DNA of 64,000 bases from assembly GCA_004010535.1 (NCBI GenBank), contig RQYE01000007.1, positions 62,001 to 126,000 of the forward strand. The letters run 5' to 3'. Every line of letters begins with the position of its first letter. Positions within the stretch are counted from its first letter, which is position 1. Below are positions 1 to 64,000 of this stretch, piece by piece. The notes under the pieces were generated by a model that ran no database searches, was not told the origin of the DNA, and worked only from the letters and a program-made list of their open reading frames with translations. The stretch comes from Coriobacteriales bacterium OH1046. GTDB lineage: Bacteria > Actinomycetota > Coriobacteriia > Coriobacteriales > Atopobiaceae. Made by a program: the position numbers and the translations under genes.

Positions 1-195
1 GAGGCGCTGGTCGGCGACGGATCGGGGTGCTGGTACTTCCGCGCCTCCAGCTGCTCCCACGCCGCGCCCGACTCGTGGGAGGCCATCGAAGCCGAGGCGC
101 GCGAGCGGCTCGACGACGGCCTGCACCCCAACGACGGGTGGGTGCTCGACCTGCTCTACCGCGTCAGGGACCTGTACGAGGGGGAGGAGGGATGA
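1..195 (+). CDS. 3' end of a phage hypothetical protein (partial)
   Basis: The first reading frame is open from the window edge to TGA at 193-195 and gives the last 64 residues of a protein whose start lies outside. It begins EALVGDGSGCWYF and is acidic towards its end. The stop overlaps the ATG of the next gene (ATGA), so the two are probably translationally coupled. No domain was recognised; the setting among small early phage genes suggests an accessory protein of the prophage replication/early block. The longer ORF in frame 3 across the same bases is Arg/Pro-rich shadow translation. Confidence 0.6.
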   Translation, partial: EALVGDGSGCWYFRASSCSHAAPDSWEAIEAEARERLDDGLHPNDGWVLDLLYRVRDLYEGEEG

Positions 196-362
196 CCACC
201 CTATCATGCAAAGCCGATAAATGCATCCACCACGACGGGGAGGGGTGCATGCTCGACGAGGTGGAGCTGGTGATCGAGCGCGACTTCGACTTCTCGGGAT
301 GGGTGCTCGAAGGCAGGGTCCCCGAGAGGCCCGTGTGCGCCGACTACGTTGAGGAGGGCTGA
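192..362 (+). CDS. small cysteine-containing phage protein (56 aa)
   Basis: This 56-residue ORF starts MTTLSCKADKC and contains four cysteines (positions 6, 11, 19 and 49), the first three in a C-x4-C-x7-C pattern that could bind metal. It overlaps the upstream stop by four bases and its own stop overlaps the next ATG, as in tightly packed phage operons. The longer frame starting at 27 has an implausible Arg-rich N-terminus, so the ATG at 192 is preferred. No family was recognised. Confidence 0.6.
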   Translation: MTTLSCKADKCIHHDGEGCMLDEVELVIERDFDFSGWVLEGRVPERPVCADYVEEG

Positions 363-577
363 TGGATCGGTTCGTGCCGCACCGCTGCGACGCGGCCTTG
401 AGGGCCGGGATGTCGGTCAGGAAGTTCCCGGGCAGGGGGTGGGTGCTCATGAGGTGGGTGTACGACCGTGGGTCCAGGCGGTTCTCGGCCCAGCCGGTGG
501 CGGCGGTGCGGTACTGCCCGTGGTGCGGGGAGAGATTGGGGGAGCCGTGCGCTACATCAGCGTCTTCTCCGGGATAG
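362..577 (+). CDS. small phage protein with a CPWCG zinc-ribbon knuckle
   Basis: The product is 71 residues and basic in its first half, with a CPWCGERL knuckle near residue 52. This resembles the single treble-clef knuckle of many short phage proteins. Only one CxxC pair is visible, so metal binding would need another ligand or dimerisation. Its ATG overlaps the preceding TGA. Its 3' end overlaps the start of the methyltransferase gene by about 30 bases. Function is unknown; a nucleic-acid-binding early protein is a guess. Confidence 0.5.
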   Translation: MDRFVPHRCDAALRAGMSVRKFPGRGWVLMRWVYDRGSRRFSAQPVAAVRYCPWCGERLGEPCATSASSPG

Positions 578-2745
578 AGGCGGCATCGGCGGCGTGGGCC
601 CCGCTCGGGTGGGAGCCGGTCGCGTTCAGCGAGATAGAGCCGTTCCCCTGCGCGGTCTTGGAGCACAGGTTCCCTGACGTCCCGAACCTCGGGGATATCG
701 CGAGGATAGATTGGAGCCCATACCATGGAGCAGTTGATGTTGTTGTCGGGGGAAGCCCTTGCTTCCCAGCTGGCACGCTCGTGCTCTGCTCTGACGGATA
801 CAGGCCGATAGAGCTGGTCGAGGCCGGAGATATGGTTGTCACGCACAAGGGCAGGCTCAGAAGGGTGCTGCGCACCGGATGCAGGGTCTCGGATACGATC
901 GTGCTCAAGGGGCAGGGTGTCGATAGGCTCGAATGCACGCCGGAGCACCCGTTCCTGGCCACCGATAAGGTCAGGGTGTGGGATCGCTCCGCGAGGTCTC
1001 GCAAGATGGTCCCCAGCGGCGAGGCGTCTTGGGTCGAAGCGTCCGACATGGCGGGAAGGTTCTGGTTCAACGTCTGCGCCGCCGACGGCGCGGCCATGCC
1101 GCGATTTGCTCCTCGGGATGCGGGTTCCAGAGGCGGCGGGTACATAGACGCCGACGAGTTCGACTATTCGCCGGACTTCTTCTATTTCGTCGGAAGGTGG
1201 CTCGGAGACGGATGGGCGAACGCGCATGAGCGCAAAAATAGGCGCGACTCCAAAATGAAGCGCGTCTACGTGTGCTGCTCGCACGGGTCTGCCGATGAGC
1301 TTGCGGCGAGGCTGTCGAGAACCGGGCTCCGCTTCTCTCGGAGCGAGTACCGCACCACGACGCGGTTCACGTGCAGCTCGACGCAGCTCCACGATTGGCT
1401 CGTCGGCAACTTCGGCGTCCACGCGGATGGGAAGAACGTCCCCGCATGGGTGCTTGCGCTCCCGAGGGCCCTCAGGGAGGCCATCCTGTCCGGCTACTTC
1501 GATTCGGACGGATGCTCTGATGGAGCGCACATGAAAACGTCGTCCATCAGCAAAGCACTGTGCCTCGGCATGAAGTCCGTCGCAGGCTCCCTCGGGATCG
1601 CGACGAGCATGACGCGCGTCGAGAATCGCAGATCGTGCGCCATAGAGGGGCGGGGCGTGGGCGAGCGCCCGTACTACACGCAATCCTACTGGGATCGCCC
1701 GAGGAGCGCATTCTTCGGAGCCGGAGGATGGTTCGGGAAGGTGAGGAGCGTGCTCCCCGGCAGGAAGTCCGTGCCCGTGTTCAATTTGGAGGTCGAGGAT
1801 GACAACTCGTATACAGCAGCCGGAATTGCCGTTCACAATTGCCAGTCTTTCTCCGTCGCCGGCGGACGAGAGGGATTGGATGGCGAGTCTCGCCTCATGT
1901 ACGAGTACATACGATGCGTGCAAGATGTTTCACCTCGCTGGCTTCTCTGGGAGAACGTGCCCGGCGTACTATCCATCGATGCCGGACGTGCGTTCGGAAT
2001 CCTACTCCATGAGCTGGCTGAGCTCGGGTATTCTCTCGCATGGCGCGTGCTTGACGCTCAGTTCTTCGGAGTGGCCCAGCGACGCCGCCGCGTGTTCCTT
2101 GTCGGACATCTTGGAGAGAGGCTCGCACCTGCGGCGGTACTCTTTGAGCCCGAGAGCGTGCGAGGGGATCATCCGACGAGCCGGGAGAAGAGGGAGGCCC
2201 TTGCCTCCCGAGCTGGAACGCGCCCTTCGTGCGCAGGCTTCTGCGCCGGGGCCGCCCCCGGGGCCGGGGGCGTAGGCTTCGTCCCCGAGCAGCACCCGAC
2301 GCTCAAGGCGGGCTCCAACCTCGCCAGCACGGGGGCGGTCATGTGCATGGGGACGGGGCAGGCCAACGCGGGGATCATGGAGGACAGCTCGCCCACGCTC
2401 ACGGCTGCGCACGAGCAGCCGATCGTCTTCTCGGATACGGTCGGGAGCCCGTGCGCGAGCGACAGCAAGGGCATCGGCAACCAGTACGTCGATCGCGGGA
2501 AGGCCGTGGGGTCGTCCCATGGAGGAGAGCCCGTCCTGCGCAGGCTGACCCCCGTGGAATGCGAGCGGCTGCAGGGCTTCGATGACGGATGGACCGACAT
2601 ACCCTACAAGGGCAGGGACCATCCGCCCGACTCGCCGAGGTACAAGGCGCTGGGCAACTCGATGGCGGTCAACGTCATGGCTTGGATCGGGAGGAGGATC
2701 GAGCTTGTCGACGACATTGTCGATGGTGCCGATACCGGGGTTTGA
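547..2745 (+). CDS. intein-containing DNA (cytosine-5) methyltransferase
   Basis: The N-extein starts VRYISVFSGIEAAS (motif I, AdoMet binding), and the GTG at 547 follows a GGGGGAG ribosome binding site. The chain runs to GGSP, is interrupted by a 360-residue intein, and resumes as CQSFSVAGG, so the two exteins together make the catalytic PCQ motif IV. Later motifs are ENVPG (VI), QRRRRVFLVG (VIII), the TPVECERLQGF region (IX) and GNSMAVNVM (X). The extein product is about 372 residues after splicing, normal for phage C5 methyltransferases, which methylate cytosine to protect DNA or regulate genes. Without splicing the enzyme should be inactive because motif IV is broken. The 3' end overlaps an HNH endonuclease gene. 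No cognate restriction enzyme is visible. Confidence 0.9.
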   Translation: MRYISVFSGIEAASAAWAPLGWEPVAFSEIEPFPCAVLEHRFPDVPNLGDIARIDWSPYHGAVDVVVGGSPCFPAGTLVLCSDGYRPIELVEAGDMVVTHKGRLRRVLRTGCRVSDTIVLKGQGVDRLECTPEHPFLATDKVRVWDRSARSRKMVPSGEASWVEASDMAGRFWFNVCAADGAAMPRFAPRDAGSRGGGYIDADEFDYSPDFFYFVGRWLGDGWANAHERKNRRDSKMKRVYVCCSHGSADELAARLSRTGLRFSRSEYRTTTRFTCSSTQLHDWLVGNFGVHADGKNVPAWVLALPRALREAILSGYFDSDGCSDGAHMKTSSISKALCLGMKSVAGSLGIATSMTRVENRRSCAIEGRGVGERPYYTQSYWDRPRSAFFGAGGWFGKVRSVLPGRKSVPVFNLEVEDDNSYTAAGIAVHNCQSFSVAGGREGLDGESRLMYEYIRCVQDVSPRWLLWENVPGVLSIDAGRAFGILLHELAELGYSLAWRVLDAQFFGVAQRRRRVFLVGHLGERLAPAAVLFEPESVRGDHPTSREKREALASRAGTRPSCAGFCAGAAPGAGGVGFVPEQHPTLKAGSNLASTGAVMCMGTGQANAGIMEDSSPTLTAAHEQPIVFSDTVGSPCASDSKGIGNQYVDRGKAVGSSHGGEPVLRRLTPVECERLQGFDDGWTDIPYKGRDHPPDSPRYKALGNSMAVNVMAWIGRRIELVDDIVDGADTGV
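760..1839 (+). mobile_element. intein with LAGLIDADG-type homing endonuclease
   Basis: The insert begins CFPAGTLVLCSDGYRPIELV (block A, Cys1) and has CTPEHPF (block B with the TxxH-type histidine). It ends FNLEVEDDNSYTAAGIAVHN (blocks F and G), followed by the +1 cysteine of the C-extein. Block F has Asn where many inteins have His. Between the splicing blocks are two dodecapeptide-like motifs, FVGRWLGDGW near residue 145 and ILSGYFDSDGC near residue 246, typical of LAGLIDADG homing endonucleases. The intein lies between the proline and the nucleophilic cysteine of motif IV. Length is 360 residues, normal for a full-size endonuclease-bearing intein. Splicing and endonuclease motifs look intact; activity is inferred. 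Confidence 0.9.
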
Positions 2746-3235
2746 GGACACATACTCGGCTACCGATGCTGGAACGATCTACAGCCACAGGGCGCGCAGA
2801 GAGCTTAAGGCGAAGAGGCATAGCAACGGGTATCTTGCCGTCTGTCTCGTTGACAAAAACGGTGTCTACAAGGATTTCCTTGTCCATAGGCTCGTGTGTC
2901 TCGCCTACCACGGTGCGCCAGAGCAGCACCAAACCGATGTCAATCACATTGATCACATCAAGTCGGACAACAGGCCGGAAAACCTCGAGTGGTGCACACG
3001 ATCCGAGAACATGAGGGCCGCAATTGCGTTCGGTGCGATGGATGGCCAGAGGAAGGCCGTGTCAAGGTCGAATGCTGCAAGGCGCAAGCCTGTTATCGGA
3101 TCCGACAAAGGCGGAAACGACTTGGCTTGGTTTGAAAGCGTTACAGAAGCGCGGATGAACGGATATGCAAAGGTATCAGACGTTCTCCTTGGCAACCGCA
3201 AAACAGCAGGTGGTCTTTTTTGGAGGTACGCATGA
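2723..3235 (+). CDS. HNH homing endonuclease (NUMOD4-HNH type)
   Basis: The ATG at 2723 lies inside the last codons of the methyltransferase gene. The product starts MVPIPGFEDTYSATDAGTI, a NUMOD4-like DNA-binding stretch. The HNH core follows: HRLVCLAYHG, then VNHIDHIKSDNRPENLEWCT near residues 72-92, with the expected His and Asn residues. The C-terminus (FESVTEARMNGYAKVSDVL) resembles a NUMOD1-type helix. At 170 residues it matches free-standing phage HNH homing endonucleases. Codon use is less GC-biased than the flanks, consistent with an invading gene. It sits between two copies of the methyltransferase C-terminal coding sequence (see 3235-3306). Confidence 0.85.
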   Translation: MVPIPGFEDTYSATDAGTIYSHRARRELKAKRHSNGYLAVCLVDKNGVYKDFLVHRLVCLAYHGAPEQHQTDVNHIDHIKSDNRPENLEWCTRSENMRAAIAFGAMDGQRKAVSRSNAARRKPVIGSDKGGNDLAWFESVTEARMNGYAKVSDVLLGNRKTAGGLFWRYA

Positions 3236-3306
3236 TGGCGGTGCCGGTCATGCGCTGGATAGGCGAGAGGATCGAAATGGTAGACGGGATATTGGAAGAG
3301 ACATGA
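3235..3306 (+). pseudogene. second copy of the methyltransferase C-terminal tail
   Basis: The 23-codon stretch from the ATG at 3235 reads MAVPVMRWIGERIEMV and ends DGILEET. It closely matches the methyltransferase's own end (MAVNVMAWIGRRIELV, from about 2662) and conserved motif X of C5 methyltransferases. It has no separate start signal and lies directly after the HNH gene, in the same frame class as the methyltransferase. The simplest reading is the original 3' end of the methyltransferase, displaced when the HNH gene arrived with a diverged replacement tail. At DNA level the copies have clearly drifted. Confidence 0.75.
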
Positions 3307-3417
3307 GATGCAAGAAGCCTGTCGTGGTGGAGGCGTTCCGCGCCACCGAGGACAATATCGCAGAGGCTGGAGCGCATCGCGGTCGTCCTGCAGGCCGGGG
3401 AGGAGATGGGATCATGA
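3303..3417 (+). pseudogene. small phage ORF, probably frame-disrupted
   Basis: The ATG at 3303 opens MRCKKPVVVEAFRATEDN, which resembles the N-terminus of short phage proteins starting with a KKPVVVEAF-like stretch. After roughly residue 20 this frame becomes Gly/Arg-rich. The frame one base over reads RLERIAVVLQAGEEMGS and stops at 3415-3417. The switch suggests a one-base indel or a deletion that joined two unrelated ends. Start and stop overlap neighbours in typical phage fashion. Function is unknown. Confidence 0.35.
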
Positions 3418-3603
3418 TCGACCCGCACACGCACTTGGGGGTGGAGGTGTGGCTGCTCCACGACTCGGGCATGCCGCTGTCGGAGATCGCGCGAGCTGTC
3501 GAGGGACGTGGACGAGATCAGGGCCGTGATCACGGAGGTATGGACGGAGGATACCGGGAAGTGGAAGGCCGAGGTCGGGATGAAGCTGGGGCGACGGTCA
3601 TGA
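3414..3603 (+). pseudogene. small phage ORF with an apparent frameshift
   Basis: The ATG at 3414 follows a GGGGAGGAG sequence and opens MIDPHTHLGVEVWLLHDSG followed by MPLSEIA. Near 3492 the coding pattern moves to the frame one base on, where it reads ELSRDVDEIRAVITEVW and ends KLGRRS at TGA 3601-3603. The combined product would be about 62 residues. The unshifted frame instead becomes Gly/Arg-rich and runs on to 3644. A true indel, a sequencing error or, less likely, a recoding event could explain this. No function was recognised. Confidence 0.4.
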
Positions 3604-3640
3604 GCGGGATCGGCATCGGATGCAAGATCGGGGGTGCAGG

Positions 3641-4093
3641 ATGAGGCTCGACCTTACGAGGGAGCAGAAGATCGCCGACAGGTATCTTCGGAGCTACATG
3701 ATGGTGCCGGATCGCATCGGGTCGCATCTGTCCGCGTTGGAGCGCGGCGTGATCATGCGCGATTCGACCGCCGCCACAGCAAAGGTGCTCGGGCGAGGGA
3801 GGGGAGGGGGAGATAAGATATCCGCTGCGCTGGCCGTCATCGACGAGGCCGAGGAGGGCATCCTGCGAGAGGCGAAGAGGTTCGGCTCAGAGTTCGCCGA
3901 GGTCGAGGATTTCATCAGCAGGGTGCAGCGTCGCGACCGCCTCTCCGGGAAGGCCTTGAGGATGGCCTATATAGATGGCATGTCGGCTGACGGGATCGCC
4001 GACAGCGGGAAGCTGGGGTGCAGCAGAAAGACCGTTTACGAGCTCATAAGGAGGGGGCTCGATATATCTTTCGACCTGCTATCAGAGACGTGA
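3641..4093 (+). CDS. phage late-gene regulator, sigma-70 region-4-like (RinA/ArpU type)
   Basis: The 150-residue product begins MRLDLTREQKIADRYL. It ends with a helix-turn-helix (YIDGMSADGIADSGKLGCSR followed by KTVYELIRRGL, about residues 107-142) that looks like the DNA-binding half of sigma region 4. RinA, ArpU and related phage proteins share this architecture and usually sit at the end of the early block, activating the packaging/structural operon. That matches this position just before the structural module. The ATG at 3641 is preferred over an upstream ATG at 3620 because similarity to an HTH regulator starts there. Assignment is by architecture. Confidence 0.6.
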   Translation: MRLDLTREQKIADRYLRSYMMVPDRIGSHLSALERGVIMRDSTAATAKVLGRGRGGGDKISAALAVIDEAEEGILREAKRFGSEFAEVEDFISRVQRRDRLSGKALRMAYIDGMSADGIADSGKLGCSRKTVYELIRRGLDISFDLLSET

Positions 4094-4094
4094 C

Positions 4095-4220
4095 CTAAGC
4101 CTGATTCTTCACGACGAACCTGCAGTATCCGTGGCATCCGCCACGGTATACCTTGCATCCTTCGGGCCAAGGATAGTCCAACATTTCCGAAAGCGTTATG
4201 ACTCCTTTTCCCGGTTCGCA
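4095..4220 (-). other. possible small cysteine-rich coding remnant
   Basis: Downstream of the 116-aa gene, on the same minus strand, a frame stays open for about 42 codons and ends GGCHGYCRFVVKNQA before TAG at 4097-4095. It has a plausible protein-like composition with four cysteines, but no ATG, GTG or TTG follows a ribosome binding site; the only ATG is internal. It may be the tail of a decayed gene or a frameshifted extension of the neighbour. The 135-base gap otherwise holds nothing I recognise. Confidence 0.25.
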
Positions 4221-4228
4221 GGACAGCC

Positions 4229-4579
4229 TTATAAGACGACCGCTTCGTGGAATTTTCTCCCGGCTAGTCCGAAATAAGCCGGGTCGAGGATCATGTCCTC
4301 GGCCCTGCCGTGGTAGAGATTGCTGTCAGCTATGAGGCTCCCCATCTCGTCATCGATGTCGAGCAGGGAGTCGGCCTCGCCGTACTCCCAGCCCTCCTCG
4401 ATGGGGTCGAGTCCCTGGATCGTGAGGGCGACGAAATCCTGGGCCGCCAGCTCGGGGGCCGTGAGCCCGTCATGCTCCATCATGTAGTAGTGTGCTGCCC
4501 ACACCGTCTCCCCGTCTACCTTGTGGTAGACGTTGATGCCACCGGCATTGTCCTCGTATACCGTGGTCCTCGTGCTCAT
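4229..4579 (-). CDS. hypothetical phage accessory protein (116 aa)
   Basis: The acidic 116-residue product starts MSTRTTVYEDNAGGINVYH and has no signal peptide or membrane segment. The ATG at 4579 is chosen because GGAGG lies 8 bases upstream. An in-frame ATG 11 codons earlier lies in the leader, which is duplicated exactly at the right end of the prophage. A strong sigma-70 promoter with an operator-like inverted repeat lies just upstream, so the gene is probably expressed in the lysogen or early, under the same control as the AcrVA2-like operon. No family was recognised. Confidence 0.6.
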   Translation of the reverse strand: MSTRTTVYEDNAGGINVYHKVDGETVWAAHYYMMEHDGLTAPELAAQDFVALTIQGLDPIEEGWEYGEADSLLDIDDEMGSLIADSNLYHGRAEDMILDPAYFGLAGRKFHEAVVL

Positions 4580-4687
4580 CTCGTGCTCCCTCCGATCCGG
4601 CTCGGGCCCCATGCCCTCGCTCTATCTCTAGTATACCCAGACTTGATGTAAAGTCAATCGGAAATAGAGATTAAATTAACCACACAT
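4574..4687 (-). promoter_or_regulatory. promoter/operator/leader, left copy of a 114-bp exact repeat
   Basis: Read on the minus strand this holds TTGACT (4657-4652), a 16-base spacer and TATACT (4635-4630), followed by a leader with GGAGG and the first two codons of the gene. An inverted repeat GACTT-N6-AAGTC (4640-4655) fills the spacer, and CTCTAT/ATAGAG arms flank the promoter, both looking like repressor sites. The same 114 bases occur in the same orientation at 30957-31070. Promoter strength and operator function are inferred from sequence. Confidence 0.75.
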
Positions 4688-4698
4688 CTTACAATCCG

Positions 4699-4944
4699 TC
4701 ATCCTACCTCTATGCAGATCATGGGGTAGGGTCCCGGCCTCCAGGGGAGTGGGTACATGTACCTGATCTCCCGATCGGCCCATGCCCTATCGACCGGGCC
4801 GTGCAAATCCAAGAGGGACTCTCCGGCCTCGAGGAGTGCCTGCTCGGTGCCGTATGGATTATCATCGTCGGGATCGCCGATCCGTGACACCCTCCCGATG
4901 CCCTGCAGGATGATCCCATGCTCCAAGAGCTCGTTGATGGTCAT
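4699..4944 (-). CDS. hypothetical phage protein (81 aa)
   Basis: The product starts MTINELLEHGIILQGIGRVS, is acidic, and ends PYPMICIEVG. The ATG at 4944 overlaps the stop of the 74-aa gene (ATGA), so the two form a leftward operon. A longer upstream extension in this frame is rejected because it is shadow translation of the neighbour. The N-terminal pattern is familiar from short proteins of Gram-positive mobile elements, but I cannot name a function. Confidence 0.55.
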   Translation of the reverse strand: MTINELLEHGIILQGIGRVSRIGDPDDDNPYGTEQALLEAGESLLDLHGPVDRAWADREIRYMYPLPWRPGPYPMICIEVG

Positions 4945-5165
4945 GCCGATCCCTCCTCGGCCAGGCAGTCCGCGAGGACGCGGGGCGTCCAGTGCAGATC
5001 GCGCTCTATGAGGTTGAATCCGTAGCTGCGGTTGGCCTGCTCGAACTTGACGAGGCTGAAATAGCCGAGCTCGATCTCCAGACCCTTGACGAGCATGCCC
5101 TGCCCGCCGGTCCCGTCGAGCCTCGGGACCTGCCGCTCGATGGACTCCGTCATCATCTCCTGCAT
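4941..5165 (-). CDS. short DUF2958-like protein
   Basis: The 74-residue product contains LVKGLEIELGYFSL and later LIERDLHWTP, the signature of the DUF2958 family found on plasmids and phages. Those proteins are usually about 100-120 residues; this one lacks the tryptophan-rich middle and looks shortened. A good ribosome binding site (GGAGGACGGAGGAC) precedes the ATG at 5165. It is first in a two-gene leftward operon whose promoter overlaps the palindromic operators at 5197-5235. The family has no established function that I know of. Confidence 0.55.
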   Translation of the reverse strand: MQEMMTESIERQVPRLDGTGGQGMLVKGLEIELGYFSLVKFEQANRSYGFNLIERDLHWTPRVLADCLAEEGSA

Positions 5166-5190
5166 CCTTGTCCTCCGTCCTCCCCGATGC

Positions 5191-5301
5191 TGATATCATG
5201 ATTAAAGTATATCAATTGACATGATTTAAATCATGCTATGGAGGATGGCCACAAATTCTACATGATTTTAATCATGGTACCGGCACTGCATACGCTATAA
5301 T
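5191..5301. promoter_or_regulatory. divergent operator/promoter region with CATGAT-type palindromes
   Basis: A perfect 16-bp palindrome CATGATTTAAATCATG lies at 5220-5235 and a near-perfect copy CATGATTTTAATCATG at 5261-5276. A half-site CATGATTAAA starts at 5197. The first overlaps the upstream part of the leftward promoter for the DUF2958-like operon (minus-strand TATACT near 5210). The second abuts the presumed -35 of the rightward promoter with TATAAT at 5296-5301. TCATGAT direct repeats recur at 5663 and 5686. This layout is typical of an autoregulated phage repressor. Confidence 0.7.
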
Positions 5302-5307
5302 GACATC

Positions 5308-5520
5308 ATGGATGCCAACGCGGCCATAAAGCGCATGATGGATGCCACCGGGACGAGCGGCGTCTCGCTGTCCGCCGCTATCGGGCGCGACAGGAACGCC
5401 GTGAGCACGATGTTCTCTCGCAAATCGGTCCCGAGGGTCGACACCCTCGCGAAGATGGCCCGCTTCATGGGATACAGGATGGTGCTGGAGCGCGGCGGCG
5501 AGCGCATCGAGATCGAGTAG
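5308..5520 (+). CDS. small HTH repressor (Cro/CI-like), probably leaderless mRNA
   Basis: The 70-residue protein is essentially one helix-turn-helix domain (VSLSAAIGRDRNAVSTMFSR at about residues 19-38, followed by a stabilising helix) with a short basic/acidic tail. No ribosome binding site precedes the ATG. The -10 box TATAAT ends at 5301, so transcription would begin at or within a base or two of the ATG at 5308. Leaderless repressor messages are known from lambda cI. The surrounding CATGAT palindromes are its likely operators. It may be a Cro-type regulator or the lysogeny repressor; no cleavage or dimerisation domain is present. Confidence 0.65.
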   Translation: MDANAAIKRMMDATGTSGVSLSAAIGRDRNAVSTMFSRKSVPRVDTLAKMARFMGYRMVLERGGERIEIE

Positions 5521-5652
5521 GGGGACCGCCGCCCGCCCGATCCTCGCATGCCCAGGTGACAAAAGGTAACAGATCTGTGGTATAGTGATATATGTGATGC
5601 TCTGCTCTGGAGCCCTTTTCAAATCTTTTCCCATTTTTTCGGAAAATCAAGC

Positions 5653-5692
5653 TTGATTTCAGTCATGATGATTGATATACTATAGTCATGAT
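5653..5692 (+). promoter_or_regulatory. rightward promoter with TCATGAT repeats
   Basis: TTGATT (5653-5658), a 17-base spacer and TATACT (5676-5681) form a good sigma-70 promoter about 35 bases ahead of the PP-loop gene. Two TCATGAT direct repeats (5663-5669 and 5686-5692) lie within and just downstream of it and match half of the palindromic operators at 5220 and 5261. The small HTH protein may therefore also control this promoter. The 190-base stretch 5521-5710 contains no other feature. Confidence 0.6.
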
Positions 5693-5715
5693 ATCGGTGC
5701 CCGAGGGGAGTGCAG

Positions 5716-6426
5716 ATGCCGACAGTGATCAAGGGACAGCCGACGTCGGCAGAGGTCCGGCAGAGGATCAAGGCCGAGGGACGCCCGGTCCTGCTCGCAT
5801 GCTCTCTCGGCAAGGACTCCCTCGCCGCATGGGTCGCACTCGAGGAGGATGGCATAGAGGTCGTGCCCTACTACCTCTGGTCGATCCCGAGGTTGCCCTT
5901 GATCGAGGAGTCGATAGCCGAGATCCAGGGCATCTTCGGGGTGCGGATCCACCAGTACCCGCACCCGAGGTGGTTTTCGTCCTTGACCGGCTACCTCGCA
6001 CAGCCGCCGCACCACTGCGGCATCATCGAGGCCGCCCAGATTGCGGACATGACCTACGAGAGGGAGAGGCCGCTGATCCTCGATGATCTCGGGCTCCCAG
6101 CCGACACATGGGAGTGCGACGGCGTGAGGGCGTGCGACAGCCCCTACAGGAGGGCCGCACTGACCCGCCACGGGCTGATGAAGGAGTCGACCCGCAAGGC
6201 ATCGGTCATCGCAGACTGGACGAAGGCCGAGGTCATGGACGCACTCGGCAGGAGGGGGATAGGCCTCCCGCCCGACTACGGGCTCTTCGGCAGGTCCTTC
6301 GACGGCTACGACATGCGTTTCATGAGGCCGCTGAGGGAGAGGAGACCCCGGGACTACGAGATCGTCAGGAAGTGGTACCCCCTCATCGGATCCGACGAGC
6401 TGAGGTGCGAGCACTATGGCATATAG
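5716..6426 (+). CDS. PP-loop ATPase, PAPS-reductase/DndC-like phage protein
   Basis: The ATP-pyrophosphatase P-loop SLGKDS is at residues 30-35, after a beta strand (PVLLAC), the hallmark of the PAPS reductase/DndC/TtcA superfamily. The 236-residue length and the C-terminal RKWYPLIGSDELRCEHYGI fit phage PAPS-reductase-domain proteins. Members activate a substrate by adenylation; DndC acts in DNA phosphorothioation, but no other dnd genes are visible, so the substrate is unknown. The ATG at 5716 follows GAGGGGAG; a GTG at 5710 is an alternative. Its 3' end overlaps the next gene by 11 bases, implying coupling. Confidence 0.7.
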   Translation: MPTVIKGQPTSAEVRQRIKAEGRPVLLACSLGKDSLAAWVALEEDGIEVVPYYLWSIPRLPLIEESIAEIQGIFGVRIHQYPHPRWFSSLTGYLAQPPHHCGIIEAAQIADMTYERERPLILDDLGLPADTWECDGVRACDSPYRRAALTRHGLMKESTRKASVIADWTKAEVMDALGRRGIGLPPDYGLFGRSFDGYDMRFMRPLRERRPRDYEIVRKWYPLIGSDELRCEHYGI

Positions 6427-6982
6427 CTTCCGCAAGCCCGAGAGAAGAGACCGGATGGCCGACCCGTCGCTGACCGATGACCAGCGGGCCTTCAAGGAGA
6501 GGGAGCGGAGGGACAGGGAGCGATACGAGCTCGCCACGGACGGCGACTGCACCATCTGCTTCTGCTTCCACGACGCCGGGGAGAGGTCGAGGTTCGCATC
6601 GATCGCCGCAGCCGATGCCGAGGGGTACTGCTACGGGGATATCCTACGCAGGCTTTTCGAGGACCGCATCGGGATCAAGCACGTCAAGTCCTTCCGGGCC
6701 AGGCCGGTCGCCGTCGGGGTCTTCCCGGACCCCCTTGAGGGCATGGAGCCCACGGACGACCTCGAGGCCGACTGCTTCGCAGAGGCCGAGGCCATCCTCA
6801 GGGCCTTCGAGTCGGTCGAGGCCAAGCCCCGCTACGACATCGTGTGGGACAGCGCCTACTACATCACCGGCATATTCCGGGACCACACGGACAAGGCCCG
6901 GTTCATCGCGGACTTCGCACTCGCGAAGTTCGGGGAGACCTTCATGGACGGCTCGGCCGTCCTAGGCTACCTAGGGGTATAG
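6416..6982 (+). CDS. hypothetical partner of the PP-loop protein (188 aa)
   Basis: The 188-residue protein starts MAYSFRKPERRDRMADPSL, with a charged first 40 residues and a central GDCTICFCFHDAGERSRF stretch holding two cysteines. It is predicted soluble. Overlap with the PP-loop gene suggests the two act together, but no domain was recognised. A later in-frame ATG at 6455 could also start translation. A 13-bp perfect hairpin lies 32 bases after its stop, perhaps marking the transcript end. Confidence 0.5.
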   Translation: MAYSFRKPERRDRMADPSLTDDQRAFKERERRDRERYELATDGDCTICFCFHDAGERSRFASIAAADAEGYCYGDILRRLFEDRIGIKHVKSFRARPVAVGVFPDPLEGMEPTDDLEADCFAEAEAILRAFESVEAKPRYDIVWDSAYYITGIFRDHTDKARFIADFALAKFGETFMDGSAVLGYLGV

Positions 6983-7014
6983 GCCCGCAGGGCCATCCCG
7001 ATACAGAGACGCTT

Positions 7015-7044
7015 GGAGGGGCGGGCCATCAGGCCCGCCCCTCC
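7015..7044 (+). terminator. GC-rich perfect hairpin without U-tract
   Basis: A 13-bp perfect stem (GGAGGGGCGGGCC and its complement) with loop ATCA lies between the PP-loop operon and the terminase region. There is no T-run on either side. In high-GC Gram-positives such stems may still pause or terminate transcription or protect mRNA 3' ends. It separates the accessory pair from packaging genes. Confidence 0.45.
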
Positions 7045-7069
7045 CCGTATGGAGACGGGGGGAGGAAGG

Positions 7070-7210
7070 ATGAACCTCAGGGATAGGCTGGCGGGAGCCG
7101 CGCGCCGGGTCGCACGCGGAGCGGCCAGGACGGCGCGCAGGGTCCGCAGCAGGATCGGGACGACCTTGTACGAGGCTGGCCGGAGAATCCGCAGGGCGCT
7201 CAGGCGCTAG
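7070..7210 (+). CDS. very basic Arg-rich small protein (46 aa)
   Basis: The 46-residue product (MNLRDRLAGAARRVARGAAR...) has 16 arginines, spaced so that a helix would be amphipathic and strongly cationic. The ATG at 7070 follows an excellent GGGGGGAGGAAGG ribosome binding site, supporting real translation. It sits directly before the terminase genes. A nucleic-acid-binding or membrane-active role is plausible from charge alone. No homologue was recognised. Confidence 0.5.
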   Translation: MNLRDRLAGAARRVARGAARTARRVRSRIGTTLYEAGRRIRRALRR

Positions 7211-7233
7211 GTGCGCGGAGGGAGGTGCGCCGT

Positions 7234-7467
7234 ATGGCGAGGAGGGGGAAGCCGGAGCTTCCGGGCTCGTTCGACTTCTGCGACGCGACGCGGGAGTGGT
7301 ACGCCGCATGGCGCTCCTCCCGCTGCACCGACGGCTGGGACATGCGCCAATGGAACTACATGTTCGACACGGCGATCGTCCACAGCCTGGTGTACGGGAG
7401 CTACGATTTCAGCTGGCTCGCGGAGCTCCGGGCGAGGCTCACGCAGATGGGCCTCGAGTTCGAGTGA
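7234..7467 (+). CDS. putative terminase small-subunit-like protein
   Basis: The 77-residue product (MARRGKPELPGSFDFCDATR...) has a tryptophan-rich middle (REWYAAWR, then DGWDMRQWNYMFDTAIVH). This resembles the C-terminal part of small terminase proteins of actinobacterial phages, which pair with the large subunit to recognise DNA for packaging. GGAGGGAGG lies just ahead of the ATG at 7234. Two genes separate it from the large subunit, so which is the true TerS is uncertain; the 142-aa protein at 7683 is the other candidate. Confidence 0.4.
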   Translation: MARRGKPELPGSFDFCDATREWYAAWRSSRCTDGWDMRQWNYMFDTAIVHSLVYGSYDFSWLAELRARLTQMGLEFE

Positions 7468-7480
7468 GGGGGGGCGGACC

Positions 7481-7690
7481 ATGATGCCGTCGAGGGGCGA
7501 TCTGGCCATGATCGCCATGAGGTACGACACCCTGCCGTCGGACGCGATGCTCAGGGCGCTGGGGATCGAGCGCCGCGCTCGCGGGCGCTATGCGGCGGGC
7601 AGGGTCCCGGACATGCGCTACGAGGGCATGCTCGAGTGCTTCGAGAACCGCGTGCGGCTCGGCTACCGGGCGGCGATGTCCGATGGCTAA
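7481..7690 (+). CDS. hypothetical phage protein (69 aa)
   Basis: This small basic protein starts MMPSRGDLAMIAMRYDTLPS and has no recognised motif. It lies 13 bases after the previous gene, and its TAA overlaps the start of the KGG-motif protein, so it is part of the packaging operon. Its proximity to terminase genes suggests a packaging or regulatory accessory role, which is inference only. Confidence 0.5.
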   Translation: MMPSRGDLAMIAMRYDTLPSDAMLRALGIERRARGRYAAGRVPDMRYEGMLECFENRVRLGYRAAMSDG

Positions 7691-8111
7691 CGAGCGGAAC
7701 CTGCGGCCCATAGAGAAGGGCGGCCTAAGCAGAGAAGAGGCAAAGAAGCGCGGATCCAAGGGCGGCAAGGCATCTGTCAGGGCGCGCAGGGAGCGCAAGG
7801 CCATGCAGGAGATCGCCCGCATCGTGCTCGACATGCCCTACGAGGGCGGCGACGTCGCCGACATCGAGGGGCTCTCGTTCGACGACTACCCGGACGCGAA
7901 CCTCACCGTCGGCCAGCGCGCCGTGCTCGCGGTCGCCAGGAAGGCCATGAGGGGCGACGCCTCGGCGCTCGCGTTCCTGCGCGACACCGCAGGCGAGAAG
8001 CCGGTCGAGAAGGTCGAGGTCGGGCCGGGCATCGAGGCCGCTGCGGCCCGCATCCGCGAGCTCATAGGCAGGAGGAGGGCGGAGGATCGGGGGAAGGCCG
8101 ATGGGGCGTGA
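7683..8111 (+). CDS. KGG-motif phage protein, terminase small-subunit candidate
   Basis: The 142-residue product contains SREEAKKRGSKGGKASVRAR near its N-terminus. This KGG-type basic motif is common in short phage proteins encoded directly before the terminase large subunit. A helical central region (NLTVGQRAVLAVARKAMRGD) and a charged C-terminal tail follow. Its stop overlaps the start of terL by 11 bases. Position and architecture favour a DNA-binding packaging role (TerS); the similarity is motif level only. Confidence 0.55.
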   Translation: MANERNLRPIEKGGLSREEAKKRGSKGGKASVRARRERKAMQEIARIVLDMPYEGGDVADIEGLSFDDYPDANLTVGQRAVLAVARKAMRGDASALAFLRDTAGEKPVEKVEVGPGIEAAAARIRELIGRRRAEDRGKADGA

Positions 8112-9381
8112 CGGGGACGAGCTCGTCTCGTTCGTCTACGACTTCCCACGGGACCTGGCGGTCGAGATCGGGTACGACAAGCTGACCGGCCTGCACGACG
8201 GCTGGATCAGGGAGATGGTGTTCGGCGAGGGCGACAGGACGCTGCAGGCGCATCGAGGCAGCTTCAAGACGACCTGCATCACCATCGCGTTCGCGCTCGT
8301 CTGCGTGCTCTTCCCGCTCGACCGGACCATCTTCCTCAGGAAGACGGACGACGACGTCGCCGAGGTCATGAGGGCCACGAAGGCCATCCTCGAGACGGAC
8401 CACATGCGGGGCGTCGCGCATATGCTCTACGGCGTGCCGCTGGAGGTGTACGGCACCTACAGCCAGGTCACGACCAACCTCAAGCTGGGCGTCTCGGGCG
8501 CGGCGCAGATACAGGGCATCGGCTGCGGCGGCTCGCTCACGGGAAAGCACGCCGACAGGATATTCACGGACGACATCATCAACGTCAAGGACAGGGTCTC
8601 GGGCAGCGAGCGGGAGCGCATCAAGCTCGTGTACCAGGAACTCCAGAACATCCGCAACAGGGGCGGCAGGATCTTCAACACCGGCACGCCGTGGCACAGG
8701 GACGACGCGTTCTCGCTCATGCCCAACATCGAGCGTTTCGACTGCTACTCGACGGGGCTCATGACGCGGGAGGAGGTCCAGCAGGTCAGGAAGTCCATGT
8801 CGCCGTCGCTGTTCGCCGCGAACTACGAGCTCAAGCACATCGCGGACGGCGAGGCCATGTTCTCGGAGCCCGCGTTCTTCTCCGACCCCGCGATGCTGCG
8901 CGAGGGCATCGGCCACATCGACGCGGCCTACGGCGGGGAGGACGGCACGGCGTTCTCGGCCATCTCCGAGAGGGGGGGCGCGGTATACGCCCACATCCGG
9001 CTCTGGCCGGGGAGGCACGTCGAGGACTGCCTGCCTGAGATTGTGCGGACCTGCCGCCAGCTGCGCATAGGCACGGTGTTCTGCGAGCGCAACAGCGACA
9101 AGGGCTACCTCGCCAAGTCGATCAGGAGGATGGGGCACCCGTCGATGGGCTACGCGGAGGACACGAACAAGTACATCAAGATATCGACGCACCTGCGCAG
9201 CGCGTGGGATCGGGTGAGGTTCCTCGACTGCGGGGACTGGCCCCTCGACGCCGAGGCGCTGAACCAGGTGCTCGACTACACGGAGAACGCGGCCCACGAC
9301 GACATGCCGGACTCGCTCGCGAGCGCGATCAGGCAGTACGGGTCGAGGCCGCAGATCAAGACGTTCAAGGAGGGCGCATAA
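8101..9381 (+). CDS. phage terminase large subunit
   Basis: The 426-residue protein has the ATPase Walker A-like motif AHRGSFKTT (residues 50-58), a Walker B RIFTDD near residue 157, and a nuclease-domain aspartate motif GHIDAAYGG near residue 280. That is the two-domain layout of phage packaging motors. It cleaves concatemeric phage DNA and pumps it into the prohead through the portal. It overlaps the KGG protein upstream and is followed one base later by the portal gene. Length is normal. Confidence 0.9.
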   Translation: MGRDGDELVSFVYDFPRDLAVEIGYDKLTGLHDGWIREMVFGEGDRTLQAHRGSFKTTCITIAFALVCVLFPLDRTIFLRKTDDDVAEVMRATKAILETDHMRGVAHMLYGVPLEVYGTYSQVTTNLKLGVSGAAQIQGIGCGGSLTGKHADRIFTDDIINVKDRVSGSERERIKLVYQELQNIRNRGGRIFNTGTPWHRDDAFSLMPNIERFDCYSTGLMTREEVQQVRKSMSPSLFAANYELKHIADGEAMFSEPAFFSDPAMLREGIGHIDAAYGGEDGTAFSAISERGGAVYAHIRLWPGRHVEDCLPEIVRTCRQLRIGTVFCERNSDKGYLAKSIRRMGHPSMGYAEDTNKYIKISTHLRSAWDRVRFLDCGDWPLDAEALNQVLDYTENAAHDDMPDSLASAIRQYGSRPQIKTFKEGA

Positions 9382-9382
9382 G

Positions 9383-10918
9383 ATGGCCCACGAGTTCCAT
9401 TCCTTCTACCACGACCGCCTCGGGATGGAGCCCGCCACGGAGGACTTCGCGGTCCCCGTGGGCACCGAGCTCGACGGGGACCTGCTGATGCGGCTCATAG
9501 ACGAGCACAGGAAGGGCCACGTGCCGCGCTACGAGTACCTGGGGGCCGCCTACGACACCAGGTACTCGGTCTTCGGGCGCGCGCCGAGGCCCGACTACAA
9601 GCAGGACAACCGGCTCGCGGTCGACTTCGCCTACGACATCACCGAGACATTCGAGGGCTACTTCATCGGCATCCCCATGGACCTCAGGATCGAGGGAGAC
9701 GAGGCGAAATCGCGCTACCTCGAGGACTACGCCGCGCGCAACCACCAGGAGGACGTCGACGCGGAGGTCTCCAAGCTCGCGTCCAAGTACGGCCACGCCT
9801 ACGAGATGCTGTACCAGGACGCGGAGGGGAGGCCCAGGAGCGCGGCGGTGTCCCCGCTGTGCTCGTTCATGGTCTTCGACGACTCGGTGCTCAAGCGCCC
9901 GATGTACTACGTCACCTACCTCTACGGCGAGGACGGCGGGCTCAGGGGCAGGTGGTCGGACGACCGGCTGGTCGTGCCGTTCTCCGAGGACGGGGGCGGG
10001 CTGGCGTTCGGCGATCCGCAGGAGCACTACTTCGGCGAGGTCCCGGCCATCGACTTCATGCAGAACAGCGAGAAGCGCGGCCTCTACGAGGGTGTGCTGA
10101 ACCTCATCGAGGCCTACAACGAGGCGCTGTCGGCCAAGGCCGACGACGTGGGCTACTTCGCGGACGCCTACATGGTTGTCGAGGGCATGGAGCTCGGGGA
10201 CGGCTTCCCGGAGGACATGCGCAGGGACAAGCTGATCAACATCTGGGGCGACAGCCCGCTGAAGGTCTACTTCCTGCAGAAGCCGGACGGCGACGTGGCG
10301 CAGGAGAACCTGATAAGCCGCATCGAGACGCTGATCTTCAAGATGGCGATGGTCCCCGACATAACCGACGAGTCGTTCTCCACGGCATCGGGGACGGCGC
10401 TCAAGATGCGGCTCATGCCCATGGGAAACCTCGCGCGCAACAAGGAGCGCAAGTTCACCATGGGGGTGCAGCGGCGGCTCCGCATGCTCGCCAACTACCC
10501 GGACAAGCCCTTCTCCGGGGACGATTGGATGCGCGTCGAGATCGCGATGCACCGGAACATGCCCGAGGACATCGCCGCCGAGGCCCAGGTCGCCGGGGCG
10601 CTCTCGGGCATCGTGTCGGAGGAGACGCAGCTCTCGGTGCTCTCGTGCGTGGACGACCCGAGGAGGGAGATCGAGCGCAAGGACGCCGAGCGCGAGGCCA
10701 GGGCCGCATCGTATTCGGACGGCATGCCGACGGAGCGCACGGCTGGCGGCGTCGGCCCGCAATCCATGTACAAGATCACGTCCATCCTGAACGCGCGCCG
10801 CATCGGGAGGATCACGCGGAGCAACGCGATCGAGATGCTGAGGCTCATAGGGCTGGACGAGGACACGGCCATACGGTACCTGGACGACAGGGATGCCGTG
10901 GAAGGAGATGGGGAATGA
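9383..10918 (+). CDS. portal protein (SPP1 gp6-like)
   Basis: The 511-residue protein starts MAHEFHSFYHDRLGMEPATE and shows the SPP1-type portal layout: an N-terminal wing (DYKQDNRLAVDFAYDITETF), a central LINIWGD and IETLIFKMAMVPDITDESF stretch, and a helical crown with a charged C-terminus. It forms the dodecameric ring through which DNA enters and leaves the head. Position between TerL and the MuF protein is canonical. The stop overlaps the start of the next ORF. Confidence 0.85.
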   Translation: MAHEFHSFYHDRLGMEPATEDFAVPVGTELDGDLLMRLIDEHRKGHVPRYEYLGAAYDTRYSVFGRAPRPDYKQDNRLAVDFAYDITETFEGYFIGIPMDLRIEGDEAKSRYLEDYAARNHQEDVDAEVSKLASKYGHAYEMLYQDAEGRPRSAAVSPLCSFMVFDDSVLKRPMYYVTYLYGEDGGLRGRWSDDRLVVPFSEDGGGLAFGDPQEHYFGEVPAIDFMQNSEKRGLYEGVLNLIEAYNEALSAKADDVGYFADAYMVVEGMELGDGFPEDMRRDKLINIWGDSPLKVYFLQKPDGDVAQENLISRIETLIFKMAMVPDITDESFSTASGTALKMRLMPMGNLARNKERKFTMGVQRRLRMLANYPDKPFSGDDWMRVEIAMHRNMPEDIAAEAQVAGALSGIVSEETQLSVLSCVDDPRREIERKDAEREARAASYSDGMPTERTAGGVGPQSMYKITSILNARRIGRITRSNAIEMLRLIGLDEDTAIRYLDDRDAVEGDGE

Positions 10919-11292
10919 TAGCGAGGTACGAGCGCGACAAGGTGCTGAACGTCCGAGAGGAGCCCTACGAGGGCGCGGCGGTGGTCCGCCAGATGGCCCC
11001 CGGCGAGGAGTCGGCGTGCTCCGAGGTGCGCGCCGGATGGGCGAGGCTGGGGGACGGGTACGCCAAGGCCGCCTTCCTCACCATCGCCGACGGGGAGCCC
11101 GTGAAACGCGGGGAACCCGGGGGCGGCGCGGCCCAGGTCGCGGGACCCGCATCCGAGGACGCCCCCGACGACGGGGAGCTCGGCAAGATGACCGTCGGGC
11201 AGCTCCGCGAGATCGCGGCGGCCAGCGGCATCCGCATCCGCAAGGACGCGGCCAAGCGCGAGATCATCGCCGCCATCCTGGGCGATGCCTAG
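10915..11292 (+). CDS. head-module protein with SH3b-like and SAP/Rho-N-like ends
   Basis: The 125-residue protein begins VLNVREEPYEGAAVVRQM at about residue 10, an SH3b-like strand pattern. It ends MTVGQLREIAAASGIRIRKD followed by AAKREIIAAIL, which looks like the SAP/HeH/Rho-N fold found at the ends of phage head and connector proteins. A Gly/Ala/Pro-rich linker joins the two. It overlaps portal and MuF genes by a few bases. Role is unknown; DNA- or capsid-binding accessory is likely. Confidence 0.5.
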   Translation: MIARYERDKVLNVREEPYEGAAVVRQMAPGEESACSEVRAGWARLGDGYAKAAFLTIADGEPVKRGEPGGGAAQVAGPASEDAPDDGELGKMTVGQLREIAAASGIRIRKDAAKREIIAAILGDA

Positions 11293-12826
11293 GGTAGGGG
11301 ATCCGGGGGACGCGGCCTACTGGTCGAGTCGGCGCGACGAGCTCGCGGCCCAGCTCGCCGAGGACGAGGACGAGCTCAACCGGAGGCTCGCCGAGATCTA
11401 CGAGCGCGAGGCCGACCGCCTGGAGCGGGAGATCGCGGCCTACTACCAGACATACGGCGAGGGGAATGTCATAGAGTACCGCAGGCTCCTCGCCGACCTC
11501 TCCGAGGATGACCGGAGGCTGCTCATGGAGCAGATGGACGGGTTCGCGGCCAAGTACCCGCAATACGCCCACCTGATGCCCGTGCGCGCAAGCATCTACC
11601 GGCTCAACGAGCTGGAGGGACTCCAAGCCTCGATCAGGGTCCAGCAGCTCAGGATAGGGGCCATCGAGCAGGATGAGATGCGCGCCCATTTCGAGCGGCA
11701 GGCGCGGAGGGCCGCCGACCTCGCGGCGGAGGAGATGGGCCTCGGCTCGAGCTTCGACGCGATCGGCGCGCAGGTCGTCCGGGAGACGGTCGGCGCGGCA
11801 TGGGCGCGGGGAGGGTCGTTCTCGGAGAGGATATGGTCCAACCGCGAGAAGCTGGCCGCCTACCTCAACGACGACCTTGCCAAGATGATCGCGCGCGGGG
11901 CCGCCTACGAGGAGGTGGCGCGGTCCCTCCGCAGCAGGTTCGCCGACGTGTCGAGGCGCGACGCGATGCGGCTCGCCTACACCGAGGGCACGTTCCTGCT
12001 CAACGAGGCCCAGGCGATGGTGCACGAGACCGAGTTCGAGCTCTACCGGCTCTCGTGCGTGCACGACAAGAGGGCCTGCGAGGTGTGCAGGAAGCTCGAG
12101 TCGGCGCAGGCTGAGAACCCGGCAAGGTTCTCGGAGCGGGTGCCCGGCGTCAATTTCCCGCCGATGCACCCGTGGTGCCGGTGCTCCTACGAGGTCGCGG
12201 TCCCGGACTGGGACGCCTGGGTTGACTCCTACGTCGAAAGGCACGGCGGAGATGGTCTTGCATCGAGATTTGCGCGCAAGGTCATCGACGATGCATCAGA
12301 CCATGAGCCGTCCGTGACGGGCCTTCTCCAGTCTTTCGAGCGTGATGGGGTAAGGCTTTCCGGCGCGCATTACCGCATCAAGGGAGCGGAAAGCCTGATC
12401 AGGAAGATCCGGCTGAGAGCCGTGACGAACGGGACGACGCTCGACCGCGCCGCCGACCTCATATCGGACGCGCTGCGCTACACCTACGTGCTGGATGATG
12501 ATGCGTTCGGCGACGCCTACAACGAGATACGCTCGTCGATGGAGGAAAAGGGGTATAATTTCATCGAAGTGAACAACTCGCTGAGGCTGACAGGAGTCGA
12601 ATACCGGGGCGTCAACGCCAAGGTATCAGCGCCGGACGGGTACGTCTTCGAAATCCAGTTCCACACCGGCGCGAGCCTTGATGTCAAGGAACGGCTGAAC
12701 CACCCGCTCTACGAGAGAGCAAGGCTTCCCGACACATCCGAAGCCGAGAGGCTCGCCCTCGCCGCCCAGATGCGCGAGAACTCGGACTCGATACCGATGC
12801 CGAGAGGAGTTGACGGGGTTCGATGA
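11285..12826 (+). CDS. MuF minor head protein with C-terminal RelA/SpoT-like toxin domain
   Basis: Residues 1 to about 305 are an SPP1 gp7/MuF head-morphogenesis protein: a long helical region, then a cysteine-rich end (CVHDKRACEVC, then MHPWCRC near residue 298). MuF proteins are packaged in the virion and can enter the cell with DNA. Residues about 320-513 form another domain with RelA/SpoT synthetase hallmarks: RIKGAESL (361-368), DALRYTYVL (about 394-402), YRGVN (about 439), and FEIQFHT (about 454, the ExQ motif), then KERLNHPLYERAR. That matches polymorphic MuF toxins and ToxSAS-type enzymes making alarmones or pyrophosphorylating tRNA. Codon use becomes less GC-biased at the domain boundary, suggesting module exchange. 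Two small genes follow, one a predicted alarmone hydrolase. Confidence 0.8.
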   Translation: MPRVGDPGDAAYWSSRRDELAAQLAEDEDELNRRLAEIYEREADRLEREIAAYYQTYGEGNVIEYRRLLADLSEDDRRLLMEQMDGFAAKYPQYAHLMPVRASIYRLNELEGLQASIRVQQLRIGAIEQDEMRAHFERQARRAADLAAEEMGLGSSFDAIGAQVVRETVGAAWARGGSFSERIWSNREKLAAYLNDDLAKMIARGAAYEEVARSLRSRFADVSRRDAMRLAYTEGTFLLNEAQAMVHETEFELYRLSCVHDKRACEVCRKLESAQAENPARFSERVPGVNFPPMHPWCRCSYEVAVPDWDAWVDSYVERHGGDGLASRFARKVIDDASDHEPSVTGLLQSFERDGVRLSGAHYRIKGAESLIRKIRLRAVTNGTTLDRAADLISDALRYTYVLDDDAFGDAYNEIRSSMEEKGYNFIEVNNSLRLTGVEYRGVNAKVSAPDGYVFEIQFHTGASLDVKERLNHPLYERARLPDTSEAERLALAAQMRENSDSIPMPRGVDGVR

Positions 12827-13032
12827 ACCGCTGGTACACAGACCTCAACCGCAAGCGCGTCTCGCGCTTCCGCGACGCGACCGCCGAGTACTTCGACTGG
12901 TCGAGCCGCTCGTGGAAGCCCGACCAGGAGCTGTACGACGTCCTCGTGGGCGAGCTGACGCTGGTGGAGATCACGGAGGATGAGGCCGATGCCATCATCG
13001 CAGGAAGAGCTGGCGCGGTCGATAGCCGTTGA
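12823..13032 (+). CDS. hypothetical protein between toxin and hydrolase (69 aa)
   Basis: The 69-residue product starts MNRWYTDLNRKRVSRFRDAT, continues AEYFDWSSRSWKPDQELYDV, and ends with an acidic ITEDEADAII helix. It overlaps the MuF-toxin stop by four bases (ATGA) and the hydrolase start, so all three are coupled. No domain was recognised. Being sandwiched here, it could be a second immunity factor, or a MuF-associated protein unrelated to the toxin. Confidence 0.55.
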   Translation: MNRWYTDLNRKRVSRFRDATAEYFDWSSRSWKPDQELYDVLVGELTLVEITEDEADAIIAGRAGAVDSR

Positions 13033-13414
13033 GGCGCATGCCGGCCAGACCGACAGGGGCGGCATGCCCTACATCGGCCACCCGGCGCATGTCGCATCCA
13101 TGGTGGGCGGCGATGCGTGCAAGGCCGTTGCCTGGCTCCACGACGTCCTCGAGGACACATGCATGACCGCACGCGATCTGATCTCATGCGGCATCGCCTC
13201 AGAGGTTGTCGAGGCCGTATCGGCCATGACGCACATGAGCGGCGAGCCATATGCAGACTACATCGAGCGCGTACGGCGCAACCCGATCGCCCGGCAGGTG
13301 AAGATCGCCGACCTGCGGCACAATATGGACACGTCGCGACTGCCCGAGGTGGGCGAGCGCGACCGCATGCGCATCGCCAAGTATCGTAAGGCGCTTGCTG
13401 CACTGGCACCCTGA
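12989..13414 (+). CDS. MESH1-like small alarmone hydrolase (HD domain), probable immunity enzyme
   Basis: The 141-residue protein is a single SpoT/MESH1-type HD hydrolase domain. It has EAHAGQ (H17), IGHPAHV (H31 and H34), the HD pair at 51-52 in AWLHDVLEDT with the following E55-D56, and VKIADLRHN (K105, D108, N112). These are the manganese and substrate ligands of (p)ppGpp 3'-pyrophosphohydrolases. No synthetase or regulatory domain is present. The ATG at 12989 lies 9 bases after GGAGG; an earlier ATG at 12980 abuts that site and is unlikely. Coupling to a RelA/SpoT-like toxin domain suggests it degrades the toxin's product, as small alarmone hydrolases do for some ToxSAS toxins. Confidence 0.8.
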   Translation: MPSSQEELARSIAVEAHAGQTDRGGMPYIGHPAHVASMVGGDACKAVAWLHDVLEDTCMTARDLISCGIASEVVEAVSAMTHMSGEPYADYIERVRRNPIARQVKIADLRHNMDTSRLPEVGERDRMRIAKYRKALAALAP

Positions 13415-13427
13415 CGGGTGCCTTTTT
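13405..13427 (+). terminator. Rho-independent terminator after the hydrolase gene
   Basis: GGCACCC (13405-13411), loop TGAC and GGGTGCC (13416-13422) are followed by TTTTT. The hydrolase TGA lies inside the loop, so stem formation competes with ribosomes finishing the gene. It would set the toxin/immunity segment apart from the downstream head genes. Confidence 0.75.
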
Positions 13428-13444
13428 CATAGGAAAGGCGAGCC

Positions 13445-13741
13445 ATGAGAAACATCGTCTACATCGGGCGGGATGGATGCGCCATGTGCGAGAGCATCTT
13501 GGATCTAGTGGTTGCTCCGCTCATGGATAAATATCCAGACAGAATCACATCCCACTTCTCGTGGGACCAGGATGTCGAGCGGGTGAATTCGCGCAAGCCG
13601 ATAGACCGCGTGCCGCTCTTCGTGGTCGAGAGGGACGGCGAGGAGGAGTTCCGCTTCTCCGGGTGGCTCTCGGCGGACGAGATCGAGGAGATCGCGACCT
13701 GCGACGCGGGCACGCTCTCCCTGGAGGATATCCGGGGATGA
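13445..13741 (+). CDS. thioredoxin/glutaredoxin-like phage protein
   Basis: The 98-residue protein opens MRNIVYIGRDGCAMCESILD, with the redox motif C12-A-M-C15 after a first beta strand. It has the cis-proline strand RVPLFVVERDG near residue 57 and ends with a helix, so it is a compact thioredoxin fold. AGGAAAGG precedes the ATG. It is cytoplasmic, with no signal peptide. It lies between terminators at 13405 and 13782, so it may be expressed differently from the structural genes. Substrates are unknown; glutaredoxin-type support of ribonucleotide reductase or thiol defence is typical for phages. Confidence 0.6.
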   Translation: MRNIVYIGRDGCAMCESILDLVVAPLMDKYPDRITSHFSWDQDVERVNSRKPIDRVPLFVVERDGEEEFRFSGWLSADEIEEIATCDAGTLSLEDIRG

Positions 13742-13781
13742 CCGGATAGGCAGATCCCCCCGCGCGGGGATAGCAGCTATC

Positions 13782-13804
13782 GGGCCGCACGCATGCGGCC
13801 CTTT
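13782..13804 (+). terminator. hairpin terminator before the scaffold gene
   Basis: GGGCCGCA (13782-13789), loop CGCA and TGCGGCCC (13794-13801) are followed by TTT. It ends the thioredoxin-like cistron. The remaining untranslated bases up to 13936 contain no recognised promoter or RNA motif, although they must carry the signal driving or continuing transcription into the scaffold and capsid genes. Confidence 0.6.
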
Positions 13805-13936
13805 CCGTGCCCTCCGGGGCCGTCCGAGCATTGACGACGCTAAAAGCCATGGGCCGGGCAGGCGTGGAACCCGTGAAAAGCTACGGATTGTGCAGGCATG
13901 AGCCACATGAAACCTTATGGAGGAAGGAAGGACGCA

Positions 13937-14572
13937 ATGCCGAATCCCGACAGCAGGCAGAGGTTCGCGAACCTCGACCATGGCAGGGGGGGCCCCGAGG
14001 GCTCCGACCAGGCGGAGGGGGCCGGAGAGGACCGGGATCAGGGCGGGGAGGACGAACCCGACGTCGATCCGGAGCCGGAGAAGAAGTACTCCGACGCCGA
14101 CCTCGACGCCATACTGCAGCAGAAGATGGCCCGCGAGCGCAAGAAGATCGAGAGGCAGGTCCGCGAATCCATCGCCAAGGAGAGCGAGGAGGCCGAGACC
14201 GAGGCCAAGAAGCTCGAGGGCATGACCGAGCTGCAGCGAGCCCAGCACGAGGCCCGCATGCTCCGCGCCGAGAACGAGGCGCTCAAGGCCGAGCAGAATC
14301 TCGGCGAGCAGATGGCCATCGCGCGCCGCGAGCTCTCGGAGGCGGGTATCTCGATGGGCGACGACCTGCTCTCGATGTTCGTCGCCGCCGAGGCCGAGAG
14401 GACCGCGACGGCGATAGACCGGATCAAGGAGCTGTGGCCCAAGGCCATCAACGAGGCGGTCCAGCGCGAGCTCAAGCGCACGCCGCCCGAGGCCGAGCGC
14501 AGGGGGGGCGGCAAGTCCTACGGCGCGTCCTTCGCGGACAGGTACAACAAGCAGATGAACGGAGGCAAATAG
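13937..14572 (+). CDS. capsid scaffold protein (DUF4355-like)
   Basis: The 211-residue protein is very acidic at its N-terminus (about residues 15-50, rich in D/E/G). It then forms a long charged coiled-coil region (LDAILQQKMARERKKIERQV and following, about 55-135), and ends with a basic GGGKSYGASFADRYNKQMN tail. This layout and its place before the decoration and capsid genes match DUF4355-type phage scaffolds, which guide prohead assembly and then leave the head. GGAGGAAGG precedes the ATG at 13937. Confidence 0.75.
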   Translation: MPNPDSRQRFANLDHGRGGPEGSDQAEGAGEDRDQGGEDEPDVDPEPEKKYSDADLDAILQQKMARERKKIERQVRESIAKESEEAETEAKKLEGMTELQRAQHEARMLRAENEALKAEQNLGEQMAIARRELSEAGISMGDDLLSMFVAAEAERTATAIDRIKELWPKAINEAVQRELKRTPPEAERRGGGKSYGASFADRYNKQMNGGK

Positions 14573-14574
14573 CA

Positions 14575-14898
14575 ATGGCTTTCAACAAGGTAACCGGCTA
14601 CGGCGAGTCCGAGAACATCGTCGAATCAGAGATCGGCCTCGTCGTGAAGACCCGCCAGGCGGCCAAGTCCATGGCATCCGACGAGGACGGGCGCAAGGTC
14701 ATCAAGGCCGGGACGCTCTTCGCCAACCCGGGGGATCCCAACGACATCGGCATCTTCCTCGCCGACACCGACATGACCGATTACGACAAGCTGCCCGTCG
14801 CGGTGATCGTGGCCGGGCGCGTCAAGAAGGACAAGGTTGCGAGCACCGTGACCGCCAAGGCGGCGGAGCTCAAGGCCCTCGGCCTCTACCTCGTCTAG
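14575..14898 (+). CDS. putative head decoration protein
   Basis: The 107-residue protein (MAFNKVTGYGESENIVESEI...) is mostly predicted beta strands and lies two bases after the scaffold gene and just before the major capsid gene. Small proteins at this position often decorate and stabilise the capsid lattice. I see no specific motif, so the call rests on gene order and length. Confidence 0.45.
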   Translation: MAFNKVTGYGESENIVESEIGLVVKTRQAAKSMASDEDGRKVIKAGTLFANPGDPNDIGIFLADTDMTDYDKLPVAVIVAGRVKKDKVASTVTAKAAELKALGLYLV

Positions 14899-14914
14899 AG
14901 AAAGGAGACATGGA

Positions 14915-15970
14915 ATGCCCACGCTTTCCAACCTCATCGACAACCGCGAGCTCCTGGAGTTCTCCCAGAACCTCAGCGTCGCGCGCAGCTACACCGGCTC
15001 GCGGCTGTTCCCCGACCGCAAGACGCAGTACATCGAGCAGGAATACAGCCGCCTGTGCGAGAACGGGAACCTCCCGATCTCGGCGACCGTCCATGCGTTC
15101 GACTCCGAGGCCCGCATCGGGAGCCGCGTGCCGTTCGAGAAGGTGACGATCGAGGAGCTCCTCATCAAGGAGAAGATCAACCTCACCGAGCAGGTTCGCC
15201 GCATCACGCGCGGACTCAGCATGAGCGCGGATGCGGTGCGGGAGTACGTCTTCGACGACGTAGCCCGCATGGCCGAGCGCGTCATCACCCGCGTCGAGCG
15301 CGCCAAGATGGACGCCGTCTCCAAGGGGAAGTTCACCATCAAGGAGAACAACCTGGACCTCGAAGTCGACTACCGCATCCCCGCCGAGAACTTCGTCACC
15401 TCCGATTGGGATGATGCGGGGGCCGACATCCTGGGCGACGTCCGGAAATGGCGCGACCTCGCAGCCGACAAGGGATCCGCGCCGAACACCGCCATCGCCT
15501 CGGATGCGGCAGTCGCCAAGATCGCGCGCAACGCCGCGATCCAGAAGGCCATCTTCGGGAGCTCCGCCGTCGGCGTCCTCCCGTCGCTCGAGCGCATCAA
15601 CGCGCTCTTCATGGACCAGTTCGGGATCGCCATCCAGACCGACGAGGACCGCTACGGCGACATCTCGACCGCCGACGGCAAGGTGACCGTCAAGCAGAAG
15701 CGTTTCTTCCCCAAGAACGCCTTCGTGCTGCTCTCCACGGGCGCTGACGGGGCAGTCGGAACCGGCCTGTGGGGCGTCACCCCCGAGGAGGAGGAGCAGG
15801 GCGGCGCGTTCGACACCAAGCGCCAGCAGCAGTTCGTCACCGTGACGACCTGGGACACCCCCGATCCCGTGACCACGTGGACCAAGGCGTCCGGCCTGTT
15901 CGTCCCGGTCCTCCCCGACACCAACGGGCACGTCATCGCCACCATCGCCACTGCCGGTTCCGAGGGCTAG
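14915..15970 (+). CDS. major capsid protein (lambda gpE-like)
   Basis: The 351-residue protein starts MPTLSNLIDNRELLEFSQNL, with FPDRKTQYIEQEY near residue 32. The central helical region VREYVFDDVARMAERV and C-terminal beta-rich segment fit the capsid protein E family (HK97 fold). It assembles the icosahedral shell. An AGAAAGGAGA ribosome binding site lies upstream. Order scaffold, decoration, capsid, connectors is canonical for siphophages. Confidence 0.8.
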   Translation: MPTLSNLIDNRELLEFSQNLSVARSYTGSRLFPDRKTQYIEQEYSRLCENGNLPISATVHAFDSEARIGSRVPFEKVTIEELLIKEKINLTEQVRRITRGLSMSADAVREYVFDDVARMAERVITRVERAKMDAVSKGKFTIKENNLDLEVDYRIPAENFVTSDWDDAGADILGDVRKWRDLAADKGSAPNTAIASDAAVAKIARNAAIQKAIFGSSAVGVLPSLERINALFMDQFGIAIQTDEDRYGDISTADGKVTVKQKRFFPKNAFVLLSTGADGAVGTGLWGVTPEEEEQGGAFDTKRQQQFVTVTTWDTPDPVTTWTKASGLFVPVLPDTNGHVIATIATAGSEG

Positions 15971-16356
15971 TGGACCTCGGCGACCTCGCCGGGCGCGTGA
16001 GGCTCCGGTACCTTCCCGGGGAGCACGTTCCCGATGGCGATGTGATCGAGGAGATGGTCCGTACGGTCATCGACCGCCTGACGATCCGCATGGACGCCGA
16101 TGGGAGCCTGCCCGACGCGGCGGGCTCCATCGTGGTCGATGCGGCCATGAAGGCGCTGCGCCTCCGTGGGTTCGAGGGCAGCACGTCCGAATCGGCAGCG
16201 GACGGCGGCTCGGTGTCGAACTCGTTCATCGACGACATCCTCTCGGCCTACTCAGCCGACCTGGATGCGTTGAGGCGCATGATCCACCGATCGGGCATCA
16301 GGTTCATGGGCGGGCGGCCACGGCACGCCGGGCATCCGAGGCGGCGGTCCCGATGA
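15970..16356 (+). CDS. head-tail adaptor (gp15/connector-like)
   Basis: Translation probably starts at the GTG at 15970, overlapping the last base of the capsid stop. The 128-residue product begins VDLGDLAGRVRLRYLPGEHV and is helical in its first half, with a basic C-terminus (RPRHAGHPRRRSR). Position directly after the capsid gene and four-base overlap with the next connector gene suggest the ring that docks to the portal. The evidence is mainly synteny. Confidence 0.5.
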   Translation: MDLGDLAGRVRLRYLPGEHVPDGDVIEEMVRTVIDRLTIRMDADGSLPDAAGSIVVDAAMKALRLRGFEGSTSESAADGGSVSNSFIDDILSAYSADLDALRRMIHRSGIRFMGGRPRHAGHPRRRSR

Positions 16357-16679
16357 GATGGTACGAGGCCGTCCTCCACGAGTCCGTGCAGACCGGCACC
16401 GACGTGCTGGGAAACCCCGTCTACGAGCTCAGGGGCACCGACCGCGCGATCCTCGTGCGGACGGCCCCGAGGGGCGCGGTCCGGAACCGCACCGAGGGGA
16501 ACCAATTCAGCGTCGAGGAGCGTACGCTCATCACCTGCGCGGCGGCAGAGGCGATCGAGGGGGCCGCCGCCATCGAGGTCGGCGGCGTCCTCTACGACAT
16601 CGTCGGGATCTCCTCGAGGGAGGGCCCGATATCGCTGCGCGCGAGGAGGTGCAAGGGCGGTGGGCTTCCGGATTGTTGA
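16353..16679 (+). CDS. head closure / stopper protein (SPP1 gp16-like)
   Basis: The 108-residue, beta-rich protein starts MRWYEAVLHESVQTGTDVLG and ends YDIVGISSREGPISLRARRC plus a short tail. That is the usual look of head-closure proteins, which plug the connector after packaging. Overlaps with both neighbours fit the connector cluster. The assignment is by order and general character. Confidence 0.55.
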   Translation: MRWYEAVLHESVQTGTDVLGNPVYELRGTDRAILVRTAPRGAVRNRTEGNQFSVEERTLITCAAAEAIEGAAAIEVGGVLYDIVGISSREGPISLRARRCKGGGLPDC

Positions 16680-16998
16680 CGAGGACGGGCTCGCCGCCGA
16701 GCTGCATCGGCTCTCCCATCTCCGCTTCGACGCGGTTATCCTCAAGAACATGGCCCAGATATACAACCGGGGCAAGGCGGACGGCGGCACGCCCGTGGAC
16801 ACGGGCGAGCTGAGGCTGTCGCTCTCCCACGAGGGCGATACCGTCGGATACGCGAAATCCTACGCACCGCACGTCGAGTACGGCCACAGGCTGGTCGGAG
16901 GTGGGTACGTCGAGGGGCAACGTTTCCTGAAGCGCAACGTCGATGCCCAGCGGCCCATCTTCGCGGAGGACCTGCGCAGGCAGTTGAGGAGGTTCTGA
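16660..16998 (+). CDS. HK97 gp10-like tail-joining protein
   Basis: The 112-residue product is read from the GTG at 16660 after GAGGAGG. It contains DGGTPVDTGELRLSLSH and SYAPHVEYGHRLVGG, the typical signature of HK97 gp10 family proteins (PVDTGxLR, then the YAxxVEYG motif), and ends FLKRNVDAQRPIFAEDLRRQ. Members cap or complete the tail at the head-tail joint. Confidence 0.8.
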   Translation: MGFRIVDEDGLAAELHRLSHLRFDAVILKNMAQIYNRGKADGGTPVDTGELRLSLSHEGDTVGYAKSYAPHVEYGHRLVGGGYVEGQRFLKRNVDAQRPIFAEDLRRQLRRF

Positions 16999-16999
16999 C

Positions 17000-17413
17000 A
17001 TGCTCAAGAGGCTCAGCATCGCGGGATTCCTCGGATGCCTGATAACCGCCATAGCGGAGAGGACCGGCATCCCGTGCTACGACAGCCCGGAAGACAAGGA
17101 ATCGCCGTTCTACAGCGTGCAGCTGGTCCGCAGCGAGCCGGCAGACACCAAGACCATGTACGTGGACGTCTACAGCGTGTGGGTGCACTGCATCAGCGAG
17201 CCCGTGAGGCCGCGCTACTCGAACGCCCCGGTGCTCGAGCTCGTCCAGGCCCTCGAGGAGGCCATGTCCGACGGGCTGGCGCTTCCGGAGCCGCACCTGC
17301 TGTACCGGCAGGTATACGATGGGATGCAGACCCTCAAGATGGACGAGACGGGGGAGGGGCACGCAGTGCTCTCCTTCGCGTTCCACGTCTGCTACGGCTT
17401 CCGCTGCAAGTAA
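17000..17413 (+). CDS. tail completion / terminator protein
   Basis: The 137-residue protein (MLKRLSIAGFLGCLITAIAE...) has a beta-rich middle (YSVQLVRSEPADTKTMYVDV) and a C-terminal FAFHVCYGF strand. It sits between the gp10-like and tail tube genes, the standard place of SPP1 gp17-type tail completion proteins, which end tube polymerisation and join the tail to the connector. The stop lies in a small tandem repeat (17411-17446). Confidence 0.55.
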   Translation: MLKRLSIAGFLGCLITAIAERTGIPCYDSPEDKESPFYSVQLVRSEPADTKTMYVDVYSVWVHCISEPVRPRYSNAPVLELVQALEEAMSDGLALPEPHLLYRQVYDGMQTLKMDETGEGHAVLSFAFHVCYGFRCK

Positions 17414-17446
17414 CCCCCATAGACAACGTAACCCCAATAGACAACG
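17411..17446 (+). repeat. 18-bp tandem duplication
   Basis: Two adjacent 18-base units (TAACCCCCATAGACAACG and TAACCCCAATAGACAACG) differ by one base. The first includes the stop codon of the tail completion gene. It separates that stop from the ribosome binding site of the tail tube gene. Replication slippage is the likely origin. Confidence 0.8.
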
Positions 17447-17461
17447 AACGGGAGGCATCGA

Positions 17462-18016
17462 ATGCCCGAACCTACCAACATCCTCAACGGATGCGATTTC
17501 GACGCCGCCACCGCCAAGGCGCTGAGCGGCAAGGACATCATCGCCATGGTCACGAACGCGGCTGGCACCAAGCTGCTCGCCGTCTCGGGCCAGCAGGGAC
17601 TCGAATTCAACCTATCGGCGGAGTCCACCGAGGCCAAGGCGACCAAGGACGATGCCGTCGGCGGATGGACCCTCCGATTCCACGGCTCCAAGAGCTGGGA
17701 CGCCTCGATCGACGGCCTCTACAGCCCGACTGACGAGGCGACGCAGATGGTCGCGTCGGCACTCGCGAACGACGAGTACCTGTGCCTCAAGATATGCAGG
17801 CGCAAGGCCATCGTCGGTGGCGTCGAGTACCAACCCCTGCGCATGGGGCTCGCGCTCGTCAGCTCGGACAACTTCTCGGCTCCGAGCGACGACAACGCAA
17901 CCTACTCGATGAAGTTCGACGGCACCGGCAAGCCGTGGCTGTACGAGACGGCCACCCAGGAGGAGCGCGATGCGGCCAAGTTCACCATCACGGCAGCGAC
18001 GGGCGGCGAGGGATAG
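17462..18016 (+). CDS. major tail (tube) protein
   Basis: The 184-residue protein begins MPEPTNILNGCDFDAATAKA. The central part reads LEFNLSAESTEAKATKDDAV, then GGWTLRFHGSKSWDASIDGL, the strand pattern of TP901-1/phi13-type tail tube proteins (a test for modification followed by a W-rich loop). A GGGAGG site precedes the ATG. It forms stacked hexameric rings around the tape measure. Position before the G/GT chaperone genes is canonical. Confidence 0.8.
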   Translation: MPEPTNILNGCDFDAATAKALSGKDIIAMVTNAAGTKLLAVSGQQGLEFNLSAESTEAKATKDDAVGGWTLRFHGSKSWDASIDGLYSPTDEATQMVASALANDEYLCLKICRRKAIVGGVEYQPLRMGLALVSSDNFSAPSDDNATYSMKFDGTGKPWLYETATQEERDAAKFTITAATGGEG

Positions 18017-18026
18017 GAGGAGGGCC

Positions 18027-18410
18027 ATGGACTATACCGCATTCGACGGCGGCATGGAGCCCGCCGACCACACCCCGGAAGACCCCATGACGGGGGAGGA
18101 CCTCGCCCCCGCGACCTTCGACGTGCTCGGGAGGACCTACGAGATCTCCCTGACGAAGGCCCGGATCGACCTCTACGAGCAGCGACACAGGCCGATCATG
18201 GCCTCCTTCATCCAGAACGGCGGGGCCTTCTCCGCAGCTGAGCTGGAGGCGATACTGGCCTACGGGCTGCGGGTCGAGGGCGGGCCCTTCGTGAACCCGA
18301 AGCGCGGCATGGAGATGGCCGGCCAGCTCATGCAGTCCAACGGATACCTAGCCGTGCTCACGGCGGTCATGGATGCGCTGCAGCGGGACTGCGGTTTTTT
18401 ATTCCGGTGA
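18027..18410 (+). CDS. tail assembly chaperone G
   Basis: The 127-residue protein starts MDYTAFDGGMEPADHTPEDP and includes TFDVLGRTYEISLTKARIDL, typical of Gram-positive phage tail assembly chaperones that coat the tape measure during assembly. Its last codons carry a TTTTTTA heptamer phased for a -1 slip, so a fraction of ribosomes would continue into the next ORF to make a GT fusion. Without slipping it ends FLFR* four codons later. Confidence 0.8.
   Translation: MDYTAFDGGMEPADHTPEDPMTGEDLAPATFDVLGRTYEISLTKARIDLYEQRHRPIMASFIQNGGAFSAAELEAILAYGLRVEGGPFVNPKRGMEMAGQLMQSNGYLAVLTAVMDALQRDCGFLFR
18395..18401 (+). promoter_or_regulatory. programmed -1 ribosomal frameshift site (TTTTTTA)
   Basis: In the G frame the codons are GGT TTT TTA, so the heptamer T-TTT-TTA follows the X-XXY-YYZ rule exactly. 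A -1 slip avoids the TGA at 18408-18410 and continues in the frame of the downstream ORF (FIPVSAEDSLRLL...). Such slippage is conserved in siphophage tail chaperone genes. No clear stimulatory stem was checked. Confidence 0.85.
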
Positions 18411-18826
18411 GCGCGGAGGACTCCCTGCGCCTGCTGACGGACTACGAGTACTTCGAGATGGAGCCGGGGCCCGACCTCGACGACGAGGCGGTGCGGCTCT
18501 GGCGCAACCAGATCGACTACGCGTACTTCGCGGCCAACCTCGGCTGGGACTACGGGCAGTACGGGAGCTGCACGCCGGTGCAGCTCCTGTTCATACGCAA
18601 GGAGATCGAGAACAGGACCGTCCGCGAGTCGAACCTGCTCAAGGATGCGGTGCAGGTGGCGGTCGCCAACTGCCTCGGGAAGCGCAAATCGAGCCTCTGG
18701 AAGAGGAGATCGCGCGTGCGCGTCGATCCCGCCATGCCCATCGCCGAGATAGAGGCGATACAGGAGCAGCTGGCGCGGGCCGCGCCATGGACGCCATGGC
18801 AGGGGGGAGGTGCCGAAGTTGGCTGA
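18407..18826 (+). CDS. tail assembly chaperone T domain (made as GT fusion)
   Basis: This ORF lies in the -1 frame relative to G and overlaps it. It contains DSLRLLTDYEYFEMEPGPDL and a basic, Lys/Arg-rich region near the end (GKRKSSLWKRRSRVRVD). Translation most likely comes from frameshifting at 18395, giving a fusion of about 265 residues (18027-18826). Independent initiation from the GTG at 18407 lacks a convincing ribosome binding site. The T part recruits tail tube subunits to the tape measure in lambda-like systems. Confidence 0.75.
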   Translation: MSAEDSLRLLTDYEYFEMEPGPDLDDEAVRLWRNQIDYAYFAANLGWDYGQYGSCTPVQLLFIRKEIENRTVRESNLLKDAVQVAVANCLGKRKSSLWKRRSRVRVDPAMPIAEIEAIQEQLARAAPWTPWQGGGAEVG

Positions 18827-21278
18827 CTACGTGCTCAGCGCGAAGGGGACCTACGACGGGTCCGGCTTCGACGGCGGCATAGCCGAGAGCCAATCGAGGC
18901 TCGGGTCGTTCCTCGACCAGGCCAAGGCGGTCGGGCAGAAGGTCCAGGGCTTCCTCGGCACGGCCCTGGTGGGGGTCGCGGACGGCATCGCCGGGGCCAT
19001 AGGGGGCATCGGCGCGAGCGTCGCTGCGCTGGCCGCGACGGGCGGCATCAACAGGGCCCTCGCCATCGAGCAGGCCCGGTACAAGCTCGAGCAGATGGGC
19101 CTCGACGTCGAGTCGATAATGGCGAGCGCCCTGCAGTCCGTGAAGGGCACGAAGTTCGGGCTCGACGCCGCAGCGACGTCGGCCACCATCCTCGGCACGT
19201 CGGGCGTGGGTGCGGGGGAGGCCATGACGAGGGCGCTGGAGACGGCGGCGGGCATCGCCACGATCTCCGGGGACAGGATGGAGGACATCGCCGACATCAT
19301 GTCCAAGGTCGCTTCCAACGGCAAGCTGAGCGGCGAGCACCTGCTGTCCTTCTCGGCACGCGGCATCAACGCGCTGGACGCGCTGTCTCGGTACCTCGGG
19401 ATGGCGCAGTCCGACGTCAGGGATCTCGTGACCAAGGGCGAGATCGACTTCCAGACCTTCTCGGACGCGATGTACGCAGCGTTCGGGACCGCCGCCTCGA
19501 ACGCCAACGCCACGTTCCAGGGCGCGTGGGAGAACGTCCGGGCCGCGCTCTCGCGCATGGGCCTCGTGTTCGCCGATCCCGCGCTCGGCGGGCTCAAGGA
19601 CATATTCGCCGCGCTCATCCCGGTGATAGACTCGTTCACCGGCGCGCTCGCGCCGCTCGGGGATGCGTTCGCGTCCCTCATGGAGAAGGCGGTCCCCAAG
19701 GCGGTCGAATGGCTCGGGCGGCTGAGGGAGAGGCTGGACGGCCTCGGCGAGGGCGGGCTCATGAACCTCTCGGCGGGCGCGAAGGCAGCGGCGGCGGTCA
19801 TCGGCGTGCTCACGGTGGGCAGCTTGGGAGGGCTCATCTCCCAGATCCCCATAGTCGGCGGCGCGCTGGGCGGCCTTTTCGGCCTGCTCGGCAAGCTCGC
19901 CGCCCCGGTGGGGACGCTGGTGAAGTCGTTCGCCGGGATCCAGGGGGCGCTCGGCCCCGCGCTCGCCACGATGTCGGGGCCCATGGTGGCCGGGCTCGCG
20001 GCGGTCTCGGCGGTCATCGTGGGGCTCGTGGCGGCGTTCGGCTACCTCATGGCCACGAACGAGGATTTCCGCGCGACGATAGGTGGGCTGGTAGCCGATA
20101 TCGGCGGCACCCTCTCCCCATGCCTCGACGCGATCGCATCCATCATCCCGAGCATCCAGGCGGCCTTCGGTAGCCTCGTGAACATCGTGTCCGAGCTCGC
20201 CCCGGCCTTCCTGGGCCTGGTCGCGGCCATAGCCCCGGTCATCACGACGGTCGTCACGGCGCTCGCCCCCATCATCGGGACGGTCATCGAGATAGGCGGT
20301 CGGCTCCTGGAGCACATCGCATCCTTCCTCATACCGGCGATCAACGCGATTGCCGAGCTCATCGGGATCGTCATGCCGCAGATCCAGGGCATCATCACGG
20401 TCGCCTGCGCGGCCATCCAGGCGCTGATAGACGCGGTATGGCCCTTCATCGAGGCCGTCATCGTCGGGACGATGGAGGACATCCAGACGGATATCGGACC
20501 CTACTGGGATGCCATCAAATCGATCGTTGAGGCGGCGATGTCCGTCATCCAATCCCTCATCGATGCGGCGACCGCCGCCATCAGCGGAGACTGGGATGGA
20601 GCGTGGAACATCATCAAGACGACGTTCGAGGATATCTGGAGCTCGATCACCGAGACAGTGGGGACCCTATGGGAGGACGTCAAGAGCGCATTCTCCGACG
20701 GGGTGGAATCCATCATGTCCACGGTGGAGGGGATCCCCGACAAGATCATGGGGTTCTTCGCCGACGCCGGATCATGGCTCCTCGATGCGGGAGAGTCGAT
20801 CATGAACGGCTTGAAGGACGGAATCGAGAACGCCATCGGCTCGGTCACCGGTGCCGTCGAGGGCGCGCTCGGCGCGATCAGGGACTTCTTCCCCTTCTCG
20901 CCAGCCAAGGTAGGGCCCTTCTCGGGAAAGGGCTGGGTGCTCTACTCGGGCATGTCGATCATGGATGCGCTCGCAGAGGGTGCCGAGTCGAGATCCGGAA
21001 GGACCATGGAGGCCTACTCGAGCATCGCCGTGAGGCTGCGCGAATCCCTCGACATGGACGGGATCCCAGGTTACGGGACCGGATGGCAGAAGAGCCTCAC
21101 GCGGGACACCTACGGGAACGTGCGCTCGGGCAGCGGGGTCCGGGACGCGGTCGGCGGACCCCGCTACAACATCTACATCGACGGCGCGCGCGTCAACGAC
21201 GACGCGCATATCAGGGACAGCGTCAGGAACCTTCTCGTGGACCTCTCGGACAGGTACGCGATGGGCGAGAGGAAGTGA
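18819..21278 (+). CDS. tail tape measure protein
   Basis: The product is about 819 residues. It starts MADYVLSAKGTYDGSGFDGG from the TTG at 18819, 8 bases after GGGGGGAGG; the GTG at 18810 overlaps that site and is less likely. It has an N-terminal coiled region, a TP901-like core (QSVKGTKFGLDAAATSATIL, FSARGINALDALSRYLG), long hydrophobic Ala/Ile/Gly stretches (about residues 320-560) for membrane or tube insertion, and a C-terminal FFPFSPAKVGPFSGKGW. It sets tail length. The usual ratio of about 1.5 angstrom per residue would give a tail near 120 nm (inference). Confidence 0.9.
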   Translation: MADYVLSAKGTYDGSGFDGGIAESQSRLGSFLDQAKAVGQKVQGFLGTALVGVADGIAGAIGGIGASVAALAATGGINRALAIEQARYKLEQMGLDVESIMASALQSVKGTKFGLDAAATSATILGTSGVGAGEAMTRALETAAGIATISGDRMEDIADIMSKVASNGKLSGEHLLSFSARGINALDALSRYLGMAQSDVRDLVTKGEIDFQTFSDAMYAAFGTAASNANATFQGAWENVRAALSRMGLVFADPALGGLKDIFAALIPVIDSFTGALAPLGDAFASLMEKAVPKAVEWLGRLRERLDGLGEGGLMNLSAGAKAAAAVIGVLTVGSLGGLISQIPIVGGALGGLFGLLGKLAAPVGTLVKSFAGIQGALGPALATMSGPMVAGLAAVSAVIVGLVAAFGYLMATNEDFRATIGGLVADIGGTLSPCLDAIASIIPSIQAAFGSLVNIVSELAPAFLGLVAAIAPVITTVVTALAPIIGTVIEIGGRLLEHIASFLIPAINAIAELIGIVMPQIQGIITVACAAIQALIDAVWPFIEAVIVGTMEDIQTDIGPYWDAIKSIVEAAMSVIQSLIDAATAAISGDWDGAWNIIKTTFEDIWSSITETVGTLWEDVKSAFSDGVESIMSTVEGIPDKIMGFFADAGSWLLDAGESIMNGLKDGIENAIGSVTGAVEGALGAIRDFFPFSPAKVGPFSGKGWVLYSGMSIMDALAEGAESRSGRTMEAYSSIAVRLRESLDMDGIPGYGTGWQKSLTRDTYGNVRSGSGVRDAVGGPRYNIYIDGARVNDDAHIRDSVRNLLVDLSDRYAMGERK

Positions 21279-21284
21279 TGCGGC

Positions 21285-23090
21285 GTGGCCATCACGGCGG
21301 GCACCTACACCATCCGCTCCGCCATGGACCCCACCATCGTGCTCGACGTGGAGGGCAACTCCACCGCGTCGGGCGCGAACATCGAGCTGTGGAGCGACAA
21401 CGGGGGGCTCAACCAGGTCTGGGACGTGCAGCGCGCCTCGTCGACCTACTGCAGGATCGTGTCGGCCCGATCGGGGCTGCTCGTGGACAGCTCCAACGCC
21501 GTCCCGGCGAACGGGAGGAACATCCTGCAGTACCGCGACACGGGCGGCGACAACCAGCAGTGGGCGATCGCGGACAGCGGCCAGACGATCGCGGTCAACG
21601 GCGCGGCGTACCCGCTCTACCGCATCGAGTCGCGCATGGACCGCTCCTACTGCATGGACGCGAGCGGGGAGGGGTCCGCGCCGGGCACCAACGTCATCCT
21701 GTGGCGGGCCAAGGACCCCGCCGCCCTGAACCAGCTCTGGCTCCTCATGCCGACCTCCATCCCCTCGGCGCGCCTGCTGGCCCCCTCATCCGGGGGCGTC
21801 TCGGCTTCGGCGCAATCCGGAGGCTCGAGGACGCTGGCGACGGCTCCGACCGCGACCGCCGTCTACCCGTCATGGGTCGGGACCGGCTCGTCGTGGCAGG
21901 TGCGCTACCGCACCGCGACGCGGGGCGTCTCGGACGCCGACGTGGGCGCGTGGTCTGCTTGGAAGTGCCTTGCCGACGGCTCCACGGCCAACGGGGGCTG
22001 GGGGGCCGTGGGGACGGTCGAGCCCGTCACCGCGTCCGGCGGCAGGATCCGCGCGACGCACGGCATCCCCATCGTCCTCGGCTCGACTAATGACAAGGTG
22101 GAGCTCCGATTCGAGGCGCGGCGCTTCGAGGCCGACTTCGAAGCCGGCTTCGACGCCCACGGCACGGCTGCATCATTCAAGGCGAGCGCCGTCACCCATC
22201 CGTCCCTCTCCATCGACAGCCTCGTCTGGACGCCGGATGGGGTGAGGCTCACGCCGGCCACCGAACGCGGTGGGGCATCCTACGTGCTCGAGATAGACGG
22301 CATCACCAAGCAGCCGATGAGGTATTCGGGCGTGCAGGCGGGCGACTACCTGCATGTCCCGTCGGACATGCTCGCCGCGATCCCCGCGAACGGGGAATCG
22401 TACACGGTGCGGCTGTCGCTGACCACCGCAGACGGTGCCGCAGCCAAATCCACCGGAGCTGTCGCCTGCGCCTACAGCGCGAGCAGCGGGCTTACGATCT
22501 CGCCATCGTTCTCCGAGCAGGCGCACGGCGTCAGGACCGTCGATCTGTCGGCCTATCCGAAGCGCAACGTCTGGGTCGTGAGCGGCGGGGAAGCCCATCC
22601 CATGCGCGAGTCCGGCGGGGTCTTCTGGATAGCCCCGCCCCAGGGCGTGCCCTACTCCATCTTCGTGCAGGTCGAGAATCAGGCCGGGGCGTGGGGCGCG
22701 TGGCATGCCGACTACCCGGCGGTCGCGGTTGATGGGCATCTGCTCACCTACGAGGGCGGGACCCTCCGCATCGGCATGGGGCTCGGCAAGCCGCCGTCCG
22801 CGTCGTGGAGGGTCAGGGCGAACACCTCTTCCAGCTTCCTCACGGGCGGGATCTTCGAGGCAACGGCGGCGGGGGAGGGTCTCTCGGAGGTCGGAGTCCT
22901 CCAAGGATCGGAGCACGGGGACCCGGCTGGGATCCACGCCGCCGCAGACTCCCTGCTCGAAGCCGTCTACGCATGGTACCGGGGCGATCGAGGCGAGCTC
23001 ATCCGCGTCGCGGCGGAGTCGGCGAACGTCGATGAGCACGATTGGGAATGGGCGGATGTCTCGGTGACCATGAGGAGGACGGATGATTGA
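21285..23090 (+). CDS. distal tail protein with N-terminal ricin-type lectin domain
   Basis: Residues 1 to about 150 form a ricin B beta-trefoil. The QxW-type repeats are seen as LNQVWDV, NQQWAI and LNQLWLL, each preceded by short strands such as VLDVEGNST and YCMDASGEG. The remaining 450 residues are beta-rich, Trp-containing modules (WSAWKCLADGS, VWTPDGVRLTP) like distal-tail/Dit proteins, ending before a second tail protein. Ricin modules bind sugars, so it may bind host or mucus glycans during adsorption. The start is the GTG at 21285 and its end overlaps the next gene. Confidence 0.7.
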   Translation: MAITAGTYTIRSAMDPTIVLDVEGNSTASGANIELWSDNGGLNQVWDVQRASSTYCRIVSARSGLLVDSSNAVPANGRNILQYRDTGGDNQQWAIADSGQTIAVNGAAYPLYRIESRMDRSYCMDASGEGSAPGTNVILWRAKDPAALNQLWLLMPTSIPSARLLAPSSGGVSASAQSGGSRTLATAPTATAVYPSWVGTGSSWQVRYRTATRGVSDADVGAWSAWKCLADGSTANGGWGAVGTVEPVTASGGRIRATHGIPIVLGSTNDKVELRFEARRFEADFEAGFDAHGTAASFKASAVTHPSLSIDSLVWTPDGVRLTPATERGGASYVLEIDGITKQPMRYSGVQAGDYLHVPSDMLAAIPANGESYTVRLSLTTADGAAAKSTGAVACAYSASSGLTISPSFSEQAHGVRTVDLSAYPKRNVWVVSGGEAHPMRESGGVFWIAPPQGVPYSIFVQVENQAGAWGAWHADYPAVAVDGHLLTYEGGTLRIGMGLGKPPSASWRVRANTSSSFLTGGIFEATAAGEGLSEVGVLQGSEHGDPAGIHAAADSLLEAVYAWYRGDRGELIRVAAESANVDEHDWEWADVSVTMRRTDD

Positions 23091-24141
23091 TTGGTCGGGC
23101 CGGGAGATCCGGCACCGGGTGGAGCTCGTGATGGTCAACCCCCACGACCTCGATGACGAGATCGGCCTGCTCGGCCATGTGGTCGGGTCCTCGAAGCTCA
23201 CGCACGGCTATTACACGGAGGAGCGCATCGGCGGGACGGTCGTGACGCGCTCGTTCGCCTCGTATGCCGATAACGCCTTCATCCGCGTCTACCACATCGC
23301 AGATGGGGAGCGCATGGAGCGCGGGACGTTCGCGATCCGCCGCGCGTCCCCGAAGACGGGTGCGGGATCCATCGACATGGAGCTGTCCCTCATGAGCGCG
23401 CTCGGCATGATGTCCGAGGACATCGACGCGTGGCCCATGGCGATAGGGAAGGGCGCACGCACCAAGGATGTGATCGCCGCCATCTGCGGCAAGGCCGGGA
23501 GGGGCCATGCCCTCTCGCCCGCCTTCATCGACTACGTATGGCGTGCGGGAAGGGTCATGGAGGCGGGGAAGTCCCTGCTTTCGAGGCTCTACGAGATATG
23601 CACCGCATCATCGAACCGGCTTGACGTCGACCCGCACGGCATCGTGACATTCGAGCGGTACGCCAACCCTGCGGACAAGGACCCCTCGATGTTGGTCGAC
23701 GTGGGAGACCCCCGCTCGGTCGTCATCGACGGCACTGTCGTGCCGGGGACCGACCTGTTCTCGCGGCCCTCGCGGTCCATCGTCTCCCACAGGGATGGCG
23801 ATGACCTTCTGGCCGCGCAGGCCGACCTCCCCGCGACGGATCCCGCGAGCTTCGAGCGGCGCGGATACCGGATAGCCCGCGTCCACGAGCTTGCGGACAT
23901 GGGCGGGCCCAAGACGGTCTCCCATGCGCAGGAGCTCGCGAGGGGCTATCTCGCCGCCGACTCGGCACCCACCGGGACGTGGGAGCTGGAGACGATGTGG
24001 ATGCCCCTCGGGCAGGGGGACGTGGTCTCCTTCGCGCCGAGGGGCTACGACCCATGGGGGGACGGGTCGCCGCGCAAGTGCCTCGTCCAATCGGTAGACG
24101 AGGATGCCTACTCGCTCAAGCTCAAGCTCAAGGAGGTGTGA
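23083..24141 (+). CDS. minor tail protein (Tal/baseplate hub-like)
   Basis: The 352-residue protein starts MIDWSGREIRHRVELVMVNP and continues through a YYTEERIGGTVVTRSF strand region to a helical/beta C-terminus ending YSLKLKLKEV. The position between a distal tail protein and the fibre, and the overall form, fit the N-terminal hub part of Tal proteins (gp27-like). No peptidase or lysozyme motif is apparent, so cell-wall digestion is not claimed. Confidence 0.55.
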   Translation: MIDWSGREIRHRVELVMVNPHDLDDEIGLLGHVVGSSKLTHGYYTEERIGGTVVTRSFASYADNAFIRVYHIADGERMERGTFAIRRASPKTGAGSIDMELSLMSALGMMSEDIDAWPMAIGKGARTKDVIAAICGKAGRGHALSPAFIDYVWRAGRVMEAGKSLLSRLYEICTASSNRLDVDPHGIVTFERYANPADKDPSMLVDVGDPRSVVIDGTVVPGTDLFSRPSRSIVSHRDGDDLLAAQADLPATDPASFERRGYRIARVHELADMGGPKTVSHAQELARGYLAADSAPTGTWELETMWMPLGQGDVVSFAPRGYDPWGDGSPRKCLVQSVDEDAYSLKLKLKEV

Positions 24142-24142
24142 C

Positions 24143-27067
24143 ATGGATGACTTCGAGCTGGCGCAGGCCCTCTTCGGGCGCAAGGACGAGGATCATCCGA
24201 ATGCCGTCACCAAGACGACCGCGACCGCCGTATCAGACTCCGTCGGCGGGAAGGTCGTGGTGGATCTCGGGGGGCTCTCCGTCACCCAGGACGGGACCCA
24301 GGGAATCGAGGTCGATACGATCCCGTCGGTGCTGGCGGGGCAGGAGGTCTCCGTCGAGATCGTCGGCGGCAGGGCCACGGTCACCGGCGTCGTCGGCTGG
24401 GGCGACTCGCTTGCATCCGACGTGGCCGGAGCCGCCGCGCTCGCCGGGGCGGCGGTGCAGTCCGTGGACGTGGAGTACGCGCAGTCCGCGAGCCAGACCG
24501 TCCCGCCCACGGGCGGGTGGTCCACCGACGCCCCGCAATGGCAGGAGGGCATGCACATCTGGCAGAGGACCAGGACCGTCGCGGCCTCGGGGGAGTCCTG
24601 CAGCGATCCCGTGTGCATCAGCGGGCGGGACGGGCAGGACGGGGCGCAGGGACCCCAGGGAGCCACCGGCGCGACCGGCACGGGCGTGTCGGCCATCGAG
24701 GAGCAGTACTACCTGTCCACCTCGGCGTCGTCCCCGACCGGGGGCTCGTGGAGCGACGCGCAACCCCAGTGGCAGGAGGGCATGCACATCTGGACGCGCT
24801 CCAAGGTCACGTGGACGGACGGCGCGACCACCCACACGGCCCCCGTGCTCGCCCAGGCGGTGAACGGGGCCAACTCGTCGGCTGCGTCGGCGCAGCAGGC
24901 GGCCTCGCAGGCGCAGGCGGACGTGGACGCCTCCCGCAGCTGGTACGCCGAGTGCGCCACCGCCGCTGCCACAGCCGCCAAGGTTGCGGCCATCGTCCCG
25001 GCCACGGACGCCTTCGCGCTCGCGCCGGGCAGGACCGTCTTCGTGCGCTTCGCCGCCACCAACACCGCATCAGTCTCCTCGCTGACCCTTGATGTCAACG
25101 GAACCGGGGCCAAGCCGGTGAGGCACATCTACAACGGCACCCTGACCACGCTCTACTCGCCGTCGCACCTCGCGGCGGGCATCACCTACCAGTGCACCTA
25201 CGACGGCTCCGTGTGGATCGTCTCCCAGAACGTGAACTTCGACACCTACGACCGCGTGAGGCACTCCTCCGCCGTCAAGGCCGCTGCGGCCATAGCCGCA
25301 TGGCGGATGGTCTGCGGCACCGACGCGGGGTACCGGGTGCTCGCGGCCGGCGTTTCCTTCGACGCCTCATACCCGCTGCTCTACGCCACCGTTGCGATAT
25401 CGGCGGGCGCGGCGTCGGCGTACACCTACGATGCCTACCCCGGCGCCTCCGCCGTAAACCATGGGTTCGGCTCCGGCGCTGTCGGCAGGATGCTCTACCT
25501 CAAGGGCACGCTCTCGGGCGGCACCTTCACCGCCGCGTCCTCCGGCTGGCTCACGACCGCGACCCCGACCTCCGAGGACGGCATGCTCTACATCCCGCTC
25601 GGGGTCATGCAGTCCGCGACGCACCTCTACTTCGCGCCGTCCATGGACCTCCACGGATTCGCCGACGGGAGGTTCCAGCGCCTCGACCGGGCGGCGCTCT
25701 CGATCGCCGACGCCGCGAGGTCCGTGGCGGACGCCACGGCCCAGCACTTCTGGTCGGATTCCGACGGGGCGCACGTCACGCAGGCGGCGCAGGCGGAGTG
25801 GGAGGCTTCGCACTCCGGGCCGAACTCCCTGTGGAACTCCCTCGGCATGCTCTTCCGCGACGGACTCACCAACCTGCTGGGGATCCTGTCCGGCCCCTCC
25901 CCAGCCGAGCGCGGCGTCGCCGTCTACGACGGGGAGGGCGACGCGGGGGCCAACATCGTGGCGAGCTTCACGGGCGCGGGGGCGCAGGTCGGCAGGGAGG
26001 GATCATCCAACATCCGCATCTCCGGGGACGGCATAGACCTGACCGGGGAGGGGGGCGCGCTCGCCGGAAGGATCGGCACCGGCGATGTCGGCACCATAGC
26101 GGCATCGGCCCAGAGATCGGGGAGCATCTACTACGGCCAGCCCGTCACCTTCCACCTCGCGCCGATGCCGATCGGGACGCCGCCGGAGATCGTCGTCACA
26201 TTCAAGTCCGGCTGGGGGGCCAGCGCGCACCCCGACGTCACGGAGATCAAGAACCACATCCTGCCGATACCCGGCGCCTGGCACCGGCACCAATTCTGGG
26301 ACCTGACGGTCGCCGCGTCGGGGGACGGCTTCGACGTCACGCTGGCCTCCCTCGATGACTACGATCCGGCCCTCGGCCGGTCGTATCAGATAACCGTCTA
26401 CTGGCACCGCGAGGGGGCGATGCCCCACGCCTTCTTCGGCACCGCAGGCGAGATGGGCCCCTACGCCTTCGCGGCGGGCATGGACAACTCCGCGACGGGG
26501 CAGGGCTCCGCCGCCCTCGGGCGCGGACTCGTAGCGTCGAGGGAGAGCCAGGCCGTCTTCGGGAGATACAACGAGGACTCCCCCGCCGCGCTGCTCATCG
26601 TCGGGAACGGCTCCGGCGACGATGACAGGTCGAACGCGCTCTCCGTCGACGTGGAGGGCAAGACGCACCTCAAGGTCGCCTACGACTCGTATATCGGCAC
26701 GGCGATGGCCCTGCACGTCGCGCAGGCCGTCGCCGCCGCCGGGACGGCGACCGGATGGGCCTACCTCGACGGCGGGCCGGGCAGCGCCAACTACTGCCGG
26801 TGGAGGCACAGGCTCGGCACCGTCTTCGTGCAGGCGTACTACGAGTCCACGGCGGGCATCCAAGCCTACGCCGCCCGCCGCTGCGGGACCATCCCCGCCC
26901 CCTACCGGCCCGACCACGAGGTGGACGCCGGGGGCTACCTCGGATCCGGCAGCAACAACACCGCAGCCATCTGGGTCGCGGCGGACGGGGGCGTCCATCT
27001 GGCGTGCGCCAACGGGGTGTCGTCGGGCAGCTTCTACGGCAGCATCAGCTACCCGAGGCAGGACTAG
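24143..27067 (+). CDS. tail fibre / receptor-binding protein
   Basis: The 974-residue protein begins MDDFELAQALFGRKDEDHPN, after a GGAGG site. It has two repeats of a GGWSTDAPQWQEGMHIW-type module (around residues 125 and 210) flanking a short collagen-like stretch (GRDGQDGAQGPQGATGATG). A long Ala-rich shaft follows, then a YadA-head-like segment (AAGMDNSATGQGSAALGRGL, SQAVFGRYN near residue 800), and a C-terminal beta domain. Collagen-like and trimeric head repeats are typical of trimeric phage fibres. It is the probable host-range determinant. Confidence 0.75.
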   Translation: MDDFELAQALFGRKDEDHPNAVTKTTATAVSDSVGGKVVVDLGGLSVTQDGTQGIEVDTIPSVLAGQEVSVEIVGGRATVTGVVGWGDSLASDVAGAAALAGAAVQSVDVEYAQSASQTVPPTGGWSTDAPQWQEGMHIWQRTRTVAASGESCSDPVCISGRDGQDGAQGPQGATGATGTGVSAIEEQYYLSTSASSPTGGSWSDAQPQWQEGMHIWTRSKVTWTDGATTHTAPVLAQAVNGANSSAASAQQAASQAQADVDASRSWYAECATAAATAAKVAAIVPATDAFALAPGRTVFVRFAATNTASVSSLTLDVNGTGAKPVRHIYNGTLTTLYSPSHLAAGITYQCTYDGSVWIVSQNVNFDTYDRVRHSSAVKAAAAIAAWRMVCGTDAGYRVLAAGVSFDASYPLLYATVAISAGAASAYTYDAYPGASAVNHGFGSGAVGRMLYLKGTLSGGTFTAASSGWLTTATPTSEDGMLYIPLGVMQSATHLYFAPSMDLHGFADGRFQRLDRAALSIADAARSVADATAQHFWSDSDGAHVTQAAQAEWEASHSGPNSLWNSLGMLFRDGLTNLLGILSGPSPAERGVAVYDGEGDAGANIVASFTGAGAQVGREGSSNIRISGDGIDLTGEGGALAGRIGTGDVGTIAASAQRSGSIYYGQPVTFHLAPMPIGTPPEIVVTFKSGWGASAHPDVTEIKNHILPIPGAWHRHQFWDLTVAASGDGFDVTLASLDDYDPALGRSYQITVYWHREGAMPHAFFGTAGEMGPYAFAAGMDNSATGQGSAALGRGLVASRESQAVFGRYNEDSPAALLIVGNGSGDDDRSNALSVDVEGKTHLKVAYDSYIGTAMALHVAQAVAAAGTATGWAYLDGGPGSANYCRWRHRLGTVFVQAYYESTAGIQAYAARRCGTIPAPYRPDHEVDAGGYLGSGSNNTAAIWVAADGGVHLACANGVSSGSFYGSISYPRQD

Positions 27068-27075
27068 GAGGCCAT

Positions 27076-27360
27076 ATGGAGGAGATGACCGAGATCGCCG
27101 CGCTCAAGGTCCGCATGGACACGGTGGAGCACCGGGTCGGCGAGCACGGCAAGGAGATAGACGCGCTGTCGCGCGACAGCACGAGGATGGACGTGATACT
27201 GGCGCGGATCGACCAGACCGTCGGCAAGATCGACGGCAAGCTCGACTCGATCAGCGCGAAGCCCGCGCAGCGGTGGGAATCGCTCACCGCGCAGGTCATA
27301 GCCATCATCGTCGCGGCCCTGCTGGCCGTGGCGCTCTACCAGATGGGCTTGAAGCCCTAG
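27076..27360 (+). CDS. XhlA-like / holin-associated membrane protein
   Basis: The 94-residue protein has an N-terminal coiled coil (AALKVRMDTVEHRVGEHGKE to about residue 60). It ends with one hydrophobic segment (VIAIIVAALLAVALYQM), the layout of haemolysin XhlA-like lysis accessory proteins. A good start signal precedes ATG 27076. It lies directly before the holin gene and probably helps the holin permeabilise the membrane. Confidence 0.65.
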   Translation: MEEMTEIAALKVRMDTVEHRVGEHGKEIDALSRDSTRMDVILARIDQTVGKIDGKLDSISAKPAQRWESLTAQVIAIIVAALLAVALYQMGLKP

Positions 27361-27374
27361 ATAAGGAGGAAAGC

Positions 27375-27584
27375 ATGAAGGAATATCCGATCCCAGATTG
27401 GCTCTACCAGGTCATGAAGTGGGCGGGGCTGATCGCCTGCCCCGCGCTCGCCGTCTTCTACGGCACGGTGGCCCCCGCGTGGGGGCTGCCCTATGCGGAC
27501 CAGATCGTCATCACGCTCAATGCGCTGGGCACCCTGATCGGCATCCTGATCGGCGCGTCCCAGCTGGCCTCGAAGGAGGTCTGA
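27375..27584 (+). CDS. phage holin
   Basis: The 69-residue protein has two membrane segments (MKWAGLIACPALAVFYGTVA and IVITLNALGTLIGILIGASQ) with a short turn, typical of small class II holins such as those of phi-LC3-type phages. AAGGAGG precedes the ATG at 27375. Holins time lysis by making membrane lesions that let endolysin reach the wall. Confidence 0.8.
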   Translation: MKEYPIPDWLYQVMKWAGLIACPALAVFYGTVAPAWGLPYADQIVITLNALGTLIGILIGASQLASKEV

Positions 27585-27585
27585 G

Positions 27586-27714
27586 ATGGAGAGGGCCGAT
27601 GAGCATCTCGACCCCATGGAGATCAGCCGCCTAGAGCAGATGGCGAAAGCTGCGGAGATCATGGACGAGCACGACAAGGAGGATGAGGATGGGGACGAGA
27701 GCGCAAGTGCTTGA
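27586..27714 (+). CDS. tiny acidic protein in the lysis cassette (42 aa)
   Basis: ATG 27586 opens a 42-residue ORF (MERADEHLDPMEISRLEQMA...) rich in Glu and Asp, starting one base after the holin stop and overlapping the endolysin start. The upstream AAGGAGG within the holin 3' end would serve it. It has no membrane segment. It could be a translation coupler for endolysin or a holin regulator; no homologue was recognised. Confidence 0.45.
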   Translation: MERADEHLDPMEISRLEQMAKAAEIMDEHDKEDEDGDESASA

Positions 27715-28342
27715 GCTTGCCAGATCGCAGGTCGGCGCGGTCGGCGGCGAGAGGTACTGGCGCGAGGCGTTCGGGTGGTCGGGCAACGGCTACCCATTCT
27801 GCGCCGTCGGGCTGAGCTGGCTCTTCGAGAAGACCGGCACCGATTGCCCCTACTTCCCGTCCACGGTCGCCTTCGACAGGCGCGACCTCGGGAGCATAGG
27901 GGGCCGCTGGGTCGGAGCGTGGGACCTGCAGCCCGGCGATCCCGTCTCGTTCGACTGGGACGGCGACGGCGGCGGCGACCACGTGGGCATCGTGGAGACC
28001 CGGTACGGCGCGGGGAGCTACCGCACAGTAGAATTCAACGTCTCCGGGAGGGTCGACTACCGCTACAGGAGCGCATCGGACGGCATATTGGGCGGCATCC
28101 GCCCCAGATACGAGGAGGAAGAAGTGACGGATTCGGACATCCAGAAGATCGCGGAGAAGGTCTGGGCCTACAGGATCGACTACAGGAACGGCATCGACGA
28201 TTCGCCGCACACCGCCAACGCGCGGAGCAGGCTCGGCTACATCGACTACATCACGCATACGATCCTGCGCAAGCTCGACGAGATCATCTCGCTGCTCAAG
28301 GGCGAGCCCGAGCGCGCGAAGGCACCTGAGGACGCCTCGTAG
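27689..28342 (+). CDS. CHAP-domain endolysin
   Basis: The 217-residue protein opens with a CHAP amidase/peptidase domain. The catalytic Cys38 is in YPFCAVGLSWLF and His98 in GDHVGIVETR, with DLQPGDPVSFDWDGDG between. The C-terminal 75 residues (VTDSDIQKIAEKVWAYRIDY and following) are helical and may bind the wall or substrate. There is no signal peptide, so export depends on the holin. The ATG at 27689 is 6 bases after AAGGAGG, whereas the ATG at 27683 abuts it. Confidence 0.85.
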   Translation: MGTRAQVLELARSQVGAVGGERYWREAFGWSGNGYPFCAVGLSWLFEKTGTDCPYFPSTVAFDRRDLGSIGGRWVGAWDLQPGDPVSFDWDGDGGGDHVGIVETRYGAGSYRTVEFNVSGRVDYRYRSASDGILGGIRPRYEEEEVTDSDIQKIAEKVWAYRIDYRNGIDDSPHTANARSRLGYIDYITHTILRKLDEIISLLKGEPERAKAPEDAS

Positions 28343-28367
28343 GGAGGCGAGGAACCGACCTGCCATG

Positions 28368-28393
28368 GCCCCCTCCTCCGGGAGGGGGCTTTT
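28368..28393 (+). terminator. Rho-independent terminator ending the late operon
   Basis: GCCCCCTCC (28368-28376), loop TCCG and GGAGGGGGC are followed by TTTT. It lies 25 bases after the endolysin stop and before the convergent accessory operon. Confidence 0.85.
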
Positions 28394-28396
28394 CCT

Positions 28397-29425
28397 CTAC
28401 CGCCCCGCGCGGTGGACGACGGTGCTGCCGTCCTCCCTCCCGCCGGGGTTGACGAGGACCGGGGGCTGCCAATGGGGCACGAGGCGGCGCTCCGGGGACC
28501 CGACCGCGCCGTGCCAGTGGCAGTGCCAGTGGCCCGCCCTCACGTGGGCCGAGACGGTGCGGCCCGAGGGCCCGCTCCCCCCGCCGCCCCCGTAGCGGAT
28601 CCTCGCGGCGCGCAGCGCGGCCCCGGCCCTGGCCCCCACGGAGTGGATGGTCGAGGGGGAGAGCCGCCTCGTGCCCCCGCCGCCGCCCGAGGGCCGGTAG
28701 ACCACCTCCCGGTCGGCCCCGTCGGAGACGAGGTAGAGCAGCAGGGAGAGGGCGTCGCCCGCCGTCTCCCTGGCCCGCGAGCGCGCCGAGGCGGCGTCGA
28801 AGCCGCCCGGCGGCCCCCCGAGCCGCCCGTACAGGGCGAGGTCGGCGTCCACGAGGGAGTCCGCGGCCCCCCCGACCGTCCCGCACGCGAGGTCGAGGGA
28901 GAGCCGCACGCAGGGCCGGCCCTCGCGCACGAGGAAGACGAGCAGCACGTCGCGCACGCCCCCGCCCGCGTCGCGCTGCGTGTCGCGCCAGGCGAAGAAT
29001 CCCGGGTGGGAGAAGGCCCGCCCGGAGGGCGACCAGCTCGAGATCGGGGCCTGCACGTACTGGATGGGGTAGGGGAGCCTCGCGAGCGCGTCGAGCGGCA
29101 TGGAGTCGGGGGAGTCCGACGCCGCGAGCGCCGCCGCGAGGTCCGGATCGAAGTCGAAGACGTGGCGGCACGAGCGCCACCTCGACCAGAGGGCGACGTC
29201 CTCGGGCACTGCGAGGGAGATGTCCTCCGACTGGGCGCGCAGCAGCTCGGCGGTGCCCATCTTGGACGGCGCGGGGAGGCCGCGCCGCCCCATGAGCCAG
29301 ACCGCCGCCGCAGCGGCCTCCTCGCCGGACGCGGCGTAGGTGCCCGCCCGGAGGTCGGCGAGCTCGGGGTTGGCCGCGAGGAAGGCGTCGATCCATCGGT
29401 CGGCGGAGGTCATACGGCGCTTCAC
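28397..29425 (-). CDS. AcrVA2-like anti-CRISPR family protein
   Basis: The 342-residue product shows the AcrVA2 plan. It has an N-terminal helical part (ADRWIDAFLAANPELADL), a mid VFDFDPDLAAAL and LPYPIQYVQAPI region, GFFAWRDTQ, ALSLLLYLVSDGAD near residue 235, IHSVGARAGAALR, and the characteristic C-terminus HVRAGHWHCHWHG followed by HWQPPVLVNPGG. Moraxella AcrVA2 ends with the corresponding GHWHGYWxG and WQPxxFVN pattern and blocks Cas12a production. Distant family members occur in many prophages without known targets, so the activity here is unproven. GTG 29425 follows GGAGG. It is last in a leftward operon after an RHH protein. Confidence 0.7.
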   Translation of the reverse strand: MKRRMTSADRWIDAFLAANPELADLRAGTYAASGEEAAAAAVWLMGRRGLPAPSKMGTAELLRAQSEDISLAVPEDVALWSRWRSCRHVFDFDPDLAAALAASDSPDSMPLDALARLPYPIQYVQAPISSWSPSGRAFSHPGFFAWRDTQRDAGGGVRDVLLVFLVREGRPCVRLSLDLACGTVGGAADSLVDADLALYGRLGGPPGGFDAASARSRARETAGDALSLLLYLVSDGADREVVYRPSGGGGGTRRLSPSTIHSVGARAGAALRAARIRYGGGGGSGPSGRTVSAHVRAGHWHCHWHGAVGSPERRLVPHWQPPVLVNPGGREDGSTVVHRAGR

Positions 29426-29435
29426 ACGAATCCTC

Positions 29436-29888
29436 CTATCTCGCGCGGTCGCCCGTGTAGATGCGGATCGCCTCGTCCACGGCGGCCCCCATGGTGGTCC
29501 CGTCGCCCGCCGCCCGGTCCTTGATGGCGCGGTAGGCGGCCTCCGAGACCGTGACGGTCATCACGCGGCTGTCGCCCTCGCCGGGAAGCCCCCACTCGGC
29601 CTCGTACTCCTCGACCTCCATGTGTCCCTCCGCCCACTCGCGGGCCTGCTCGGGAGAGAGGGGCACGATGCGCTCGCCCGACTGCGACCCCCTCCCGTAC
29701 GGCTCCGCATAGGGGCTGAGGGGCCCTCCCCACCCGTGGAGGAAGTACTCGCCCGTGCGCTTGCGGTACAGGGACTCCTCGTAGTAGTGGAAGTCGCCCC
29801 TGTCGTGCATGCCGACCGGGCTGGTCGGCTCGCACACCATGTGGGCCGTCTCGGTGTCGAAAAGCCTCCCATCGATTATCTTCCTCAT
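29436..29888 (-). CDS. two-domain protein with C-terminal ribbon-helix-helix
   Basis: The 150-residue protein opens MRKIIDGRLFDTETAHMVCE, continues ESLYRKRTGEYFLHGWGGPL, then PLSPEQAREWAEGHMEVEEY, a module common in Gram-positive mobile elements. Its last 45 residues (RVMTVTVSEAAYRAIKDRAA, GTTMGAAVDEAIRIY) look like an Arc/CopG-type ribbon-helix-helix DNA-binding domain. It ends 10 bases before the AcrVA2-like start. By analogy with Aca regulators next to anti-CRISPR genes it could repress this operon, but that is inference. Confidence 0.6.
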   Translation of the reverse strand: MRKIIDGRLFDTETAHMVCEPTSPVGMHDRGDFHYYEESLYRKRTGEYFLHGWGGPLSPYAEPYGRGSQSGERIVPLSPEQAREWAEGHMEVEEYEAEWGLPGEGDSRVMTVTVSEAAYRAIKDRAAGDGTTMGAAVDEAIRIYTGDRAR

Positions 29889-29906
29889 GCTTCCTCGCTC
29901 CTCTCC

Positions 29907-30143
29907 CTATCGGATCTCCACTTCGTAGTTCACGCCATCGACGATCACGAATCGCGCGGCGACGGTGCCCGGCCTCGCGTTGCGCCATATGATGCGCTCG
30001 TGCACCGTGCGCTCGTAGTCCACGCCGTCGATGGTGACGGTGCCGCGCTCCTTGGTGGGAAGGTCGATCGGCTTGCACGAACACTGCGGTGCCAGCTTAT
30101 GATTGCCGGGGATGATCCTGCCCGTGGCGATGATCTCCGCCAT
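29907..30143 (-). CDS. hypothetical accessory protein (78 aa)
   Basis: The 78-residue product starts MAEIIATGRIIPGNHKLAPQ and ends FVIVDGVNYEVEIR, with repeated V-T-I-D-G-V-D/N-Y strand motifs, so it is probably a small beta-rich domain. The CSC pair near residue 21 is notable. It lies three bases after the preceding gene in the leftward operon. Function is unknown; small proteins in such loci are candidates for host-defence inhibitors. Confidence 0.5.
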   Translation of the reverse strand: MAEIIATGRIIPGNHKLAPQCSCKPIDLPTKERGTVTIDGVDYERTVHERIIWRNARPGTVAARFVIVDGVNYEVEIR

Positions 30144-30146
30144 TTC

Positions 30147-30650
30147 TCAGCTCTCCCTTCCGCGCTCGGCGAGCAGGCTGTGCTCGCGCCATGACTCGTC
30201 TATGAGGTCCTGCAGATCCTCCGACACATGGCTCCTGATGTAGAGCGCCAGGAGCCTGCCGGTCCGCTGGGCCGCCTCGTAGCCCCCTTCGGCATCGCCC
30301 GCCGCGATGCCCTCGACGTACCTCTCGGCCATCATGGAGGCGAGGAGGCCCCGGAAGCTGCCTACGACCTTCCCCGCCAGCTTGTCGCCCTCCTCGCAGC
30401 CGAGCCTCAGATGCCGGGACTCGTCCCGTGCCGAGGTCCCGAAGAACCAGTGCCACGCCAGCTCCCGTGCCTGCTCGAGGGCATGCTCCCTGAAGGTCAT
30501 GCCGAGGTAGCTGCTGTAACTGTCCTCGGCACGCTCCACCATCTCAGGGATCCCCCCGAGCATGTCGTCCTCCGTGACGACATGCTCGAATCCCCTCTCA
30601 TCATCGGGGATGAAGGGGGAGTAGGAGCCGATCCTTACCTCGTCGTCCAT
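30147..30650 (-). CDS. hypothetical accessory protein (167 aa)
   Basis: The 167-residue acidic protein (MDDEVRIGSYSPFIPDDERG...) is mostly helical after residue 35, with AWHWFFG near residue 66. It has no membrane segment, signal peptide or recognised motif. It is second in the leftward accessory operon, after a strong UUCG-loop hairpin. Function is unknown. Confidence 0.5.
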   Translation of the reverse strand: MDDEVRIGSYSPFIPDDERGFEHVVTEDDMLGGIPEMVERAEDSYSSYLGMTFREHALEQARELAWHWFFGTSARDESRHLRLGCEEGDKLAGKVVGSFRGLLASMMAERYVEGIAAGDAEGGYEAAQRTGRLLALYIRSHVSEDLQDLIDESWREHSLLAERGRES

Positions 30651-30712
30651 GCCGTCCTCCTTTCCCGTGGGGCCGCATCAGCCGCCCCATCCCTCTTCCG
30701 AGCTGGACTTCC

Positions 30713-30732
30713 GGCCCCTCCGAAGAGGGGCC
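30713..30732 (-). terminator. intercistronic hairpin with UUCG tetraloop
   Basis: On the minus strand GGCCCCTC-TTCG-GAGGGGCC forms a perfect 8-bp stem closed by a C(UUCG)G tetraloop, the most stable loop class. No U-tract follows, so it may only attenuate transcription or shield the upstream message, separating the first gene from the rest of the operon. Confidence 0.55.
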
Positions 30733-30737
30733 TGCCG

Positions 30738-30962
30738 CTAACGGTTCTCACAATAGTCGACGAATCCCCTGATGAAGTCCTCTCTGGGCTTCCCGGCAAG
30801 GCCGGTGCCATTCGCACCCAGCCCGTCCGCCTTTCGGGCGGCGACGGCCTCGAAACCGCCCTGCTGCCTACGGGAGCAGTCATATGCCAGATAGGCATAG
30901 GCATGGCTCCGTCCGAGCCTTGTGAAGCTCGGCTTCATCGGGAAGATCGACTTCCGGCTCAT
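30738..30962 (-). CDS. hypothetical accessory protein, first gene of the AcrVA2-like operon
   Basis: The 74-residue basic protein starts MSRKSIFPMKPSFTRLGRSH and ends PREDFIRGFVDYCENR. The ATG at 30962 is 8 bases from GGAGG within the duplicated leader. It shares only its first two codons with the left gene under the same leader (4579). It has no recognised motif. First position behind a strong repressible promoter, with an AcrVA2-like gene downstream, makes it a candidate anti-defence protein or regulator. Confidence 0.5.
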   Translation of the reverse strand: MSRKSIFPMKPSFTRLGRSHAYAYLAYDCSRRQQGGFEAVAARKADGLGANGTGLAGKPREDFIRGFVDYCENR

Positions 30963-31070
30963 CTCGTGCTCCCTCCGATCCGGCTCGGGCCCCATGCCCT
31001 CGCTCTATCTCTAGTATACCCAGACTTGATGTAAAGTCAATCGGAAATAGAGATTAAATTAACCACACAT
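30957..31070 (-). promoter_or_regulatory. promoter/operator/leader, right copy of the 114-bp exact repeat
   Basis: On the minus strand TTGACT (31040-31035) and TATACT (31018-31013) are separated by 16 bases holding the GACTT-N6-AAGTC inverted repeat (31023-31038). The leader and start codon are base-for-base the same as 4574-4687. It drives the leftward accessory operon. Confidence 0.75.
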
Positions 31071-31565
31071 AATCTTCACAATCCTGCAAGATGCCGCTGG
31101 ATGGCTAGGCCGCCCGTGGGAATCTGATCAGGATGCAGCCGCCGCATGCCGCGACCATGAGGCCGGTGATTCGGGGAGATTTCACCTCGGCCCACCAAAT
31201 CCGAAAGATAATAGGGTACGATGATTTCGTTATCCATTTCCGCTGCATGGTGTCTGCCCACGAAATACCTGCCATTATGGTATGAAACGCACTTGTAATA
31301 CTATTTATTGAATATGCATAGTTAACTCATGCATATTAATAGGTATTTCTGTGCAGAATATGTGAATTCATGAATTTTATAAGCTCATAAAGCAAATCAA
31401 GCAGGATTTTTCATCACAAATATGCAAAGAGCAGGTACCCTTATGAGCATAAGCCATTTAGTTGGTCAATTAACAACTCTTGGTTTTTCCTGTAGCAGTA
31501 CAGGGTGAGGGAAGCCGCGCTTTCGAAACAGTCGAGACGCGGGAACGGGAAGAGGGGGAATACCA
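31071..31565. other. prophage-host junction region without a supported gene
   Basis: This 495-base stretch has no ORF I would accept; short minus-strand frames (for example 31105-31275) lack ribosome binding sites. Composition falls sharply to AT-rich from about 31200 to 31480. It contains nested inverted repeats at 31262-31347 and an AGTTG-N9-CAACT repeat at 31460-31478. The right attachment site is probably here, and the promoter for the peptide transporter operon must also be here; neither could be placed precisely. Confidence 0.5.
31262..31347. repeat. nested inverted repeats, candidate att/operator structure
   Basis: Outer arms GAAATACCT (31262-31270) and AGGTATTTC (31339-31347) and inner arms AATATGCAT (31311-31319) and ATGCATATT (31329-31337) are both perfect 9-bp inverted repeats sharing one axis near 31305-31324. 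They lie in the AT-rich gap between the last prophage gene and the first host gene, so integrase arm/core binding or an operator is possible. No left end is available for comparison. Confidence 0.5.
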
Positions 31566-33215
31566 ATGAACGGCAACAATGTATCGAGAAGGCGCTTCGT
31601 CCAAGGTGCCGGACTCACTGGAATCGCTGCGCTTCTTGCTGCATGCGATGGTAACCAGAAGCCTGCGGATGGCGGTTCCGAAGCTCCTGCAGACGGTGGG
31701 TCCGAAGCTGCCGGCAACGACCTGATAATCGGCCTCTCCTATGAGCCCGATACCATGAACGTATACGCCACCCACCTGCTGGGCGACGTCCAGGCCATGG
31801 TCGTCGAGGGTCTTCTGGTCCCCAACGCCGAGATGGTGTATGTACCCCAGCTCGCCAAGGAGGTGCCGACGGTCGAGAACGGCCTCATTACCATGTTCGA
31901 CAACGGCACCATGGACATCACCTACAACCTGCGCGAGGGCGTCAAATGGCACGATGGCGAGCCCCTTACCTCTGCAGACGTCAAGATCACTTGGGAGACC
32001 GTGAAGGCATCTGACTGGGAGTCCACCGACGGCTGCTTCGACGTCGACTCCATCGACTGCCCGGATGACCTCACCGTTATCTGCCACTACAACAAGCAGA
32101 CCCCCGATTTCGCACAGTGCCTGTTCACCTTCGGCATCATGCCCAAGCACATCATCGAGAACCTCGACATGGCCGACGAGACCAACGAGTACGACAACGC
32201 CCCCATCGGCACCGGTCCGTACAAGTTCGTCGAGTGGAAGCGCGGCGAGTACATCCGCCTCGAGAAGAATGAGGACTACTGGGGCGACGGTCCGTACATG
32301 GACTCCGTCACCTGGCGCTTCATCGCCGATGAGAACACCCGCATCAACATGCTCAAGACGGGCGAGATCAACTTCACCTACGGCATCTCCTATGGCAACT
32401 ACGACCAGGTACAGAACATCCCGGGCACCGTCTGCATCACCCACGGCCTGAACTCCTGGCGCTACCTCGACTTCAATTGCATCAAGCCCGGCCTCGATGA
32501 CGTCGCCGTCCGTCGTGCCATCTCCTGTGCCATCGACAAGCAGGCCCTCGTCGACCAGCTCTTCGCCGGCCTGCCCACCCCGTGCGACCAGCCCTGGATG
32601 CCCTCCGATCCCTACCACGTCGAGGGCTTCACCTCCCAGTGGTCCTACGATCCCGACAAGGCCAAGGACCTGCTCGAGCAGGCCGGCTGGGTCGAGGGTG
32701 CCGATGGTGTCCGCGAGAAGGACGGCGTCAAGCTCGACTTCATCGTCGGTTGCGCAACCGGCCGTGCCGAGATGGAGAGCATGCAACAGGTCATCATCGA
32801 CGACCTCAAGAAGGTCGGCATCAAGTGCACCGCGCAGACCTATGATTCGGCGGCATGGTCCTCGATGATGTGGGACGGCGAGTACGATCTCGGCCTCGGC
32901 GGTTACATCACCTCGCCCGGCGCATCCCGCACTCTCTTCTGGGCATCTGACCCCGACCTCGGTTATCTCAACCGCGGCAAGTGGTTCAACCCTGCCTTCG
33001 ACGAGCCCTCCTACAAGCTTGACAGCGAGATGGACGAGGGGGCCCGTCAGGCCCTCGTCCGCGAGTGCCTCGCCGCATTCGACGACACCCTTCCGCAGAT
33101 CGTCCTCTACGCGTCGACCGAGATCGACGTTGTGACCGACCGCCTGCAGGGCTTCGAGCCCAACCCCACGAACATGACCAACTTCTGCATGTCCGCACCG
33201 TGGAAGCTCGTCTAG
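31566..33215 (+). CDS. oligopeptide ABC transporter substrate-binding lipoprotein
   Basis: The 549-residue protein is an SBP_bac_5 family peptide-binding protein. Its signal is NVSRRRFVQGAGLTGIAALL followed by AAC, combining a twin-arginine motif with a lipobox, so it is probably exported folded via Tat and lipid-anchored. Family features include SYEPDTMNVYATHLLGD, the NLREGVKWHDGEPLTSADVK stretch, APIGTGPYKFVEWK and VRRAISCAIDKQALV. It delivers peptides to the permeases encoded next. A hairpin with U-run after its stop would let it be made in excess over the membrane parts. Confidence 0.9.
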   Translation: MNGNNVSRRRFVQGAGLTGIAALLAACDGNQKPADGGSEAPADGGSEAAGNDLIIGLSYEPDTMNVYATHLLGDVQAMVVEGLLVPNAEMVYVPQLAKEVPTVENGLITMFDNGTMDITYNLREGVKWHDGEPLTSADVKITWETVKASDWESTDGCFDVDSIDCPDDLTVICHYNKQTPDFAQCLFTFGIMPKHIIENLDMADETNEYDNAPIGTGPYKFVEWKRGEYIRLEKNEDYWGDGPYMDSVTWRFIADENTRINMLKTGEINFTYGISYGNYDQVQNIPGTVCITHGLNSWRYLDFNCIKPGLDDVAVRRAISCAIDKQALVDQLFAGLPTPCDQPWMPSDPYHVEGFTSQWSYDPDKAKDLLEQAGWVEGADGVREKDGVKLDFIVGCATGRAEMESMQQVIIDDLKKVGIKCTAQTYDSAAWSSMMWDGEYDLGLGGYITSPGASRTLFWASDPDLGYLNRGKWFNPAFDEPSYKLDSEMDEGARQALVRECLAAFDDTLPQIVLYASTEIDVVTDRLQGFEPNPTNMTNFCMSAPWKLV

Positions 33216-33250
33216 TTTCTCAGTCCCGCTCAGAATAAGCCCAAAGCGCA

Positions 33251-33291
33251 CGGGCGGGCATGCAGTTTGCATGCCTGTCCGAGTACTTTTT
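33251..33291 (+). terminator. intercistronic attenuating hairpin after the binding-protein gene
   Basis: An almost perfect stem of about 14 pairs (core GGCATGCA-GTT-TGCATGCC at 33257-33275, extended with two G-U pairs to 33251-33281) is followed by a run of five T. It sits between the binding-protein and permease genes. Partial termination or mRNA 3' protection here would explain the usual excess of binding protein. Confidence 0.7.
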
Positions 33292-33310
33292 GAGAGAGGG
33301 GGAGCATAAG

Positions 33311-34267
33311 GTGCTCAAGTACATCGGCAAACGCACCTTGCAGGCAATTCCAATGCTCCTTGCCGTGTCCATCATCATCTTCGCACTGCTCCAGGCGATG
33401 CCGGGCGACCCGTTGGACATGTACCTGGAGAACCCCAACGCGACCCCCGAGGCCATCGAGCGCATCAAGGAGGCCCATGGCCTCGATGATCCCATCCACA
33501 TCCAGTACCTGCACTGGCTGAAAGGGATCGTGACGGGCGATTGGGGCATCTCCATCATGTCCCGCCGTTCGGTCCTGAGCCTTATCAGCGAGCGTGTCGT
33601 CCCTACGCTGCAGCTTACGGGCACATCGTTTCTGATAGCCCTTCTCGTTGCGGTGCCGATGGGCGTCTATTGCGCCATCAACAAGGGCAAGGCGTTCGAC
33701 AACATCGCGACGCCGCTCACCTTCTTCGGCATATCCATGCCCTCGTTCTGGTTCGGACTGATCCTCCAGCTCATCTTCGCGGTGGGCTTGGGATGGCTCC
33801 CGAGTGCGGGGCGCACCTCGATCACTGGAGCCAACGCAGGTTCCGCCCTGGATATCGCCCGCCACCTGATCTTGCCTTCCATCGTCCTCTCGCTTATCTA
33901 CTTCGCAAGCTGGACGCGCTATACACGCACGAACTTCCTCGAGGTCCTCGGACAGGACTTTATCCGCACGGCGCGTGCGAAAGGCCTCCACGAGCGCAAG
34001 GTGCTCTTTGTCCACGCGCTGCGCAACGCCCTGATCCCCATGGTCACCGTCATCATGCTCGATATCCCCGTCATCTTCTCCGGCGCGGTGATCACCGAGC
34101 GCGTCTTCGCATGGCCGGGCATGGGGACGCTGTTCTACGACTCGATCGCGAAGCAGGACTATCCCATCCTGATGGGCATCCTGATGGTGAACGCGTTCTT
34201 GGTTATCTTCGCAAACCTGTTGGCCGACATCCTCTACGCGGTGCTTGATCCGCGCATCAAGTATTAG
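33311..34267 (+). CDS. peptide ABC transporter permease (DppB/OppB type)
   Basis: The 318-residue protein starts from the GTG at 33311 (VLKYIGKRTLQAIPMLLAVS) after GGGGGAG. The longer frame from 33260 lacks a start signal. It has six predicted membrane segments, the periplasmic MPGDPLDMYLENPNATPEAI region of DppB proteins, and the coupling EAA loop (RTARAKGLHERKVLFVHALR). It forms the membrane channel with the next gene product. Confidence 0.9.
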   Translation: MLKYIGKRTLQAIPMLLAVSIIIFALLQAMPGDPLDMYLENPNATPEAIERIKEAHGLDDPIHIQYLHWLKGIVTGDWGISIMSRRSVLSLISERVVPTLQLTGTSFLIALLVAVPMGVYCAINKGKAFDNIATPLTFFGISMPSFWFGLILQLIFAVGLGWLPSAGRTSITGANAGSALDIARHLILPSIVLSLIYFASWTRYTRTNFLEVLGQDFIRTARAKGLHERKVLFVHALRNALIPMVTVIMLDIPVIFSGAVITERVFAWPGMGTLFYDSIAKQDYPILMGILMVNAFLVIFANLLADILYAVLDPRIKY

Positions 34268-34276
34268 GAGGGCGCC

Positions 34277-35188
34277 ATGGTTGCCTTTACCAAGCGACAG
34301 ATGGTCGACAAGCTCGACGAAACCGCCAAGAGCGCTGCCGTGGTCCGCTCCCCCTTCCAACAGGCCGTCCACCGCTTCCACCGCAACACGGTGGCGAAGG
34401 TCGGTCTGGTGATGATCATCATCCTGGTGCTCATCGTCATCATCGGCCCGTTCTGCATGAAGTACGATCCCGATGCGGTCGACCTGTACAACGTGAGGGC
34501 CAAGCCGTCCGTCGAGCACCTGCTGGGCTGCGACGACCTCGGCCGCGACCTGCTCACCCGCCTGCTCCACGGCGGGCGCATCTCCATGGCGGTAGGCCTC
34601 ACCAGTGCCCTGCTCTCGATCATGCTCGGTTCGTTGATCGGCGCGATGGCAGGGTATTACGGGGGCATCGTCGACGGGCTGCTCATGCGTTTCACCGACC
34701 TCGTGCTCACTATCCCCACGCTGCCGCTGCTCATGACCCTTGCGGTCATCTTCAAGCCATCGCCGGTCTTCCTCGTGGTCATGATCGCGCTTCTGATGTG
34801 GCCATCCTCGGCACGTCTTGTGCGAAGCCGCTTCCTCACCCTGCGCGAGCTCGACTATGTGCGCGCGGCGCGGGCAACGGGAGAGTCGGATGCACGCATG
34901 ATCCTGACGCACCTGCTGCCCAACTCGCTCGACGTGATCATCGTCACGGCAACACTCTCCGTGGGCAATTCCATCATCATGGAGTCCACGTTGTCGTTTT
35001 TGGGCTGCGGCATCAACCCGCCCACGGCAAGCTGGGGCAACATGCTCCAGAACGCGCAGAGCACCATGGCGACGGCACCGCTCACGGCGATCGCCCCGGG
35101 TCTCATGATCCTGCTCACCGTATTGGCATTCAACTTCTTGGGCGACGGCCTCGATGACGCCATCGATCCCAAGCGAGACAAGCGGTAG
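34277..35188 (+). CDS. peptide ABC transporter permease (DppC/OppC type)
   Basis: The 303-residue protein has the DppC layout: a cytoplasmic N-terminus, a first membrane helix (VGLVMIIILVLIVIIGPF), HLLGCDDLGRDLLTRLLHGG, and the EAA loop RAARATGESDARMILTHLLP. It ends FLGDGLDDAIDPKRDKR, near-invariant in the family. It lies 9 bases after the partner permease and 12 before the first ATPase gene. Confidence 0.9.
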   Translation: MVAFTKRQMVDKLDETAKSAAVVRSPFQQAVHRFHRNTVAKVGLVMIIILVLIVIIGPFCMKYDPDAVDLYNVRAKPSVEHLLGCDDLGRDLLTRLLHGGRISMAVGLTSALLSIMLGSLIGAMAGYYGGIVDGLLMRFTDLVLTIPTLPLLMTLAVIFKPSPVFLVVMIALLMWPSSARLVRSRFLTLRELDYVRAARATGESDARMILTHLLPNSLDVIIVTATLSVGNSIIMESTLSFLGCGINPPTASWGNMLQNAQSTMATAPLTAIAPGLMILLTVLAFNFLGDGLDDAIDPKRDKR

Positions 35189-35200
35189 GGAGGTTTACGT

Positions 35201-36208
35201 ATGGCTGAGCGACTCCTCGACGTCGAGGACCTCACGGTCAAGTTTCATTCCGAAGACGGCGCGTTCACCGCAGTGGATAGCCTTTCCTTCACCGTGAACA
35301 AGGGCGAGAGCGTGTGCATCGTCGGTGAATCCGGCTGCGGCAAATCCGTCACCTCCCTTGCCATCATGGGCCTGCTCAACATCCCGCCCGCAGAGGTATC
35401 CGGCAGGATCGGCTTCGAGGGCAAAGATCTGCTCAAACTCACCAAAGACCAGATGCGCGATATTCGCGGCGACCGCATAGCCATGATCTTCCAGGAGCCC
35501 ATGACATCGCTCAACCCGGTCTTCACCTGCGGCTACCAGATCTCCGAAGCGCTGATGTTGCATCAGGGCATGTCCCGTGACGAGGCGAAGGAGCGCTCCA
35601 TCGAGCTGCTGCGTATGGTGGGTATCCCCCTGCCAGAGAAGCGTTTCGGCGACTATCCCCATCAGTTGTCGGGCGGTCTTCGCCAGCGCGTGATGATCTC
35701 CATGGCCTTGGCCTGCAACCCCGGCCTCCTGATCGCAGACGAACCCACCACCGCCTTGGATGTGACCATCCAAGCGCAGATCATGAAGCTTTTGCGCGAC
35801 CTCAAAGCGCAGCTCGGCATGGCGCTCATCCTGATCACCCACGACATGGGCGTTGTGGCGCAGATGGCGGAGCGCGTTATCGTGATGTACGCCGGCGACG
35901 CGGTCGAGAGCTCGGACGTGCGCACGATCTTCAAGAGCCCGTTGCATCCCTATACCCTCGGCCTGCTCGAATCCATCCCGCGTCTGGACAGCTCTTCCGA
36001 AGATGAGCTCGCGACCATCGAGGGTACGGTGCCTGGCATGTACGACATGCCCAAGGGCTGCAAGTTCGCCCCACGGTGCATGTTCTGCACGGAGCGCTGC
36101 CTGGCGGAAGACCCCGAGCCCTTCGAGGTGGAGGAGGGCCACATGGTGCGCTGCTTCAACCTCGATGCGGTGAGGAGCTGGCTTGGAGAGGGGGCAGACC
36201 GTGGCTGA
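35201..36208 (+). CDS. peptide ABC transporter ATPase (DppD/OppD type)
   Basis: The 335-residue ATPase has Walker [10 protein letters not shown]-loop MIFQEP, signature LSGGLRQR, Walker B LLIADEP and an H-loop histidine in ITHDMG. The oligopeptide-specific C-terminal cysteine cluster ([14 protein letters not shown]) is present. Its 3' end overlaps the next ATPase gene by 8 bases. It forms the heterodimeric motor of the importer. Confidence 0.92.
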
Positions 36209-37193
36209 GGAACTCCAGCGCGGCGATGAGCTTCTTCGTCTCGAGAACGTCAGGAAGTACTTCCTCGCGAACAAGGCCATGCGCGAGGAGAACCGCGTGT
36301 ACGTGCGCGCCGTCGACGGCGTGAGCCTTTCGCTGCGCTATGGCGAGACCTTCGGGTTGGTAGGGGAGAGCGGCTGCGGCAAGAGCACCTTGGGCCAGAC
36401 CATCCTGCGGCTCGAGGACCCCAACGAGGGTTCCATCTACTACCGCGGGACGGATATCTCCAAGCTCAAACCTGCAGAGATGCGTCCCTTCCGCCGCGAG
36501 ATGCAGATCATCTTCCAGGACCCTTACTCCTCGCTCGACCCCAAGATGACGGTCGGCGCCATCATCGCCGAACCGCTCATCGTGCACAAGATGGGCGACG
36601 CCCAGGAGCGCGCGAGGCGTGTTGCGGAGCTGCTCGAGCTTGTCGGCCTGCGCCCCGAGCACGCGAAACGCTATCCGCACGAGTTCTCGGGCGGCCAGCG
36701 TCAGCGCATCGGCATCGCCCGTGCCCTCGCGGTGAATCCCAAGTTCGTTATCTGCGATGAGGCGGTCTCGGCGCTCGACGTCTCCATCCAGGCGCAGGTC
36801 TTGAACCTGCTGCGCCGCCTGCAGAAGGAGCTGGGCCTCACGTATCTCTTCATCGCCCACGGTCTGGCCGTGGTCAAGTACATCTCCGACCGCATCGGCG
36901 TGATGTATCTGGGCAAGATCGTCGAGATCGCTGACTCGGACGATATCTACGCGCGTCCCCTTCATCCGTATACGCAGGCGCTCATCAAGGCGATCCCCGA
37001 GCCGAACCCGGATATCGCCCAGGCTGAGGACCTGCTCAACGGCGATGTTCCGAGCCCGATCGATCCTCCTTCGGGCTGCCGCTTCCATACCCGTTGCCCC
37101 TTCGCGACCGAGCGCTGCTCGGCGGAGGAGCCCGAGCTATGCGATGTGGGAGGCGGCCACATGTGCGCCTGTCATCTCGTTTCTCAGGAGTGA
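36201..37193 (+). CDS. peptide ABC transporter ATPase (DppF/OppF type)
   Basis: The 330-residue ATPase has [40 protein letters not shown] and a C-terminal [11 protein letters not shown] oligopeptide domain. The GTG at 36201 follows GAGAGGGGG and is preferred to a TTG at 36183. The switch-loop residue after Walker B reads IAHGL rather than the common SHDL, but the histidine is kept. It pairs with the preceding ATPase and is followed 6 bases later by a peptidase-like gene. Confidence 0.92.
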
Positions 37194-37199
37194 TGTTTT

Positions 37200-38381
37200 G
37201 TGGATAAGCTTTTCGAGGGGAAGTGCAGGCAGGTTGCCGGTATCCTGGACGAGAAGGACATCGACCTGTGGCTCGTGATGGGACGCGAGACGGTCGACGT
37301 GTGCGACCCGGGCCTCCGCCTGGTGTTCCCGTCCAACATCATGGGCGTCTCGGCGTTCTTCTTCACACGCGACGGTCGCCGCAGGGCGCTTGTCCGCCAG
37401 AAGGACGTGGAAGGCGTCGAAGAGACGGGCTGCTTCGACGAGGTCGTCGGGTATGCCGATGACTTCGACGAGCACCTTACCGCGACCATCGCCGAGATCG
37501 ACCCCAACGCGATCGACATCGACGTCGATCTCTACGACGCCCTCACCGACGGTCTCACCGCAGGCCTCTATCTGCGCCTCATGCGGGCGCTCGAGGGCAC
37601 CGATTATGCCAGCCGCATTTCCTACGGCAAGGCTATCCGTGCCATTCGCGGCCGCAAGACCGAGGAGGAGATCGAGCTCCAGACCGAGGTGCTCGTGCTC
37701 CTCAACCAGGTGTGCGCCGAGCTGGGGGAGAGAGTCCGCCCCGGCATCACCGAGGAATGGGTCTGGGACTACTGCCAGGACTTCATGCGCAGATACAACC
37801 TCACCAGCTCCTGGGAGAACGAGGCCTGTCCGCTCGTGCATGCCGGCGTCCGCTCCAATCAGGGCCTTGTGCACCCGTCCGCCGACAACGCCGTCCAAAC
37901 CGGCGATGTGTTCCACCTGTCGTTCGGCTGCAAGCACCCGAGCGGCTACGCCACCGATTTCCAGCGCAGCTGGTACGTGCTCGAGCCCGGCGAGACCGAG
38001 GCGCCCGAGGAAGTCCGGCGCGCCTTCGAGGCTACCATCGAGGCCATCGACTTCACGCGTCGCACCATGCGTCCGGGCGACGAGGGCCGCTACGTGAACA
38101 GGATTTTCAACGAGAAGCTCGCGGGCTTCGACGCGTCGGGCGGTGGACACGCTGTGGGTCGCGCCCTGCACGACGGCTGCTTCCAGCTCGCCGGCGACTC
38201 GAAGGTCATCGGAGAGCTCCCTGAGGTCAAGCTCGAAGTGGGAAACGTCTTCACGCTCGAGGTCTTCAACATGACCTCGCGCGGCGTGATCGGCGTCGAG
38301 GAGATGATCCGCCTCACCGAGAACGGCGGCGAGTACCTCTATAAGCCGCAGCGCGAGCTCTTGCTCATTCCGAGTGCGTAG
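37200..38381 (+). CDS. M24-family Xaa-Pro-peptidase-like protein, one metal ligand altered
   Basis: The 393-residue protein has the creatinase-type N-domain and a C-terminal pita-bread domain. Of the five usual metal ligands, the second aspartate (SGYATDFQRSW), the histidine (GGGHAVGRALHD), and both glutamates (VFTLEVFNM, VEEMIRL) are seen. The first aspartate position (HLSFGCKH, normally vDfGa) is serine. It may bind one metal, have altered activity, or not be a peptidase. It starts with GTG 6 bases after the ATPase gene, and so probably processes imported peptides or related amides. Confidence 0.8.
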   Translation: MDKLFEGKCRQVAGILDEKDIDLWLVMGRETVDVCDPGLRLVFPSNIMGVSAFFFTRDGRRRALVRQKDVEGVEETGCFDEVVGYADDFDEHLTATIAEIDPNAIDIDVDLYDALTDGLTAGLYLRLMRALEGTDYASRISYGKAIRAIRGRKTEEEIELQTEVLVLLNQVCAELGERVRPGITEEWVWDYCQDFMRRYNLTSSWENEACPLVHAGVRSNQGLVHPSADNAVQTGDVFHLSFGCKHPSGYATDFQRSWYVLEPGETEAPEEVRRAFEATIEAIDFTRRTMRPGDEGRYVNRIFNEKLAGFDASGGGHAVGRALHDGCFQLAGDSKVIGELPEVKLEVGNVFTLEVFNMTSRGVIGVEEMIRLTENGGEYLYKPQRELLLIPSA

Positions 38382-38442
38382 GATGGCACCGCCCACGGCA
38401 TCGACAGCCGGACAGGCCGGCTCACGAGAGAAGGAGACAGAC

Positions 38443-39633
38443 ATGTTCGGAGACACCCTCATTCCCCTGAGCGATAAGACGCTCGCCTTCGGCGAGGAGT
38501 TCGCGTGCGCCCTCCTGGGCGTGGATGGGCTCGACCGCAAGCTCCACCAGGAGTCGGGCGATGAAGACTATGACGGCGTTGCGTGCATCAACCTCGGTTG
38601 GGACAAGTCCGCGGAGTACGGCACCTGGGCGGAAGCCCGCGCGGCCATCCAGGGGCTCGCCTCCAAGGCGCTCGCCCTTCCCGAGCCCGACCGCCGCATG
38701 TACTACACGCAGGCTTGCATCTCGCTCGACTCCTTCTGCGCTTGGCGCCAGGGCAACCTGCCGAAGCTCACCGATCAGGTCGCGATGTTCCTCCTGTCCG
38801 ATGGCGCCCCCATGAGCGAGAAGTACCTCGCCGACCAGATGAAGAAGCTCGATGGCTACTTCGATCTGCTCGGCTACAAGGGCAACCTCATGCAGCGCGC
38901 CGAGCGCTGGCAGGCCGAGAACGTCGTGCCCAAGGAGGACGTCCAGAGCACGATGACCGAGCTCATGAACGAGGCCCGCGAGATCTGCGGCCAGTTCCTG
39001 CCGCTCCCCGAGGAGCCCTACAAGGTCGCCGTCTGCGACGGTGGGGCCTTCTCCGCGCGCTCCGAGGTCATGAAGCTGCAGGTCCTTGTCAATATCGCTC
39101 CCACCTACACGCGCCAGGCCCTCAAGCACCTCGTATGCCACGAGATCTACCCCGGGCATTACATGCAGTTCTTCCTGCGCCGCGAGCTTTGGAAGCAGGG
39201 CATCTCCGCCGCCGACGGCATGCTCTCCGTCACCAACCACGCGTCGTCAAGCTGCTTTGAGGGCCTCGCCGATATGGGCGGCCACTTTCTCGGCTGGCTC
39301 GACATCGACGACCGCATTGCCGAGATCTTCGCAGACATCAAGAGCGCATGCGGTACCCTCTCCAGCTACCAGCTGCACGTTCTCGGCTGGCCCGAGGAGA
39401 AGGTCGAGGCGGCAATGCGCGAGTGGCCGCTGCTCGGCGGCGAGGCTGCCATCAAAAGCCGCATGCAGTTCATCCAGGATCCCACACGCTCGGCCCTCAT
39501 CTGGTCGTACTGGCGCGGCGACCAGGCGTTCCAGAACGTGATGGGCCGTCTTGAGGACGGGGATTACCCGCGCTTCTACGAGTACATCTACAGCAGGGTC
39601 CACACTCCCGCATCGCTGCAGATGTTCATCTAG
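38443..39633 (+). CDS. short DUF885-like zinc metallopeptidase
   Basis: The 396-residue cytoplasmic protein has HLVCHEIYPGHYMQFFLRRE near residue 230 and SCFEGLADMGG about 40 residues later. These match the HE-x3-GHH-like motif and the following glutamate of DUF885 proteins, distantly thermolysin-like. Its N-terminal half is shorter than in standard DUF885 proteins, such as the one at 44005. GAGAAGGAGA precedes the ATG at 38443. It likely cleaves peptides brought in by the upstream transporter. Confidence 0.7.
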   Translation: MFGDTLIPLSDKTLAFGEEFACALLGVDGLDRKLHQESGDEDYDGVACINLGWDKSAEYGTWAEARAAIQGLASKALALPEPDRRMYYTQACISLDSFCAWRQGNLPKLTDQVAMFLLSDGAPMSEKYLADQMKKLDGYFDLLGYKGNLMQRAERWQAENVVPKEDVQSTMTELMNEAREICGQFLPLPEEPYKVAVCDGGAFSARSEVMKLQVLVNIAPTYTRQALKHLVCHEIYPGHYMQFFLRRELWKQGISAADGMLSVTNHASSSCFEGLADMGGHFLGWLDIDDRIAEIFADIKSACGTLSSYQLHVLGWPEEKVEAAMREWPLLGGEAAIKSRMQFIQDPTRSALIWSYWRGDQAFQNVMGRLEDGDYPRFYEYIYSRVHTPASLQMFI

Positions 39634-39715
39634 GCGCCTGACCGGATCATACGAACGGCACGGGGGCAGGAGGGGGCATGCCCTTCCCGCCCCCGCCCCA
39701 TCGAGGAGAATCGCA

Positions 39716-40936
39716 ATGCTCACCATCGAGGAGAAGTTCAAGCTCATGGCAACCGACTCGGCGCCCGGTCAGGAGGTCCGCGCGCCAGGAACGGTGGAGG
39801 GACTCAGCGGCGACCCCATCGAGGGGGTCCGTGTTGATTTCAGCCACGGCGACGTCGATGCCCATCCGCCCATTCCCGGATCGCTCGCCCTCTTCGACCA
39901 GGGCTTCGAGGAGGGTGCCCCGCAGGCCTACACCGAGTACCGCGGCCGCGCCAAGCTTCGAGCCTATCTTTCCGGCAAGCTGGCAGAGTTCTCGGGAGCG
40001 CCGGTCGATGCCGATTCCGAGCTCATCGTGACCCCGGGTACCCAGGGCGCGCTCTTTCTCGCGATGGGCGTCAACATCATGCCGGGCGACAAGGTCGCGC
40101 TCATCGAGCCCGACTACTTCGCCAACCGCAAGCTCATCACCTTCTTCGGCGGCGAGCTGGTCCCGATCCGCCTAGACTACTTCGGCGCCGAGGGCGCCGG
40201 CCGGGCCGGCCTCGTCGTCAGCGAGCTCGAGCGCGCCTTCGCCGACGGCGTGAAACTCTTCATCTTCTCCAACCCCAACAACCCTGCGGGCTGCCTCTAC
40301 AGCCGCGAGGAGGTCACCGCCATCGGCGAGTTGGCGGAGGAGTACGGCGTCAAGGTCATCGCCGACGAGCTCTATGCGCGCCAGATCTTCGACGGCCGTG
40401 AGTACACGCACCTGCGTGGGCTCGGTATTATGGATCCGGAGAACCTCGTCACCATCATCGGCCCGTCCAAGACCGAGTCGATGAGCGGCTTCCGCCTGGG
40501 CGTCGCCTACGGCTCGCCGTCGATGATCGTCCGCATGGAGAAGCTCCAAGCCATTGTGAGCCTGCGCGCCGCCGGCTACTGCCAAGCGGTCATCCCGCTG
40601 TGGTTTTCCGAGCCCGAGGGCTGGATGGACGAGCGGATCGCCGCCCATGCGGCTATCCGCGACGACATCGTGGCTGAGTTCCGCAGCTGCCCGGGCGTGC
40701 GCGTGCGTGCCACCGAGGGCGGCAGCTACGTCTTCCCGCAGCTCCCAGCTTTGAGGCTCGGTCTCAAGGACTTCGTAACGGCCCTGCGCGTCCAAGCGAA
40801 CGTCATCGTGACACTCGGCACCGAGTTCGGACCGCAGTTCACCGACAGCATCCGCCTCAATTTCTCGCAGGACCACGGCAAGGCGATGGACGCGGTGCGC
40901 CGCATCTGCCAGATGATCGACCGCTATCGTGCATGA
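39716..40936 (+). CDS. PLP-dependent class I/II aminotransferase
   Basis: The 406-residue protein shows the fold-type I aminotransferase pattern: PGTQGALFLAMG, the SNPNNPAGCLYSREEV motif, IADELYARQIFDG (PLP-ring aspartate), and the Schiff-base lysine in IGPSKTESMSGFRLG. It ends with the carboxylate-binding arginine in DSIRLNFSQDHG. AGGAGAA precedes the ATG at 39716. The substrate cannot be read from sequence. It is followed by L-aspartate dehydrogenase, so amino-group handling of imported amino acids is likely. Confidence 0.85.
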   Translation: MLTIEEKFKLMATDSAPGQEVRAPGTVEGLSGDPIEGVRVDFSHGDVDAHPPIPGSLALFDQGFEEGAPQAYTEYRGRAKLRAYLSGKLAEFSGAPVDADSELIVTPGTQGALFLAMGVNIMPGDKVALIEPDYFANRKLITFFGGELVPIRLDYFGAEGAGRAGLVVSELERAFADGVKLFIFSNPNNPAGCLYSREEVTAIGELAEEYGVKVIADELYARQIFDGREYTHLRGLGIMDPENLVTIIGPSKTESMSGFRLGVAYGSPSMIVRMEKLQAIVSLRAAGYCQAVIPLWFSEPEGWMDERIAAHAAIRDDIVAEFRSCPGVRVRATEGGSYVFPQLPALRLGLKDFVTALRVQANVIVTLGTEFGPQFTDSIRLNFSQDHGKAMDAVRRICQMIDRYRA

Positions 40937-40946
40937 GGAGGCACCC

Positions 40947-41699
40947 ATGAGAATCGGTTTCCTCGGGTACGGCAAGATCGGCAAGGCGGTGGCCGCCCAC
41001 GTGGTCGAGCGCGGCGACGAGGTCTCCTTCGTGCAAGACCCCTTCGTGGCGGAAGCCGGTGGCATCCCCATCGTGACTGAGGCCGACCCCGAACTGCTTG
41101 CGGGTACCGACCTCGTGGTCGAGTGCGCTATGGCATCCGTGCTCAAGGACAACTTCGATGCCATCATCGAGTGCTGCGACCTGCTGTGCTTCTCGCTCAC
41201 CGCGTTCGCGGACGAGTCGTTCCTCGAGCATGCGAAGGAGGCTGCGCAGGAGCACGGCCACGCCATCTTCGTCCCGCATGGCGCCATCCTCGGCCTCGAT
41301 GGCATCGCGGACGGCTCGCAGATCATCGAGTCCATCTCCATCACCACCACGAAAAGCCCCAAGAGCCTGGGCCTGAACCCGGCTGACTGCACCGAGGCCG
41401 CCGTGGTCTTCGACGGCTCCACGCGCGAGGCGTGCGGCGCGTTCCCGCGCAACGTCAACGTGCACGCGGCCGTCGCGCTCGCAGGCATCGGCTTCGACAA
41501 GACGAAATCTCGCATCGTCGCCGACCCGTCCGTCTCCACGAACGCCCATATCATCGCGGTGAAAGGGGAGGGCATCGAGTTCGAGATCCACGTCTCGTCG
41601 TTCACGACGGGAGGCGTGACCGGCATCTATACCCCGCTCTCCGCCTGCGGTTCCATCGATCGCACCCTCGGCGGTGCGATCGGCCTCGCGTTCGTGTGA
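40947..41699 (+). CDS. nadX: L-aspartate dehydrogenase (NadX-like)
   Basis: The 250-residue protein begins with a Rossmann motif MRIGFLGYGKIGKAVAAHVV and continues VVECAMASVLKDNFDAII. It has the catalytic segment FPRNVNVHAAVALAGIGFDK, whose histidine is conserved in aspartate dehydrogenases, and the STNAHIIAVKGEG stretch. It oxidises L-aspartate to iminoaspartate or aminates oxaloacetate with NAD(P). GAGGAGG precedes the ATG at 40947. With the aminotransferase it may deaminate amino acids to feed catabolism rather than NAD synthesis; no nadA/nadC are nearby. Confidence 0.8.
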   Translation: MRIGFLGYGKIGKAVAAHVVERGDEVSFVQDPFVAEAGGIPIVTEADPELLAGTDLVVECAMASVLKDNFDAIIECCDLLCFSLTAFADESFLEHAKEAAQEHGHAIFVPHGAILGLDGIADGSQIIESISITTTKSPKSLGLNPADCTEAAVVFDGSTREACGAFPRNVNVHAAVALAGIGFDKTKSRIVADPSVSTNAHIIAVKGEGIEFEIHVSSFTTGGVTGIYTPLSACGSIDRTLGGAIGLAFV

Positions 41700-41706
41700 C
41701 GAAACG

Positions 41707-41732
41707 CCCCGCGCCTATTCAGACGCGGGGTT
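41707..41732. terminator. hairpin between convergent genes
   Basis: CCCCGCG (41707-41713) and CGCGGGG (41724-41730) form a 7-bp stem just after the aspartate dehydrogenase stop, followed by TTC. It separates the peptide-uptake/amino-acid operon from the leftward dehydrogenase operon. U-tract is weak. Confidence 0.5.
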
Positions 41733-41783
41733 CAGCTGCGATCTCATCGAAGCACCATCCATGGGAGGTGCTTCCTCTCTGCT

Positions 41784-42746
41784 CTAGAATCCCCTCGATC
41801 GGTCGACCACATGGGTGAGGGGTTCGCCGGCGATCCAGCGCTCCAGATTGCCCTTGACGAGCTCGAACATCGAGAGGATGTTCACCGGGTCGTCATCCCA
41901 GCCGGCGATATGCGGCGTCACGACCACGTTGTCGAGGGTCCAGAGCGGACTGTCCTCGGGTAACGGCTCAACCTCGAACACGTCGAGTGCGGCACCGTAG
42001 ATGCGCTTATCCTGCAGGGCCTGGGTCAGTGCGGCCTGATCGACCGTCGCGCCGCGGCCTGCGTTCACGAAGACGGTCCGCTCGTTCATGGCGGCGATCA
42101 TATCTGCGGAGACCAGGCCCTTGGTGGTGGGGGTGTTTGGCAGGCTCGCGGTGACGATGTCGACGCCCTCCAGCGCATGGGCATAGTCCGCAGGCGTGTA
42201 CATCTCGTCGAAGTCATCCGTGGGGGCGGCTGCCCTCATATCGATGCCGCGCACGCAGGCGGCGCCGAGAGCCTTCAGGCGTTTGGCGATGTTCTGGCCG
42301 ATGTTGCCGCAGCCGATAACGGCGCAGGTGGAACCATAGATGGCGCGGCCCACGCCGATCGTCTTCCAGGAGCGTTCGCCCTGCTGCTTGATGTAGCCCT
42401 TCATATGGCGCAGGAGCACGAGGATCGCGCCGACCATGTACTCGGAGATATCGATGCCGAACACGCCCGAGCAGTTGGTGAGCACGACGTCCTCGGTGGC
42501 GAAGGTGCCAGGTACGCAGAGCCTCTCCACGCCTGCGGCGGGCGTCTGGATCCAGCGCAGGTTGGGGAGATCCTTCAGGATGGCGGGCGGGAAGTAGCCG
42601 ATCAGCGCCTCGCAATCGGCGAGGTTCTCGGCGGTCGGCACAGCGGCGGTGCACCAGAGCGTGTCGAAGCCCGCAGCCTTGGCGATGGCATCGAGCTCGG
42701 CGCACTGCGCCTCGTCGAAGGGGGTGTGGCGGAATGCGATCTTCAC
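41784..42746 (-). CDS. D-isomer-specific 2-hydroxyacid dehydrogenase
   Basis: The 320-residue protein has the NAD-binding GCGNIGQNIAKRLKALG motif, with an aspartate-type fingerprint further on (VRGIDMR). The catalytic triad is seen in NAGRGATVDQAAL (Arg), LDVFEVEPLP (Glu) and TPHIAGWDDD (His). It reduces a 2-keto acid or oxidises a D-2-hydroxy acid. The start is GTG 42746 behind AAAGGA, 12 bases downstream of the Gfo/Idh/MocA gene in the same leftward operon. Substrate unknown. Confidence 0.85.
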   Translation of the reverse strand: MKIAFRHTPFDEAQCAELDAIAKAAGFDTLWCTAAVPTAENLADCEALIGYFPPAILKDLPNLRWIQTPAAGVERLCVPGTFATEDVVLTNCSGVFGIDISEYMVGAILVLLRHMKGYIKQQGERSWKTIGVGRAIYGSTCAVIGCGNIGQNIAKRLKALGAACVRGIDMRAAAPTDDFDEMYTPADYAHALEGVDIVTASLPNTPTTKGLVSADMIAAMNERTVFVNAGRGATVDQAALTQALQDKRIYGAALDVFEVEPLPEDSPLWTLDNVVVTPHIAGWDDDPVNILSMFELVKGNLERWIAGEPLTHVVDRSRGF

Positions 42747-42758
42747 ATGATGTCCTTT

Positions 42759-43964
42759 CTAGCCCTTAAGCGGCAGGTATACCCACCGCTCCTCGCGGTG
42801 GGACAGCTCGGCGGCGTTGATGAGCTCCTGCACGCGGGCGCTCTGCTCGAAGTTGCCCTCGTTCTTCTCGCCGCCGGACGCGATCTCCTCGAGGAAGTTC
42901 TGGATGAGGCAGCCGTAGAACGCGGTGTCCCACTCGTCGTCGGGCTGGTGGCCGGGATTCCAGTACCTGTCGGGGATCTCGAGCTCGCGGTACTTGACGG
43001 CGGCGGCGTCCGCATCTTCGGTGATCCAGCCGTCGGCGTACTCGAGCTTCTGGATGGCGCCGGTCTCGGGATCGGTGATGAGCGTGGCTTTGAGTGCGCC
43101 GCGGTCGCCGTAGATCCACGCGGTGATTCCGGGGTAGTTGCCGACGGTCACGAACGAGCTTTGCATGGAGAAGAGGTTGCCCTTCCTGGTGCGGGCGATC
43201 CACATATCGGCGTCGTCCCAGTTGATGGTGGAGAGATGGTCGTCCACGTTGTAGCGGCGGCGCTCGTGCAGGAGGTTGGCCATCTGGCAGACGAGTTTCT
43301 CGATGTCGTCGCCGCCGATGCCGATGAGCTCGAGGCCGATGTCGATGGTGGGGGCGCCGTAGCCCTCGAGGGATGCGACCTCGATGGCCTTGGGGTCGGG
43401 GTCGGTGCCCACCCATGGCAGCTCGGCCGGATATTCTTTGAACAGGCGCTTATCCTGCGGGTACCAGGGGTTGAGCCATTGGGAGTTCTGCTCGTAGCCG
43501 TTGTAGAGCCACGGGGTTCCGATCTTGCCCGCGCGGACGAGATCGAACATGTACTGGATCGCAGGGGCGTAGCGGAAGGTGAGGCCCACCTTTGTCTTGA
43601 GGCCCTTGGATTTGGCGATCTCGGAGAGCTCCTTCACGCGGTGGAAGTCGGCTGCGACGGGCTTCTCCACCAGCACATGCTTGCCGTACTCGATCGCGAG
43701 GGCGGTGAGCGGTTCGTGGGACTCGCCGTGCTCGTCGCGCGTGCAGACGTCGATCACATCGAGGTCGTCGCGGCGGATCGTTGCCTCGGCATCGGCGGAG
43801 ATCTCGGCTACGCCGAAGATCTCAGCCGCTTCGCGGGCTAGCTCCTCGTCCTGATCGCAGACCACGACAAGGTCGCACAGGTCGGAGCGCACCCAACCGG
43901 GGATATGCGCCCTCTTGGACCAGCGGCCGGCACCGATGATGCCAACGCGGAGTTTCTTTGCCAT
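42759..43964 (-). CDS. Gfo/Idh/MocA-family NAD(P)-dependent oxidoreductase
   Basis: The 401-residue protein opens MAKKLRVGIIGAGRWSKRAH (Rossmann GxGxxG), with DVIDVCTRDEHGESH and the EKPVA motif (VLVEKPVAADF) carrying the family catalytic lysine. The C-domain contains DIGLELIGIGGDD, where the usual catalytic aspartate and histidine pair is only partly matched (D kept, H position reads E). These enzymes oxidise sugars, inositols or related polyols. The extended frame to 44300 is shadow; the ATG at 43964 follows GGAGGAAAC. Clustered with a 2-hydroxyacid dehydrogenase. Confidence 0.8.
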   Translation of the reverse strand: MAKKLRVGIIGAGRWSKRAHIPGWVRSDLCDLVVVCDQDEELAREAAEIFGVAEISADAEATIRRDDLDVIDVCTRDEHGESHEPLTALAIEYGKHVLVEKPVAADFHRVKELSEIAKSKGLKTKVGLTFRYAPAIQYMFDLVRAGKIGTPWLYNGYEQNSQWLNPWYPQDKRLFKEYPAELPWVGTDPDPKAIEVASLEGYGAPTIDIGLELIGIGGDDIEKLVCQMANLLHERRRYNVDDHLSTINWDDADMWIARTRKGNLFSMQSSFVTVGNYPGITAWIYGDRGALKATLITDPETGAIQKLEYADGWITEDADAAAVKYRELEIPDRYWNPGHQPDDEWDTAFYGCLIQNFLEEIASGGEKNEGNFEQSARVQELINAAELSHREERWVYLPLKG

Positions 43965-44004
43965 CGTTTCCTCCATCTTTTCTCGTGTGCGGGTGCACCT
44001 ATTC

Positions 44005-45648
44005 CTAACGGTTGTTCTCAATACGGGCCTTCTCCTGCTCGAGATACCACTCGAAATGCTCCTCGAGCAGGTCGAGGGGGATGGCTCCATACGCCAGGAT
44101 CGCTTCGTGGTAGCGCTTGATATCGAAATCGTCGCCCAGCTCGACCTCGGCGCGCCTGCGCATGTCGCGGAAGAAGAGGCTGCCCCACTTGTAGGCGAGC
44201 GCCTGGGCGGGCATCCCGCAGGTGTAGCGCACGAGCTCGGTGTGGATCTCCAGATCCGTGAACATCGTGTGCTCGAGCAGGAACTCGCGTGCCTGCCCAT
44301 AGGTCCAGCCCAGCGCGTTGAGGCCGGTGTCGATGATGAGGCGGCAGCACAGGAAGCTGTCCCAGGAGAGGCGCCCGTAGTCGTTCACCGGCTCGTAGAG
44401 CTTGAGCTCCCTGCCCATGCCCGAGGCGTACTCGGCCCAGCCGTCCGCGTAGGCGGTGTTGTAGTGGTGGTGGATGATGTCGGGAAGGGTGTCATCCTCG
44501 AGTGCGAGGTTCATTTGGTAGTGGTGGCCCGGAAGCAGCTCGTGGTACACGACCGCCTTCATGCGGATCTGGCAGCGCTTGTCCAGTTCGGCCGCGCTGT
44601 AGTAGTAGATGCCCCTGTTGTTCTCGCCGGGGACGGGCACATGGTAGAAGCCCCAGCTCGAGGCCTGCTCGTCCTCGACGGAAGTGCGGGCCACACCGCA
44701 ATCGGCCTTGGGCATCCGCGAGAAGCAATCGACGATGATCGGGCGGATCTCGTCGAGATAGCCGGTCAGGGCCTCCTGCATCTCCTCGGGGGAGTGGAAG
44801 AGGTAGCGCGGGTCTGCCTGGATCTCGCGCATAACCTCCATGAAGCTTCCCTCATATCCCAATCCACGGGCGATCTCGAGCATCTCCGCCTCGGTCTTCG
44901 CGAGTTCCTCGTACCCGCGCGCCTGGATGGCCTCGGGCTTCTCGTTGCAGGAGATGTAAGTGTCGATCTCGCGCTCGTAGAGCTCGGCGCCTCCCGGATA
45001 CTGGCCCATGCCGATGGCGGTGGGAGCCTGGTCGTAGTAGTCGCCGGAGACAAGCTCGACAAGATGGGCAACCTTTGCGACGAGTTCCGCTGTATCCTGC
45101 TCGCAGCCCGCGAAGCGGTTCGCACGGCCGAGGCTTTCCTGCACGGCGTGAAGGGCTTCGATCACGAGGTCGCAGCACATCTTGGGCATGCGGATATAGC
45201 GCGCAGCCTGCGCCACGAGCTTGTCCTCGAGGAACTGCACGAAGGGTGGGAATCCCTTGAGGATCTCGAGGTAGAAGACGCGCTCCTCCGACGTTCCGAT
45301 GGGCAGCGAGACCATTTTCTCGAAGAGGGTGGGGATGACGCGGTAGATGCTGTTGAGGTCGAAGCGCTGCCACCAGTTGAGGTAATTCTTGCGGATGTAG
45401 CCGCAATAGTGGCTAAGGATCTTGAGGATCATCTCGTCCTCATGGGTGAGGCTGCCAGTTGCGAGCATCCGCTCCACCTCGGCCTCGGTCTTCTCGGCGA
45501 GCTCGTAATCGCGATGGGCACGCTCGAGGGAGAGGTCGGGGAACTTTCCGTCGGGGAAAGTCCACTTCACGATCATGACCTCGTTGTTCTCCACGGTATT
45601 GGCGTAGAGATCATCTGCTATCTTTCGGACTTCCGGTGAGATGCGCAT
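44005..45648 (-). CDS. DUF885-family zinc metallopeptidase
   Basis: The 547-residue protein has the signature YHELLPGHHYQMNLALE and, about 40 residues later, YADGWAEYASGMG, matching the HExxPGHH and downstream glutamate of DUF885 proteins. It has no signal peptide when started at the ATG at 45648, which follows GAGAGGG. Upstream in-frame ATGs lack such a site. It is a full-length relative of the shorter protein at 38443, and probably cleaves peptides in the cytoplasm. It lies 40 bases upstream of the Gfo/Idh/MocA gene on the same strand. Confidence 0.75.
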   Translation of the reverse strand: MRISPEVRKIADDLYANTVENNEVMIVKWTFPDGKFPDLSLERAHRDYELAEKTEAEVERMLATGSLTHEDEMILKILSHYCGYIRKNYLNWWQRFDLNSIYRVIPTLFEKMVSLPIGTSEERVFYLEILKGFPPFVQFLEDKLVAQAARYIRMPKMCCDLVIEALHAVQESLGRANRFAGCEQDTAELVAKVAHLVELVSGDYYDQAPTAIGMGQYPGGAELYEREIDTYISCNEKPEAIQARGYEELAKTEAEMLEIARGLGYEGSFMEVMREIQADPRYLFHSPEEMQEALTGYLDEIRPIIVDCFSRMPKADCGVARTSVEDEQASSWGFYHVPVPGENNRGIYYYSAAELDKRCQIRMKAVVYHELLPGHHYQMNLALEDDTLPDIIHHHYNTAYADGWAEYASGMGRELKLYEPVNDYGRLSWDSFLCCRLIIDTGLNALGWTYGQAREFLLEHTMFTDLEIHTELVRYTCGMPAQALAYKWGSLFFRDMRRRAEVELGDDFDIKRYHEAILAYGAIPLDLLEEHFEWYLEQEKARIENNR

Positions 45649-45777
45649 GCAGACCCTCTCGACGGTCATGGATGGTGCGGGCGGTGGGAACCGCTGGTTC
45701 CAGATAGGCAAGACCATCATACGGTGTAATAGCTTGCTTATGAAATGATTTACCAAACGTGAATATGCGGGTGCGCG

Positions 45778-45903
45778 CTAGATCAAGCCGAAGAATGCGG
45801 CGCTCATGCCGAACATGAAGCAGATGGGCGCGAGACCCCAGATGGAGCGTCGTCTGCGGTAGACGATGCAGAACGTACCCAGTAGCACCGCCACGAACAG
45901 CAT
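45778..45903 (-). CDS. 41-aa two-segment membrane peptide
   Basis: The ORF from ATG 45903 reads MLFVAVLLGTFCIVYRRRRS followed by IWGLAPICFMFGMSAAFFGL. This gives two hydrophobic stretches joined by an arginine-rich turn, a hairpin membrane protein. The start lies immediately next to a REP-like repeat array and has only a weak ribosome binding site. Small membrane hairpins of this kind are often real but hard to prove. No function is assigned. Confidence 0.4.
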   Translation of the reverse strand: MLFVAVLLGTFCIVYRRRRSIWGLAPICFMFGMSAAFFGLI

Positions 45904-45906
45904 GCC

Positions 45907-45988
45907 GTGACAAATGACCTGTCCCCTTGTCACGCCCTTGTCACGTGACAAATGACCTGTCCCCTTGTCACGCTGTCCCCTTGTCACG
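45907..45988. repeat. REP-like palindromic repeats (two full copies and one partial)
   Basis: A 27-base unit beginning GTGACAAATGACCTG and ending CCCCTTGTCAC, with complementary GTGACAA/TTGTCAC ends, occurs at 45907-45933 and 45945-45971. A third copy at 45973-45987 keeps only the right part. A GTGTCACG follows. Units of this type are scattered in many genomes, often near REP-associated transposases. None is visible in the window, so this is a passive array. Confidence 0.75.
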
Positions 45989-46016
45989 CCGGGCGTGTCA
46001 CGGGGAGGGAATCCTT

Positions 46017-46889
46017 CTATCCCAGCAGCGCCGCGACCCTGCCCAGCTTAGTCTCGAAGCTCACGCCGCGCATCTCGAAATCGGGCTGCTCGCGCGTGAT
46101 GACCATGGCATCGCGCACGAAATCGCCGGCGAAGGCCGTGGCGTCGTAGAGCGACCGCCCGCACATGGCGGCCGCGATAAGCGAGCTGGCATAGAGATCG
46201 CCCGTGCCGTGGAGCATGTAGGGTAGAAGCTCGCTCGCAATCTCGACGAAGCCCACATCGGCACCGCAGAGGTAGTTGCGGATGAGCCCGTCGCCGTGGA
46301 CCACGCCCTTGAGCACGACCACCTTGGCGCCCATCCCGATGAGCGCGTCGGCGTAGGCGCGGATCTTCTCCTCGTCCACATCCTGCCCCTCGTAGGGGAT
46401 GCCGGTGAGGATGGATGCCTCGGTGAGGTTGGGGGTGAGCACATCCGCGCCATCGACGAGCGCCGCCATGGCCTGGCAGAGCTCCTCGGTATAGGTGGTG
46501 TAGCGCTGCCCGCTGTCGCCCATCACAGGATCGACGAAGCGCAGCGCCTTCGGATGCTCGCGGTAGAGGCGCATGATGGCATCGACCTGCTCGGCTGCGC
46601 CGAGGAACCCGGAATAGACCGCATCGACCTCGACCCCCTCCTCGTTCCAAGCGTCCAGGTAGGGTACGAGCATCTCGGTCGTGTCGTGCATGTGGAAGAC
46701 AGGGTAGCGCGTATGCGCCGAGAAGAGCCCGGTGGGGACGGGGCACACATCGCAGCCGGCGGCGGAGAGGACAGGGATGGCGACGCCGAGCGAGCACTTG
46801 CCGTAGCCGCAGAGATCATGGACCGCAGCGATGCGGGGGATGTACGAGACATCACGAGAGTAAAGGTAGATGTCGTGTGCAGTGCGCAT
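46017..46889 (-). CDS. pyridoxal/pyridoxamine kinase (PdxY-like)
   Basis: The 290-residue ribokinase-fold protein has AAVHDLCGYGKCSLGVAIPV at the N-terminus (substrate-binding, with the cysteine-rich form typical of Gram-positive pyridoxamine kinases), FVDPVMGDSGQRY, LTPNLTEASILTG, and the anion-hole motif region HGTGDLYASSLIAA, where the catalytic aspartate is kept. It phosphorylates B6 vitamers to PLP or PMP. That is useful to the PLP aminotransferase upstream, though it is transcribed alone. AAAGGAA precedes the ATG. Confidence 0.8.
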   Translation of the reverse strand: MRTAHDIYLYSRDVSYIPRIAAVHDLCGYGKCSLGVAIPVLSAAGCDVCPVPTGLFSAHTRYPVFHMHDTTEMLVPYLDAWNEEGVEVDAVYSGFLGAAEQVDAIMRLYREHPKALRFVDPVMGDSGQRYTTYTEELCQAMAALVDGADVLTPNLTEASILTGIPYEGQDVDEEKIRAYADALIGMGAKVVVLKGVVHGDGLIRNYLCGADVGFVEIASELLPYMLHGTGDLYASSLIAAAMCGRSLYDATAFAGDFVRDAMVITREQPDFEMRGVSFETKLGRVAALLG

Positions 46890-46977
46890 AGAAGGTTCCT
46901 TTCACGAGCGCCGATCTCAAAGAAGTCTAGTCCTTCGCGAGGTGGTAGTCTATAGGTGTTCACCGATAGGAGGCGGG

Positions 46978-47646
46978 ATGGATATACGGAGAGCGATCGA
47001 GGAACGCCATTCGGTACGTCGTTTCCTGAACGAGCCCATCGAGGGAGAAGCGCTCGAACGCCTCGAGGCGGCGATCGACGGAGCCAACCGCGAGAGCGGT
47101 CTCCACATCCAGCTGGTACGCGACGAGCCCGGGGCCTTCACGGGGCTGCTCGCCCATTACGGCAGGTTCAGCGGCGTGCAGAATTACCTCGCCATGGTGG
47201 GCCGGAAGTCGCGCGGGCTCGGGCAGGCCGTGGGTTACTACGGCGAGCGCATCGTGCTCGAGGCGCAGGATAGGGGGCTCAACACCTGCTGGGTCGGCGG
47301 CACGTTCAACCATCGCAAGGCGCGCTATCGGGTGGCCGCGGGCGAGAAGCTCGTGTGCCTCATCGCCATCGGCTACGGCGAGGACCAGGGCAAGCCGCAC
47401 CGATCCAAAGCCATGGCCAAGTGCTGCGAGCTGGGCTCCCACCAGATGCCCGCGTGGTTCGCCGCCGGTATGGAGGCGGCCCTGCTGGCTCCCACGGCTT
47501 TGAATCAGCAGAACTTCATGTTCATGCTGCAGGATGGGCAGACGGCCAGCGCCTTCTCGACGGGAGGGCTCTTCTCCGACGTCGATCTGGGGATCGTGAG
47601 ATACCATTTCGAGGCCGTCTCGGGCCACGAGGTCATCGCTCGATAG
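46978..47646 (+). CDS. nitroreductase-family protein
   Basis: The 222-residue protein starts MDIRRAIEERHSVRRFLNEP, the FMN-binding N-terminus of nitroreductases (RxSxRxF). It continues with GYYGERIVLEAQDRGLNTCW followed by VGG, and AWFAAGMEAALLAPTALNQQ. It belongs to the clade with a tandem-like N-terminal TM-nitroreductase form lacking one canonical strand. It reduces nitro compounds, quinones or flavins with NAD(P)H. GGAGGCGGG precedes the ATG. It is divergent from the B6 kinase. Confidence 0.8.
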   Translation: MDIRRAIEERHSVRRFLNEPIEGEALERLEAAIDGANRESGLHIQLVRDEPGAFTGLLAHYGRFSGVQNYLAMVGRKSRGLGQAVGYYGERIVLEAQDRGLNTCWVGGTFNHRKARYRVAAGEKLVCLIAIGYGEDQGKPHRSKAMAKCCELGSHQMPAWFAAGMEAALLAPTALNQQNFMFMLQDGQTASAFSTGGLFSDVDLGIVRYHFEAVSGHEVIAR

Positions 47647-47725
47647 GACTGTTTCGGAAGAATCCCGCCCCGCTGTGGCAGAATAGGGGCAGCGAAGCGC
47701 ATCCGGCATGCGAAGGAGAGGAACC

Positions 47726-48367
47726 ATGGAGATCAACACCTTCATCGACCATACCAACCTCAAACCCGACGCCACCGAGGCCGACATCAAACGGCTCTGC
47801 GATGAGGCGCGCGAACACGGCTTCGCCACAGTCGCCATCAACGGCTGCTGGACGGCGTCCGCCGCCAAGCGCCTCGAAGGCTCCGGCGTGGGCATCTCCA
47901 CGTGCATAGGCTTCCCACTGGGAGCCATGGCCACCGCAGCCAAGGCATTCGAGGCGGCGCAGGCCAAGGCCGACGGTACCACCGAGATCGACATGGTCGT
48001 GAACATCGGTCGCCTCATCGCGGGCGACGATGACTACGTGATCCGCGATATCGCTGCCGTGGTGAACGCCGCGCCCGGCATCCCCGTCAAGGTCATCCTC
48101 GAATGCTGCCTGCTCGATGACGGGCAGATCGTGCGCGGCTGCGAGGACAGCGTTGCCGCAGGCGCGGCGTTCGTCAAGACCAGCACGGGCTTCTCCAAGG
48201 GCGGTGCCACGCTGCACGATGTTGCCCTTATGCGCTCAACCGTGGGCGAGCGGTGCAAGGTCAAGGCCGCAGGCGGCATCCACAACGCCGAGGAGGCCCG
48301 TGCCATGATCGAGGCGGGCGCCGACCGTCTGGGTACGAGCTCGGGCCTCGCCATCGTGGCGGGATAG
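47726..48367 (+). CDS. deoC: deoxyribose-phosphate aldolase
   Basis: The 213-residue TIM barrel starts MEINTFIDHTNLKPDATEAD. It carries the Schiff-base lysine in FVKTSTGFSKGGAT and the proton-relay lysine in CKVKAAGGIHNAEEA, with EIDMVVNIGRL before them. It splits 2-deoxyribose-5-phosphate to glyceraldehyde-3-phosphate and acetaldehyde in nucleoside catabolism. The ATG at 47726 follows GAAGGAGAGG. The acetaldehyde could be handled by the iron alcohol dehydrogenase at 60842 (inference). Confidence 0.92.
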   Translation: MEINTFIDHTNLKPDATEADIKRLCDEAREHGFATVAINGCWTASAAKRLEGSGVGISTCIGFPLGAMATAAKAFEAAQAKADGTTEIDMVVNIGRLIAGDDDYVIRDIAAVVNAAPGIPVKVILECCLLDDGQIVRGCEDSVAAGAAFVKTSTGFSKGGATLHDVALMRSTVGERCKVKAAGGIHNAEEARAMIEAGADRLGTSSGLAIVAG

Positions 48368-48407
48368 CCTCCCTCGCGGGAGAGCTGCAAGAGGGAGAGG
48401 AAGCCGC

Positions 48408-50630
48408 GTGCCCAACGCTCTTGAGAATCTGCGCTTCCGCCTCGCGCTCGGGGCGGGGAAAGCTGCGGCCGCTGGGCTTGCCGCGCTCAAGCGCGCCGGA
48501 GGCCAGCTTCCCGGCGTCATCGCCGAGCGGATAGATCCCGCATTCCTCGCCCATATCGGCAAGCCCGACCGCATCGTCTTCGTGACGGGAACCAACGGCA
48601 AGACCACCACGGCGAACCTGCTCGATGATCTGCTGGCGGATAACGGTTTCGATCTGGTCACCAACCGCGCGGGCAGCAATACGATCAACGGCATCGAGAG
48701 CTCGCTCATCAAGAATGCGCGGCTCTCGGGCAAGCAGCGCAAGCAGGTCGCCTGCATGGAGCTCGACGAGCTCTCGAGCAGGCGCGTCCTGCCGCATGTG
48801 GTTCCCGACCTGTTGCTCGTCTGCAACCTCTACCGCGATTCGTTCATGCGCAACGCCAACCCCGACTACATCTTCGACGTCCTGTCATCGAGCATCTCGC
48901 CCGCAACCGAGCTCATCCTGAATGCCGACGACCTCATATCGTGCCGCCTCGCCCCGCAGGCCCGGAAGCGCACGTATTTCTCGATAGGGCGCCTGCCCGA
49001 CGACACGGGCGGCCCCCAGGGCATCGTCTGCGATCTCACCGCCTGCCCCGAATGCGGCTCAGCGCTCGCATACGACTACTGCCACCTGCGCCACCTGGGC
49101 AAGGCCCGCTGCGTGCGCTGCGGCTTCGCCAATCCCGAACCGGACTTCGAGGTCACCCGCGTCGACTGCGAGGCCGGTACCTTCACGGTCCGCGAGAACC
49201 GCGAACCCGGCGCCCCCGAGCACGACTATCGCATCGCGGCCTATTCCATCACCAACCTTTACAACCTGCTCGCGGCTGTGGTGACGGCGCGGCGCTTGGG
49301 CATCGGCGCAGATGCCATCGCCGCCTCGCTCGAGAAGGGCATCAACATCACGGCACTCCGCTACAGCGTCGAGGCGGCGAAGGGCGTCTGGCTGGTCAAC
49401 GTGGCGGCCAAGGGCGAGAACAGCACGGCGACCTCCACGGCCATCCAAACGATCTGCCGTGAGCCGGGCCGCAAGGCTGTCGCCCTTATCATGAGCGACT
49501 ACTACCTCGCCACGAGCCCCTACTCGTCCGAGTACACGGGCTGGTACTACCAGACCGACTTCGAGTACCTGGCCGATCCTTCGGTCGGGCAGATCGTCGT
49601 GGTCGGGGCGCGCGGCGAGGACCTGCTGCTGCGGCTCATGCTCGCGGGCGTGGATGCTATGCGGGTGAGCCTCGTCGCAGATGCGGATGCGGCCGCCCGC
49701 GAGCTCGACCTCGAGGATGCAGAGGGCGTTTTCATCGCCTACGACATCTTCAACGGCGACCAAGCCGACCGTCTCCGCAGCCTTATGCGCGAGCGTATAG
49801 AGGAGAACGACCTCAAGGCGGCCAAGTCCGCTGGTACGCCTGCCCCCACCCCCGCCGTCCCCGCCGATCAGGGCGCGGGCTGCGTGGTCGAGGTGCTCTA
49901 TCCCGAGTTCGGCAATCAGGCCGGAGATAACGGCAACGCGCTCTACCTGCGCGCCTGCCTGCCCGGGGCGACCTTCATCGAGACGGCATACGGGGATGAG
50001 CCGGCCTTCGCCGCGCGGGATGTGTCGGCGATTGTGATGGGCAGCATGACCGAGGCGCACCAGCAGCTTGCAGCTGCCGCGTTGCTTCCCTACGCCGACC
50101 GCTTGGCCCAGCTTGCCGATGCGGGCATCCCCATGCTCTTCACGCATAGCGCCGCCGAGCTGCTCGGCAGCTCCTTCGGCACGCCGGATGGCAGGCGGAA
50201 GCCGGGTCTCGGCGTTCTGGATTTCTCCGTGCGTCTCGACATGCCCAAACGCTACCTCTGCTCGACCGTGGGCAGCTTCGATCCCGCCGACGGAGGCGAT
50301 CCTGTGCAGATCCTCGGCTTCAAGATCCAGTTCACGCAGATGCAGGCCGGTGGCACTGCCGGCTCCTGCAAGCCCTTCTGTACCCTCAACCGCGGCTGGG
50401 GCCTCGCCGAGCAGAACCCGTTCGAGGGGTTCCTCCGAGGCGGGCTCATCGCCACATGGATCCTCGGCCCGCTGCTGCCGACCAATCCCGATTTCGCGCG
50501 CTGGTTCTGCGAGAAGATCACCGGCTCTGCGGTCGTCCTCCCCTTCGAGCGGGAGGCCCGCGCAGCTTACCGCGTACGTGCCGCCGAGCTCACCCGCCCG
50601 CTTCCCAAGGGCAAGGCCATCAACCCTTAG
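48408..50630 (+). CDS. MurT-GatD fusion with degenerate amidotransferase domain
   Basis: The first ~480 residues are MurT: P-loop FVTGTNGKTTTANLLDD, VACMELDELSS, a four-cysteine zinc ribbon (CPECGSALAYDYC, ARCVRCGF) and a DUF1727-type end (ALIMSDYYLATSPYSSE). The last ~230 match GatD, normally a separate class-I glutamine amidotransferase supplying ammonia to amidate the glutamate of lipid II. In the fused domain the nucleophile-elbow region reads LFTHSAAELLG instead of xxxCGGYQLLG. The catalytic histidine region reads TWILGPLLPTNP instead of TYLHGPLLPKNP. Cysteine and histidine are both absent, so the glutaminase should be inactive. The protein may use free ammonia or have a structural GatD moiety. 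Natural GatD/MurT genes are adjacent, so fusion is plausible. Confidence 0.8.
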   Translation: MPNALENLRFRLALGAGKAAAAGLAALKRAGGQLPGVIAERIDPAFLAHIGKPDRIVFVTGTNGKTTTANLLDDLLADNGFDLVTNRAGSNTINGIESSLIKNARLSGKQRKQVACMELDELSSRRVLPHVVPDLLLVCNLYRDSFMRNANPDYIFDVLSSSISPATELILNADDLISCRLAPQARKRTYFSIGRLPDDTGGPQGIVCDLTACPECGSALAYDYCHLRHLGKARCVRCGFANPEPDFEVTRVDCEAGTFTVRENREPGAPEHDYRIAAYSITNLYNLLAAVVTARRLGIGADAIAASLEKGINITALRYSVEAAKGVWLVNVAAKGENSTATSTAIQTICREPGRKAVALIMSDYYLATSPYSSEYTGWYYQTDFEYLADPSVGQIVVVGARGEDLLLRLMLAGVDAMRVSLVADADAAARELDLEDAEGVFIAYDIFNGDQADRLRSLMRERIEENDLKAAKSAGTPAPTPAVPADQGAGCVVEVLYPEFGNQAGDNGNALYLRACLPGATFIETAYGDEPAFAARDVSAIVMGSMTEAHQQLAAAALLPYADRLAQLADAGIPMLFTHSAAELLGSSFGTPDGRRKPGLGVLDFSVRLDMPKRYLCSTVGSFDPADGGDPVQILGFKIQFTQMQAGGTAGSCKPFCTLNRGWGLAEQNPFEGFLRGGLIATWILGPLLPTNPDFARWFCEKITGSAVVLPFEREARAAYRVRAAELTRPLPKGKAINP

Positions 50631-50877
50631 AACAGGCAGAGAGCACGTTCCCGGCGTCTCCCGGCTTTCCCCAATGATGCAGGCGTGCGCCAGCTACGAT
50701 ATCCCCAGCGCTGTCCGGACATCTGCCGGAGGTGATTGCATGAAAGCGCCCTCGTCATCGAGATAGTCGCCGCGCCTCCATCGACGTAACGCCAAGTTCT
50801 CAAACTACCTGCGAGCATCGAGGCGCAAGCTGCGCTACCATGGGTAGTGAGAAGGCTGCGCGAGAAATGAGGCGCCC

Positions 50878-51654
50878 ATGAACCGCGAACCCGTCTCCTG
50901 GTGGAGCGACCATCTGCAGAAGGATGCCAACCTGATCGTCTACGGCCGGGGCGGATACCCCATCATCGTCTTCCAAACCCAGGGATCCAAGTGCAACAGC
51001 TTCGAGGACTTCGGCATGGTCGCCGAGCTCTCGGATTACCTCGACACCGGTACCATCCAGCTCTTCTCGGTCGACAATTTCGATGAGGACAGCTGGTCGG
51101 CCCGCGACGCCGACCCCGCATGGCGCGCCGAGCGCCAGGAGGCCTATTTCGCCTACATCACCGAGGAGGTCGCCCCCTTCGTGCATGAGCGCACCGGCAA
51201 CGATCTGCGCCCGCTCGCCATCGGCTGCTCGATGGGTGCCACGCACGCCGTCATCGCCGCGCTCCGCCGTCCGGACCTCTTCCAGGGCTGCATCGCGCTC
51301 TCGGGCGTCTACGATGCCGACTGCTTCTTCGGCGGCTGGATGGACGGCACCCTCTACGAGAACAGCCCCACCGCCTTCCTGCCCAACATGCCCGCGACGC
51401 ACCCTTACGTCGAGATCTACAACCAGCGCCAGATCGTGCTCTGCGTGGGCCAAGGCGCCTGGGAGGAAGACGGCATCCGCTCCCAGCGCGTCCTCGACGA
51501 GGCCTTCCGCGCCAAGGGCGTCTCCGCATGGTGCGACTACTGGGGTCACGATGTCAACCACGATTGGCCGTGGTGGAAGAAGCAGATCCGCTACTTCCTC
51601 CCTATCGTGCTCGAGGACATCGAGCGCATGCGTGCCGCCGAGCAGGACTGGTAG
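50878..51654 (+). CDS. esterase-like alpha/beta hydrolase
   Basis: The 258-residue protein has an IGCSMGATHAVIAALRRPDL nucleophile elbow (G-C-S-M-G), a GVYDADCFFGGWMDG loop, and a C-terminal YWGHDVNHDWPWWKKQIRYF segment carrying the catalytic histidine. It belongs to the esterase-D/FGH-like family with no signal peptide. GAGGCGCCC precedes the ATG. It is followed 18 bases later by an ATP-grasp gene, and the pair probably works on one metabolite. Preceding bases 50631-50877 contain nothing recognised. Confidence 0.75.
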   Translation: MNREPVSWWSDHLQKDANLIVYGRGGYPIIVFQTQGSKCNSFEDFGMVAELSDYLDTGTIQLFSVDNFDEDSWSARDADPAWRAERQEAYFAYITEEVAPFVHERTGNDLRPLAIGCSMGATHAVIAALRRPDLFQGCIALSGVYDADCFFGGWMDGTLYENSPTAFLPNMPATHPYVEIYNQRQIVLCVGQGAWEEDGIRSQRVLDEAFRAKGVSAWCDYWGHDVNHDWPWWKKQIRYFLPIVLEDIERMRAAEQDW

Positions 51655-51672
51655 GCCTTCGGAAGGAGCGCC

Positions 51673-52872
51673 GTGAACTTCGTCTTCATCTCGCCCCAGT
51701 TCCCCGAGACGTACTGGAACTGGTGCGATCGCCTCCAGCGCAACGGCGCGAATGTGCTCGGCATCGGCGACACGCCCTACGACGGCATTCCCGAGCAGCT
51801 CAAGCGCGCGCTCACCGAGTATTACTGGGTGCCGTCGCTCGAGGACTATGATCAGGTCTTCCGCGCGGTCGCGTTCTTCTCGTTCAAGTACGGCAAGATC
51901 GACTGGCTCGAATCGAACAACGAGCACTGGCTGGGCCAGGATGCGCGCCTGCGCGACGACTTCCATATCACCACCGGTGCCGGCGCGGTGCAGATGGCCG
52001 CATGGCGGAGCAAGGCCCGCATGAAGCCTCTCTACGCGGCGGGCAAGGTGCCCACGGCGCGCCAGATCCGCGTGGCTGACGGGGCCGATACCGCCTCCGT
52101 CCGCGCCTTCGCGCTGGAGGTCGGCTACCCGCTCTTCGCCAAGCCCGAGGTGGGCGTCGGCTCGGGCGGCGCATCCAAGATCGATGACGCGGCTGCGCTC
52201 GAAGCCCTCCTGGCCGAACGGGGGGATGCCCCCTATGTGCTCGAGGAGTATGTGACCGGGGATATCTGCAGCTACGATGCGATCATCGACAGCCGGGGCG
52301 AGCCGCTCTTCGAGAACCAGGAGGAGTTCCCGCCCTCGATGGAGGAGATCGTGCGCCTCAAGCTCGACGTGAGCTACTTCTCGTGTCCTACGGTCGATCC
52401 TCGGCTCCGGAAGCTCGGCCGTGCCGCCGTCAAGGCGTTCGGCATCACGAGCCGATTCGTGCACATGGAGTTCTTCCGTCTCGCCGAGGCCAAACCCGGC
52501 CTCGGCGCTGCGGGCGATTACGTCGGGCTCGAGGTCAACGTCCGTCCGCCCGGAGGCTTCACGCCCGATATCATGAACTTCGCGCATGCCACCGATGTCT
52601 ACCAGATCTGGGCCGATATGATCTGCTTCGACGAGCGCCGCCTGCCCGACAGCGGCGACGCGGGCTTCTGCGTGTATGCATCGCGGCGCGACATCTACGC
52701 CTACAAGCGCAGCGATGGGGAGATCCGCTCGGCATACGGTACTGCCATCCGCATGAGCGGCCGCATGGCGGACGCGCTCTCCGACGACCTCGGCAACTCG
52801 TTCTACATGGCGCGCTTCTCCACGGAGGCTGAGGTCGATGGTTTCGTGGCGTTCGTCCAGACTCGAGCATAG
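51673..52872 (+). CDS. ATP-grasp carboxylate-amine ligase-like protein
   Basis: The 399-residue protein starts from GTG (NFVFISPQFPETYWNWCDRL) after GGAAGGAG. It contains the ATP-grasp signature PLFAKPEVGVGSGGASKIDD, a YVLEEYVTGDICSYDAIIDS substrate loop and the GLEVNVRPPGGFTPDIMNFA metal/ATP motif. It ligates a carboxylate to an amine through an acylphosphate. The adjacent esterase may hydrolyse or release the product. The substrate is unknown; a small peptide or amino-acid conjugate pathway is possible. Confidence 0.75.
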   Translation: MNFVFISPQFPETYWNWCDRLQRNGANVLGIGDTPYDGIPEQLKRALTEYYWVPSLEDYDQVFRAVAFFSFKYGKIDWLESNNEHWLGQDARLRDDFHITTGAGAVQMAAWRSKARMKPLYAAGKVPTARQIRVADGADTASVRAFALEVGYPLFAKPEVGVGSGGASKIDDAAALEALLAERGDAPYVLEEYVTGDICSYDAIIDSRGEPLFENQEEFPPSMEEIVRLKLDVSYFSCPTVDPRLRKLGRAAVKAFGITSRFVHMEFFRLAEAKPGLGAAGDYVGLEVNVRPPGGFTPDIMNFAHATDVYQIWADMICFDERRLPDSGDAGFCVYASRRDIYAYKRSDGEIRSAYGTAIRMSGRMADALSDDLGNSFYMARFSTEAEVDGFVAFVQTRA

Positions 52873-53021
52873 GGGAGTTCCGGCGGAAGGGTTCCGGCAG
52901 CGGAAGCGCCTAATCAACGTGGAGCGCAGGGCGAACGCCATACGCCGTTAGCCCTTTCCCGTGTTCTAGGTTAAGATGTACCGTACACATCCAGGTAACG
53001 CGATTCCCCCAAGGAGCACAT

Positions 53022-53636
53022 TTGACCGCACGAGAGAACGGCACCGCGACCGACTTCCATGTCCGTGCCGCGCATTCCAGGAGCGTGGCACGCGTCGGCA
53101 TCATCGCCGCCCTCTACGCGGCGCTCTCCCTTGCAACCGTGCTCTTCTTGGGCGGCCTCGCTTGGGGACCCATCCAGTTCCGCATCTCCGAGGCCGTCTG
53201 CGTGCTCGCCCTCTTCACCGCCGACGCCATCCCCGGGCTCGCCCTCGGCTGCGCTATCGCCAACATCGCCAACATCGCCCTCGCGGGCCTGGGCACGCTG
53301 GGCCTGCTCGACGTGGTCTTCGGCACGCTTGCGACCGCCCTCGGCGCTGCCCTCACCTGGCGGTTCCGGAACAAGCCGTTGCTCGCCCTTGCGGGACCCG
53401 TTATCGCGAATGCCCTTATCATCCCGGCCTACCTGCCGCTTCTGCTTAAAGGGCTCGGCTTCTACACGATCCCCTTCACGGGTATCGCACTGGACGATTC
53501 GTATCTTCTGATGTACGTCTTCGGCCTTATCGCCACGGGTGCCGGCGAGGCCGTCGTGATGTATCTGCTGGGGCAGCCGCTCGCACGAGCGCTCTCGGGC
53601 ACGTCGCTCTTCCGTTCGATGGGGACTGAGGGCTAG
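53022..53636 (+). CDS. queT: QueT-family queuosine-precursor ECF transporter S component
   Basis: The 204-residue membrane protein has RVGIIAALYAALSLATVLFL near the N-terminus, GPIQFRISEAVCVLALFTAD and IANIANIALAGLGTLGLLDV. These are the QueT signature (QxRxSE motif and conserved GLxDVxFG stretch). It is the substrate-binding S component of an ECF importer for queuosine precursors and needs EcfA/T encoded elsewhere. Translation starts at TTG 53022 after AAGGAG. The 149-base leader (52873-53021) shows no preQ1 riboswitch that I can recognise, though one would be expected. It heads a four-gene operon. Confidence 0.85.
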   Translation: MTARENGTATDFHVRAAHSRSVARVGIIAALYAALSLATVLFLGGLAWGPIQFRISEAVCVLALFTADAIPGLALGCAIANIANIALAGLGTLGLLDVVFGTLATALGAALTWRFRNKPLLALAGPVIANALIIPAYLPLLLKGLGFYTIPFTGIALDDSYLLMYVFGLIATGAGEAVVMYLLGQPLARALSGTSLFRSMGTEG

Positions 53637-53640
53637 CATC

Positions 53641-55026
53641 ATGCGGCGCTGGATATCAGATCATAAAGCCCTTTCCGTGCGCGTGGCCCTCACCGCAGGC
53701 GTCGTGGTCCTGCTGCTGCTCCTCTCGCTGGGTATCACCAACAGCAATATCATCGCCACCATGATCTCGGGTGCCGGGCTCGCGGTCGTGATCGTCATCG
53801 GGGGCACCATCCTGCTCGTGCCCGATAGCATGCGTTCGCAGGCCACGGAGCGCACGCTCATGATGGCGTCCAATACGCTCGAGCATGTCCGGTCCGGTCT
53901 CACGCCCGAGAGCTGCAACATCATCTGCCAGCTGATCCTGCCCGAGACGGCTGCCGTTGCCGTTGCCATCACCGACACCGAGCAGGTCATCGCCTATGCC
54001 GGCGACATCCCCACCGACTTCCCCCCCGGCTCGCCCAACGCCGCCCCCACGCGCGAGGTGCTCAAGAGCAAGCGCATCGAGACCTTCGTGTCCATGGATT
54101 CGAGCGACCAGAACTACCGTCCCTTCATCTTGGGGGCCGAGCAGCAGGGCAGGTCCTTCGGCATCATCGTGCCGCTGCTCATCCGGGACCGCGCGGTGGG
54201 CACCATCAAGCTCTACTACCGCCAAGGCGTCCAGATCGACCGTACCCAGCTCGCCATAGCCAAGGGTCTGGGCGAGCTCCTCTCCACGCAGCTTCTGGTC
54301 TACGAACTGGACCGCCAAGCCGAGCTCACGGCGCGTGCCGAGGTCAAGGCCCTGCAGGCTCAGATCAACCCGCATTTCCTCTTCAATTCGCTGAACACCA
54401 TCGCCGCGCTCACCCGCACCGATCCCACGCAGGCGCGCGATCTGCTCCGCGAGTTCTCGATCTACTTCAGGCGCATCCTCGACAACTCCGATACCTGCAT
54501 CCCGCTTTCGAGCGAGCTCGAGCAGACGCAGCAGTACCTCAAGATCGAGAAGGCCCGTTTCGGTGCGGGCCGCATCATCGTGACCGAGACCATCGAAGAC
54601 GGTTGCGGGGAGCTGCTCGTGCCATCCTTCCTCGTGCAGCCCATCGTCGAGAACGCCGTGCGCCACGCCATGCGCGACGAGGGCCCCCTCCATATAGATA
54701 TAGACGTCACGGCCGATGGAGAGGATATACTGATATCGGTGACGGATGACGGGCTCGGTATGGACGAGGACGTCGCCGCCCGCGTGCTCGAGGAGACGGC
54801 GCATCCGTCGACCACCCATGAGGGGGGGACCGGCATCGCCCTCAAAAACGTCGCGGATCGCGTGCAACGTTTCTTCGATGTGGGATCGGGCGTCGATATC
54901 GTATCCAAGCCGGGGGAGGGGACCTGCGTGACCCTTCGGCTCGGCGGTGCCGCCAAGCTGCTTGCCGATGATGCGGGGGGCACCACGATGGCTGAACATG
55001 CCGACGCGCTCGGCAGGCTAGGATAA
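53641..55026 (+). CDS. LytS-like sensor histidine kinase
   Basis: The 461-residue protein has two N-terminal membrane helices (about residues 13-32 and 37-58), a GAF-like sensory region (about 75-215, TERTLMMASNTLEHVRSGLT onward), the His_kinase phospho-site QAQINPHFLFNSLNTIAALT near residue 245, and a HATPase domain (VQPIVENAVRHAMRDEG, DDGLGMDEDV, GGTGIALKNVADRVQ). This family pairs with LytTR regulators; the partner gene starts 12 bases later. Its start is 4 bases after the queT stop. Confidence 0.9.
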   Translation: MRRWISDHKALSVRVALTAGVVVLLLLLSLGITNSNIIATMISGAGLAVVIVIGGTILLVPDSMRSQATERTLMMASNTLEHVRSGLTPESCNIICQLILPETAAVAVAITDTEQVIAYAGDIPTDFPPGSPNAAPTREVLKSKRIETFVSMDSSDQNYRPFILGAEQQGRSFGIIVPLLIRDRAVGTIKLYYRQGVQIDRTQLAIAKGLGELLSTQLLVYELDRQAELTARAEVKALQAQINPHFLFNSLNTIAALTRTDPTQARDLLREFSIYFRRILDNSDTCIPLSSELEQTQQYLKIEKARFGAGRIIVTETIEDGCGELLVPSFLVQPIVENAVRHAMRDEGPLHIDIDVTADGEDILISVTDDGLGMDEDVAARVLEETAHPSTTHEGGTGIALKNVADRVQRFFDVGSGVDIVSKPGEGTCVTLRLGGAAKLLADDAGGTTMAEHADALGRLG

Positions 55027-55038
55027 GGTGATTCGAAC

Positions 55039-55755
55039 ATGCGTGCAATGATCGTCGATGATGAGGCCCCTGCCCGTTCCGAGCTCAGGTTCCTGCTGGA
55101 GGAGACGGGCCGTCTCGACTCCATCGCCGAGGCGTCAAGCGCCCGCGAGGCTGTCGAGCAGATGATGGAGTCGCGGGCCGACGTGCTCTTCCTCGATATC
55201 CATATGCCCAAGACGTCGGGTATGCAGCTTGCAGAAGCGCTCCATAAGCTCAAGAACCCTCCCGCCATCATCTTCGTGACGGCGTACAGCGAGTACGCGC
55301 TCGAGGCTTTCGGCGTGAATGCGGTCGACTACCTTATGAAGCCCGTCGAAAGCGATCGCCTGAACCAAGCCCTCGACAAGGTGCAGGCGCGTTCCAAGCC
55401 GCAGGCGCAGAGCAGATCCACCGTCGAGCGCATCCCCGTGGTCAAGAGCGGCCGCAAGGTGCTCGTGCCCATCGACCAGATCCGCTATATCGAGGCCAAG
55501 GACGACTACTCCTGCATCTACACGGACAACGATCGCTATCTCTCCACGATCTCGCTGGCCAAACTCGAGCAGAAGCTCGTGTCGAACGGCTTCTTCCGCG
55601 TTCATCGCGGCTATATCGTGAACCTCGAGTACGTCGAGGATGTCGAGGTCGTCTCATCGGGCATCCTGCAGCTCGGCGTGAACGGCATCGAGGGCAAGAA
55701 GATCTCGGTCTCGCGCCGCCGCGTGGTTGCCCTCAAGCGCGCGCTCGGCCTGTAA
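55039..55755 (+). CDS. LytTR-type response regulator
   Basis: The 238-residue protein has a receiver domain (MRAMIVDDEAPARSELRFLL, phospho-acceptor Asp in VLFLDIHMPKTSGM, VTAYSEYALEAFGVNAVDYL and lysine KPVE). It also has a LytTR DNA-binding domain (VPIDQIRYIEAKDDYSCIYT, FFRVHRGYIVNLEYVEDVEV). Regulators of this kind control peptidoglycan, bacteriocin or central metabolic genes. Its partner kinase precedes it. Target sites are not known. Confidence 0.92.
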   Translation: MRAMIVDDEAPARSELRFLLEETGRLDSIAEASSAREAVEQMMESRADVLFLDIHMPKTSGMQLAEALHKLKNPPAIIFVTAYSEYALEAFGVNAVDYLMKPVESDRLNQALDKVQARSKPQAQSRSTVERIPVVKSGRKVLVPIDQIRYIEAKDDYSCIYTDNDRYLSTISLAKLEQKLVSNGFFRVHRGYIVNLEYVEDVEVVSSGILQLGVNGIEGKKISVSRRRVVALKRALGL

Positions 55756-55765
55756 GGGTGCGCGC

Positions 55766-56227
55766 GTGGCACGGATGCGCTTCGATATCGTAGCCGATAC
55801 GCACGGCTACCTCTCGCCGTCGCTTCTCGCGGAGCTCAAGGGGGCCGATGCGATCGTGCATGCGGGCGATATCTGCTCCCCCTCCGACTACCGCACCCTC
55901 CAGAAGATCGCCCCCCTGCACCTGTGCCTGGGCAATAACGACTGGGCATACGATTACGGCAGGCATGTCAAGAAGACCTGCCTGTTCTATGGGGCGGGCT
56001 TGCTTTGGGAGGTCAACCACTATCGCGAGCGGCTCAAGCTCGCGGAATGCGATATAGCGGTCTGCGGGCATACGCACAGGCCCTTCATCTGCAATGAGGG
56101 AGGGATCATCGTCATGAATCCCGGCAGCCCCTCCTTCCCGCGCAGCAGCCTCGGCCCCACGATGGGCCGCATCCTCTGCGAGGACGGCGTTATTTTGGCT
56201 GCGGATATCATCCGCTTGCACCTGTAG
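55766..56227 (+). CDS. YfcE/MJ0936-like metallophosphoesterase
   Basis: The 153-residue protein has the calcineurin-like phosphoesterase motifs DTHGYL (DxH), HAGDICS (GDxx), LGNNDW (GNND), CGHTHRPF (GHTH) and NPGSPSFPR (di-metal core). It is a compact YfcE-type phosphodiesterase. The GTG at 55766 is 7 bases after AAGGG; an ATG at 55775 is an alternative. It lies 10 bases after the LytTR gene and is probably co-transcribed. Substrate is uncertain. Confidence 0.85.
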   Translation: MARMRFDIVADTHGYLSPSLLAELKGADAIVHAGDICSPSDYRTLQKIAPLHLCLGNNDWAYDYGRHVKKTCLFYGAGLLWEVNHYRERLKLAECDIAVCGHTHRPFICNEGGIIVMNPGSPSFPRSSLGPTMGRILCEDGVILAADIIRLHL

Positions 56228-56319
56228 GGGCGATGAGGAGGAGGCGGATTCTCTCCGAGATGCGCCGCATCTTCCCCATCCTATTAGGGGGTATGCGGGA
56301 GCAGAGAACGCCAACCCGC

Positions 56320-56925
56320 CTACTCGTCTTCCACCGTCATGCGGATCATCTTGCGCACCGGCATCTGGGAGACGAGCAGCGTGAACGCGCGATCATCGAT
56401 GGGGTTCGCATAGGCCTCGTCATCCAAGGCGTTGACCACATAGGGCACGTGGACGAGGCGCTCCGTGTGGGGCTCCGTGGAGATGCCGGTATTGTACGGC
56501 CAGAGCGAGGCTTCGGAGAAGATGTCGAGCTGGAGGTACTCGTTTCCGCGCTCGGGCGTGAGCAGCGCTGCGATCAGGAAGAAGCCGCCCTGCTCGTCCC
56601 CATCGTTTCGTATGCGCAGGTCCACGCACACGATGCTGCGCTGGTCGCCGTGCCTGCCGATCTCCTCGGGCCTATCCCCATAGGCGCCCATGTACTCGTC
56701 GTAGGTCATCACGGAGACGCCCTCGACCCGCACCGAGTAGTCCTGCGTGGGCTCGGAGTCGCTGTTGTGGAAGCAGCCCTCGAGCGCGACCCACTCCCCC
56801 TCCTCGTAATATTCGAGGGGGATTGCGGGGAACGTCGCGTTCACCCACCATATGCGCGCGCCGACGGCGATCGCCACCGCCGCAGCCGCAAGCGCGATCA
56901 GCACGCGCCGCGTCCTCGTGCCCAT
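56320..56925 (-). CDS. membrane-anchored protein of the ABC operon (possibly DUF5028-like)
   Basis: The 201-residue protein has a single N-terminal membrane anchor (TRRVLIALAAAAVAIAVGAR), then an extracytoplasmic beta-rich domain with GEWVALEGCFHNSDSEPTQD, YSVRVEGVSVMTYDEYMG and CVDLRIRN. It has no lipobox. The TGA of the ABC ATPase gene nearly abuts its ATG at 56925, so it is last in the leftward operon. Anchored domains next to such ABC genes resemble DUF5028 proteins of antimicrobial-peptide immunity or export loci; this is a tentative match. Confidence 0.5.
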   Translation of the reverse strand: MGTRTRRVLIALAAAAVAIAVGARIWWVNATFPAIPLEYYEEGEWVALEGCFHNSDSEPTQDYSVRVEGVSVMTYDEYMGAYGDRPEEIGRHGDQRSIVCVDLRIRNDGDEQGGFFLIAALLTPERGNEYLQLDIFSEASLWPYNTGISTEPHTERLVHVPYVVNALDDEAYANPIDDRAFTLLVSQMPVRKMIRMTVEDE

Positions 56926-56926
56926 G

Positions 56927-57577
56927 TCATCCGTCCTTCCCCGCAGGAGGCGCCAGCCTGCCCGCATCCATGTGGCAGCTCCAGTCGCAGACGGAATCGA
57001 GGAACTCCTTGTCGTGGCTCGACACCAGGACGCAGGCCCCGCGCTGCCGCTCCTGCGCGATGATGCCGATGAGCTCAACCACTCCCGAGTCGTCGAGGCC
57101 GCTGGTGGGTTCGTCGAGGATGAGCAGCTGGGGCTTCTCCATGAGCGCCATGGCGATGCCGAGGCGCTGCCTCATACCGAGGGAGTAGGTCCGGCATCGT
57201 TTGCGGTTGTCGGGGTCGAGCCCCACGCGCCGTATGGCCTCGCGGAGATCATCTGGGGTGGCGATGCCCTTGACCATGGCCAAGAGCTCGAGGTTGTCGA
57301 GGCCGGAGTAGTTGTTGAGGATGGCGGGGGTCTCTATGAGGATGCCCGCACTCGGCGGGAACGAGATATCCTTCCAGAGGACGGAGCCATCGATCAAGAC
57401 CGTGCCCGAGGTCGGCCTGACCAGCCCGCAGATGACCCTCATGAGCATGGTCTTGCCCGAGCCGTTGCGCCCCTCGAGCCCCACGACCTCGCCCAACTCG
57501 CACGTAAGGCTGACATCGTCGAGGATGATGTCGTTGCGAATCTGCTTGGACACCTGGCAAACGTCGAGATAGCTCAT
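56927..57577 (-). CDS. ABC transporter ATPase (export/immunity type)
   Basis: The 216-residue ATPase starts MSYLDVCQVSKQIRNDIILD. It has Walker A LEGRNGSGKTMLM, the signature YSLGMRQRLGIAMAL, Walker B LLILDEPTSGLDDSG and H-loop SSHDKEF. It is in the bacitracin/lantibiotic-export style single-ATPase class. The long upstream extension of the frame is shadow; the ATG at 57577 overlaps the neighbouring permease end. It energises the three permeases encoded upstream. Confidence 0.88.
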   Translation of the reverse strand: MSYLDVCQVSKQIRNDIILDDVSLTCELGEVVGLEGRNGSGKTMLMRVICGLVRPTSGTVLIDGSVLWKDISFPPSAGILIETPAILNNYSGLDNLELLAMVKGIATPDDLREAIRRVGLDPDNRKRCRTYSLGMRQRLGIAMALMEKPQLLILDEPTSGLDDSGVVELIGIIAQERQRGACVLVSSHDKEFLDSVCDWSCHMDAGRLAPPAGKDG

Positions 57578-58467
57578 ATCCGATCCTTCCTCAGCACGTC
57601 CCTTGCAGAGACGATCATCCCCCCGGCGATCACTGCCGCAAGCGAGACGATCGCGGATAGCACGGCGGACACCCACAGCTCGATACCCGGTGCGTATGTT
57701 CCGAACTCGGTCTCGACCGGGCCTTGGACCACGAACTCCGCGCTGCGCGATGCCATCATGAGGTTGCCCATGAGCAGGGGATGCATCACGAAGAGCGACG
57801 CGCAGATCGAGGCTGCAAGCAGGGCAAAGGCAACGTTGTTGTCCCATGCGGCCGAGAGGGCGCATTGCGCGAGGGCCAAGGCGCACGATGCGGCGAGCGT
57901 CGAGAGGCAGACGGGCAGGCCGCTGCGCACCGAGCCGTGCGTGAGCGTCTCGTGGGCGAAATCGTACAGCGACGGCAGCCAGGTGGAGGTATCGAACGTC
58001 AACTCGCCGCCCAAGGCGAGCGTCGCGGCGAGGCATACGGCGGCAACGCTCGCCCAATAGGCGAGCACGCTTGCCAAGACCGACATGAAGATGCCCTCCC
58101 AGCAGGCGCGGCGGCTGCCGCTGGCAACCATCACGCCCTGCAGCTCCTGGTTGTTGGGGTATACCGACGAGACGAGGTAGATGGAGACGAGCATGAGCGC
58201 CAGCCAGCCGAAGGGGATGCGCAGCTGTTGCATCACCGTGAGCACATCAGGGTTGGGCGGGGGCTGCGGCATGCCGGCAAGGACCGCGCAGACGATATCG
58301 CCCAGCTTCGGGGCGATCACATACTCGTTTACAAGGAGCCTCAACCTCAAGGTGACGCAGGTGCCCGCAGCGATGAGCGCTCCAAGCGCACAGCAGATGC
58401 GCCGCTCGAACCTCGATGCGCGCAGGGCCCGTCTCAAGACGCGCGGGGAAAGCCGCATGCCGCCCAT
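57574..58467 (-). CDS. ABC transporter permease-like protein, third of three
   Basis: The 297-residue membrane protein has about six hydrophobic segments (for example ALGALIAAGTCVTLRLRLLV, WLALMLVSIYLVSSVYPNNQ, CLSTLAASCALALAQCALSA) and large extracytoplasmic loops. It is encoded in a stop-start overlap with the upstream permease (shared A of TGATG) and overlaps the ATPase start by four bases. No catalytic motif is seen. The topology fits ABC-2 type permeases of peptide immunity systems. Confidence 0.65.
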   Translation of the reverse strand: MGGMRLSPRVLRRALRASRFERRICCALGALIAAGTCVTLRLRLLVNEYVIAPKLGDIVCAVLAGMPQPPPNPDVLTVMQQLRIPFGWLALMLVSIYLVSSVYPNNQELQGVMVASGSRRACWEGIFMSVLASVLAYWASVAAVCLAATLALGGELTFDTSTWLPSLYDFAHETLTHGSVRSGLPVCLSTLAASCALALAQCALSAAWDNNVAFALLAASICASLFVMHPLLMGNLMMASRSAEFVVQGPVETEFGTYAPGIELWVSAVLSAIVSLAAVIAGGMIVSARDVLRKDRI

Positions 58468-59285
58468 CAGCGTCTCCTCCCTATGCCGATGTCGATGCGA
58501 GACGCCAGGGCCAGGCCGCCCAGATAGGCTGCCAAGCCCACGAGGGCGAAGAGGGCCGCACCGGTCTCCGGCCTCAGACCGCCCTCCACGAAGATGCTGC
58601 TGCGGGATACGAGGAGCCGGGCGACGGGCATCGAGGAGTACTTCAAGAACCAGGCGGTGGCCAAGTGCGCTACCGATACGATGAACGCGGGGACGGTGCC
58701 GATGGCAAGGGCGAGGGCGAGCTGCACCAGGGAAAGGGCGACAAGTCCCACGAGAAAGACCCCGAAAAAGCCCATGATGTGCGTCCACGGGTAGCTCATG
58801 GGCGCATCGGGATTCCCACCCCAGAAGGAGTAGGTGGCGCAGTCGGACCCCAGCCCCACGCGCCCGCCCAGCACGAACGTCCATAGGAGCGCCCCGAAAA
58901 GGAGTGCCGCGCAATCCGCTGCAACGGTGAGCGTGCATACGAGGACCTCTGCCCCCCACCAGCGCGCCCTACTCCCCGAGAGGGCGACCAAGGCCATGTC
59001 GAAGGAGCCCTGGCCGCCGCGCACATGCGCGAGGGTTGAGACGAGGACGCACAGGATGGTGACGCTCCATATGCTGATGAGTGCGATATCCGCGCCCAAG
59101 GGACGGAAGAGCACATCCCCTCCCGCGAACGCGGTGACGGGCAGGCGGCGTAGGGCGAGCTCGCCCCTGAGCCACACGGCGTCGGAACCCGAGATGGCAA
59201 GGATCAGCCCCCAGCACACCGCTAGGCGCAGCCGCCGCGCACGCCACAGCGCTGCCGCCGTTCCGGAAAACGTGCCGCAGCTCAT
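58467..59285 (-). CDS. ABC transporter permease-like protein, second of three
   Basis: The 272-residue protein starts MSCGTFSGTAAALWRARRLR. Its first membrane span is LAVCWGLILAISGSDAVWLR, with more spans near ALISIWSVTILCVLVSTLAH, CAALLFGALLWTFVLGGRVG, and IMGFFGVFLVGLVALSLVQL. The start overlaps the stop of the first permease by four bases. It is similar in layout to ABC-2 family permeases, without recognisable substrate motif. Confidence 0.65.
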   Translation of the reverse strand: MSCGTFSGTAAALWRARRLRLAVCWGLILAISGSDAVWLRGELALRRLPVTAFAGGDVLFRPLGADIALISIWSVTILCVLVSTLAHVRGGQGSFDMALVALSGSRARWWGAEVLVCTLTVAADCAALLFGALLWTFVLGGRVGLGSDCATYSFWGGNPDAPMSYPWTHIMGFFGVFLVGLVALSLVQLALALAIGTVPAFIVSVAHLATAWFLKYSSMPVARLLVSRSSIFVEGGLRPETGAALFALVGLAAYLGGLALASRIDIGIGRRR

Positions 59286-60235
59286 AGCAGGTCTTTCTTC
59301 ATGCGCATGCGCGGCACGACGATCGATGCCAGCGCAAGGAGCACGAGCGCGATGATAAGCCATTCGGTCCCGCTTCGTCCTATGCGGGGAGAGACAATTC
59401 GGAAGAGGTTGAGCGACAGCGGAGCCGAGGAGAGGATGTTCAGAACCTTCTGGTCACCGAGCCCCACAGCCCCTATGATCGCCGTCCTCACCTGAGCGCT
59501 TACGAACACGAGCAGGTAGAGGATGACGTACGACCCCGTGATGGCCTCCGCCGGCCGCTCGATGAGGAGCGTGAGGGAGAGGACCGTGGTTGCCCAAAGC
59601 CCCGCGACGACGCCCGCTATGACCGACCACACCAGGGAGAATGTGAGGGGGCGAAGGTAGAAGAGGGAAGAGAACGGGTCATCCTGAAAGATGGCGACAT
59701 ATCCCTGATCGCTCGCCCAGACCGGCGCGGCGGGGGCATAGCAGGCGCAGATGGTAAGGTTGAGCAGGTAGGGCACGAGGACCACGAGCGCACCGGAGAG
59801 GAAGGTCGCTACCGCCTTCGCATGGTAGCATGTACGTCTATTCGTGCGCAGGGCCTCCTGCTGGAGCACGCCCCGCCGCCTCTCGGCACCCCACGACCAC
59901 GCATAGGGAGCGGCTGCCAAGAGCGGCCAGATTAGCGTGAACACGCCGGTGAAGACCCCGTAGTTATAGACTGGCATCCAGAACGCGAAGCAGCTTAAGA
60001 TCGAGTAGTTCTTATTATAGGCCAGCGCCATCTCCAAGGTGTTCTGGAAGATCGTGTGGCAATAGGCGGCCGAGCCGACCGCCAGCACGCAACCAGCAGC
60101 GAAGGGCAGCCAGAACCACGGGTTCGCGCCGAGCGCCTTCCTCAGCTCGGCGCGAACAATACCGGGAATCCACGATGGGTGCGGCGTATGCGACCCGCCG
60201 GACCCTTTTTCTGTTGATGCATGCTTGGATTGCAT
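59282..60235 (-). CDS. ABC transporter permease-like protein, first of three
   Basis: The 317-residue protein has an N-terminal soluble tail and at least six spans (FWLPFAAGCVLAVGSAAYC, VFTGVFTLIWPLLAAAPYAW, ALVVLVPYLLNLTICACY, VWSVIAGVVAGLWATTVLSL, IIALVLLALASIVVP). It ends IVVPRMRMKKDLL. The ATG lies 7 bases after the stop of a 115-aa ORF, indicating coupling. It belongs to ABC-2 type transporters. The three permeases and one ATPase suggest export of, or immunity to, a peptide. Confidence 0.7.
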   Translation of the reverse strand: MQSKHASTEKGSGGSHTPHPSWIPGIVRAELRKALGANPWFWLPFAAGCVLAVGSAAYCHTIFQNTLEMALAYNKNYSILSCFAFWMPVYNYGVFTGVFTLIWPLLAAAPYAWSWGAERRRGVLQQEALRTNRRTCYHAKAVATFLSGALVVLVPYLLNLTICACYAPAAPVWASDQGYVAIFQDDPFSSLFYLRPLTFSLVWSVIAGVVAGLWATTVLSLTLLIERPAEAITGSYVILYLLVFVSAQVRTAIIGAVGLGDQKVLNILSSAPLSLNLFRIVSPRIGRSGTEWLIIALVLLALASIVVPRMRMKKDLL

Positions 60236-60242
60236 GGGATCC

Positions 60243-60590
60243 CTACTTCATGGAGTCGTACCTGTATGCTGAGTCGGCATGTTCCCTATACGTTTGATCT
60301 GACCAGCTTCCGTTCAACGATGTCGTACTACCGACGTAGAAACACAGGGCGTCGAGATCGATCGTGGCCACTCTAAGGTAGCTCGGCATTAAATCCCGCT
60401 TGTGGTGCGGCGTCGTATGGTCCATGCCTTGAACCTCATTGAAAGTCGTATTCGGCGACCATGTTTTCTTAACAGTAAGCGCGCCCCTATTCCCGAATGA
60501 CCATTCAAGATGATAAAAGGCATGATTTTCGCTGCAAATGGTAGGGGATGCCAGTGCGAGCGGGGGAGTGTCAAACTCCGACTCCTGCAA
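60243..60590 (-). CDS. unknown protein heading the ABC operon, start uncertain
   Basis: The frame reads MQESEFDTPPLALASPTICS from TTG 60590 and ends DSAYRYDSMK, with TAG 7 bases before the permease ATG. That spacing favours a real coupled cistron. The same frame stays open upstream to about 60750 with no ATG/GTG. An internal ATG would give 60 residues starting MDHTTPHHKRDL. Composition is far less GC-biased than neighbours. It could be a peptide substrate for the transporter, a remnant of a larger gene, or chance. No family was recognised. Confidence 0.35.
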   Translation of the reverse strand: MQESEFDTPPLALASPTICSENHAFYHLEWSFGNRGALTVKKTWSPNTTFNEVQGMDHTTPHHKRDLMPSYLRVATIDLDALCFYVGSTTSLNGSWSDQTYREHADSAYRYDSMK

Positions 60591-60787
60591 GAGGGCCCGT
60601 GATTTGAAACGTTGTTTCGGGCAGGAGAACGGTTCCGGACCATGTGTTGATTGTGAAAGCGGGCCAACAGCTCCGACGAGTGCGCGAAGATTCTTGAGGC
60701 GGAAGTTCAGCGCTTGGCGGGAGCACGCGCATATTCCGTCAACGAGGCCCGCACGCTCCTATGTTCCCGGGCACTTCATTCAAAAGA

Positions 60788-60813
60788 GGATCGGCGCCTA
60801 AAGGCGCCGATCC
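60788..60813 (-). terminator. Rho-independent terminator of the alcohol dehydrogenase gene
   Basis: GGATCGGCGCC (60788-60798), loop TAAA and GGCGCCGATCC (60803-60813) form a perfect 11-bp stem. On the minus strand it follows the dehydrogenase stop by about 28 bases and is trailed by TCTTTT. Confidence 0.85.
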
Positions 60814-60841
60814 CTGAGCGGTTTTCTGCATATTTATGCGC

Positions 60842-62056
60842 TTAGAACTCCACGGGGAGGTCGTAGTAGACGCACTTGAGGAGCTGCTCCATCTCATCGG
60901 GGGACGGCTGGCGGGGATTGGAGCCCGTGCAGGCGTCGGCGATGGCGTTGACAGCCACCTGCGGTGCCTTCTCGAAGAACTCCTTCTCGTCGATGATGGA
61001 GGCCTCGGAGACGGTGCCGCCCTGGCCGTAGTTCTTGATGCCCTGCGGCACGTCGATCTTGTCGTTGAGATCGCGGATCATCTGGACGAGGTTCTGGACC
61101 TTCTCGCCAACGGTGGCGCCGCCCAGATGGAAGACCTCGTCGGCGATGTAGGCGTAGCGCTGGGCAGCGCGCTCGTCCTTGGCGTTGAACTGGATGACCT
61201 TGCCGAGGTACATGGCGTTGGCGCAGCCGTGGATGATGTGTCCGCCGGAGAATGCGGCACCGGTCTTGTGGGCCATGGAGTGGACGATGCCCAGAAGGCC
61301 CGAGGAGAACGCGATGCCGGCGATGCACTGGGCATCGTGCATGTGCTTGCGGGCCTCTTTATCGCCGGTATAGGACTTGGGGAGCCACGCGGCGATCTCC
61401 CTCATCGCGTAGAGCGCGTTGGCGTCGGTGTAGGGGCTGGCCGCCGTGGAGACATAGGCCTCGATGGCGTGGGTGAGGGCGTCCATGCCGGTGTGGGCGC
61501 AGAGCTTGGCGGGCATGGTGTAGGTGATCTCGGGATCGACGATGGCCACGTCAGGCGTGATCTCGAAGTCGGCGATGGGGTACTTCACGCCCTCCTGGTA
61601 GTTGGTGATGATCGAGAAGGCCGTGACCTCGGTCGCGGTGCCCGAGGTGGATGAGATGGCGCAGAACTTCGCCTTGGTGCGGAGCTTGGGGAGGCCGAAG
61701 ACAACGCACATGTCCTCGAAGGTGGTCTCGGGATACTCGTACTTGATCCACATGGCCTTGGCCGCGTCGATGGGGCTGCCGCCGCCGATGGCGACGATCC
61801 AATCGGGCTGGAAGGTGGCCATGGCCTCGGCACCCTTCATGACGGTCTCGACGGAGGGGTCGCTCTCGACGCCCTCGAACAGTGCGACCTCCATGCCGGC
61901 GGACGTGAGGTCGTCCTCGAGCTCGGCGAGGAAGCCGCCCTTGCGCATGGAGCTGCCGCCGGTGACGATCATGGCGCGCTCGCCCTTGAAGTTCTTGACC
62001 TCATGGCGAGCCCCCTCGCCGAAGTAGAGATCGCGCGGATTGGTGAAACGACCCAT
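60842..62056 (-). CDS. iron-containing alcohol dehydrogenase
   Basis: The 404-residue group III alcohol dehydrogenase has the NAD-binding VAIGGGSPIDAAKAMWI motif, ISSTSGTATEVTAFSII, and the iron ligands in HTGMDALTHAIEAYVS (Asp/His) and HSMAHKTGAAFSGGHIIHGC (two His). The family interconverts alcohols and aldehydes in fermentation (butanol, 1,3-propanediol or lactaldehyde types). A strong AAGGAGGAGC site precedes the ATG and a terminator follows. Its 5' gap (62057-62311) contains nothing recognised. Confidence 0.9.
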   Translation of the reverse strand: MGRFTNPRDLYFGEGARHEVKNFKGERAMIVTGGSSMRKGGFLAELEDDLTSAGMEVALFEGVESDPSVETVMKGAEAMATFQPDWIVAIGGGSPIDAAKAMWIKYEYPETTFEDMCVVFGLPKLRTKAKFCAISSTSGTATEVTAFSIITNYQEGVKYPIADFEITPDVAIVDPEITYTMPAKLCAHTGMDALTHAIEAYVSTAASPYTDANALYAMREIAAWLPKSYTGDKEARKHMHDAQCIAGIAFSSGLLGIVHSMAHKTGAAFSGGHIIHGCANAMYLGKVIQFNAKDERAAQRYAYIADEVFHLGGATVGEKVQNLVQMIRDLNDKIDVPQGIKNYGQGGTVSEASIIDEKEFFEKAPQVAVNAIADACTGSNPRQPSPDEMEQLLKCVYYDLPVEF

Positions 62057-62311
62057 AGTGCTCCTCCTTTATACATTGGCATGCAGCGAATGGGCAGGAT
62101 GCCGCATGCCAAAACCAGGACCCGACGGCCCTTCTATCGAAAAAATGGGAGGCGCGCGCCGCGAGACTGTCGCTGAGGGTTTGCGCCGCCACCCAGTCTA
62201 CAGGGTGGGAAGCGCTTCTGCAATGATGAACTTCAGAATGGCCCGTGTGGAACAGAACCCGCACAAACGGATCCATTAAGCTATGACGCAGCGCTTTTCC
62301 GGTGCCGTCCT

Positions 62312-63898
62312 CTAGGGGCGGGGCATGCAGCCGATGCAGTGCGAGCATGCCGTCTGCGCGGAGGGGGCTGCGGCGAGCCCGCCGAGCGCCGTCTCGCGCA
62401 GGCTCGCGGGCAGCGCCTCGCCGACCGACTTCAGGGCGGCGACGACCTCGTCGAACGGCAGGGGGTCGAGCACGCCCGAGAGCGCGAGCTGGGCGGAGAC
62501 GATCGCGTTGGCGACGCCTAGTGCGTTGCGGTCCTGGCAGGGGTGCTCGACGAGCCCCCGGACGGGATCGCATACGAGTCCGAGCAGGTTCGCGATGGCC
62601 GTCGAGGCGGCGCTGAGCGCGACCTCGGGGCTGCCTCCTAACAGCTCCACCACGGCTGCGGCAGCCATCGCAGCCGCCGAGCCGACCTCGGCTTGGCAAC
62701 CGCCCTCCGCTCCCGAAACCGATGCGTTGCGCGCGATGATCGCGCCGACGGCGCAGGCGCACCAGAGCGCATCCGTGATATGCCCGTCGTCGACCCCCAG
62801 CGCCTCGCCGACCGCGAGCACGGCACCGGGCACGATGCCCGCCGATCCGGCTGTGGGTGCCGCCACGATAACGCCCATCGTGGCCGAGCGCTCAAGCGTC
62901 GCCATCGCGTAGGAAACCGCCTTGGTCAGCGTCTCTCCCATGAGGGGGGTGGCAAGGGATGCGCCGGCCTGGGATACGGCACGGGCCTGTCCGCCGAGAA
63001 GCCCGCCAAGCGAGCGCACGGGCCGCTCGATGGGGTCGCGGGTCTCCGCACGCATGGCTTCGAGGACGCGACGCATCGCGGCATCGACGTCGGTGCCCGG
63101 GTCGAGCTCGCGTTCGCGGAGGCGCATGACTGCGCCGATGGAGCTGCCCTCCCTCCGGCATGCCTCGAGCAGATCGGCACCCGAGAGGAAATCGTGGGCG
63201 GCGTCCGAGCCGATGGCGGTATGGCCGGCGCCGGGGATCTGGACGATGCTCACGGCCGAGACGTTGGAGGCTCCGCGAAGATCGTCGGCGAGCTCTTTTT
63301 CGATGGGTGCGTCGAGTTCGAAGATGGTATAGGCCTGCCCCCCGCGCTCCCTGCGGAACGTCCTGACGGTCGCGATGTTCGAGCCCGCCTCGGAGAGCTT
63401 CCCGGTGAGCCCTGCAAGCACGCCGGGGATATCGCGATGGGCGACGAACAGGGTGGGGGAATCCCCGGTGATCTCAACGCCGACGCCATCGATCGAGCTG
63501 ATACGCACGCGCCCGCCTCCGAGGGACTCCCCTGTGACGGAGACCTGCCGGCCCGTGCGCGCGCGCATGGAGATCGTGACGGTGTTGGGATGGAGGCCCG
63601 CATCATCGGGCCCCTCGATGAAGCCCCAGTCCAGCCCCTCTCTGCGCGCATGCTCGAAGGACTCCCGCACGCGCACATCATCGGGCATGAATCCCAGCAT
63701 ACCCGCCACGAGGGCGCGGTCGGTACCGTGTCCTCGGTAGGTGTGCGCGAACGAGTTGTAGAGTGTGAACTCGACCTGTTCGAGGGGGCTGGGCGCAAGC
63801 GAGCGCGCCACAAGCGCGATCCTCAGGGCTCCTGCGGTATGCGAGCTCGACGGCCCCACCATGATGGGCCCGAGTATCTCGAAGGCAGAGGTCTGCAT
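62312..63898 (-). CDS. single-chain L-serine dehydratase (beta-ACT-alpha)
   Basis: The 528-residue protein joins an SdaAB-like beta part (residues 1-140, IMVGPSSSHTAGALRIALVA, FHYxGHGTD-type SFAHTYRGHGTDRALV), an ACT domain (about 150-220, DIPGVLAGLTGKLSEAGSNI), and the alpha part (235-528) with iron-sulfur ligands in AEGGCQAEVGSAAAMAAAAV, CDPVRGLVEHPC and the terminal CSHCIGC. It deaminates L-serine to pyruvate using an oxygen-sensitive [4Fe-4S] cluster. ACT domains often mediate serine binding. GGAAGGAAG precedes the ATG. Positions 63899-64000 hold no further gene. Confidence 0.92.
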   Translation of the reverse strand: MQTSAFEILGPIMVGPSSSHTAGALRIALVARSLAPSPLEQVEFTLYNSFAHTYRGHGTDRALVAGMLGFMPDDVRVRESFEHARREGLDWGFIEGPDDAGLHPNTVTISMRARTGRQVSVTGESLGGGRVRISSIDGVGVEITGDSPTLFVAHRDIPGVLAGLTGKLSEAGSNIATVRTFRRERGGQAYTIFELDAPIEKELADDLRGASNVSAVSIVQIPGAGHTAIGSDAAHDFLSGADLLEACRREGSSIGAVMRLRERELDPGTDVDAAMRRVLEAMRAETRDPIERPVRSLGGLLGGQARAVSQAGASLATPLMGETLTKAVSYAMATLERSATMGVIVAAPTAGSAGIVPGAVLAVGEALGVDDGHITDALWCACAVGAIIARNASVSGAEGGCQAEVGSAAAMAAAAVVELLGGSPEVALSAASTAIANLLGLVCDPVRGLVEHPCQDRNALGVANAIVSAQLALSGVLDPLPFDEVVAALKSVGEALPASLRETALGGLAAAPSAQTACSHCIGCMPRP

Positions 63899-64000
63899 AG
63901 AGCTTCCTTCCGTAGTGCGGCTGCGTCCAAACGTGTCCCAGTGTATCGCAAGGGAGGTCCGACCCCCGCAGGCCGCCCGCTGGGGGGAGGTGAAGCGGGT

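Follow-up and report, generated by a model that had tools for sequence, protein, structure and literature searches.

An AcrVA2-family gene in an accessory operon with a duplicated promoter module at the edge of a Coriobacteriales prophage

Results

Gene organization at the prophage edge

The window analyzed here is a stretch of 64,000 nucleotides from a contig of Coriobacteriales bacterium OH1046 (family Atopobiaceae; RQYE01000007.1), in which no Rfam family was found. It contains a leftward operon of five minus-strand open reading frames with good ribosome sites, which confirmed the gene content given in the initial annotation. The first gene encodes a 74-aa protein (30738..30962), or an 85-aa protein when read from an upstream ATG at 30995, and is followed by genes for a 167-aa protein (30147..30650), a 78-aa protein (29907..30143), a 150-aa protein (29436..29888), and a 342-aa protein (28397..29425). 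The last of these has a GTG start preceded by an AGGAGG ribosome site, and its G+C content is 77.2%, compared with 66–67% in the late phage genes. A terminator-like hairpin on the plus strand (28367..28390) separates it from the last rightward late gene, which encodes a phage endolysin of the CHAP type (27683..28342, plus strand).

The operon lies just inside attR of a prophage of approximately 43.6 kb that occupies a tRNA-Lys gene. On the integrase side, a large serine recombinase gene is located directly beside tRNA-Lys (L108:7529-7604). The sequence CGGCCCACCA at 31188..31197 is identical to the last 10 bases of tRNA-Lys (G000:C16:49595-49604) and is situated 117 bp beyond the promoter module of the operon; a 10-bp repeat alone could arise by chance with a probability of about 0.03 by a simple estimate, and it is the position of the repeat that makes it the likely attR core. 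Two congeners (G002 and G004) carry an identical tRNA-Lys 3' terminus, but there it runs into a different sequence, with oppA downstream. The earlier assignment of the operon to a prophage end is thus borne out by tRNA-Lys, the 10-bp core, and the corresponding sites of the congeners.

As had been stated from the translations, the 74-, 167-, and 78-aa proteins belong to no recognized family. None of them gave a usable match; the 78-aa protein had no significant family match, and no relative of the 167-aa protein was found in phages or IMG/VR. Only their position in the operon points to a role in the inhibition of host defence.

A duplicated promoter module

A 114-bp module precedes the operon (30957..31070, minus strand). 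It comprises a promoter, a leader, and a ribosome site together with the two initial codons, and the start codon of the 74-aa reading frame lies within it. The promoter is of the sigma-70 type, with the −35 sequence TTGACT at 31040-31035 and the −10 sequence TATACT at 31018-31013, separated by 16 nucleotides. A second copy, 100% identical, is located within this prophage at a distance of 26.4 kb (4574..4687, minus strand), where it drives an unrelated gene for a 116-aa protein (4229..4579, minus strand). This perfect promoter/leader duplicate serving two accessory operons is a new observation. Among 140 genomes of the host family, the module occurs in these two copies only, and its promoter core was found in no other viral contig. 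Position 31070, at which the region described in the initial annotation ends, coincides with the end of the repeat, which that annotation did not mention. A relative of the 116-aa protein is encoded beside a gene of the same RHH family as the 150-aa gene in another Atopobiaceae genome (L117), and on this basis the two operons resemble interchangeable accessory units with shared control. Duplication of an attachment site was considered as an origin of the repeat and rejected, since both copies are internal to the prophage, whose integrase-side end is formed by tRNA-Lys with another core, of 10 bp.

The ribbon-helix-helix protein

The 150-aa protein, encoded directly upstream of the 342-aa gene, consists of an N-terminal domain (residues 1-105) and a C-terminal ribbon-helix-helix (RHH) domain (residues 106-150). 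In the predicted model (pLDDT 87.6), residues 106-150 matched CopG, Arc, PutA, AmrZ, and other RHH domains with Z of approximately 6 over 45 residues. The RHH C-terminus proposed earlier is therefore borne out by structural matches, and the protein probably binds DNA. The only candidate operator in the operon promoter is an inverted repeat of 7 bp, ATCTCTA-34-TAGAGAT, that extends across it.

The initial annotation had further considered this protein to be a possible Aca-like repressor. Like Aca regulators, it has a DNA-binding domain and is encoded directly upstream in the same operon, and from this position it may regulate the operon. It differs from them, however, in its large additional N-terminal domain, which belongs to a mobile-element family that recurs among phages and prophages from numerous hosts and is widespread without an AcrVA2-like gene. 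No AcrVA2-like gene was present in approximately 79 loci of the RHH family, and no RHH-family gene was present in 157 loci of the AcrVA2 family, so that no conserved linkage between the two families was seen. Across the neighbors in the AcrVA2 family, about 10% carried a recognizable helix-turn-helix, and Aca-like adjacency is therefore not a strong trend of the family. In RefSeq, a homology survey of 2019 reported homologs of AcrVA2 from two phyla and no Aca beside them (PMC6739104).

Assignment of the 342-aa protein to the AcrVA2 family

The C-terminal pattern of the GHWHxxWHG type that had drawn attention to the 342-aa protein was confirmed as GHWHCHWHG ... HWQPPVLVNPGG, and the similarity to AcrVA2 proved to be far above chance. 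A phmmer search against all PDB chains gave AcrVA2 (7ci1) as the single match (E = 4.5e-8). A profile built from six Coriobacteriales proteins matched AcrVA2 (PDB 7ci1) with an E value of 1.1e-21, positions 70-340 aligning with AcrVA2 58-320. Against PHROG, the protein matched phrog_6160 (E = 1.1e-19, over 78-327), a family of phage proteins with no assigned function that takes in the 342-aa protein and its relatives, and of which this protein represents a Coriobacteriales branch. Pfam, NCBIfam, and PADLOC gave no significant match. Profile matches to a RelB-like protein (0.042) and a type I-F anti-CRISPR protein (0.23), as well as a match to ribosomal protein L22 in a long relative (0.037-0.051), were at chance level and were discarded.

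A template-free AlphaFold2 model, built with 57 family members, had a pLDDT of 81.8 and a pTM of 0.83. A Foldseek search of the PDB with this predicted model returned 7ci1/7ci2 (E = 5e-12), on which it superimposed with Z of 19.6 and an rmsd of 3.6-4.1 over 259-279 residues, spanning residues 4-326. All other structural matches in the PDB had Z of 3.9 or less, values at which more distant kin is still possible. The most conserved stretches across the family are residues 289-328, in the C-terminal element, with 2.60 bits per column, and residues 81-120, with 2.45; residues 41-80 are the least conserved (0.81). P118, H294, R296, and H299 are invariant in the 57 proteins and W300, H301, G306, and W319 are nearly so; the C-terminal element HxRxxHWH ... 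W is present in the 342-aa protein. The profile, phrog_6160, and fold matches thus bore out the AcrVA2-like nature of the protein, which by homology and predicted fold is a genuine member of the AcrVA2 family.

The protein and AcrVA2 of Moraxella bovoculi (7ci1, 7ci2; AcrVA2.1) have in common the fold over residues 4-326, a similar length, carriage on mobile elements, and a C-terminal element of the form HxRxGHWHxxWxG...W.P..VN. The 342-aa protein differs in its sequence, which is about 20-23% identical to that of AcrVA2, in belonging to a separate clade, in its much higher G+C content, in its gene neighbors, and in a host family that lacks Cas12a.

Phylogeny and distribution of the family

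By profile search, members of the AcrVA2 fold family were detected in no fewer than eleven phyla. A tblastn search with the 342-aa protein alone gave nothing in phages or plasmids, and its relatives were reached only through the profile and a Collinsella relative. In a quick tree of 67 members, in which many forks are weak and the deep order is unsure, the Moraxellaceae proteins formed a clade with 100% support and a stem of 2.45 that excludes the 342-aa protein. This clade contains a protein (L078) that matched 7ci1 with an E value of 9.4e-127 and is either AcrVA2 or an ortholog very near to it. In the same tree, the 342-aa protein clustered with a viral contig (L023), a Collinsella aerofaciens protein (L011), and L014 with a support of 93.

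Longer proteins of 532-709 aa (L008-L010 and L287-L289) have an AcrVA2-like C-terminal half (profile-profile E = 2.2e-7 over 225 columns). They share with the family only the central and C-terminal part, including the C-terminal element, and differ from the 342-aa protein in an extra N-terminal region of approximately 360 residues and in a location outside the prophage operon.

Occurrence of Cas12a in relatives of the host and in carriers of the family

A search for type V systems in relatives of the host had been suggested as a check of the AcrVA2-like assignment. Cas12a was found in none of the 140 genomes of Atopobiaceae, the host family, and full-length Cas12a was found in 2 of the 297 genomes of the order Coriobacteriales (L002 and L003), which indicates that the search model works. 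Hosts bearing Cas12a are thus rare in the order but exist, an observation that runs against a target other than Cas12a. Among 50 sampled genomes from many phyla that carry family members, none encoded Cas12a, a count to be read with the incompleteness of some assemblies and the movement of phages between hosts in mind. Furthermore, the genomes of the order with strong phrog_6160 matches did not include the Cas12a-bearing ones.

Because the host and the 140 genomes of its family lack Cas12a, the target of the 342-aa protein is probably not Cas12a; the protein is unlikely to act against Cas12a here, and a different target is most likely. The type V target implied by the earlier comparison with AcrVA2 was accordingly not supported, Cas12a being absent from the host, its family, and the 50 carriers, and the protein falling outside the long-stemmed Moraxellaceae AcrVA2 clade. 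The protein could still inhibit Cas12a (type V-A) and be retained because the phage or its gene passes through the rare Cas12a-bearing Coriobacteriales as well, as its fold and conserved C-terminal element agree with those of AcrVA2, and AcrVA2 is effective on diverse Cas12a proteins via a conserved N-terminal motif (PMC13131331). The lack of Cas12a in the host-family and carrier genomes, the lack of overlap with strong phrog_6160 genomes, and the position of the protein in the tree make this explanation unlikely.

Genomic neighborhoods of other family members

In the order, the gene for family member L123 shares its operon with JetA, JetB, and JetC of the Wadjet type and a HEC-07/NsnC-like protein, and two of the 532-709-aa relatives (L287 and L288) lie near restriction-type genes, which were recognized by eye and not by profile. 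Family members thus occur beside or inside host defence loci, so that the family may act on either biological side, a point against the down-regulation favored below, and hosts as well as mobile elements may use the AcrVA2 fold. A Cas1 match was obtained in 30 of the 50 carrier genomes, many of the matches being weak, and no CRISPR adaptation gene was detected in the other 20.

These neighborhoods would fit a defensive or regulatory use, and together with family members in hosts with no detected CRISPR adaptation gene they favor a role of the 342-aa protein apart from anti-defence, namely in lysogeny, superinfection exclusion, or competition between elements, exerted by lowering a phage or host protein. 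The 342-aa gene is, however, phage-borne in a promoter-driven accessory operon at an attachment-site edge, and in the one lineage of the family in which function has been tested it is anti-CRISPR; we consider such a role improbable.

The type I-C CRISPR-Cas system of the host

The CRISPR-Cas system of the host is of type I-C (Cas5c, Cas8c, Cas7, Cas4, Cas1c, and Cas2) and has an array of 14 repeats near a contig end. One spacer of this array, CTCGTGCGCGAGGGCGGCCTGCCCTGCGTGCGG (L096:17147-17179), matched a protospacer-like stretch within the 342-aa gene (28904..28933, minus strand) with 29 of 30 aligned bases identical and one in-frame gap of 3 nt. The spacer encodes LVREGGLPCVR, and the gene encodes LVREGRPCVR. 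The trinucleotide TTC, the usual type I-C PAM, is located directly 5' of the match (28936-28934), and the seed is perfect over 15 nt. Against the gene, all 4000 control 33-mers scored below 20; against the whole window, a single control attained 24.5, the score of the spacer. The remaining host spacers gave no comparable match, and no host spacer had a full-length match in the prophage. A degenerate pattern for the LVREGGLPCVR variant found no viral contig, and the other Atopobiaceae genomes with short high-identity matches to the operon had no CRISPR arrays. From the sequence match, a phage with a close variant of the 342-aa gene probably infected the host lineage and was sampled by the type I-C system.

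Such a match indicates exposure to the type I-C system and not its inhibition. The 342-aa protein is very unlikely to be an inhibitor of type I-C, even though the host has the system and its array, the spacer with its TTC PAM and seed implies that I-C and such phages meet in this lineage, and another AcrVA, AcrVA3.1, inhibits V-A and I-C alike (PMC7556299), since the prophage may be spared by the 3-nt difference itself and a Cas1 match is absent from 20 of the 50 carriers.

Discussion

Membership of the 342-aa protein in the AcrVA2 fold family is well supported, both its clade and its setting are new, and for its mechanism the precedent of AcrVA2 is plausible. AcrVA2 is described as reading the nascent N-terminus of Cas12a (LSKT) and triggering decay of the Cas12a mRNA by machinery that is not known, and it has been reported as the first prokaryotic case of inhibition via translation-dependent mRNA decay (PMC13131331). 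According to conference reports, AcrVA2 reduces the mRNA of tagged enzymes, leading to control of Cas9 and Cas12f (PMC12908700). AcrVA2.1 causes partial impairment of Cas12a2 (PMC9811890). Nascent-chain binding or mRNA decay is documented within the AcrVA2/AcrVA2.1 lineage only.

We tentatively favor the view, which is quite possible, that the 342-aa protein, with its AcrVA2 fold, down-regulates some host protein different from Cas12a, probably by acting on the nascent chain. A sigma-70-type promoter of the prophage would express the 342-aa gene as the last gene of a moron-like accessory operon at the attR edge. The variable N-terminal and central part of the protein would recognize a nascent host polypeptide, and the conserved C-terminal HxRxxHWH...W element would carry out the step shared with AcrVA2. 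The result would be lower expression of this host protein, which would be different from Cas12a and most likely detrimental to the phage. For this scheme we infer the nascent-chain binding, the mRNA decay, and the target by homology at approximately 20-25% identity. The strong C-terminal conservation, the low conservation at residues 41-80, and the long relatives that share only part of the protein fit a conserved common step combined with changing recognition.

In a broader form of this proposal, AcrVA2 would be one specialized lineage of pan-bacterial nascent-chain silencers that consist of a variable recognition part and a conserved C-terminal element for mRNA loss, have varied targets, and are used by both mobile elements and hosts; the 342-aa gene would then be an Actinomycete phage member with a host target other than Cas12a. 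This generalization is at present doubtful.

Homologs of this kind should not be labeled Cas12a inhibitors on homology. If the mechanism is common to the family, the family would represent a large natural set of protein-specific, translation-coupled silencers, with consequences for understanding target choice by AcrVA2 and for its application in programmable silencing.

Origin and genomic context of the AcrVA2-family gene

At 77%, the G+C content of the AcrVA2-family gene (window 28397-29425, minus strand) exceeded that of both the late phage genes (approximately 67%) and the flanking host DNA (64%). This difference in base composition suggests that the gene had a separate origin. A spacer in the type I-C array of the host (G000:C19:93146-93178, equivalent to L096:17147-17179) matched this gene, with a TTC PAM and a single in-frame 3-nt gap.

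In a locus from the same order (L123; G063:C1, 1168-10114), the family member overlapped a HEC-07/NsnC-like gene of 708 aa and was followed by the Wadjet genes JetA, JetB, and JetC; within this stretch, nothing resembling JetD was recognised. The AcrVA2-like part also formed the C-terminal half of 532-709-aa proteins at L287:8098-9969, L288:4507-6390, and L010:88-1686, two of which had restriction-like gene surroundings. Relatives of the RHH-family N-terminal protein were encoded by PQ006131.1 and PQ006167.1 (hits H43 and H45), records named bajarodino virus whose length of 5.5 kb is far below that of tailed phages.

A 114-bp module, which holds a promoter, a leader and a ribosome site together with the first two codons, occurred twice in the prophage (window 4574-4687 and 30957-31070), preceding accessory operons unrelated to each other. 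Since the copies, approximately 26 kb apart, were perfectly identical, their sequences suggest recent copying or gene conversion.
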